DNA from: Myxococcaceae bacterium
GTDB lineage: Bacteria; Myxococcota; Myxococcia; Myxococcales; Myxococcaceae
Length of the DNA: 33,796 nucleotides
Reading direction: 5' to 3'
Assembly: GCA_017881345.1 (NCBI GenBank)
Contig: JADGQZ010000013.1
Coordinates: 1-33,796 of the forward strand
Shown here: positions 1 to 33,796 of the stretch, in pieces
How the letters are laid out: every line of letters begins with the position of its first letter
How positions within the stretch are numbered: position 1 is the first letter of the stretch
The notes under the pieces: generated by a model
The model's database searches: none
Told to the model about the DNA's origin: nothing
Seen by the model: only the letters and a program-made list of their open reading frames with translations
Translations under genes and position numbers: made by a program

Positions 1-287
1 ATCTGCTGCTCCTGATGACGGTGAACCCCGGGTTCGGGGGGCAGAAGTTCATCCACGAGGTGATGCCGAAGCTCGCGCGGGCGCGTTCGCTCATCCAGCA
101 GCGGGCGCCGCGGTGCGAGCTCGAGGTCGACGGCGGAGTGGACCTGACCACCGGGCCCATCGCTGCGGCCGCCGGGGCGGACGTCCTGGTCGCCGGCACC
201 TGCGTCTTCGCCCACCCCGGTGGCCCGGGCGCCGGCGTGCGCGCGCTTCGCGAGGCGGTGAAGCGCGGGCCAACGGCAGTCGTCTAG
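1..287 (+). CDS. rpe: Ribulose-phosphate 3-epimerase, C-terminal part (5' end outside window)
   Basis: Interconverts D-ribulose 5-phosphate and D-xylulose 5-phosphate in the pentose phosphate and Calvin pathways, in the cytoplasm. Only the last 95 or so residues are present; the reading frame is open from the window edge (Leu codons precede the ATG at 15, which is internal). The family signatures of the late TIM-barrel strands are all visible: VNPGFGGQKF (loop 6, phosphate side), ELEVDGGVD (the Asp of VDGG is the second catalytic acid/base of the family) and GADVLVAGTCVF (loop 8 phosphate site). It ends with TAG, 38 bases before the next start on the same strand. Family assignment is very secure; nothing can be said about its start or upstream partner. 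Confidence 0.96.
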   Translation, partial: LLLLMTVNPGFGGQKFIHEVMPKLARARSLIQQRAPRCELEVDGGVDLTTGPIAAAAGADVLVAGTCVFAHPGGPGAGVRALREAVKRGPTAVV

Positions 288-325
288 AGCGCTTGACCGC
301 GTGGCGGTTGGTGCGGAGCCGGCGG

Positions 326-1073
326 ATGCGAACTCGACTCGGGATCCTCCTCCTTCTGACCCTGGTCTTGTTGCCCGCAGTCACATTCGCGATGGGCGCC
401 AAGCTCCGCCTGGCGCTGGTATCGATTTCGCAGATCACCTCGCCAGACTTCCTTCCGAACGTCGTTCTCTATTCCGATGGAACGCTCGTTCGTTGGGACA
501 GGCAGAAGACCAAGTTCGAGGCATGCCGAGTCACTGAGGCACAGGCTCGGAGGTTGGCGAACCTTGACGAGCTCAGGAAGCTGTCGCGGTCCTATGAGCC
601 CTCTGCGGTGCTCGAGGACCGAGGGTGGCGTCTGGCGTTCGCCGACGGAGGGGTCATTCGGTTGATCCGAGCCCAGGAGTCTTCCGAGGACGCAGCTCCT
701 TTCCATCAGTTCCGGCAAAGGCTCCTGGACTTCCGGTGCAAACACCCCGAAATCTGGTACCCGGCGAAGACGGAGCTCGTGTTCTGGCCCGTCAGAGACA
801 ACGTTCCTTCGCCAGTGATCGACTACCCGGGCGAGTGGCCTCGGCCGGTTCCCCTCGACGCAGGTCCTCTCCATCACTACGGGGCCGCGTTCCACGCCTA
901 CTTGGACGGCAAGCGCTTCTACGATCCGCCATACCGTCGAGGCGCTGACGGATCCGGTGGAGAAGCTCATCTCCTTCGAGGGGCAGCTCCTCGTGGTTAG
1001 GATTCGAGCACCGATGCCCCTGGAGGAACTGTGGGGCGATGCCTCGCTCGACGACAAGGCGCCCGACCCGTGA
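326..1073 (+). pseudogene. Exported protein of unknown function, interrupted by a one-base frameshift
   Basis: The frame opening at ATG 326 encodes a signal peptide (MRTRLGILLLLTLVLLPA, then a TFA-M cleavage region) and a mixed alpha/beta domain with several Trp residues (LVRWDRQ, RGWRLAFADGG, EIWYPAKTELVFWPV). After FYDPPY (about 917-934) this frame turns into Arg/Gly-rich sequence and stops at 998-1000. The frame one base further on, from about 930, reads as ordinary protein: TVEALTDPVEKLISFEGQ, LLVVRIRAPMPLEELW, then GDASLDDKAPDP and TGA at 1071-1073. Removing one C near 926-930 would give a continuous 248-residue protein. The gene looks less GC-rich than its neighbours. No recognised family. 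It could be a true pseudogene, a sequencing error, or a programmed shift; no slippery heptamer is obvious. Confidence 0.7.
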
Positions 1074-1088
1074 TCCGAACCGGTCGCC

Positions 1089-1613
1089 TCAGCTCGCCGT
1101 GTCGTGTCCGAGGGCGCGCTGGGCCTCGGCCACACCCGCGTCGGCCGTGCCGCTCTGGAGCACCTGTACCAGCCGGGCATTCACCTCTCCGAGGCGACGC
1201 GCCAGGATGCGCGCGAGCCCGTGAGCGATCTTCAGCGCGGCGACGTTCCCGCTCGACATCCTTGCCCGCAGCGCCGGGCCAGCAACGCTCGCCAGCGTGA
1301 CCTGCCCGACGGCGAGCGCCGAGGCGCTGCGCTTCCCACCGGCCTCGAGCACGGCCATCTCCCCGAGGACGGCCGGCGCGGAGACGACGGAGAGCACCTG
1401 GTGCTTCCCGGTGGGGTCCTTCTTCACCACCTGTGCCGAGCCGGAGAGCAGGAACACCAGCGCATCTCCCGCGTCTCCCTCCCGGAACAGGGGCAGCTGC
1501 GCCTCGAGGGTCTTCGGCTCGGCGAGCCCGGCGATCTCGGCCAGCTCCGGCGCGGTGAGCCCCGAGAGCAGGGGAACGTGGCGGAGTGCCTCGGCCGTCG
1601 GTCGCTCGCTCAT
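1089..1613 (-). CDS. Stand-alone cyclic nucleotide-binding domain protein
   Basis: 174 residues. Residues 10-130 form a cNMP-binding beta-roll of the CRP/PKA-R type: LFREGDAGDALVFLLSGSA, then the phosphate-binding cassette GEMAVLE (84-90) followed by KRSAS (94-98), whose Arg would contact the cyclic phosphate. A C-terminal helix (about 123-152, ARILARRLGEVNARLVQVL) follows, but there is no helix-turn-helix, kinase or channel segment, so it is a sensor module without its own output domain. Its start codon overlaps the stop of the upstream helicase gene (ATGA, 1613-1610), implying translational coupling. Inference: it may bind cAMP or a related nucleotide and act through a partner, possibly the helicase. 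Nucleotide identity cannot be told from sequence. Confidence 0.92.
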   Translation of the reverse strand: MSERPTAEALRHVPLLSGLTAPELAEIAGLAEPKTLEAQLPLFREGDAGDALVFLLSGSAQVVKKDPTGKHQVLSVVSAPAVLGEMAVLEAGGKRSASALAVGQVTLASVAGPALRARMSSGNVAALKIAHGLARILARRLGEVNARLVQVLQSGTADAGVAEAQRALGHDTAS

Positions 1614-3511
1614 CGGCGCCTCGCGCGCTCCAGCCGGAGCGACTTCTCGCCCCGCTTCTGCCCGTCGAGCTTCTCGAACGCCGGGGCATCCTCCTCGGCG
1701 ACGAAGGCGTAGCTGTAGGTCTGCCGGAGCTCGACCCGCTGCACCTTCCCGGCGGGCGCGCGGAGGCCCTCGAGCATCGAGGTGATGCCCGCGGCAGCGA
1801 GCCCCTCGGCGGTCCCGACGTTCATCCAGAGCCGGACCTGTCCCGGAGTCCCGGCCTCGGCCGTTGCCGGCGGAGACCCCTCCTCGGCGCGGTCCCGCCG
1901 CGGTGGACGCTCGGCGCGCTCCCGGCGCTCACGAGGGGCCGCGGAGCGCTCACCGCGCTCCGGTCTGTCGCGCCGCTCGGGTCGGTCTCCGCGCTCGGTT
2001 CGCTCCTCGCGGCGCGGCCGGTCGCTCCGGCTCCGCTCGCGCTCCCGGGGGGGTCGGATGGGTGCCGGCTCCGGCACCGTGCCACCGGCGGCCTTCAGCT
2101 TCTCCATCCGCAGGTGCCCGAAGAAGAACTTCAGGAGATAGGCGATGGCGTCGTCCGCGTCCGGGCGCTGCTTCAGCTCGCCGGCCAGGCCGAGGTAGCC
2201 CTCGTACACGCTCCCGGCGGCGGCGGACTGGATCTCCCGGACGTGCCGCTCGGTCCACATCGTCATCGCCACTTCCGGCGACGGCATCTCGCGCTTCTCG
2301 AACTTGATGCCGTACTTCTTCTCCAGCACGGTGAACGTGCCCAGCTCGCGCCCGGAGATGAGGTTGAGCGCAGTGCCCTTCTTCCCGATGCGCCCCGTCC
2401 GGCCGACACGGTGCAGGTACACGGCCGGGTCCTCGGGCAGCGAGTAGTTGATGACGTATTGCAGGTCGGAGATGTCGATCCCCCGGGCGGCGATGTCGGT
2501 CGCCACCATGAAGGCGACCTCGCCGCGTTTCACCTTGGCCATCACCCGCTCCCGCTCCTTCTGGGGCAGGTCGCCGTTGAGCAGCTCGGCGTCGAATCCG
2601 TTCCGGTTCAGGACCGCGGTGATCAGTGCGGTGTCGTCCCGGGTGTTGCAGAAGACGATGGCGTTGTCCGGCTCCTCCATCTCCAGCACGTAGATGAGGT
2701 TCCGGGGCTTGGGGTACGCGTCCGTGACGTCGTAGCGGACGTGGTGGATGTGGTCGACGGTGAGGACGTCGCCGGAGAGCATCAGCATCTCGGGCGAGGT
2801 GGTGTACTGGCTGATGAGGTGCTGGATCTCCGGGGGCACCGTGGCGCTGAACAGGAGCACCTGCCGGCCCTTGGGGAGCTGGTCGAGGATCCGGGTGACC
2901 TCCTCGTAGAACCCCTGGTTCAGCATCTCGTCGGCCTCGTCGAGCACGACGTGCCGGCAGCCCTGGAGCTTGAGGTTCTTGCGCCGGATATGGTCGTAGA
3001 CCCGGCCTGGCGTGCCGACCACGATGGGGGAGCCGCTCTCCAGCGCGTTCTCCTGGTCCTGCATCGACGCGCCGCCGTAGATGGCGGTGACCCGGATGCC
3101 CTTGTACTTGGCGAGGTCCTGCAGCTCGGCTGCGACCTGAAGCGCCAGCTCCCGGGTGGGGCAGAGGACGAGGGCCCGGACGGCCTTGTCCTCGGGGTCC
3201 ATCTTCTCCAGCAGGGGGAGCCCGAAGGCGGCAGTCTTCCCCGTCCCGGTCTTGCTCCGGACGATGAGGTCCTTGCCCTGCATCACCGGGTCGAAGGCCT
3301 GGGCCTGGACCGGGGTGGGGTGGGTGTAGCCGCGGTCGACCAGAGCGCGGCGGATCTCCGGGGAGAGGGCCAGGTCCTCGAATCCAACCTCGGCCAGGTA
3401 CTCGGAGGGGAGCCCGGGGGGAGCTGCCTCCGGGGCCGTCCCGGGAGGCGGAGCCACGTCGGTCAGCGCAGGAACTTCGCCGCGATCGGGCGCGGACGGG
3501 TTGTCACTCAT
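1610..3511 (-). CDS. deaD: DEAD-box ATP-dependent RNA helicase (DeaD/CsdA-like) with C-terminal DbpA-type RNA-binding domain
   Basis: 633 residues from ATG 3511 (MSDNPSAP); an in-frame extension to 3814 is rejected because it runs through the divergent sigma-factor gene. Helicase motifs in order: Q motif (GYTHPTPVQ, Gln69), Walker A SKTGTGKT (86-93), PTRELALQV (118-126), TPGR (167-170), DEAD (191-194), SAT (222-224), IVFCNTRDD, ATDIAARGIDI, HRVGRTGR. Residues about 495-560 are an Arg/Glu/Pro-rich linker with repeated RPER/RRDRPER units, typical of a disordered RNA-contacting tail. The last 65 residues match the DbpA RRM-like domain (VRLWMNVGTAEGLA). Family members unwind rRNA or mRNA during ribosome assembly and cold adaptation. 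It is divergent from the sigma-factor gene and coupled by ATGA to the CNBD gene downstream. Confidence 0.96.
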   Translation of the reverse strand: MSDNPSAPDRGEVPALTDVAPPPGTAPEAAPPGLPSEYLAEVGFEDLALSPEIRRALVDRGYTHPTPVQAQAFDPVMQGKDLIVRSKTGTGKTAAFGLPLLEKMDPEDKAVRALVLCPTRELALQVAAELQDLAKYKGIRVTAIYGGASMQDQENALESGSPIVVGTPGRVYDHIRRKNLKLQGCRHVVLDEADEMLNQGFYEEVTRILDQLPKGRQVLLFSATVPPEIQHLISQYTTSPEMLMLSGDVLTVDHIHHVRYDVTDAYPKPRNLIYVLEMEEPDNAIVFCNTRDDTALITAVLNRNGFDAELLNGDLPQKERERVMAKVKRGEVAFMVATDIAARGIDISDLQYVINYSLPEDPAVYLHRVGRTGRIGKKGTALNLISGRELGTFTVLEKKYGIKFEKREMPSPEVAMTMWTERHVREIQSAAAGSVYEGYLGLAGELKQRPDADDAIAYLLKFFFGHLRMEKLKAAGGTVPEPAPIRPPRERERSRSDRPRREERTERGDRPERRDRPERGERSAAPRERRERAERPPRRDRAEEGSPPATAEAGTPGQVRLWMNVGTAEGLAAAGITSMLEGLRAPAGKVQRVELRQTYSYAFVAEEDAPAFEKLDGQKRGEKSLRLERARRR

Positions 3512-3593
3512 CGAGCACCCGCTTAATCCCTCCCACACACCCTGGCAATCGCGCAGGCCGGGGGTCCTGCTAGAAGAAGTCGACCGCTCCTCC
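3512..3593. promoter_or_regulatory. Divergent promoter region between helicase and sigma-factor genes
   Basis: Eighty-two bases separate the two start codons, so both promoters must lie here or inside the opposing gene. I cannot identify convincing -35/-10 hexamers. A purine stretch AGAAGAAG (about 3572-3579) precedes the sigma-factor ATG at a longer than usual distance, and GGGAGGGA on the minus strand lies about 17 bases from the helicase ATG. Neither gene therefore has an ideal ribosome binding site. Confidence 0.5.
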
Positions 3594-4748
3594 ATGGCCC
3601 GCCCCCCGAAAAAGCGAGCGATACCGAGCCGCAAGCCGGCTGCGAAGGCAACGGCTCCATCGGCGCGCCCTGCGCCCCGCCCCCCGGCACCGCGGCCCGT
3701 GACGCGGCGGAAGCGCCCGGCACCCGCGGCGGAGGTGGTCCGGGAGGCCCGGCCCGAGGAGGAGGAGGTCGACGAGGCCTCCGAGCCCGCCGAGCCGGAG
3801 GTCGAGGAGCTCACCGAGCTCGAGCCGGTGGTGGCAGAGGCCGAGGCAGGAGCACCCGCACCGCCGCGCTCCAGCGGGTCTGGCCTCGCCCGGGCGGACC
3901 CGATGTCGTCCTACATGGCCGAGGTGCAGCGCCATCCGCTGCTCTCGCGCGAGGAGGAGGTCCGCCTGGCCCGTCTGTACCGGGGCCAGGGTGATCTCGA
4001 CGCCGCGGCCCGGCTGGTCTCCGCCAATCTCCGCCTGGTGGTGAAGCTGGCCCACGAGTACCACCGGAATCCCCTCGCGCTGCTGGACCTGGTGCAGGAG
4101 GGGAACATCGGGCTGATGCAGGCGGTGAAGAAGTTCGATCCGGAGCGGGGAGTGAAGCTCTCCACCTACGCGGCCTGGTGGATCCGCGCGTACATCCTTC
4201 GCTACATCATGGACAACTGGAGGATGGTGAAGCTGGGGACCACCGAGGCCCAGCGAAAGCTCTTCTTCAAGTTGCGCCAGGAGCAGGAGCGGCTGCTCAA
4301 GCAGGGCTACGAGGCCACCCCGAAGCTGCTCGCCGAGCGGCTCAACGTCACCGAGCAGGACGTGCGGGAGATGGACCAGCGGCTCGGCAACGACGAGATC
4401 TCCATCGACGCGCCGGTGGGCGAGGACGGGGACAGCACCCGCGGCGAGCGCATCCTGCCCTCCAGCGGCTTCCCCGCGGCCGACGAGCGGCTGGCGACCG
4501 AGGAGCTGAAGCACCTGTTCCGGGGCAAGCTCGAGGCCTTCGGCAAGACGCTCGAGGGCAAGGAGAAGTACATCTTCGAGAAGCGGCTGACCGCCGACGA
4601 GCCGATGACGCTCCAGGACATCGGCACGCACTTCGGCTTCTCGCGCGAGCGGGCCCGGCAGATCGAGGCGGCGCTGGTGGACCGGATGCGCCGTTTCGTC
4701 CGGTCGGAGATGCCCGACTTCGATCTGATCGCCGAGCCGAAGCCGTGA
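3594..4748 (+). CDS. RpoH-type (heat-shock family) alternative sigma factor with long N-terminal extension
   Basis: 384 residues from ATG 3594; the frame opens earlier, but the extra residues look non-coding. Region 1.2/2 begins at about residue 101 (ADPMSSYMAEVQRHPLLSRE), followed by LVSANLRLVVKLAHEY, DLVQEGNIGLMQAV (region 2.2), FDPERGVKLSTYAAWWIRAYI (2.3-2.4) and the RpoH-box-like QRKLFFKLR (220-228), which in the family contacts core polymerase. Region 4 ends with a helix-turn-helix (FSRERARQIEAALVDRM). Myxococcal SigB/SigC belong to this group; which paralogue this is cannot be decided. The first 100 residues are atypical: Lys/Arg/Pro/Ala-rich to about 50, then Glu-rich to about 85. The gene is convergent with the next one, with only 7 bases between the stops. 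Confidence 0.93.
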   Translation: MARPPKKRAIPSRKPAAKATAPSARPAPRPPAPRPVTRRKRPAPAAEVVREARPEEEEVDEASEPAEPEVEELTELEPVVAEAEAGAPAPPRSSGSGLARADPMSSYMAEVQRHPLLSREEEVRLARLYRGQGDLDAAARLVSANLRLVVKLAHEYHRNPLALLDLVQEGNIGLMQAVKKFDPERGVKLSTYAAWWIRAYILRYIMDNWRMVKLGTTEAQRKLFFKLRQEQERLLKQGYEATPKLLAERLNVTEQDVREMDQRLGNDEISIDAPVGEDGDSTRGERILPSSGFPAADERLATEELKHLFRGKLEAFGKTLEGKEKYIFEKRLTADEPMTLQDIGTHFGFSRERARQIEAALVDRMRRFVRSEMPDFDLIAEPKP

Positions 4749-4755
4749 ACCGCGC

Positions 4756-6177
4756 TCAGAGCGGCTGGATCTTCAAGTTGTCGAAGTAGACCTTCGACTC
4801 CCACCCCGAGAACCCGAAGGAGCGGTGCCCCGCGCCCCGGAGCGGGTCCGGATCGTCGAAGGTGAGGAAGGGCTGGCCATCGACCAGCCAGGTGAGGACC
4901 CGGCCCTGCCGGCGAATGGTCCAGTGGTACTTCCGTCCGGGGACGACCGGAGGCTCGGCGCGCGTCACGCGGTCGGCGGCATGCTCGTGCTGCCGCGCGA
5001 TGGCAGAGAGGGTGTTGCGCCAGCCGCCCATGACCAGGACGTAGCCGGTCGCGTCGTACGCGGCGCGGGGATCGCCGCGATGGAAGGACTGTCCGTCGCC
5101 GAAGACCTCGACCTTCATGTCCCCCTCGGGGCTGTCGGTCCACACGTCGAGGTCGATGACCACGTCGTCGGGGATGGGCTTCCGGAGCCACACCGGGTGG
5201 TTGTGTGCGCGCTGGACGACCAGCGCCCCGTTCTCGATCGAGACGGCGGCCGGGTCGGTGGCGAGCCAGTCCGGTCCCAGCTGGGTGCGGGAGAAGTCGT
5301 CGGAGAACGGGCCGGGCGCCGGCTCGGGCGGGGCTGCGGCGAGGGTGGCGAAACCGCCACCGCCGGCGGGCGTGACGCGGAGGTCGTCGTAGTACACGTC
5401 CCACTCGCCGCTCGACAGGCCGAGGCGGTCGTGGCCCGGTCCGGTGAGGGGGAAGGGGTCGTTCATCTCGGCCATCAGCCGGCCGTCCACGCTCCACCGC
5501 AGCACCGAGCCACGGCGCTCGAAGCGCATCCGGTACACGTGCGCCGGATCCGGCGTGGTGGGCGGCGCCTCGATGCGCAGCCCCGAGTCCTTGCCGAAGC
5601 CTGCCGAACGGAGGTCACCGGGCACGCGGGCGCGAGAGAGCCACCGCGAGAGCGTGGCCCCGTTCTCGTCCAGGCGGACCAGGCTCGAGCCGACCCGCCC
5701 CGGCGAGCCCATGGGACTCCACGAGCCGAGGATGGCCTGGTAACCGGTGTCCGCGTCGATCCCGTTGCCGAAGAGGGTCACCCGGATCTCGCCATCCGGG
5801 TTGATGGGCCGCGCCGAGACCTCGACCACCACGTCCTGCGGGAGCGCGGCATCCAGCCAGAGCGGGTTGTTCTTGGTGCCCGGCGAGAGGAGCTCGCCGT
5901 TGATGACCCGTGGGTAGCCACCGAACGAGCGGTAATTGCGCGCCACCGTCCCCGGGTCCGAGAAGTCGTCGGAGAAGGGCACGCGCCCCGAGGTCGCCGG
6001 CGGCCGCCGGACCAGCAGGTGAAGGACGGGGAGGTTCACCAGCAGCACGATGGCGGCGAGGACCAGCCACCCCCTCCGGCCGAGCGGTGCCGGCCGCCAG
6101 CCCGTCACCGGTGCCGGCTCCCCGGTCGCCACCTCGGTGTTCGCCGCCTCGGCTGCGCTGGCCTGGCGCCGCTTCAC
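4756..6177 (-). CDS. Membrane-anchored protein with two tandem LamG/DUF1080-like beta-sandwich domains
   Basis: 473 residues from GTG 6177, which overlaps the upstream stop as GTGA. A cytoplasmic N-terminus of about 36 residues is followed by one transmembrane segment (WLVLAAIVLLVNLPVLHLLV, about 37-56); the rest should be outside the membrane. Two homologous domains follow, each opening with FSDDFS (about 68 and 292) and sharing INGELL/IENGAL, PLWL/PVWL, PQDVVVEV/PDDVVIDL, a GY-Q/GYVL strand, a W-VDG turn and a final VYYDDLRV/VYFDNLKI strand. This resembles the concanavalin-like fold of 3-keto-disaccharide hydrolase/DUF1080 and LamG proteins, which bind or cleave glycans; catalytic function is not demonstrated. 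It probably works with the TPR/TM protein encoded just upstream. Confidence 0.85.
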   Translation of the reverse strand: MKRRQASAAEAANTEVATGEPAPVTGWRPAPLGRRGWLVLAAIVLLVNLPVLHLLVRRPPATSGRVPFSDDFSDPGTVARNYRSFGGYPRVINGELLSPGTKNNPLWLDAALPQDVVVEVSARPINPDGEIRVTLFGNGIDADTGYQAILGSWSPMGSPGRVGSSLVRLDENGATLSRWLSRARVPGDLRSAGFGKDSGLRIEAPPTTPDPAHVYRMRFERRGSVLRWSVDGRLMAEMNDPFPLTGPGHDRLGLSSGEWDVYYDDLRVTPAGGGGFATLAAAPPEPAPGPFSDDFSRTQLGPDWLATDPAAVSIENGALVVQRAHNHPVWLRKPIPDDVVIDLDVWTDSPEGDMKVEVFGDGQSFHRGDPRAAYDATGYVLVMGGWRNTLSAIARQHEHAADRVTRAEPPVVPGRKYHWTIRRQGRVLTWLVDGQPFLTFDDPDPLRGAGHRSFGFSGWESKVYFDNLKIQPL

Positions 6178-6431
6178 GTGTGCCCGCTCCGGAGCACGGC
6201 GACCAGCACCAGGAGGATGAAGCAGACGGCGGCCACGGCCCCGTAGACGAGCAGCGGCCAGGCCACGTCGGTCCGGGAGAGGATGTCCCGGGCCTCGGCG
6301 ACCTCCTTCTCCCGGGGGTTGGCGGCCAGGGCCTTCTCGGCCAGGTGCCGGGCGGACACCACGTCACCGGAGGTGAGCGCCAGCTGGGCCCGGCGGAGCG
6401 CGTCGGCGGGTTCGGAGTCGGATGACTTCAT
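6174..6431 (-). CDS. Small TPR-like protein with C-terminal transmembrane segment
   Basis: 85 residues. Residues 8-45 (ADALRRAQLALTSGDVVSAR, HLAEKALAANPREKEVAEAR) form one TPR-like helical hairpin, and residues about 57-81 (WPLLVYGAVAAVCFILLVLVAVL) are a tail-anchoring membrane helix. No Shine-Dalgarno sequence precedes the ATG (the minus strand reads CCTTTCCCCTCC there), so initiation may be leaderless or weak. The stop overlaps the start of the tandem beta-sandwich gene by four bases, suggesting a two-protein inner-membrane unit with a cytoplasmic TPR and an external glycan-binding-like part. The function is unknown. Confidence 0.8.
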   Translation of the reverse strand: MKSSDSEPADALRRAQLALTSGDVVSARHLAEKALAANPREKEVAEARDILSRTDVAWPLLVYGAVAAVCFILLVLVAVLRSGHT

Positions 6432-6544
6432 GGAGGGGAAAGGAACGCCGGAGCCGTCTATACACGCCCTCCGAGGAAGGATGAAGCGCGCCGGCGCCGC
6501 TGTTGCAAGATGGGCGTGCTAAGCCCCGCCCCCTAGCTCCACCG

Positions 6545-7294
6545 ATGGCGTTTCCCTTCTCTCGACGGACCCTCCTCCGGAGCCTGCCGCTCCTCACGGT
6601 GGGCCGCCGTGCGCTGGCGTTCGGTGAGGGCGCGCGCTTCGTGCCCGGCGTCGCCCAGCACGGTGGCCGCTGGGACGGACGGCTGTCGGGGCTCCGCCGG
6701 CTCGCCTGGGAGCTGCAGCGGCGCACCTCGGTGGAGGTGGTCCCGGAGGCACGCGCCCTCGCGCTCACCAGCCCACGGCTCTTCGACCATCCGTTCCTCT
6801 ACTTCGGTGGCGACGGCGAGTTCCCGCCTCTTCCGCTCGCGGAGGTGGAGTCGCTGCGGCGATATCTCACCTACGGGGGCTTCGTCCTCGCGGACGCGAA
6901 CGACGGGAGCGGCGGACGCGGCTTCGACGCCAGCTTCCGCCGCGAGCTGGCCCGGGTGCTGCCCGGCGCGCCGCTCGAGCCGGTGCCGAGCACCCACGTG
7001 CTGTTCAAGACCTTCTTCCTGCTCGACTCGGCGCCCGGCCGCCTCCTGCTCCATCCGCAGCTGCACGCGGTGAACCTCGGGAACCGCGCGGCGGTGGTGT
7101 ACTCGCAGAACGATCTGGCCGGGGCCTGGGAGCGGGACGAGAGCGGCGCCTACGCCTACGAGGTCTCCCCCGGGGGTGAGCCCCAGCGCGAGCTCGCGGT
7201 GCGCGTCGGCATCAACGTCTGCATGTACGCGCTCTGCCTCGACTACAAGGACGACGCGGTTCACCTGCCGCTCATCCTCAAGAAGCGGAGATGA
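6545..7294 (+). CDS. DUF4159 domain protein with twin-arginine-like signal
   Basis: 249 residues from ATG 6545. The N-terminus FSRRTLLRSLPLLTVGRRAL has a twin-arginine motif followed by a hydrophobic stretch, suggesting Tat export. The body has DUF4159 features: RWDGRLSGLRRLAWELQRRT, FLYFGGDGEFPPL, a GGFVLADANDG turn and the C-terminal NVCMYALCLDYKDDAVHLP. DUF4159 is a glutamine-amidotransferase-like fold of unknown activity, usually encoded beside VWA, DUF58 and MoxR ATPase genes. Here only the VWA partner is present, overlapping by ATGA (7291-7294). It is divergent from the TPR/tandem-domain pair. Confidence 0.88.
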   Translation: MAFPFSRRTLLRSLPLLTVGRRALAFGEGARFVPGVAQHGGRWDGRLSGLRRLAWELQRRTSVEVVPEARALALTSPRLFDHPFLYFGGDGEFPPLPLAEVESLRRYLTYGGFVLADANDGSGGRGFDASFRRELARVLPGAPLEPVPSTHVLFKTFFLLDSAPGRLLLHPQLHAVNLGNRAAVVYSQNDLAGAWERDESGAYAYEVSPGGEPQRELAVRVGINVCMYALCLDYKDDAVHLPLILKKRR

Positions 7295-9576
7295 ACGGAG
7301 GCGCCACCACCACCTGGCGGCTGGTCAGCCTCTCTCCGCTTCCAGCCTGGGCGCTCGGGCTCCTCACGGTGCTCGTGCTGGCGGGAGTCGTCCTCGCCGT
7401 GCTGGGGCTCCGCCGCGAGCCCTCGAAGCTGCGGAGGCGGCTGCTCCTCGCGCTGCGGCTCCTGGCCGGGGCGATGGCGCTGTTCTTCGTGCTCGAGCCG
7501 GGTCTCCGCCAGCTGGCGCAGGTCCGGGTGAAGAACCGGGTGGCGGTGCTGGTGGACCGGAGCGCCAGCATGGGGTTCCCGGTGCGGGCCGATGGACAGA
7601 CCCGGGCGGCGGCGGCGGCGGAGGCGCTGGACCGCTTCGCCCCCGGGCTGGACGCGCTGCGGGACCGCTATCAGGTGGAGGTGCTCGGCTTCTCGCCGGA
7701 GCTGGCACCGGTCTCGGCCGAGGCGCTGCGGACGCCGGGCACCGGGAGCCGGACCGACCTCATGGCGGCGCTGCGCGCGCTGAAGGCGACCGACACCGGG
7801 GGGAGCCGGAAGCTCGCCGGGGCCGTCCTTCTCTCGGATGGCGCGGACAACGCCGAGCTGCAGTCCGGCCTCCAGCCCCGGCAGCAGGACGAGCTGGGCG
7901 CGCTGGGGTTCCCGGTGTCCACCGTCCGCGTCGGTGAGCCGGCGCTGATCGACCTCGCGGTGGAGAACGTGAAGGTGGACGACTTCGCGTTCGTCCGGAA
8001 CGCGGTCAGCGTCGAGCTCGAGCTCCACGCCCGCGGCCTCCGGGGCCGCGACGTTCCGGTGGTGCTGCAGCGCGAGGGCCTGACGATCGGGACACGGACG
8101 GTGCACGTCGATCAGAACGACCAGCGCACCCAGGTGTCGTTCACCTTCACCCCGGACCAGACCGGGCGCTTCGTCTACACCGTGGGCGCGCCGGTGTTCC
8201 CCGGCGAGGCGGTGGTGGAGAACAACAGTCGCTCGTTCGTGCTGAAGGTGATCCGGGACCGGGTGCGGGTGCTGCTGGTGGTGGGCCGGCCGAGCTGGGA
8301 CGAGCGATTCCTGCGCGGGCTGCTGAGGCAGGACCCGAACGTGGACCTGGTCTCGTTCTACATCCTGCGGACCTCCTCGGACGACACACAGACCCGGAAC
8401 CCCGAGCGCGAGCTGTCGCTGATCCCCTTTCCGATGGAGGAGATCTTCGACACCAAGCTCCACACCTTCGACGTGGTGGTGTTCCAGAACTTCGGCTACG
8501 CCGAGCCGGCCCTCTCCATCGCCAGCTACGAGCGCAATCTCGAGCAGTACGTGTCCGGTGGTGGCGCGCTCCTGGTCATCGGCGGGGACCACGCGTTCGG
8601 CGAGGGCCGCGCGGCGTACCCGGTGCTCGACCGCGCGCTCCCGGTGGACCCGAGCGGGACGCCGGCGGTCGCCGAGCCGTTCAAGATCAAGCTCACGCCC
8701 GAGGGGCTGCGGAATCCGGTGATGCGGGTGCAGACCGCCGAGAGCGGGACCCAGACGTCGTGGGACGAGCTCCCGCCGGCGAGCGGGCTGAACGTCGTCC
8801 GGGTGAAGCAGGGCGCGACGGTGTTGCTCGCCCACCCCACGCTCAAGGTGGACGGGCAGCCGGCGCCGGTGCTCGCGCTGTGGGACCACGGCCGCGGCCG
8901 GGCCATGGCGATGATGACCGACGACAGCTGGACCTGGGCCTTCACCGCCCGTCGCACCGGCGAGCAGAATCGCCACTACGACCGGTTCTGGACCAACGCC
9001 CTGCGCTGGCTGGTGCGCGATCCGGACCTGACCTCGCTGCAGATCTCCGCCGATCCGCCCACCGTCGAGCCGGGCCACCCGGTCGGGGCGGTGGTCACCG
9101 CGCGGCAGCCGGACTACCAGGCCGCGGCCTCCGCCGAGGTGCGGGTGGACCTCTTCTCGCTCGCCGAGCGCAAGGTGCTGCAGTCGCGCGTCGTCTCCGC
9201 CGGGCCCGACGGCGTGGCCCGGGTGACGTTCGATCCGGTGCCCCCGGGGGCTTACAAGCTTCGCGCCACCGCGAAGCTCAACGGCAAGGAGCTGGGCGTG
9301 GCCGACGACGCGGTGGCAGTCCGCTCCGTCGGGCCGGAGATGGCAGATGCCTCGGTGCGCACCGAGCTGCTCGCCGACGTCGCCCGCGCCACCGGTGGCC
9401 GCGCCTACGAGCTGCCGATGGGTGGCTTCCCCGACGCTCCGCTCCTGGATCCACCTCTCATCGAGGTGGGCCGGAGCAAGGACGCGCCGCTCTGGGATCG
9501 CTGGGGCTGGCTGGTGGCGCTCGCGGTGCTGCTCGGGGCCGAGTGGTTCCTGCGCCGGCGGTTCGGCTACATCTGA
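7291..9576 (+). CDS. Large membrane protein with VWA and glutamine-amidotransferase-like domains
   Basis: 761 residues. Two N-terminal transmembrane helices (about 18-40 and 50-68) precede a VWA domain whose MIDAS motif is intact (VLVDRSAS, Asp89-Ser91-Ser93; TGSRTDLMAAL; LLSDGADN). A beta-sandwich linker (NRSFVLKVIRD) leads to a class-I glutamine-amidotransferase-like domain (VVVFQNFGYAEP, SGGGALLVIGGDHAFG, about 395-435) that lacks an obvious catalytic Cys elbow. The protein ends in one more membrane helix (WGWLVALAVLLGAEWFL) and a short basic tail. The N-terminal double TM plus VWA plus GATase-like order is that of the large VWA proteins found with DUF4159 in Myxococcota and Planctomycetes. 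Role unknown; a metal-dependent scaffold is the likeliest reading. Confidence 0.9.
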   Translation: MNGGATTTWRLVSLSPLPAWALGLLTVLVLAGVVLAVLGLRREPSKLRRRLLLALRLLAGAMALFFVLEPGLRQLAQVRVKNRVAVLVDRSASMGFPVRADGQTRAAAAAEALDRFAPGLDALRDRYQVEVLGFSPELAPVSAEALRTPGTGSRTDLMAALRALKATDTGGSRKLAGAVLLSDGADNAELQSGLQPRQQDELGALGFPVSTVRVGEPALIDLAVENVKVDDFAFVRNAVSVELELHARGLRGRDVPVVLQREGLTIGTRTVHVDQNDQRTQVSFTFTPDQTGRFVYTVGAPVFPGEAVVENNSRSFVLKVIRDRVRVLLVVGRPSWDERFLRGLLRQDPNVDLVSFYILRTSSDDTQTRNPERELSLIPFPMEEIFDTKLHTFDVVVFQNFGYAEPALSIASYERNLEQYVSGGGALLVIGGDHAFGEGRAAYPVLDRALPVDPSGTPAVAEPFKIKLTPEGLRNPVMRVQTAESGTQTSWDELPPASGLNVVRVKQGATVLLAHPTLKVDGQPAPVLALWDHGRGRAMAMMTDDSWTWAFTARRTGEQNRHYDRFWTNALRWLVRDPDLTSLQISADPPTVEPGHPVGAVVTARQPDYQAAASAEVRVDLFSLAERKVLQSRVVSAGPDGVARVTFDPVPPGAYKLRATAKLNGKELGVADDAVAVRSVGPEMADASVRTELLADVARATGGRAYELPMGGFPDAPLLDPPLIEVGRSKDAPLWDRWGWLVALAVLLGAEWFLRRRFGYI

Positions 9577-9591
9577 CGTCAGGTCAGGGCG

Positions 9592-9612
9592 GCCGAACCC
9601 GTCTAGTTCGGC
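9592..9612. terminator. Hairpin between convergent genes
   Basis: GCCGAAC (9592-9598) and GTTCGGC (9606-9612) form a perfect 7-bp stem with a 7-base loop. It begins 15 bases after the VWA gene stop. The loop contains the TAG stop of the convergent zinc-ribbon gene. There is no T-tract. A bidirectional terminator is the simplest explanation. Confidence 0.5.
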
Positions 9613-9968
9613 TCGTGGTCGAGCCAGCTGGCCTGGGCCGGGAGGCGGTGCGGCCCGTGCACGCCCCGGCAGGACCGGCACCAGGACTGGGCGACGCGCC
9701 GGCCGCGCAGGGTGCGGGCGCCGAACTCGCGCAAGGTGTCTCCGACCCGCTGGCAGCGGGGACAGCGGCTCCACCGGGGGAGCTCGGTGGCCTCGCGGGC
9801 CTTGCGGCCGTGCTCCACGACCAGCGCCAGGGCCTTGGCGAAGCCGATCTTCCATCGCGGATCGACATGGACCGGCGCTCCGGGGCGAGGCCCCGCGCGC
9901 ACGAGGTCCACGCCGCCGAGCAGCGACTGCTGTTCGAGAAGCGGAGCTGGACGGACGGTGCGTTCCAT
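9603..9968 (-). CDS. Small zinc-ribbon-like protein
   Basis: 121 residues from ATG 9968; an in-frame GTG at 9977 would add three residues. Two CxxC knuckles, CPRC (Cys69/72) and CRSC (Cys97/100), are 24 residues apart and likely bind zinc. Between them lie GDTLREFGARTLRGRRVAQSW-like basic residues. The N-terminal half (DPRWKIGFAKALALVVEHGR) is probably helical. I do not recognise the family. No Shine-Dalgarno precedes either start. The frame is chosen over an overlapping Arg/Pro-rich minus-strand frame because only this one gives paired Cys motifs. A perfect palindrome lies just upstream (9989-10001). Confidence 0.65.
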   Translation of the reverse strand: MERTVRPAPLLEQQSLLGGVDLVRAGPRPGAPVHVDPRWKIGFAKALALVVEHGRKAREATELPRWSRCPRCQRVGDTLREFGARTLRGRRVAQSWCRSCRGVHGPHRLPAQASWLDHEPN

Positions 9969-9988
9969 GGGGTGCACACTACAGCTTG

Positions 9989-10001
9989 GGACTGACAGTC
10001 C
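9989..10001. promoter_or_regulatory. Perfect palindrome upstream of zinc-ribbon gene
   Basis: GGACTG-A-CAGTCC, six-base arms around a single central A, lies 20 bases 5' of the ATG at 9968. The one-base spacer is too short for an RNA hairpin loop, so a protein-binding site is more likely. Confidence 0.4.
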
Positions 10002-10040
10002 GTTCAGTATGCCGGCCTCGGGCTCCGGATCAGCCGAGGG

Positions 10041-10328
10041 TCACCGCGCGCCGGGCTTGGGCGAGGGGCCCTCATGCCGGTAGCACGCCACCGGCGGGTC
10101 GCCCGGCAGGAGCGCGGCGAGGAGATATCCGTTCGGGGCGAGCTCCAGCGCGTCTCGTTCGAGGGCCTGCGCCAGCTCCTGTCCGGTCTTGCCGGCCGCA
10201 TCGGTCACCGCGCGGCAGACCACCGGTTTCACCGCGGTTCCGCCGGCGTGCCCCGGCTTCGTGTCCGCCGCCTTCGCTCCCATCCCCGCCAGGCACCACC
10301 CCAGCACCAGCCACCCTGCCAGCCTCAT
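10041..10328 (-). CDS. Small exported protein of unknown function
   Basis: 95 residues from ATG 10328, supported by GAGGAG eight bases upstream; a longer frame to 10526 overlaps the methyltransferase gene and is rejected. It has a clear signal peptide (MRLAGWLVLGWCLAGMGAKA, cleavage near AKA-AD). The mature part of about 75 residues has two Cys (VVCRAVTD and VACYRHEG) that could form a disulfide, and GQELAQALERDALELAPNGY. No family recognised. It may be transcribed with the methyltransferase gene 83 bases upstream. Confidence 0.72.
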   Translation of the reverse strand: MRLAGWLVLGWCLAGMGAKAADTKPGHAGGTAVKPVVCRAVTDAAGKTGQELAQALERDALELAPNGYLLAALLPGDPPVACYRHEGPSPKPGAR

Positions 10329-10411
10329 CGCTCGCGCTCCTCGATCCACTCCCGCCCGAGGCTCACCCACGGCGTGGGCCGCCCGCAAGAGGAAGGCCCG
10401 CGGAGCGTTCC

Positions 10412-11956
10412 TCATCGGTCGTGCAGTGGCACTGGCAGGACGCGGGTACAGCCGAAGGCGGGGGCCCAGACCCGCTGGACCTCGGGCGTGCCGATGAAGC
10501 GGGCGATGCGACGGAATGCCTCGCATGGCCCGCCGACGCGCTCCGCCCAGGCGAGGCCGGCCGGGGACAGGTTGGGGACCAAGGCGCCGAGTGAAGCGCC
10601 CGAGCGCCCCGCCTGCGTCCCTTCGATCCGGACGCGCTCCGGAACCATCAGCGGCGCGAACCGGGTGTGCCGGTGGGCCGGGACGCAGCCCGGGACCTCG
10701 AGCACCGCCGCGGCGAGCGGGAGCTCCCGGACGTTGAAGACGAGCTTGCAGTCCCCGGCGTGCGGGTCGAAGGCGCCGACGAGGCGGTGGTCGCCGCGGG
10801 GGATGAGCCGGCGATCGAGGTAGCAGTGCGCATGCGGGCCCACGGGCAGGCCCCGTGCCCCCGCCCAGCGGTGGAACGGACGCAGCGCGCTCGGGTCGGC
10901 GCGCGTGGGAAGCCCGGGCGTGCGGCGCAGGGCCTCGAGCTTGGGGAGGAGTCCGGAGGCAAGTCCGTGGGCGCGGGCGAACCCCCGGAGATCGCGGGCG
11001 CGGAGAAACGCGTCGACACGCGCCAGCAGCCGGTCCGCGTCGGCGTCCACGAGCAGCTCGTCGAAGCGCGTCTTGAGCCCGGTGCAGCTGATGGGCACGA
11101 GGACGTCGAGCGGCTCACCGGCTGCGCGCCAGCGGGCATCCAGGCGCTCGGCATCCTCCGGAACCGGTCGAAGGCTCCACTCCGGACCGTCGATCCGGAA
11201 GGGCCGAGCCTTCACCGACTCGAGTGGACCCGAGCCGGGTGACCAGGCGCGGAAGCGGGGCGACGGGGCCGGACCCTCGCGACTGCGCCACACCGTGATG
11301 CAGGTCCGCACGCGCGCCCCGGGGAACACCCCCGGGCCGAGGTCCACCACCTCCCGTAGCGAGAGCCGGCTCAGGAGGCGCCGCCGCAGCGGGGCGTAGA
11401 GGAACGCGTCGAGGAGCGTGGCCGAGGTGACCCAGGCCAGCACCCCGGGGAGGCGCGACAGGCGCTCCGAGGCCAGGAGCAGGAAGAACGCGTAGTCGTC
11501 GCGGAGGCTGGTCCCGCGGGGCAGGGCATCGTCGAGGCCCAGCCGCTCGCGCAGGGCTCGGTAGGCCACCGGGTCGCGGAGCAGCGGGGAGGTTCCGTTG
11601 TAAGGCGGATTGCCGAGCCAGAGCTCCTCGCCGACGCCCGGGAGCCGGCGCGCCAGCGCATCCCACCCGCCGCGGAGGGCGTCGCCCACGAGGATCTGCG
11701 CGCCGGGAGCGGCACGGCGCGCGGCGGCGGCGTGGGGGGCGTCCAGCTCGAGCCCGTGCAGCCCGGCATTGGGGAGCATCCGGGCGGCCGCGGCGAGGAA
11801 GACGCCGTCTCCGCACGCCGGGTCCACGACCGTGAGCGGTCCTGCCCGGACATGGGGCAGCGCACGCGAGAGCACGGCCTCCACCAGTGGCGGGGGCGTG
11901 AAGTACTCGCCGCGGATCCTCCGCGCCTCGGCGGACGGTGCCGGCACACCCGGCAT
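10412..11956 (-). CDS. Adenine-specific (N6) DNA methyltransferase, solitary
   Basis: 514 residues from ATG 11956; GTG 11980 is an alternative adding eight residues, and neither has a clear ribosome binding site. The N-terminus RRIRGEYFTPPPLVEAVLSR is the entry motif of gamma-class N6 methylases such as M.TaqI. Motif I is DPACGDGVF (about 45-53), motif II GLELD, and the catalytic motif IV is NPPY (116-119). The C-terminal 270 residues should hold the target recognition region (SCTGLKTRFDELL; CYLDRRLIPRGDHRLVGAFD). There is no helicase or nuclease motif, and no restriction gene is visible nearby. The layout resembles the methylase half of type IIG or ISP enzymes, but reduced. The target sequence cannot be predicted. 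Confidence 0.88.
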   Translation of the reverse strand: MPGVPAPSAEARRIRGEYFTPPPLVEAVLSRALPHVRAGPLTVVDPACGDGVFLAAAARMLPNAGLHGLELDAPHAAAARRAAPGAQILVGDALRGGWDALARRLPGVGEELWLGNPPYNGTSPLLRDPVAYRALRERLGLDDALPRGTSLRDDYAFFLLLASERLSRLPGVLAWVTSATLLDAFLYAPLRRRLLSRLSLREVVDLGPGVFPGARVRTCITVWRSREGPAPSPRFRAWSPGSGPLESVKARPFRIDGPEWSLRPVPEDAERLDARWRAAGEPLDVLVPISCTGLKTRFDELLVDADADRLLARVDAFLRARDLRGFARAHGLASGLLPKLEALRRTPGLPTRADPSALRPFHRWAGARGLPVGPHAHCYLDRRLIPRGDHRLVGAFDPHAGDCKLVFNVRELPLAAAVLEVPGCVPAHRHTRFAPLMVPERVRIEGTQAGRSGASLGALVPNLSPAGLAWAERVGGPCEAFRRIARFIGTPEVQRVWAPAFGCTRVLPVPLHDR

Positions 11957-12036
11957 CCTACTGCGCGCACCGACGCGCACCGGGACGACGGCGGGATGGG
12001 TGGGAATCGGTCGGGATCCCGCCCTCGGTCGAGCTC

Positions 12037-12975
12037 TCAGCTTCCCCCGGGCAGCCCCGGAGCGGCAGGCCTCGTGACACCGGCGTCCGCAGGCGACGCA
12101 CGGGGCTGCGGCCGGGGGAGGACCAGGGTTCGGTCCGGAGCGTCGATGCGGAGCAGCCCGCTGCGCTGGTCGAACGTGACGGCGAGCTGCCGGAGAACGA
12201 GACCGCCCACGTTCCCCACCGGGAAGCTGGGGTGAAAGACCACGAACGGAGTCTGGATCCGGTAGGCGCCGATCCGGACGTCCTCCGCGAGCTGCGCTCC
12301 GCGGATCTCGAACTCGCCCGAGATGGTGCGGCCCCGCCCGACGACGACCGGTTCGCCGGCGAGCTTGAGCTGTCCCTCGCGTGACGCGGGCACCGCGAGT
12401 CCGGAGCCGCGCGTGTCCACGATCGCCGGGACGGTCTGTCCGCCGATGACCAGGTCGATGATCGGGACGTCATTCGGAGCGCGGAAGGGGACCACCGTGC
12501 CGTCGGGAGACGCGGCCAGGCGCCCCCGGGCGAGGACCAGCTGGCCCCCCCGGTAGTCGAGGGTGAGCAGCCAGTCGCGGAAGAGGACGAAGCCGAGGAT
12601 CCCATCGCACCGGCCCTCGGCCTGCGAGGGCTCGTACACGGCCGCCGTGACGTCGCGGAACTCGACCCCGGCGACCGACAGGCGCCCGACCTTCACCAGC
12701 GGGAGCTTCCGGCTTCCCCTCCCGCTCGGATCGCCCGCCTCCACCTCGCCCGTCTTCACGAGCCCGAGCGTCTCGGCCAGCGCCGGAGACACCAGGGCCT
12801 GCGTGCCGGTCCCCGTGTCGATGCCGAAGGTGAACGGGCCCTTTCCGTCCACGAGCACCTGGACGAAGGGCATGGCTCGTCGCAGCTCGAAGGGCGTCAC
12901 GTGCTCGTCCGCGGGGCTGGCCGCCAGCGCCGCGGTCTCCCAGACCAGGCACAGCAGCGTCCCTCGAAGCGTCAT
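12037..12975 (-). CDS. Exported retropepsin-like aspartic protease family protein
   Basis: 312 residues from ATG 12975, with AGGAGG seven bases upstream. A signal peptide (about 1-20, MTLRGTLLCLVWETAALAAS) is followed by two pseudo-symmetric aspartic-protease-like lobes. Lobe 1 has FTFGIDTGTGTQALVS with the canonical DTG (53-55) and a later ILGFVLFRDW flap/loop. Lobe 2 has PAIVDTRGSGLAVPA, where the expected DTG is DTR (187-189), and ends with VGNVGGLVLRQLAVTFD. The protein should be periplasmic or secreted. The altered second motif raises doubt about catalysis; members of this clan can also act as single-lobe dimers. It is divergent from the HAD gene across 104 bases. Confidence 0.87.
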   Translation of the reverse strand: MTLRGTLLCLVWETAALAASPADEHVTPFELRRAMPFVQVLVDGKGPFTFGIDTGTGTQALVSPALAETLGLVKTGEVEAGDPSGRGSRKLPLVKVGRLSVAGVEFRDVTAAVYEPSQAEGRCDGILGFVLFRDWLLTLDYRGGQLVLARGRLAASPDGTVVPFRAPNDVPIIDLVIGGQTVPAIVDTRGSGLAVPASREGQLKLAGEPVVVGRGRTISGEFEIRGAQLAEDVRIGAYRIQTPFVVFHPSFPVGNVGGLVLRQLAVTFDQRSGLLRIDAPDRTLVLPRPQPRASPADAGVTRPAAPGLPGGS

Positions 12976-12993
12976 CCCGGCCTCCTGTCCTCG

Positions 12994-13026
12994 GTGGCAA
13001 CGTCCGGCATCGGTCGCGATTGCCAC
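12994..13026. promoter_or_regulatory. Inverted repeat in divergent promoter region
   Basis: GTGGCAA (12994-13000) and TTGCCAC (13020-13026) are perfect inverted repeats 19 bases apart, in the 104-base gap between the divergent protease-like and HAD genes. They could be paired half-sites for a regulator of one or both genes. Confidence 0.35.
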
Positions 13027-13079
13027 ACTTGCAGCGGCGGAGGAGCATCCCCCGGCAACTCGTCCGCCCGGGAGGGCCC

Positions 13080-13748
13080 ATGGCGTTCATCGGCTTCGAC
13101 GTGTACGGGACCCTGGTCGACCCGCTGGGGATGGACGGACCGCTCCGCGAGCACGTGGGCGACCTGGCCGAGCGATTCGCCGCGACCTGGCGCGAGCGGC
13201 AGATCGACTGGACGTTCCGGCGGGCGCTGATGGGCCGCTACGTCGATTTCGACATCGTCACCCGCGAGGCGTTCCGGGCAACCGCTGCCATTCTCGGGGT
13301 CGACACCCGGACTGCGGAGGCAGGGCTGCTCGAGACGTACCGCCGGCTGCCCGCCTTCGCCGACGCGCACCACGGGCTGGCCCGGCTCGCGGAGGCCGGC
13401 CACCGGATGGTCGCCTTCAGCAACGGCGTCGGCGCGACGCTCCGGGCGCTGCTCGGCCATGCCCGGCTCCTCCCGCCGCTGACCGACGTGGTGAGCGTGG
13501 ACGAAGTTCGTACCTACAAGCCGAACCCGGTCGTCTACCACCACCTCGTCGCGCGCTGCGGGGCGAGCCCCGACCGGACTTGGCTCGTCTCCTCGAACGC
13601 CTGGGACGTCCTGGGGGCGAAATCCGCCGGGTTGAAGGCTGCCTGGGTCCGCCGCTCGACGCGCACGCACTGGGACGGCGGGGGAATCGCCGAGCCGGAC
13701 CTGGTGGTCGCCTCGCTCGGCGAGCTGGTGGATCGGCTGCCGGCCTGA
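13080..13748 (+). CDS. Haloacid dehalogenase, type II (HAD superfamily)
   Basis: 222 residues from ATG 13080, with GGGAGGG just upstream. HAD motif I is FDVYGTLVD with nucleophile Asp7; motif II is FSNG (Ser114-Asn115); motif III Lys147 is in YKPNPVVY; and SSNAWDVLGAKSAGL (171-185) is the signature of the L-2-haloacid dehalogenase branch, whose SSN-xWD motif shapes the active site. The helical cap lies at about 15-95. The family hydrolyses (S)-2-haloacids to (R)-2-hydroxyacids, although many chromosomal members act on other small substrates. The neighbours do not indicate the substrate. Confidence 0.92.
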   Translation: MAFIGFDVYGTLVDPLGMDGPLREHVGDLAERFAATWRERQIDWTFRRALMGRYVDFDIVTREAFRATAAILGVDTRTAEAGLLETYRRLPAFADAHHGLARLAEAGHRMVAFSNGVGATLRALLGHARLLPPLTDVVSVDEVRTYKPNPVVYHHLVARCGASPDRTWLVSSNAWDVLGAKSAGLKAAWVRRSTRTHWDGGGIAEPDLVVASLGELVDRLPA

Positions 13749-13829
13749 CACCCGGCGCTGGACCTGGGACGGGGTTCCGGCGAATCTCGCGAATTCCGGT
13801 GGCATCTCTTCTCGGATCCGAGGTGGACG

Positions 13830-14285
13830 ATGAAGGAGTCAGAGACGGCAGCGGTGATCGCGACGCTGAACGAGATCCTCGAGATCGAGCTCGCCGGCGT
13901 GGTGCGGTACTCGCACTACTCGCTGATGATCTTCGGGCACGCCCGCATCCCCATCGTCTCCTGGATGCGCTCCCAGGCGAGCGAGGGGCTCGCTCATGCG
14001 GTGGCCGCAGGTGAGTACGTGACCGCGCTCGGAGGTCATCCATCGCTCGGGATCGGCAAGCTGCTCGAGACCCACAAGCACGACATCGACCAGATCCTCC
14101 GCGAGGCGCTGGAGCATGAGCTGGAGGGGATCGCCGCCTACCGGAAGCTCCTCAAGCAGACCGAGGGAGGGAAGAGCGTCGTCCTCGAGGAGTACGCCCG
14201 GAAGATGGTCCACGGCGAGGAGACCCACGTGATGGACATCGAGAAGATGCTCCGTCGCCCGGGGAAGCTCGAGCCGGTGCGCTGA
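13830..14285 (+). CDS. Ferritin-like/bacterioferritin-family protein
   Basis: 151 residues with a GAGGTGG ribosome binding site. The four-helix ferritin pattern is clear: EILEIELAGVVRYSHYS (Glu20, Tyr27), SEGLAHA (Glu52, His56), EHELEGIAAY (Glu95/Glu97) and HGEETHVMDIEKML (Glu130, His133). These supply the acidic and His ligands of a di-iron centre. The second-helix motif has E-x3-H spacing instead of the ExxH usual in bacterioferritin, while the last helix keeps ExxH. No axial Met for haem is apparent at the usual place. Likely a role in iron storage or oxidative-stress protection in the cytoplasm. Confidence 0.9.
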   Translation: MKESETAAVIATLNEILEIELAGVVRYSHYSLMIFGHARIPIVSWMRSQASEGLAHAVAAGEYVTALGGHPSLGIGKLLETHKHDIDQILREALEHELEGIAAYRKLLKQTEGGKSVVLEEYARKMVHGEETHVMDIEKMLRRPGKLEPVR

Positions 14286-14302
14286 CGACCGAAGGTTGAA
14301 CG

Positions 14303-14848
14303 ATGCGTAACCCGCGTCCGTGGATGCGTGGCGTCGTCACGCTGACCGCAGTGCTTGCGTTCCCTTCCTTCGCCGTGGCCCAGGCGCTCGATGCCTGCAA
14401 GGTTCTCCCCAGTGCGGATCTCGAAGCCGCATTCGGTCAGAAGGTAACGGTGGCCGGAACCGATGCCTCGGGGACCCTCGGCGGAGGGCCGATGAAGGGG
14501 GCGACGCAGTACAGCTGCGCGTGGTGGCTGGGCGGGCCGGTCTTGAGCGACAAGGCGACCTATGTGGTGGTCAATGTTCTCAGCCGGGCGCCGCAGAACG
14601 AGGAGGAGACCCGATCGCTCTCCCACTACCGGGCCAGCGAGGCGGAGTGGAAGAAGAAGGGCGTGCCCATCGAAGTCACGCCGATCCCGGGTGGAGACTG
14701 CCGCCTCTATCAGCGCCCCGAGAGCGCAGTGACCTCGTGCGTCGGCGGCGCAAAGGGCCGGGGCTTGGTGCTCGACGTCGCCTGGCCGAAGGGAGTGCCG
14801 GCGCGGTCGTTGAAGCCGCTCGTCGACCAGGCCTTGAGAAGATTGTAG
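14303..14848 (+). CDS. Secreted protein of unknown function
   Basis: 181 residues, 17 bases after the ferritin-like gene and probably in the same transcript. The N-terminus contains a signal peptide (WMRGVVTLTAVLAFPSFAVA, cleavage before QALDAC). The mature part starts DACKVLPSADLEAAFGQKV, a pattern seen in exported DUF3558-like proteins that sense or bind small ligands. Four Cys (DAC, YSC, DCRLY, TSC) may form two disulfides. The C-terminus has a predicted helix (ARSLKPLVDQALRRL). The family link is a guess from the N-terminal motif. Confidence 0.8.
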   Translation: MRNPRPWMRGVVTLTAVLAFPSFAVAQALDACKVLPSADLEAAFGQKVTVAGTDASGTLGGGPMKGATQYSCAWWLGGPVLSDKATYVVVNVLSRAPQNEEETRSLSHYRASEAEWKKKGVPIEVTPIPGGDCRLYQRPESAVTSCVGGAKGRGLVLDVAWPKGVPARSLKPLVDQALRRL

Positions 14849-14882
14849 GAGCTCGGGCTCGAGCCAGGCGACTGAACCAGCG

Positions 14883-15572
14883 TCAGCCGAGGAGCATCGA
14901 CAGGGCGATGGCCCCCGCCGCGATCAGCAGCGCCGAGAGGGTGAGCGCCACCACGCCCGCCGCGCCCGGGAGTGGGCCCTCCTCGAGCGCCCGGGACGTG
15001 CCGATGGCGTGCGACAGCGTGCCGAGCGCGAGCCCACGGGCCACCGGCGAGCGAACCCGCACCCAGTCGAGGAGCGTCGGACCGATGGCGCTCCCGATCA
15101 GCCCGCTGGTGAAGACGCAGACCGTGGTGAGGCCCGGCTCGGTCCGGACCACCTCGGTGAGCCCGAGCGCCACCGGGAGGGTCACCGACTTGAGCGATGC
15201 GGCCCGCAGCAGACCCGCCGGGAGCCCGAGCAGCGCGCCGAGACCCCAGACCGCGGCCACGGTGGTCGCGCTGCCCACGACCGCGGCCAGCACCGTGGTC
15301 CATGGGTGCTCCGCCAGGAACGCGCGCCGGCGGTAGAAGGGGAGGGCGAGCGCGGCCGTCGCCGGGCCGAGCAGCCACACCATCGGCACGGTGCCGCGGA
15401 GATACGCGTCGAGCCAGCGCGGAGGGAGCAGCGAGAACAGTGTCCCGCCCAGGACGACCGAGGGCAGCAAGGGATGCAGGAGCGTGAGGCGGAGCCGCCG
15501 CTGCACCCAGCTGCACATCCAGTAGAGCGCGGCGGTGAACAGCGTGGCACCCACGATCTCGAGCGCGCTCAC
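14883..15572 (-). CDS. lrgB: LrgB/CidB-family membrane protein
   Basis: 229 residues from GTG 15572, which overlaps the lrgA stop (GTGA). It is almost entirely hydrophobic with about six to seven membrane segments and the family signatures LLLHPLLPSVVLGG-like (HPLLPSVVLGGTLF), GLPAGLLRAASLKSVTLPVA and SHAIGTSRALEEG near the C-terminus. LrgB is the membrane partner of the holin-like LrgA; together they affect murein hydrolase activity, or in some bacteria act as glycolate/pyruvate exporters. The downstream gene is convergent. Confidence 0.93.
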   Translation of the reverse strand: MSALEIVGATLFTAALYWMCSWVQRRLRLTLLHPLLPSVVLGGTLFSLLPPRWLDAYLRGTVPMVWLLGPATAALALPFYRRRAFLAEHPWTTVLAAVVGSATTVAAVWGLGALLGLPAGLLRAASLKSVTLPVALGLTEVVRTEPGLTTVCVFTSGLIGSAIGPTLLDWVRVRSPVARGLALGTLSHAIGTSRALEEGPLPGAAGVVALTLSALLIAAGAIALSMLLG

Positions 15573-15922
15573 CGTCCCTCCCGCCGCACGGCCGCCTCGG
15601 CCACCACTCCTGCCACCACCTGGCCCACCACCAGGCTGCCCACGAGCACCGCCGCGAATGCGAGCGCGTGCCCACGGAGCAGGTGGAGCTCGCGGATGAT
15701 TCCGATGCCCGGTGGCAGGAAGAGCACCGGGAGGATGCGCAGCAGCGCGTCCGCTCCATTGCCCACCGCCCGCTCGGGCAGCGCGCGGGTGAGGAGCAGG
15801 GCCATGAGGATGAGGAGCGCGAGGAGCCCCGCCGGCAGAGGGAACCCGGTCCGGGCCACTGCCCAGCGGCAGACAGCGAACAGCGCTCCGAGCAGAACGA
15901 GCTGGAGTCCGGTGCGGATCAC
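15569..15922 (-). CDS. lrgA: LrgA/CidA-family holin-like protein
   Basis: 117 residues with four predicted membrane helices. The family motif FPLPAGLLALLILMALLL (about 27-44) and the PVLFLPPGIGIIRELHLL loop (the FvPagVgim motif of LrgA/CidA) are present. The last four bases overlap lrgB, so the two are translated together. No LytR/LytS-type regulator gene is adjacent in this window, so its control is not evident. The DUF4239-like gene upstream is on the same strand with a 24-base gap, so a longer operon running from dnaE is possible. Confidence 0.92.
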   Translation of the reverse strand: MIRTGLQLVLLGALFAVCRWAVARTGFPLPAGLLALLILMALLLTRALPERAVGNGADALLRILPVLFLPPGIGIIRELHLLRGHALAFAAVLVGSLVVGQVVAGVVAEAAVRREGR

Positions 15923-15946
15923 CCGCCGGCTAACCTAGCCCAGACG

Positions 15947-16708
15947 TCACTGGAGGGATTGAGCGAGGCTCAGGAGATTCTGCGGGACGACCCGGATGAG
16001 GCCGCTGTGAGGGCTGTCAAGTTCGGCGATCAGGTAGAACGCGACCGCGACGACGAGCGGCAGGACGAGGAGGATGTATGCCTTCGCTCGTCCGGGCCGA
16101 GCCCACAGACCGACCAGCAGGTTGCAGCAGACGGCGATGGCGGCCATCAGGCTCCACGCCTGGGGCGGAATCCTGTTCCAGCGGCCGGCCTGCGCATATC
16201 CCTGGGAGTTCAGGACGTCGTTCATGCCCGAGACGACGAGCGCCATGATCGGCGTCGGCTGCGCCGCCGCGGGAGCTCGCACTGCCGACCAGAGCTTCCC
16301 CTGGAGCTCAGCCGCGCGGGAGTCGATCTGCGCGCGTTGCGCTCGGCTCCTCGTCGAATAGGAGAGGACTCGCTGGCCGAGATACTCCTTCAGCAGCGCA
16401 CGGACCACCGCCGCGTCGGCCGCCGGAAGCAGATCCGCCCGGACGTATTCCGTTCCGATCGCGTTGGCCTCACCCTCCTCGAAGGCCTTCCGCTGGTCGT
16501 AGCGGCTGCTCGCCATCGAGAAGCTGAATCCGATGAGGAGCCCGAGCAGGGTCAGGGTGGCAGCGGCGATCATCGCGAGATCTTCGCGCGAGCCAGCGTC
16601 CAGCGCTCCCCGCTTCTTGACCAGGGAGCTCCCGATGAACTCCGAGGCCGCAAGCACGACCAGGGTGAGTACGAAGACAAGCACCGGGTTGCGCAGCAGT
16701 TCGTGCAT
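15947..16708 (-). CDS. DUF4239-like (bestrophin-like) membrane protein
   Basis: 253 residues from ATG 16708; the frame is open further upstream, but that part overlaps dnaE. Two N-terminal membrane helices (about 9-26 and 44-66) flank KKRGALDAGSREDLAMIAAA. They are followed by FSFSMASSRYDQRKAFEEGEANAIGTEY, the conserved soluble helix start of the DUF4239/bestrophin-like family, a long helical domain, and two C-terminal membrane helices (about 180-230). Function unknown; channel activity is only inferred from the fold relation. It lies 20 bases after dnaE on the same strand, so read-through is likely. Confidence 0.85.
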   Translation of the reverse strand: MHELLRNPVLVFVLTLVVLAASEFIGSSLVKKRGALDAGSREDLAMIAAATLTLLGLLIGFSFSMASSRYDQRKAFEEGEANAIGTEYVRADLLPAADAAVVRALLKEYLGQRVLSYSTRSRAQRAQIDSRAAELQGKLWSAVRAPAAAQPTPIMALVVSGMNDVLNSQGYAQAGRWNRIPPQAWSLMAAIAVCCNLLVGLWARPGRAKAYILLVLPLVVAVAFYLIAELDSPHSGLIRVVPQNLLSLAQSLQ

Positions 16709-16728
16709 GGTCAGCGGAGCAAGCCGAG

Positions 16729-20286
<3,558 letters not shown>

Positions 20287-20410
20287 GGATGGGAGCCACC
20301 CTTCTACGGCGGCTGGCTGACGGTGTTCTAGCGTCCGTTGCGGGCACTGACCGCCCTGATTTCAAGGACCTTCGCCAGGGCCCTCCCCTGCCACCTCGGC
20401 ACCCGTGCGC

Positions 20411-21673
20411 TCAGGGGCTCCGGGGCCCCTCGGCAACGGCAGGCGCGGTCGTCTTCTGGAGCTCGGCCGCCACCCGCTCCATCTGGCGCATCGCCCGGAG
20501 GTGGTTCCGTCCGGCGAGCTTGAGGAGGTCCTCCTCGCTCCAGCCGCGCCGGAGCAGCTCGGCGAACAGCGCGGGGTAAGTGGTGATGTCCGCCAGGCCG
20601 TCCACCATCGAGAGCTTCCCGTTGTCGAAGAAGTCCGCGCCGATGCCGAGGTGGTCCACGCCGGCGACGGTGCGAAGATGATCGAGCACGTCGGCCACGC
20701 TGGCCACCGAGCCGCCCGGCCGCGGGTGTGCGTTCTCCCAGGCGGCCTGCTCCTTGTCCGCCTCGGCATCGGTGGCCACCCGTGCGCGGATCGCCCGCCG
20801 GGCCTCCTTCTTCTGCGCCTGCCACTCGGCGTTCTTCACCGCGAACTCGCGGATGAAGCTCACGTGCACCACGCCGCCGTTCTTGGCCAGGAGGCGGAGC
20901 ACGTCGTCCGGGACGTTGCGCGCGTGCGGCACCACCGCGTACGCGTCGGAGTGAGAGAAGATGACCGGCGCCTTCGAGACCCGCAGGGCGTCGCGCATCA
21001 CGTCGGCGCTCACGTGCGAGAGGTCGACGAAGATGCCGGTGCGGTTGAGCTCCTGGACCAGCAGCTCACCGTGCTTGCTCAACCCGTCAAGCCTGGGCGT
21101 GTCGGTGGCCGAATCGGCCCACTCCACGTTCTTCCAGTGGGTGAGCGTCAGGTAGCGCGCGCCCAGCCGGTGGAACATGCGCACCACCGCCGGGGAGCTC
21201 TCCACCATGTGCCCCCCCTCCACGCCGAACAGCGAGGCGATCTTCCCGGCGCGGCTGATGCGCTCGATGTCGTCGGCCGTCCGGGCGAGCTCCAGCTCCG
21301 GGCGGCTCTCGATGGCCCGCAGCGCCACGTCGAACACCCGGAGGGCCTCGTGCAGCGCGCTCCGGGTGAGCTGGGTGTCCGAGTCGACGTAGATGCTCCA
21401 GTACTGCGCGCCGACGCGGCCCTCTCGCAGCCGCGGGATGTCCGCGGGCAGGTCGGGTTGCCTGACGCCGAGATCCGTCTTCCCGAGGTCACCGCCGGTC
21501 TTCGAGATCAGGGCGTAGGGAAGGTCGTTGTGGGTATCGATCAGCGGCGCCCGCTGGAGGATCGAGCGGGCGCGGTCGAGGAGCTTCGGGTCGGCCGCGC
21601 GGGCGGGCGCGGCCAGCAGGAGGAGCAGGAGTCCGGCGCGAACGGCGGAGGGGAGGGTCGTTCTCGTGGGCAT
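20411..21673 (-). CDS. Exported membrane dipeptidase (peptidase M19 family)
   Basis: 420 residues from ATG 21673; an extension to 21799 overlaps the neighbouring gene and is rejected. Signal peptide: VRAGLLLLLLAAPARA (about 11-26). Zinc ligands of the renal-dipeptidase family are visible: DTHNDLPY (His48, Asp50), the bridging Glu in GVEGGHM, His in VDLSHVS, His in IFSHSDAY, and the C-terminal Asp in GIGADFFDNG. YPALFAELLRRGWSEEDLLKLAGRNHLR is the usual C-terminal helix pair. Family members cleave dipeptides, including those with D-amino acids at the C-terminal position. Probably periplasmic. The DUF6265-like gene lies 40 bases upstream on the same strand. Confidence 0.95.
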   Translation of the reverse strand: MPTRTTLPSAVRAGLLLLLLAAPARAADPKLLDRARSILQRAPLIDTHNDLPYALISKTGGDLGKTDLGVRQPDLPADIPRLREGRVGAQYWSIYVDSDTQLTRSALHEALRVFDVALRAIESRPELELARTADDIERISRAGKIASLFGVEGGHMVESSPAVVRMFHRLGARYLTLTHWKNVEWADSATDTPRLDGLSKHGELLVQELNRTGIFVDLSHVSADVMRDALRVSKAPVIFSHSDAYAVVPHARNVPDDVLRLLAKNGGVVHVSFIREFAVKNAEWQAQKKEARRAIRARVATDAEADKEQAAWENAHPRPGGSVASVADVLDHLRTVAGVDHLGIGADFFDNGKLSMVDGLADITTYPALFAELLRRGWSEEDLLKLAGRNHLRAMRQMERVAAELQKTTAPAVAEGPRSP

Positions 21674-21713
21674 TCGGGCCGGCACGATGCCACGCCCCGC
21701 CCGCCGCCGTGCA

Positions 21714-22172
21714 TCAACTCGACGGGTGCCAGGCCCACTCTCTCGACGCCGGCTTCCCCTGCCGGGTCCCCTCGATGCGGGCGTGAAGGGTCTGGCCATC
21801 GCGCCAGTACAGGATCCGACGGGGGAATGCGTGCTCCGGGTTCTCGAACACGATGCAGCCGGGCCCCTGCGCCATGCGCCGGAAGTCGGTGGCCGGTCGG
21901 CCTTCGGGCATGGCCCGGTAGACCGGGCCGTCTCCGTCCTGCTCGATGCGGAGGAACTCGAACCCGGTGGCCTTCCCGCCCGCGGTGTCGCGGTGCATGC
22001 CGAGCATCAGCCCGCCCGCCGGCGCGAGCCAGACCTCCTCGTTGAGCGTGCCGCGGTCATCCCCCGACCACGCGCCGCCGAGCCAGCCGAGCTGGGAGAT
22101 GCCGGGCGAGGTCGGTCCGACGGGGGGGCACTCCGGGGCGGCGGACAGCAGGAGCAGCGTGACGAGCATCAT
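21714..22172 (-). CDS. DUF6265-like exported protein
   Basis: 152 residues. A short hydrophobic N-terminus (MMLVTLLLLSAAP) may act as a signal peptide. The domain shows LGWLGGAWSGDDRGTLNEEV, WLAPAGGLMLGMHRD, GFEFLRIEQDGDGPVY and IVFENPEHAFPRRILYWRDG, which match the lipocalin-like DUF6265 pattern. Ligand unknown. It precedes the dipeptidase gene by 40 bases and may be co-transcribed with it. Confidence 0.87.
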   Translation of the reverse strand: MMLVTLLLLSAAPECPPVGPTSPGISQLGWLGGAWSGDDRGTLNEEVWLAPAGGLMLGMHRDTAGGKATGFEFLRIEQDGDGPVYRAMPEGRPATDFRRMAQGPGCIVFENPEHAFPRRILYWRDGQTLHARIEGTRQGKPASREWAWHPSS

Positions 22173-22322
22173 GGGTTCCCTCCGGGATGGGTCGACCGCG
22201 CCATCCTGCTGCGACGCCCCGGGGCTGTCTTGGACGGTTCCGACAGTCCTCGAAGCTCCTGCCGCTCTACCTGGGCATCGTCGGCGGGTGGCGAGCGCCG
22301 GCGTTGGCCGCCCCGTCCGGCA

Positions 22323-23138
22323 TCATCCGGACCTGCGCATCGGGAGAAAGGCGCTCGCGAGCGGTCCGAGCGCCTCGAGGAGCGCGGCCGGAGGCAGGCC
22401 TGCGTGGCGCCGGAACTCGCGGTTCAGGTGCGGCTGGTCGAAGTATCCGAGCGCGGCGGCGAGCCGGGCCCAGCTCGGCTCGGAGGGCCGCAGCAGCAGG
22501 GCCGCCTGCACCCGGAGCACCGCGGCGAGCGTCCTCGGCGGAAGCCCCACTTCCCGGAGAAAGGTGCGCTCGAGCCACCGCTCCGAGGCCCCGGTGGCCT
22601 CGCGCAGCGCGCGGATGGTGAGCCGACCGCGGGCAGCGCGGAGGGTGGCCAGCGCCCCTTCGAGCCGCTCGGTGCGGTGCACGCCGGCGAGCCGCCGGCG
22701 CACGAAGCGCTTGAGGACCGAGCGCCGTGCGAGCGCGCCCGTCACGTGCTCCAGCTGGTCGACGAGGCTCCTCGCCTCCGGGCCGAAGGCATCCTCCAGC
22801 GACGCCCACCCGTCGGTGAGCGCGCCGGCCTGCGCGCGCAGCAGCGCTCCCAGTGCTCCGGGCCTGAACCGCACCGCCACCGTCCGGAAGGGTTCGCACG
22901 GCGAGACGCGCAGGGCACGGCTGCGCTGCCCGACGAGCAAGGCCCGCGGCTGCGCCCGGAGCGCGGCGCCATCGTCGGCGGCGAGCATGGTCCCCCCGAG
23001 CTGCACCACGAGCTCGGGGCAGCCGTCGGGCACGATGCGCTCGACTCCTCCGGCGGGGCCTTCCGCCTCCCAGAAGCACTCCACCGCCCACTGCAGATCC
23101 AGGGGCGGTGGACGTTCCTCGTAGCGGAAGTCGCTCAC
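22323..23138 (-). CDS. AraC-family transcriptional regulator with DUF6597-like sensor domain
   Basis: 271 residues from GTG 23138, overlapping the upstream stop as GTGA. The N-terminal domain (VECFWEAEGPAGGVERIVPDGCPELVVQLGG, quoted in parts VECFWEAEG and IVPDGCPELVV) is the DUF6597 type, a cupin-like sensor. The C-terminal part has two helix-turn-helices: LTIRALREATGASERWLERTF, and LAAALGYFDQPHLNREFRRH (about 235-254), the AraC signature. Unlike most regulators it is translated with an enzyme-like gene and follows tetR, so it may control distant genes or this block. Confidence 0.92.
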   Translation of the reverse strand: MSDFRYEERPPPLDLQWAVECFWEAEGPAGGVERIVPDGCPELVVQLGGTMLAADDGAALRAQPRALLVGQRSRALRVSPCEPFRTVAVRFRPGALGALLRAQAGALTDGWASLEDAFGPEARSLVDQLEHVTGALARRSVLKRFVRRRLAGVHRTERLEGALATLRAARGRLTIRALREATGASERWLERTFLREVGLPPRTLAAVLRVQAALLLRPSEPSWARLAAALGYFDQPHLNREFRRHAGLPPAALLEALGPLASAFLPMRRSG

Positions 23139-23797
23139 CGGCCGCCCTGACGCCCGAGGGTGTGGAGGTCGCTCATCTCCAGCAGGTGCGTCGGCGGCCG
23201 CTCGCGCGCGGCGCGGATCATCGCCCGCCCGAGCTCCTCGGTGGTGATGACCATCGACGGGGCGAGCGCCTGGATGACCGGGGCGACCGGTCCGAACACC
23301 GCGTAGGCGATGCGCGTCCAGCGCGTCCTCGAGACCTCGCCATGCACCGGCCGGAGCATGGCGAGGCGGACCATGTACGCCGCGGGGAAGAGCCCCAGCA
23401 GCTCCGTCTCGGTACGGCCCTTCACCTGCGCCCACATCGACCGGCCGCCCGTGCCGGCCCCCGAGACGTAGAGGAAGGCCATCCGGGGATTGACCCGGGC
23501 GAGGACCCGCGCCCAGGCGAGCGTCAGGTCGTGGGTGAGCCGGGTGTAGTCGGCCTCGCTCATCCCCGCGGAGGAGACTCCGAGGCAGAAGAAGCAGGCG
23601 TCGTACCCCCGCAGCTCCGCCTCGGGCACGCCGACGTCGAAGAGGTCCTTGCGGATGAGCTCCCGCAGCTTCGGGTGGACCTTCCCGGTGGAGCTCCGGG
23701 CGATGGAGAGCACTGACTCGACGCCGTCGTCGCGCAGGCACTCGCCCAGGGCGGCCTGCCCCACCATCCCGGTCGCTCCGAAGAGGATGACCTTCAT
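23135..23797 (-). CDS. NAD(P)-binding Rossmann-fold (atypical SDR) protein
   Basis: 220 residues from ATG 23797; a TTG at 23809 would add four residues. The dinucleotide-binding motif is MKVILFGATGMVGQ. DACFFCLGVSSAGMSEADYT and FLYVSGAGTGG correspond to the strand-4 and strand-5 motifs of atypical SDRs, and WAQVKGRTETELL gives the conserved Lys in place of the YxxxK motif. Proteins of this group reduce or isomerise small substrates, or act as redox sensors; the substrate is unknown. It follows tetR by 42 bases and overlaps the AraC gene. Confidence 0.9.
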   Translation of the reverse strand: MKVILFGATGMVGQAALGECLRDDGVESVLSIARSSTGKVHPKLRELIRKDLFDVGVPEAELRGYDACFFCLGVSSAGMSEADYTRLTHDLTLAWARVLARVNPRMAFLYVSGAGTGGRSMWAQVKGRTETELLGLFPAAYMVRLAMLRPVHGEVSRTRWTRIAYAVFGPVAPVIQALAPSMVITTEELGRAMIRAARERPPTHLLEMSDLHTLGRQGGR

Positions 23798-23839
23798 GAG
23801 GGCACTCAAGCGCGGAACGGCGCCGGGGGCCAGCGGCCC

Positions 23840-24397
23840 TCAGCCCTCGAGCAGCGTTTCGATGGCCAGCTCGGCGTCCCGGAGCGGCTCGACGCTGCGC
23901 CGCACCCGGGCGAGGAGCAGTGCACCTTCGATGAGCGCGAGCACCGTCCGGGCGAGCCGCTCGGGTCCCGCGATGCGCGGCCGTTCCTTCCGGATCCGCT
24001 CGGCGAGCACCACCGTCCATCGCTCGAACACCTCGGCGCAGGCGGTGGCCAGCCCGGGCGCCTCGTCCGAGGCCTCGAGCGCAGTGGTTGCCACCGGGCA
24101 CCCCAGCGCGAACTCGGACGCCTCGAGCTGCCTGGCGAACATCCGGGCCACCGACTGGAGCCCGCTCCGGACGTCCGGCTTGCCGTCCAGCTTGGCCTGG
24201 AGCGCGGCGCCGAGCTGCTCGCCCAGCCGCCGCACCGCCTCGGCCGCCATCTGCTCCTTTCCCTCGGGGAAGTGGAAGTAGAGCGAGCCGCGCGGCGCGC
24301 CGGCCTCGGTGAGCACCTGGGCCAGGCCGGTGGCGTGGTAGCCCTGCCGGGCCAGGAGCCGCGCCGTGACGTCCACCATGCGTTCCCGGGTGTCCAC
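23840..24397 (-). CDS. TetR-family repressor (LmrA/YxaF-like)
   Basis: 185 residues from GTG 24397, with GGAGG about eight bases upstream; ATG 24379 is internal. The N-terminal DNA-binding domain is RERMVDVTARLLARQGYHAT, then GLAQVLTEAGAPRGSLYFHF (HTH about 24-46). The C-terminal ligand domain has ALGCPVATTALEA, typical of the LmrA/YxaF branch. The intergenic region with the alpha/beta hydrolase contains two 16-bp palindromes of the TAGACC type, the expected operator for this branch. Repression of itself and of the divergent hydrolase is therefore likely. The ligand is unknown. Confidence 0.93.
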   Translation of the reverse strand: MDTRERMVDVTARLLARQGYHATGLAQVLTEAGAPRGSLYFHFPEGKEQMAAEAVRRLGEQLGAALQAKLDGKPDVRSGLQSVARMFARQLEASEFALGCPVATTALEASDEAPGLATACAEVFERWTVVLAERIRKERPRIAGPERLARTVLALIEGALLLARVRRSVEPLRDAELAIETLLEG

Positions 24398-24420
24398 GTG
24401 GGGGGCCTCCTTGACCTCGC

Positions 24421-24436
24421 TAGACCGATCGGTCTA
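24421..24436. promoter_or_regulatory. TetR operator 1 (perfect 16-bp palindrome)
   Basis: TAGACCGATCGGTCTA is a perfect palindrome, 24 bases before the tetR GTG. It has the TAGACC-N4-GGTCTA form that I recall for NemR and LmrA/YxaF-type regulators. Binding by the adjacent TetR protein is inferred. Confidence 0.8.
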
Positions 24437-24441
24437 GTGAC

Positions 24442-24457
24442 TGGACCGACTGGTCTA
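24442..24457. promoter_or_regulatory. TetR operator 2 (imperfect copy of operator 1)
   Basis: TGGACCGACTGGTCTA keeps both half-sites of operator 1 with few changes. The centres are 21 bp apart, two helical turns, so two dimers would sit on the same DNA face. The adjacent CTACT-G-AGTAG (24455-24465) is a further short palindrome. Confidence 0.75.
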
Positions 24458-24479
24458 CTGAGTAGCACGGAGGTGCCCG

Positions 24480-25358
24480 GTGCGTCCCATCGAGTTCGTG
24501 TTCGAGGCCGACGATGGCCGCCCGCTCGGCGGGACGGCGCTCGAGCCGGCGCGGGTCCAGGGAGCGGTGGTGATCGCCAGCGCCACCGGCGTCCCCCGGC
24601 GAATCTACGCCGGCCTCGCTCGCCACCTCGCGGACGCAGGCCTGGCGGTCCTGACGTTCGACTACCGCGGGATCGGCGACTCGCGCCGCGGACCGCTCCG
24701 CCGGGAATCGGCGCGGATGCAGGACTGGGGGCGACTGGACCTCGAGGGCGCCCTCGCCTGGATGCGGCAGCAGCACCCGCGCGTGCCGCAGCTCGTCCTC
24801 GGCCACAGCGCGGGCGGTCAGCTGGTGGGGCTCGCGCCCTCCGCCCGGAATCTGTCCGGCGCGGCGCTGGTCGGCTCGCAGCTGGGCTGGGCCGGTCACT
24901 GGCCGTGGCCCTGGCGTGGACTGATGTGGGCGGCGTGGCACGCCCTCATCCCCGGCATCACCTCGGTGGCGGGGTTCCTCCCGATGCGCGCCCTCGGACA
25001 GGGCGAGGACCTCCCGGCCGGGGTGGCCCGCGAGTGGGCGCGCTGGGGCCGCCGCCGGCACTACCTCTTCGACGACCTCGGCGCCGGGGCGCGCGCCGCC
25101 TACGCAGCCCTGCGCTTCCCGGTGCGGGCGCTCCACATCGCCGACGACCTCTATGCCCCGCGGAGCGGGGTGGAGGCGCTGGTCGCGTTCTACGGAGGCG
25201 CGCGCGAGGTCCACACGGTGCGCCCGGAGGAGGTCGGCGAGCGGCGCATCGGGCACTTCGGCTGGGTGCGCCCGCCCTGCGAGCGGGGCATCTGGGCGCC
25301 CATCCGCGACTGGTTCCTCGGCCGGCTCGAGCCCGGCCGCCGGAGCCGCTCTGCCTAG
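24480..25358 (+). CDS. Alpha/beta hydrolase
   Basis: 292 residues from GTG 24480. The oxyanion/strand region AVVIASATGVPRRIYAGLARHL is followed by VLTFDYRGIGDSRRG, and the nucleophile elbow is GHSAGG (Ser110). The acid is probably in HIADDLYAP (about 224) and the His in GHFGWVRP (about 260). A lid-like insertion with many Trp (WAGHWPWPWRGLMWAAWHAL) suggests a hydrophobic substrate. It resembles the uncharacterised serine-hydrolase group of YdeN/S33-like proteins. It is divergent from tetR, with two operators between, so it is probably induced by the TetR ligand. It converges with the Lrp gene and the stops overlap. Confidence 0.9.
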   Translation: MRPIEFVFEADDGRPLGGTALEPARVQGAVVIASATGVPRRIYAGLARHLADAGLAVLTFDYRGIGDSRRGPLRRESARMQDWGRLDLEGALAWMRQQHPRVPQLVLGHSAGGQLVGLAPSARNLSGAALVGSQLGWAGHWPWPWRGLMWAAWHALIPGITSVAGFLPMRALGQGEDLPAGVAREWARWGRRRHYLFDDLGAGARAAYAALRFPVRALHIADDLYAPRSGVEALVAFYGGAREVHTVRPEEVGERRIGHFGWVRPPCERGIWAPIRDWFLGRLEPGRRSRSA

Positions 25359-25816
25359 CCCGCGTCCTGCGCGCGGTGGAAGCGCGTCTGCATCACCAGG
25401 GCCGTCCGGGTGCGCGACACGCCGGGGAGCGCAGCGATCGCTGCCCGCACCCGGTCGATGGCGGCGACATCCGGCGCCTGCACCTGGAGGATGAGGTCGG
25501 TCTCGCCGCTCACCGCGTCGCAGACCCGCACCTCGGGGAACGCCTCCAGCGCGGCCGCCAGGGCGTCCTGCCCCGGCCCGCTGGCGCAGACCAGGAGATA
25601 GGCGTGGACGTCGGTGGTCCGGTTGCCGCGGCGGATCGTGTAGCCGGCGATGTGGCCCATCCGCTCGAGCCGCTCGATGCGCTCCTGGATCGCGCTCCGG
25701 GAGCGGCCCACCCGCCGCGCCAGCCGCGCGTGCGACATGCGTCCGTCCATCTCCAGCAACGCCAGCAGCTGGAGATCCAGCGGGTCGAGCACGCGAGCGG
25801 TGATGTCCGGCTGCAT
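25355..25816 (-). CDS. Lrp/AsnC-family transcriptional regulator
   Basis: 153 residues. N-terminal HTH: LDPLDLQLLALLEMDGRMSH, ARLARRVGRSRSAIQERIERL (about 30-50). The C-terminal RAM/ligand domain has AYLLVCASGPGQDALAAAL, EVRVCDAVSGETDLILQVQA (the conserved GxxD turn) and LPGVSRTRTALVMQTRF. Family members sense amino acids and bind as octamers or dimers. Its last codons overlap the convergent hydrolase stop inside one CTAG. A 15-bp palindrome lies 59 bases upstream of the start and may be its own binding site. Confidence 0.94.
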   Translation of the reverse strand: MQPDITARVLDPLDLQLLALLEMDGRMSHARLARRVGRSRSAIQERIERLERMGHIAGYTIRRGNRTTDVHAYLLVCASGPGQDALAAALEAFPEVRVCDAVSGETDLILQVQAPDVAAIDRVRAAIAALPGVSRTRTALVMQTRFHRAQDAG

Positions 25817-25874
25817 CGGCGTCCCTCTCGTGTCTAACGCTCCGGCGCGGCAGCGCTTCCCGCGCTCCCGACAC

Positions 25875-25889
25875 CCGGCACAGTGCCGG
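25875..25889. promoter_or_regulatory. 15-bp palindrome, candidate Lrp/AsnC operator
   Basis: CCGGCAC-A-GTGCCGG is a perfect palindrome with an odd central base, 59 bases upstream of the Lrp/AsnC start. Its 15-bp length and symmetry match Lrp-family sites, although those are usually AT-rich. Confidence 0.45.
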
Positions 25890-25912
25890 TCCGCGGTCGA
25901 ATCTGCGCAACA

Positions 25913-25935
25913 GAGGACCTTCTCCTCCGGTCCTC
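25913..25935 (-). terminator. Possible hairpin downstream of TPR/DUF1579-like gene
   Basis: GAGGACC (25913-25919) and GGTCCTC (25929-25935) form a perfect 7-bp stem with a 9-base loop, about 100 bases after the stop at 26034. No T-tract follows. It could end that transcript or be part of the lrp upstream region. Confidence 0.3.
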
Positions 25936-26033
25936 CCGGTCGAGGGGAGCGGTGGCATCGGCCCGTCCGGTCGTGCGCCGGGAGGCCCTGCGGTCACGCG
26001 GCGACCAGGTGCCCTCCCGGCGCCGCCGACCGC

Positions 26034-26930
26034 TCAGAGCGCGGTGAAGGGCGCCCCCTGCGACACGTAGATGAAGTCGTACTCGGTGGTCCACGTCCTT
26101 CCCCCGTCCGCCGTCCCCTGGCTCAGCTGCCGCACCCGGTGCCCCGGAAGTGGGCTGAAGGTCAGCCGCCGCTCGTAGGGCTTTCCATCCGGCTGCGGCT
26201 GGTCCGAGTGGTAGACCATCACCCCCTCCTCGAGCTGCCCGGTGAAGAAGATCGGCGTCGCGCTCGAGTCCACCCAGGACTGTTCCCAGCGCTTCCGGGC
26301 GGGGTTCCAGGTGTTCCAGCTCTTGCCCTCGCCCGTGCCCTTCCAGTTCTCCAGCACCACGCAGTCGCCGAGGATGCGCTCGATGCGGCTCTGCCCCACG
26401 CGGTTCCCGCTCCGGTCGTAGACGTCCCAGCTGCCGAGCCAGAAATCGAGCTGCCGCCACGGGGCGCCGGGCTGGACACATGGCGCTGCGAGCGCGGCGA
26501 ACCTCGCCGCGAGCTCCTGGAAGCGCGCATCGCCGGCCACCGCCGGGTCGGCGTTCACCGCGGGCAGGCCTGGCGGGGGGCCGAAGCCCTCCGCCGCCAG
26601 AGGTCGGAGCAGGGCCAGCGCGGCGTCCTTCTCCCCCAGATGCGCGTGCGCCAGCGCGCGCTGGTACTGCATCAGGGCCGGGGCGAATCCGAGCTGCTCG
26701 GCGCGCTGGAGCGCCGGAAGCGCCTCGCGCGCCTGACCGGCCTCGCGCAGGGAGCGCCCCAGGCGGGCCCAGCTGGAGGCCTGCTCCGGATGCGCCTGCA
26801 CCACCACGCGGTAGAGGCGTGCCGCGTGGTCCCAGTCCCCCGCGGCGAACGCCTGGTTGGCGGCGGCGAGCGCGTCCGGAGCAGCCGCCGGGGCGGCGAG
26901 CAGCGTGAGCAGCAGTCCGGTGAGGACCAT
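26034..26930 (-). CDS. Exported TPR protein with DUF1579-like C-terminal domain
   Basis: 298 residues from ATG 26930, which has GGAGG eight bases upstream; a GTG at 26939 overlaps that site and is less likely. Signal peptide VLTGLLLTLLAAPAAA is followed by about three TPR repeats (AANQAFAAGDWDHAARLYRV, SWARLGRSLREAGQAREAL, YQRALAHAHLGEKDAALALL; about 22-115). Residues 160-298 (FWLGSWDVYDRSGNRVGQSR, CVVLENWKGTGEGKSWNTWN, TTEYDFIYVS) form a lipocalin-like DUF1579-type domain. The ArsR gene lies 60 bases upstream on the same strand, and such ArsR/domain pairs are common. Function unknown. Confidence 0.88.
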   Translation of the reverse strand: MVLTGLLLTLLAAPAAAPDALAAANQAFAAGDWDHAARLYRVVVQAHPEQASSWARLGRSLREAGQAREALPALQRAEQLGFAPALMQYQRALAHAHLGEKDAALALLRPLAAEGFGPPPGLPAVNADPAVAGDARFQELAARFAALAAPCVQPGAPWRQLDFWLGSWDVYDRSGNRVGQSRIERILGDCVVLENWKGTGEGKSWNTWNPARKRWEQSWVDSSATPIFFTGQLEEGVMVYHSDQPQPDGKPYERRLTFSPLPGHRVRQLSQGTADGGRTWTTEYDFIYVSQGAPFTAL

Positions 26931-26990
26931 CGGGGCCACCTCCAGTGGGTGGCTGGAGAGTCGAGCACCACCCGGGAGGCCCGGGGAGCG

Positions 26991-27338
26991 TCAGGCAGCG
27001 GAGAGGGTCGGTCCGCCCGGGAGCTGCCGGGCGCTCCCCACCGTGCGTAGCGACTCGGCGAGCAGGGCCACCCGCTCCGGCCGCGGGCGGTACACCGTCC
27101 ACCGGCCGCGGCGCTCGGTCTCGACCAGGTTTGCTTCCTTGAGGATGCGGAGGTGGTGCGAGACCAGCGCGTGCGGCAGACCCACCAGCAGCTCGAGGTC
27201 CGACAGACAGAGCCCTCGCTCTCCCGAGCGGACCGGTCCGGTGCGTGGACCTTCCCATCCGAGCAGGAGCTCCAGCATCCGGAGCCGGGTGGGCTCGGCC
27301 ACCGCCTTCAACGCGCTCAACAGTTCTGTCACACCCAT
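26991..27338 (-). CDS. ArsR-family winged-helix regulator without the classic metal motif
   Basis: 115 residues; GGAGAAG is five bases upstream of the ATG. AVAEPTRLRMLELLLG and LVGLPHALVSHHLRILKEANL, then VETERRGRWTVYRP, are the ArsR winged-helix signatures. The alpha3 metal site ELCVCDL of arsenic sensors is replaced by LCLSDLE, with only one Cys. It may instead sense another signal or act constitutively. It precedes the TPR/DUF1579-like gene and probably controls it. A perfect palindrome 37-49 bases upstream (27375-27387) is a candidate operator. Confidence 0.92.
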   Translation of the reverse strand: MGVTELLSALKAVAEPTRLRMLELLLGWEGPRTGPVRSGERGLCLSDLELLVGLPHALVSHHLRILKEANLVETERRGRWTVYRPRPERVALLAESLRTVGSARQLPGGPTLSAA

Positions 27339-27374
27339 GTCGCTTCTCCGGCCAACAGAGGAACGATGAACCGG

Positions 27375-27387
27375 GGCAACGATTGCC
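27375..27387. promoter_or_regulatory. Palindrome upstream of arsR, candidate operator
   Basis: GGCAA-CGA-TTGCC is a perfect 13-bp inverted repeat starting 37 bases before the arsR ATG. The position fits autoregulation by the adjacent ArsR protein. Confidence 0.45.
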
Positions 27388-27555
27388 TCGCACGTCGTCC
27401 GGGTTCAGTTTCCAGTCCAACAACGGCCTGGTCAGGACGCAGATTCCCTCGCTCGCCACGGCTTCGTGGACGGTGGCCAGGATGCCCCGGTGCGTGCCCC
27501 GGGTCAGGATTGCGCCTGAACCAGCTGGCCCGGTGGTCTGTCTGCACCAGGCACC

Positions 27556-27593
27556 CTGCAGGCACGGAACGGCACTTCGCCGTCCGGTTGCAG
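27556..27593 (+). ncRNA. Possible structured 5' leader element of luxR-type mRNA
   Basis: CTGCA (27556-27560) pairs with TGCAG (27589-27593), and inside it CGG-A-ACGGC pairs with GCCGT-CCG around an ACTTC loop, with single-base bulges. It lies about 95 bases before the luxR-type start. It might equally be unrelated to regulation; no known riboswitch is recognised. Confidence 0.25.
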
Positions 27594-27687
27594 CGAGGCG
27601 GCTCCGCGGTGCCGTGAGGAGCACGCAACGCGGCGTCAACCTCCATTGTCACAGAGACGAGGGGGAACGATCGAACGGCACCCAAGC

Positions 27688-28401
27688 ATGTCCTGCACCG
27701 ACGTTCCGCAGCTCCTCTCGCAGATCGCTGCTCTCGCTGTCCGCGCCCATGACCGCACCGAGTTCCGGAGCGGGACCCTGGCGCTGCTTCAGACCCTGAT
27801 TCCCTTCGACGTCGCCTTCTTCCAGAGCGGCGCCTCCACCGCCGGACCCGAGCCGGTCACCTGGGGCCTTCCGCCACTGACCGAGCGGCTCCTCGCGCGG
27901 AAGGCGGACACCATCTGGAGCGAGCTCGCGGGGATCCGGGCGGCCGCTCTCGGGGCGGGTGGCGTCGTGGAGGCCTCTGGTCTGATCAGCACCGACTCGG
28001 AGCTCGGGCGCATGTGGCGATCCGAGCGCCCGGTCAATCACCTCTGCGTCGGTGCGCTGGAGGAGGGGCGGACGGCGCTGGTGATGGGCCGGGCCAGCGA
28101 GCCCTTCGTCCGCCGGGAGCTGGAGCTGCTCCGGCTCTCGCTGGCGGTGCTCGGCCTCGGAGACCGGCGCGCCAGCGAGGTCCAGGAGGCGCTCGGGGCC
28201 CGGCTCACCCCGCGGGAGCAGGAGATCTTCGACTTCGTCAGCCGCGGCTACAACAACCGGGAGATTGCCTCGGTGCTGGGGACGTCCCCCTTCACGGTCC
28301 GGAACCAACTCTGCCGGCTCTTCCGCAAGGTGGGGGTGAGCGGGCGCTCCGAGCTGGTGGGGCTCGCGGCGACTGCCACCCGCCGCGCGCGCACCGGATA
28401 G
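27688..28401 (+). CDS. LuxR-family (FixJ/NarL-type HTH) transcriptional regulator
   Basis: 237 residues from ATG 27688; a TTG at 27646 would add 14 residues, and neither has a good ribosome binding site. The N-terminal 165 residues (LLQTLIPFDVAFFQSGAS, NHLCVGALEEGRTALVMGRA) look like a GAF-type sensor. The C-terminal HTH (172-227) is LTPREQEIFDFVSRGYNNRE, IASVLGTSPFTVRNQL, CRLFRKVGVSGRSEL, with the Glu and Thr-Val-Arg-Asn residues conserved in the family. No phospho-acceptor receiver domain is present. The ligand and targets are unknown. A 12-bp hairpin follows its stop. Confidence 0.92.
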   Translation: MSCTDVPQLLSQIAALAVRAHDRTEFRSGTLALLQTLIPFDVAFFQSGASTAGPEPVTWGLPPLTERLLARKADTIWSELAGIRAAALGAGGVVEASGLISTDSELGRMWRSERPVNHLCVGALEEGRTALVMGRASEPFVRRELELLRLSLAVLGLGDRRASEVQEALGARLTPREQEIFDFVSRGYNNREIASVLGTSPFTVRNQLCRLFRKVGVSGRSELVGLAATATRRARTG

Positions 28402-28421
28402 CCCGACCTTCCTGGCACCGA

Positions 28422-28450
28422 CCTCCAGGGGAGAAGCGCTCCCCTGGAGG
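28422..28450. terminator. Strong bidirectional hairpin terminator
   Basis: CCTCCAGGGGAG (28422-28433) and CTCCCCTGGAGG (28439-28450) form a perfect 12-bp stem with loop AAGCG. It lies 20 bases after the luxR-type stop and 15 bases before the convergent lipoprotein stop. There is no T-run, so it is a GC-rich bidirectional terminator by position and symmetry. Confidence 0.75.
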
Positions 28451-28465
28451 CAAGCGCCTCTCCCG

Positions 28466-29158
28466 CTACTTCAGGCTCGGGTACGGCTGGTTGAAGAAGC
28501 ACACCCCCGACGCGCCCAGGTAGTCCGCGATCGGAGCCGTCCAGGGGTCGGTCTTGCAGCTCTGGTCGAAGACGCTGAAGATCCCCGAGCTGAACGGCTG
28601 CTTGAACGGGTCGCAGTCCGCGTCGCTCTCGCAGCCCACCGCCGGCGAGAGCGCCTGGACCTGGTAGTCCGCGGTGCAGGTGCCCGCGGTGACGGTGACG
28701 TTCGCCTTGAACTCCGCCCCCTGGTAGGTCGGTCCGGCGAGCCACTCCATGTCGTGCGGGGCATACGAGAGCAGGCTCGCTCCGCTGCCGGAGGTCATGG
28801 TGCTGATGCTCGCCACCTGGCAGCTGTTGCTCTGGTCCACCTGCGCCGAGGTGAACTCGCCCTGGCCGATGACCCCCGGCGGCGTCGGCGCGGGCAGGTC
28901 GGGGTAGGGCATGCTCAGCGCCGCGTGGACCACGATCTGACTGCTGGCGATGGTGTCGAAGATCCACAGGTCGCTGGTCTCGGTGGGCGTGGCCGTGTCG
29001 CACCCCGGGGCGGCCGGTCCGGCGCGGACGAAGCGCAGCACGTACCCTCCTTGCGCAGGGGGGAGCGTCTGGCAGTCGGCCGGTGCGGGGGAAGGGCAGC
29101 CGGAGAGGAGCAGCAGCGCTCCGAGCATGCATCCGGTCGTCACGAGTTCGCTCTTCAT
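28466..29158 (-). CDS. Cys-rich lipoprotein, likely partner of the TonB-dependent receptor
   Basis: 230 residues from ATG 29158 (MKSELVTTG); earlier in-frame ATGs at 29176 and 29191 are possible. The signal peptide ends in a lipobox LLSGC, so it is lipidated at that Cys. The mature part has about ten Cys, including VGCESDADCDPF, a pattern frequent in myxobacterial surface proteins, and a C-terminal GVCFFNQPYPSLK. No enzymatic motif. The gene starts 35 bases after the TonB receptor stop, on the same strand, which suggests a receptor/surface lipoprotein pair. Confidence 0.87.
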   Translation of the reverse strand: MKSELVTTGCMLGALLLLSGCPSPAPADCQTLPPAQGGYVLRFVRAGPAAPGCDTATPTETSDLWIFDTIASSQIVVHAALSMPYPDLPAPTPPGVIGQGEFTSAQVDQSNSCQVASISTMTSGSGASLLSYAPHDMEWLAGPTYQGAEFKANVTVTAGTCTADYQVQALSPAVGCESDADCDPFKQPFSSGIFSVFDQSCKTDPWTAPIADYLGASGVCFFNQPYPSLK

Positions 29159-29193
29159 GGTGCGTCGAGTCCTCATGGTGGTCGGGTCCATGG

Positions 29194-32100
29194 CTAGAAG
29201 GTGATCCGGATGCTGAAGCGGAACTGCCTGACCGGTTGATAGGCGGTCGCCTTGCCCCAGGTGAGGTTGGTCACCGTCGAGGTGAGCACGCCGTTCTGGT
29301 TGGGGAGGCCGACGCGGATGGCGGCGCCGGTTGCCGAGTTGGGATCTACCTTGGGCAGAGGGAGTGAGCCGTTGCCCGTGCCGCAGGTCGACGCGGCGGC
29401 GCCGGTGCAGAGCCCACCGTACTGGTTGGGAACGGTGCCTTGCGTCGCTCCGAGGATGGGGCTCACCTGGCCGGCGGTGTAGTTCTCGTCCACCGAGAGG
29501 GGCCGCTGCGAGTTGAAGAGGTTGAACCCCTCCACCGCGGCGGTGAGCACCGAGTCCTTGCCCATCCGGAAGTTGACTCCGACCTTGGCGTCGAACGAGG
29601 TGACCCAGGGGAGCCGACCGGCGCTGCCGCGGGTGATGATGAACGACTGCCCCGCGCCGTAGATGGGATGTGCGCCCAGGGCGTTGATCGGCGGTCCCGA
29701 GTTGCCGTTGAAGGACAGGCCGACGTTCATGCTGAACACCGGGTTGAAGACGAACTCCTTGGCCACGAACGCCTTCACCGAGTGGGTGATGTCACCGCTC
29801 AGCGGGCCGGTCTGGTTGAGGAGCAGGGTCCTCAGGTCGAAGGTGGAGTTGATGTTCGGGTCGAGCTGCGGGGCGCCGAGCGCGCCGCTGCCCTGGGTGT
29901 TGAAGAGCCCGTCGTAGTTTCCCGTCAGCTTGGACCAGGTGTAGCTCGCCTGCGCCAGCCACAGATCGGCGAAGGTCTTGGTGAACTGCACCGTGACCGC
30001 CTGGTACGTCCGCTGGGCAGTGGGAAAGGCGTTGCCGATCCCGCTTCCGGGGTTGCCGATGAAGTAGGTCTGGCCGTCGTTGTTGGACATGTCCTCCACC
30101 GTCCGCACGAGGTTGCGGTAGGTGTAGGTGACGCCGAGCCGCGCGTTGGGGATGACCTCGTACTCGGCCCCGGCGACGATCTCGTCGTTGGACGGGGACT
30201 TCAGCGCCGGGTCCACGTACGAGGGGTAGGGCGGTCCGGTGACGTTCCACTGGCGGTTCGGCACCTCGGTGAAGCCGTTGATCAGCGCGGAGCCGCCGTT
30301 CAGGGTGTTCGCGTCGCAGCCCTGGCGTCCGACGACCAGCGGATTGCAGACGTGAACTGCCGACGCCGCGGGCTGAGAGCTGCTCAGCGCGCGGTCGGAG
30401 ATGTCGAGCGGGATGTACTCGTAGTAGCGGCCGTAGTTGACGAAGATCTTCGAGCGGCCCTGCTGGGTGGGATCCCACACCACGCCGACGCGCGGGCTGA
30501 GCTGGTCACCGAGCGAGATGCGGGTCAGCCCGTCCTGCCCCTGCAGGGTCAGGCCGTCCCAGCGCACGCCGATGTTCAGGGTGACCTTGTCCGCGATGCT
30601 CCAGCTGTCCTGGACGAACCCCCCGACGATGGTCGACTTGGTCGCGGTCTGCACCCGCGGCGTGTCGCTGATGGTGTCCACCCCGGTGAGATAGGTGAAG
30701 CGCCGGTAGTCGTAGACCGAGCCCGGAGGCCCGCCGAGATCGAGGCCGCTCCGGTACACCGCCCCACCGCTGTACGTCTCGTCGTGGGTGTAGTTGTTGA
30801 TCTGTCCGTCGAAGCCGGCCTTGAGCACGTGGTGGCCGAGCCAGGTGGCCAGGTAGGTCACCACCACCCGCGCCTGGTAGCTGTTGAAGTCCAGCGTCTC
30901 GAGGAGACCGCCGGGGCCACCGGTGAAGTAGCGCACCACGTTGCAGGAGGCGCCGGCCTCGCTGCAGGCCTGGGTCACCGAGGCGGGGACCGAGGTGTCG
31001 AGCTGGTACACCGGCGTGGGCACGCCGGCGGGCGAGCGGACCTGCGGCACACCCGCCAGGACGGCCGGGTTGTTGATGTCGTCGAGCGTGCTGCCGTCGG
31101 CGGGCAGGAACGAATCGCGCTGGAGGTGGACGCCGAGCTTCACGTCGAGCAGCAGCCGCTTGTCGAGGAACGAGCTGTTCAGCTCGGCGGCGATGTCCAT
31201 CGCGTTGAAGCTCGATTCGGTCGCCCCGGAGTTGTAGGTGCCGAGGGTGAGGAGCGTCGCGTTGAACGGCGTGCGGTTGGTGGAGCGGTTCCGGATGGTC
31301 ACCTCGCCCGGGCCGCCCCCCTTGGTGGGCGTGCCGGTCACGGTCAGGCTCACCCGGTGGTCGGAGCTGATGAGGTAGGTGAGCTTCCCGATGTAGTTGA
31401 TGCTCTGCTCGTCGCCGAAGCGGCGCTGCTCCGAGTTGGCGATTGGCTCCAGCACCCCGTTGAAGAGCCGGTTGAACGAGCGGCTGTAGATGTAGCGCTG
31501 CGCGGAGAACTGGATGCCGGCGAAGAACCACAGCTTGTCCTTGATGATGTAGCCGCCGACGGTGGCCCCGAAGTCACCGAAGTTCCCGAGGTCCCGCTTG
31601 CCCTGGATGATCGGCGTCGCGCCCTGCACGGTGTTGGCCGGTCCGGTCAGGCCCCCCGGGGTGTAGGTGCCCCAGACAGATCCGTGGAACTCGTTGCCGC
31701 CCGACTTGGTGATCGCGCTGATCGCCCCGCCGCTGGTCCGGCCGTACTCGGGCATGTACCCGCCGGTCACCACGTTCACCTCGTCCATGAACTCGGAGGT
31801 GAGGGGCGTGCCGAGCGTGCCGAAGCCGGGGTTGTTCACCGCGATCCCGTCGATGAGGTACAGGTTCTCGGGCGAGGTCGCCCCGTTGATCCCCACGCCG
31901 TAGAAGTCCGCGTTGGCCTGCGGTGCCACGATGGCCAGGGAGTCGAACGACCGGTTCGCCCCGCCCAGACCTCCGGGTCGTGACACGGCCAGGTTCCGGA
32001 CGAAGTCCTGGTTGATGCTGGTGCCGGTGGCGCTCGAGCCGATGTCGATGGTCGGTGGAGTCCCGATGACGGTCACCGTCTCGCTGCCGGCGGTCTCGGG

Positions 32101-32454
32101 CAGCAGCTCGACGTTGAGGCGCAGGGTCCGGTCCGCCGCGACCTCGATCCCCGCGCGGGCGAATGGACGGTACGACTCCTTCTCGAATCGCAGGGTGTAC
32201 GTCCCTGGTGGCAGCTGCGGGACCCGGTAGAGACCGGTGGCGTCGGTCACCACCACCTGCTCGCCCTGCAGAGTCGGCGCGGTGGCGGTGACCACCACGT
32301 CGGCGACCGGCGCCTTGGTGGCCGCATCGACCACGTTTCCGGTGAGCACCGAGGTGCTGGCTTGCGCCAGCGCCATGGCAGGGACGAGACCGAGCAGTAC
32401 CGCGCATGCCCGACCCCATCGTGTCGTTCCCAGTTTGGATCGCTCCAAGAGCAC
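29194..32454 (-). CDS. Oar-like TonB-dependent outer-membrane receptor with carboxypeptidase-regulatory domain
   Basis: 1086 residues from GTG 32454. AGGAGGG ends only one or two bases before that GTG, whereas a TTG at 32448 has ideal spacing of about seven bases and may be the real start. The signal peptide is RACAVLLGLVPAMALA. Residues about 35-120 are a carboxypeptidase-D regulatory-like beta-sandwich (LTGNVVDAATKAPVADVVVT, GLYRVPQLPPGTYTLRFEK). The plug contains NLYLIDGIAVNNPGFGTLGT and EYGRTSGGAISAITKSGGNE. A large beta-barrel follows and ends RQFRFSIRITF, with the terminal Phe of outer-membrane proteins. No classical TonB box is recognised. It could import a substrate or secrete/display a protein, as proposed for Oar. 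Confidence 0.94.
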   Translation of the reverse strand: MLLERSKLGTTRWGRACAVLLGLVPAMALAQASTSVLTGNVVDAATKAPVADVVVTATAPTLQGEQVVVTDATGLYRVPQLPPGTYTLRFEKESYRPFARAGIEVAADRTLRLNVELLPETAGSETVTVIGTPPTIDIGSSATGTSINQDFVRNLAVSRPGGLGGANRSFDSLAIVAPQANADFYGVGINGATSPENLYLIDGIAVNNPGFGTLGTPLTSEFMDEVNVVTGGYMPEYGRTSGGAISAITKSGGNEFHGSVWGTYTPGGLTGPANTVQGATPIIQGKRDLGNFGDFGATVGGYIIKDKLWFFAGIQFSAQRYIYSRSFNRLFNGVLEPIANSEQRRFGDEQSINYIGKLTYLISSDHRVSLTVTGTPTKGGGPGEVTIRNRSTNRTPFNATLLTLGTYNSGATESSFNAMDIAAELNSSFLDKRLLLDVKLGVHLQRDSFLPADGSTLDDINNPAVLAGVPQVRSPAGVPTPVYQLDTSVPASVTQACSEAGASCNVVRYFTGGPGGLLETLDFNSYQARVVVTYLATWLGHHVLKAGFDGQINNYTHDETYSGGAVYRSGLDLGGPPGSVYDYRRFTYLTGVDTISDTPRVQTATKSTIVGGFVQDSWSIADKVTLNIGVRWDGLTLQGQDGLTRISLGDQLSPRVGVVWDPTQQGRSKIFVNYGRYYEYIPLDISDRALSSSQPAASAVHVCNPLVVGRQGCDANTLNGGSALINGFTEVPNRQWNVTGPPYPSYVDPALKSPSNDEIVAGAEYEVIPNARLGVTYTYRNLVRTVEDMSNNDGQTYFIGNPGSGIGNAFPTAQRTYQAVTVQFTKTFADLWLAQASYTWSKLTGNYDGLFNTQGSGALGAPQLDPNINSTFDLRTLLLNQTGPLSGDITHSVKAFVAKEFVFNPVFSMNVGLSFNGNSGPPINALGAHPIYGAGQSFIITRGSAGRLPWVTSFDAKVGVNFRMGKDSVLTAAVEGFNLFNSQRPLSVDENYTAGQVSPILGATQGTVPNQYGGLCTGAAASTCGTGNGSLPLPKVDPNSATGAAIRVGLPNQNGVLTSTVTNLTWGKATAYQPVRQFRFSIRITF

Positions 32455-32535
32455 CCCTCCTCAGGACTGGCTGTGGGAGCGGAACTGTCGGACGCGGAGG
32501 GGGAACGGGTCTGGATTGCAGCTGAACCACGGCGG

Positions 32536-32557
32536 CGATGGTGGGAACGCACCATCG
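32536..32557. promoter_or_regulatory. Inverted repeat upstream of TonB receptor
   Basis: CGATGGTG (32536-32543) and CACCATCG (32550-32557) are perfect 8-bp arms around GGAACG, within the 226-base gap between glgP and the receptor gene. It lies about 82 bases before the receptor start and 120 bases after the glgP stop. It may be an operator or a glgP terminator without a T-tract. Confidence 0.4.
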
Positions 32558-32680
32558 GTGTGCGCGGCTCTCCGCTCGCTGCCACGGGCTGCCGCTCGCT
32601 GGATTGCGGCCGCCTTGACCTCGCCGACTATCGGGCCCGGACGTCACGCCACCGTGGGCCTCGCCTGCGGCTGCCCTGAC

Positions 32681-33796
32681 CTAGAGAGTGACGGGGACGG
32701 CCGAGATGCCCCAGATGTCGCGCGCGTACTGGTGGATGCTCCGGTCCGAGCTGAAGCGTCCCACCCGTGCAACGTTGAGCAGCGCACGTCGCGACCAGCC
32801 ATCCGGGTCGCCGGCGTAGGCCCGCGCCACCTCGGACTGCGCGTCGGCGTAGGCCCGGAAGTCGGCGAGGACCAGATAGCGATCCTCCTGCACCAGCGCG
32901 TCCACCAGCGGGTGGAAGAGCTCGGGATCCTCGGGAGAGAAGAAGCCGGTGCCGACCAGCTCCAGCACTGCCCGCAGCTCCGGGTCGCGGGCCAGGACCT
33001 CGGCTGGCCGGTAGCCGGCGCGCAGCGTCTGCTCGACCTGATCGGCGGTCAGCCCGAAGAGGAAGAAGTTCTCGGGGCCCACCGCGTCCCGGATCTCGAT
33101 GTTGGCCCCGTCCAGCGTGCCGAGGGTGAGCGCTCCGTTGAGCGCGAACTTCATGTTCCCCGTGCCGGAGGCCTCCTTGCCGGCAGTGGAGATCTGCTCC
33201 GAGACGTCCGCCGCGGGGATGATCCTCTCGGCCAGGCTGACCCGGTAGTTGGGGAGGAACACCACCTGGATGCCGGTGTGGCCCGAGTCGGCGTTCACCA
33301 CCTCGGCGATGCCGTTGATCAGCCGGATGATCAGCTTGGCCAGGAGATATCCCGGCGCGGCCTTGGCCCCGAAGAGGAACACCCGGGGGTGCACCACCGA
33401 CGCCGGGTTCTCGCGGGCTCGCATCCACAGCGCCACGATGTGCAGCGCATTCAGGAGCTGCCGCTTGTACTCGTGCAGCCGCTTGATCTGCACGTCGAAG
33501 ATCGCGTCAGGCGAGACCTGCACGCCGCATTCGCGTTCGATGAGCGCAGCGAGTTCCACCTTGTTGGCGCGCTTTACCGCCATGAATTCACGGCGGAAAC
33601 CGGCATCGTCGGCGAACGGTTCGAGGCCGCGCAGCAGGTCGAGATCGCGGGCCCAGGCTTCGCTGGCGAGGGTGCGGGTGATGAGCGCGGCGAGGCCGGG
33701 ATTGGCTTTGCGCAGCCAGCGACGCGGAGTGATGCCGTTGGTCTTGTTGTTGAATTTGCCCGGATAGAGCTCGTTGAACTCGGGGAAGAGCGTGCG
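32681..33796 (-). CDS. glgP: Glycogen/maltodextrin phosphorylase, C-terminal part (5' end outside window)
   Basis: The frame is open to the window edge, giving the last 371 residues of a protein usually about 830 long. It releases glucose 1-phosphate from alpha-1,4-glucans using pyridoxal phosphate. FNNKTNGITPRRWL, QIKRLHEYKRQLLN, PNYRVSLAERIIPAADVSEQ and EASGTGNMKFALNGALTLGT are all hallmark motifs; the Lys in GNMKF forms the cofactor aldimine. It ends SIHQYARDIWGISAVPVTL. The 5' part in view (about 33520-33796) prefers GAA for Glu and CGC/CGT for Arg, while the rest uses GAG and CGG like the neighbouring genes. Gene symbol by family; malP cannot be excluded. Confidence 0.96.
   Translation of the reverse strand, partial: RTLFPEFNELYPGKFNNKTNGITPRRWLRKANPGLAALITRTLASEAWARDLDLLRGLEPFADDAGFRREFMAVKRANKVELAALIERECGVQVSPDAIFDVQIKRLHEYKRQLLNALHIVALWMRARENPASVVHPRVFLFGAKAAPGYLLAKLIIRLINGIAEVVNADSGHTGIQVVFLPNYRVSLAERIIPAADVSEQISTAGKEASGTGNMKFALNGALTLGTLDGANIEIRDAVGPENFFLFGLTADQVEQTLRAGYRPAEVLARDPELRAVLELVGTGFFSPEDPELFHPLVDALVQEDRYLVLADFRAYADAQSEVARAYAGDPDGWSRRALLNVARVGRFSSDRSIHQYARDIWGISAVPVTL

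Follow-up and report, generated by a model that had tools for sequence, protein, structure and literature searches.

Contigs whose ends carry sequence from another species have been described from the short-read metagenome assembly of a mock community (PMC8172020). In the part of that study that presents these chimeras, the partners are two highly similar genomes, those of Salmonella enterica and Escherichia coli. The contig considered here, C396, resembles the chimeras presented there in that foreign sequence occurs only at the contig end. In contrast to those examples, the partners in the present case differ in phylum or family, as judged by their nearest relatives, and resemble each other only along a short segment of one conserved gene. 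Moreover, two contigs are affected here at one spot.

C396 makes up the whole of the window, that is, the complete stretch of 33,796 bases that was analysed, and belongs to a metagenome bin (G000) of 4.80 Mb in 517 contigs, which is 83.0% complete and 5.66% contaminated. At its right end, a frame of 371 residues on the minus strand (32681-33796) encodes a glycogen phosphorylase, the 5' side of which is cut by the contig end. The Pfam family PF00343 (Carbohydrate phosphorylase) spans the whole frame, from profile position 351 to position 713 of 713, with a score of 520.2 bits against a Pfam gathering cut-off of 27. As in the family at large, the first 104 residues of the frame, referred to below as the head, and the 3' part are both homologous phosphorylase sequence and stand in register. 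Unlike members of the family, however, the assembled polypeptide is probably present in no cell. The last 312 bases of the window are almost certainly a piece of another bacterium's phosphorylase gene that was misjoined during assembly, an ordinary artefact. The features concerned are given in Table 1.

Table 1. Features at the right end of the window, in coordinates of C396
Feature	Position	Strand	Evidence
TonB-dependent receptor-like protein with carboxypeptidase-regulatory domain; downstream neighbour and native anchor	29194..32454	-	Pfam; G001 match
Native 3' part of the organism's phosphorylase (last 257 residues and stop codon, plus the remainder of the codon spanning the border)	32681..33455	-	PF00343; 228/258 residues identical to G001; GAG in 15/15 Glu codons
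Junction zone, 29 bases (KRLHEYKRQ and two bases more)	33456..33484	-	Matches C81 38732-38760
Foreign 5' piece of 104 codons, Verrucomicrobiota/Opitutae-like phosphorylase	33485..33796	-	84/104 residues identical to G120 and 51/104 to G001; GAA in 6/8 Glu codons

Codon usage within the frame

A sequence-only reading of this DNA had reported that codon usage switches inside the phosphorylase gene near the window edge, at about 33520, for both glutamate and arginine, while the protein continues without a break. The switch itself was correctly recognized. In the 104 codons of 33485-33796, glutamate is encoded by GAA six times and by GAG twice, whereas the 258 codons of 32681-33455, the stop included, contain no GAA and 15 GAG. 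Likewise, the head encodes arginine only as CGC (9) and CGT (2), with CGG, CGA and AGR all absent, while the 3' part has CGG 10, CGC 6, CGA 2, CGT 1 and AGG 1. The chance of finding at least six GAA among eight Glu codons is P about 1e-6 at a background of 34 GAA and 545 GAG, although the background GAA rate is approximate because the pool holds overlapping and probably non-coding frames. This background was pooled from the open frames of the window with a third-position GC above 0.85, leaving out the phosphorylase gene. Within these pooled high-GC3 frames, none of the 371 series of eight consecutive Glu codons includes six GAA. The frame is open throughout, so that the protein is indeed uninterrupted across the switch.

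The position given for the switch did not hold. Comparison with C81, a second contig of the bin, and with relatives places the border inside the 29-base junction zone. Codon usage alone fixes neither the border nor the donor, because two of the Glu codons in the foreign part are themselves GAG (upper ends 33772 and 33781) and because GAA is not general among the relatives of the head, the nine shown having from 3 to 23 GAA per gene.

Relatives of the two parts of the frame

Separate comparison of the two halves, a check that the sequence-only reading had proposed, gave different nearest relatives, namely G120 for the head and G001, a genome of the same genus as the bin, for the 3' part. The head is 49% identical to the phosphorylase of G001, while the 258 residues past the KRLHEYKRQ motif are 88% identical to it. 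For G120 the corresponding values are 84/104 residues in the head and 155/258 in the 3' part. Further comparison was made with 29 relatives, which are the loci fetched for this purpose; 57 of the 60 related genomes searched gave a match. The genes of these relatives are 45-55% identical to the window over the first 89 residues and 65-88% identical over the last 246, and the foreign head occurs in none of the 29 phosphorylase genes compared. As a control, the head region and the 3' part were contrasted in all 812 ordered pairs of the 29 genes. Among the relatives, the 3' part tends to be somewhat better conserved than the head region, the mean difference being 6.7 points (sd 4.3). However, the maximum in these pairs is 16 points, against 39 points for the window and G001.

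The affinities of the head point to the Verrucomicrobiota, of which the Spartobacteria, Terrimicrobiaceae and Opitutales are members. It is 74% identical to the sequence from a named Opitutae bin, and the first 12 of at least 80 named loci listed for it have names from the Verrucomicrobiota, among them Opitutae, Opitutia and Spartobacteria. From the 13th match on, the named loci listed mix many phyla. The best match among the named loci listed reaches 71% over 89 residues. When 384 genomes sampled from the class to which the Opitutae bin belongs were searched with the head, 179 gave a match, the best being G120 at 82%; over the full head, 243/312 bases are shared with this genome. These 384 genomes did not yield the donor of the head, whose relatives among them reach only the 82% of G120. 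Identities of the head and of the 3' part were tabulated side by side for 43 loci, comprising the 29 relatives and 14 of the at least 80 named loci listed, one of these 14 (L046) being an incomplete frame. Two others of the 14, L045 from the Opitutales (56% in the head and 57% in the 3' part) and L049 from the Verrucomicrobia (53% in the head and 59% in the 3' part), do not favour the head.

A native 5' half on a second contig

C81, which belongs to the same bin, stops at base 38842 within a second phosphorylase gene (locus L117). Residues 41-560 of this phosphorylase share 91% identity with the G001 gene, tblastn giving 89% over 572 residues, and the 100-residue stretch that stops six residues ahead of the motif is 81% identical to G001. 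In the 104 residues that correspond to the head of the window, the native head of C81 is 82% identical to G001. It also beats the assembled head against 28 of the 29 relatives, the exception being L035, where both stand at 53% (rounded). Ahead of the motif, the Glu codons of C81 are GAA 2 and GAG 38, and by this count its 5' half shares the codon usage of the 3' part of the window. The sequence-only reading had set against its own proposal the case in which the full gene and its 5' neighbours have the usage of the 3' half, together with uniform coverage. As regards the gene's own 5' part, this usage is indeed seen, on C81. Since the usage of C81 is like that of the 3' half of the window, it argues against a mosaic gene and for a misjoin.

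The longest exact stretch common to both contig ends is the 29 bases of the junction zone. At this 29-mer, identity switches from native to foreign in C81 and from foreign to native in the window, and the flanks differ on both sides. Joining native sequence to native sequence at the 29-mer gives a single frame of 833 residues. In bins of 40 residues, the joined gene is 78-98% identical to G001 past residue 40; the first bin, at the protein start, is 22% identical. The bins around the native join stand at 80, 78, 95 (the bin that contains the join) and 95%. These bins indicate that the native gene keeps a step at the motif, from 82% in the head to 88% in the 3' part, of a size also seen in the control pairs. 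The possibility that C81 carries a paralogue with its own, separate 3' half was rejected, because one close gene of G001 matches C81 and the 3' part of that same gene matches the window. The G001 phosphorylase gene itself lacks its 5' side, having been cut by the end of its contig.

Gene order was compared on both sides of the gene. In G001, the gene next downstream of the phosphorylase is TonB-receptor-like and shares 79% identity with the downstream neighbour in Table 1 along 1090 residues; the upstream side is outside view, as the contig ends within the phosphorylase. The phosphorylase of G021 is directly preceded by a frame with 75% identity to a Peptidase_M23 frame of C81, and in C81 that frame sits about 1.6 kb ahead of the start of the phosphorylase. 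On the downstream side, G021 has a frame matching positions 13077-13742 of the window and gave no match to a TonB receptor. By these neighbour matches, G001 links the gene to the window side and G021 links it to the C81 side. The simplest reading is that C81 and C396 adjoin in the native chromosome, gene order alone being no proof of this.

The foreign tail of C81

The last 82 bases of C81 past the 29-mer (38761-38842) are a foreign phosphorylase tail. Its last 28 residues agree with G001 at 13/28 positions, compared with 26/28 for the window at that place. In a search of 98 related genomes, 84 of which gave a match, the terminal 37 residues of C81, motif included, were 81% identical in G478 and G047 (family f7, same order) and 59% identical in G001. 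Without the motif, the tail agrees at 21/28 residues with L131 and equally with L132, loci whose genomes belong to a different family within this order. L132 and C81 are, moreover, exactly alike over at least 41 bases at the motif. Comparison of the tail with 109 loci, 71 of which had the motif and enough sequence, gave a best value of 17/28.

The tail reads LLNVLHVVASYLRLKANP, where the nine Opitutae-type relatives shown have HLNLLHI, and for this reason it probably does not continue the head of the window. All nine of these relatives also differ from the 29-mer, either inside it or at its last base. A simple reciprocal swap between two genomes was rejected on the grounds that the tail is unlike HLNLLHI and that its best matches lie in another family. 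To judge from these 28 residues and from the 98 related genomes searched, the short tail, though uncertain in origin, probably derives from a third lineage, which would belong to a different family within the order of the bin. The sequence of the tail and its best matches thus suggest that at least three lineages meet at the motif.

Probable misjoin at the contig end

A misjoin between species is almost certainly the origin of the contig end. In this account, several organisms in the sample, presumably with the donor of the head among them, have near-identical DNA over the stretch encoding KRLHEYKRQ, owing to which the assembly graph would branch at the motif. The native gene, an ordinary glycogen phosphorylase, was broken there into C81, with the 5' half, and C396, with the 3' half. 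C396 was then extended by 312 bases of an Opitutae-like gene and C81 by 82 bases, probably of the gene of a third lineage. The two switches of identity, the 29-mer common to both contigs, the split of the native halves and their fit to G001 in one frame are observed directly, whereas we infer that short shared k-mers were the cause of the misjoin. In its support, the foreign sequence extends as far as the end of the contig, and the native gene continues on another contig, C81. Several observations were counted against it. The reading frame continues across the junction, which a real recombinant would show as well; however, this also fits a misjoin, since any join within a shared coding stretch keeps the frame. 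In addition, the native head too has a lower identity to G001 than the 3' part (82 versus 88%), as in the control pairs. Also on this side stand L035, to which the native head is no closer than the foreign one, and the differing gene after the phosphorylase of G021.

The sequence-only reading had offered two origins for the switch. Chimeric assembly of two organisms at a conserved gene is borne out by the differing relatives of the two parts, by the confinement of the head to a contig end and by the native half on C81. Recombination within the gene lacks support, given the absence of the foreign head from all 29 relatives' genes compared and the presence of the native 5' half on C81. In its explicit form, a true mosaic between phyla, a Verrucomicrobiota donor would have replaced the 5' part of the gene by a crossover in the KRLHEYKRQ stretch. 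Such an event is very unlikely, even though the frame is open through the junction and the switch in both codon usage and identity is real. The native-like 5' half held by the bin is itself cut at the same 29-mer, and the foreign part amounts to only 312 bases at a contig end. The lack of the head in the relatives also speaks against a mosaic, although a shared junction would be expected only of an old event. Furthermore, the tail of C81 is apparently of yet another origin, which one recombination does not account for.

Slimmer still is the chance of a strain mixture, with the native gene in some cells and a recombinant in others, from which the assembler kept part of each. C81 and C396 could then both be real, but this would require two independent recombinations at one 29-mer, apparently with two donors, and each near a contig end. 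Finally, the explanation that there is no foreign piece, and that codon usage and conservation simply vary along an ordinary gene, has a negligible probability, because the lower conservation of the head region among relatives falls far short of the 39 points found here, no run of eight Glu codons in the pooled frames is comparable and a native-like head exists on C81; natural codon variation was rejected by the chance estimate and the control pairs.

Understood as a misjoin, the end of C396 holds no new biology. It does provide a clean and checkable case in which one short conserved motif splits a gene into two contigs, both of which gain foreign ends. Such ends in metagenome bins can be mistaken for horizontal transfer or for a mosaic enzyme, and the protein predicted from the end of C396 should be kept out of trees and databases.

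Other observations

A distant second phosphorylase-type gene with a PF00343 match is present in the same bin on contig C31 (24461-24733, locus L003), where the match is 43% identical to query residues 143-238. A similar weak phosphorylase-type match occurs on contig C286 of G001.

Elsewhere in the window, the minus strand carries a DEAD-box helicase frame at 1613-3910, the end of which is weakly DbpA-like and RNA-binding in type, and the plus strand carries a sigma-70 factor frame at 3330-4745. The two overlap at their starts, as stop-to-stop frames. The frame at 16732-20361 encodes the DNA polymerase III alpha subunit, with PHP, alpha NTPase, finger, HHH and OB domains, and its third positions are strongly GC-biased (0.96).
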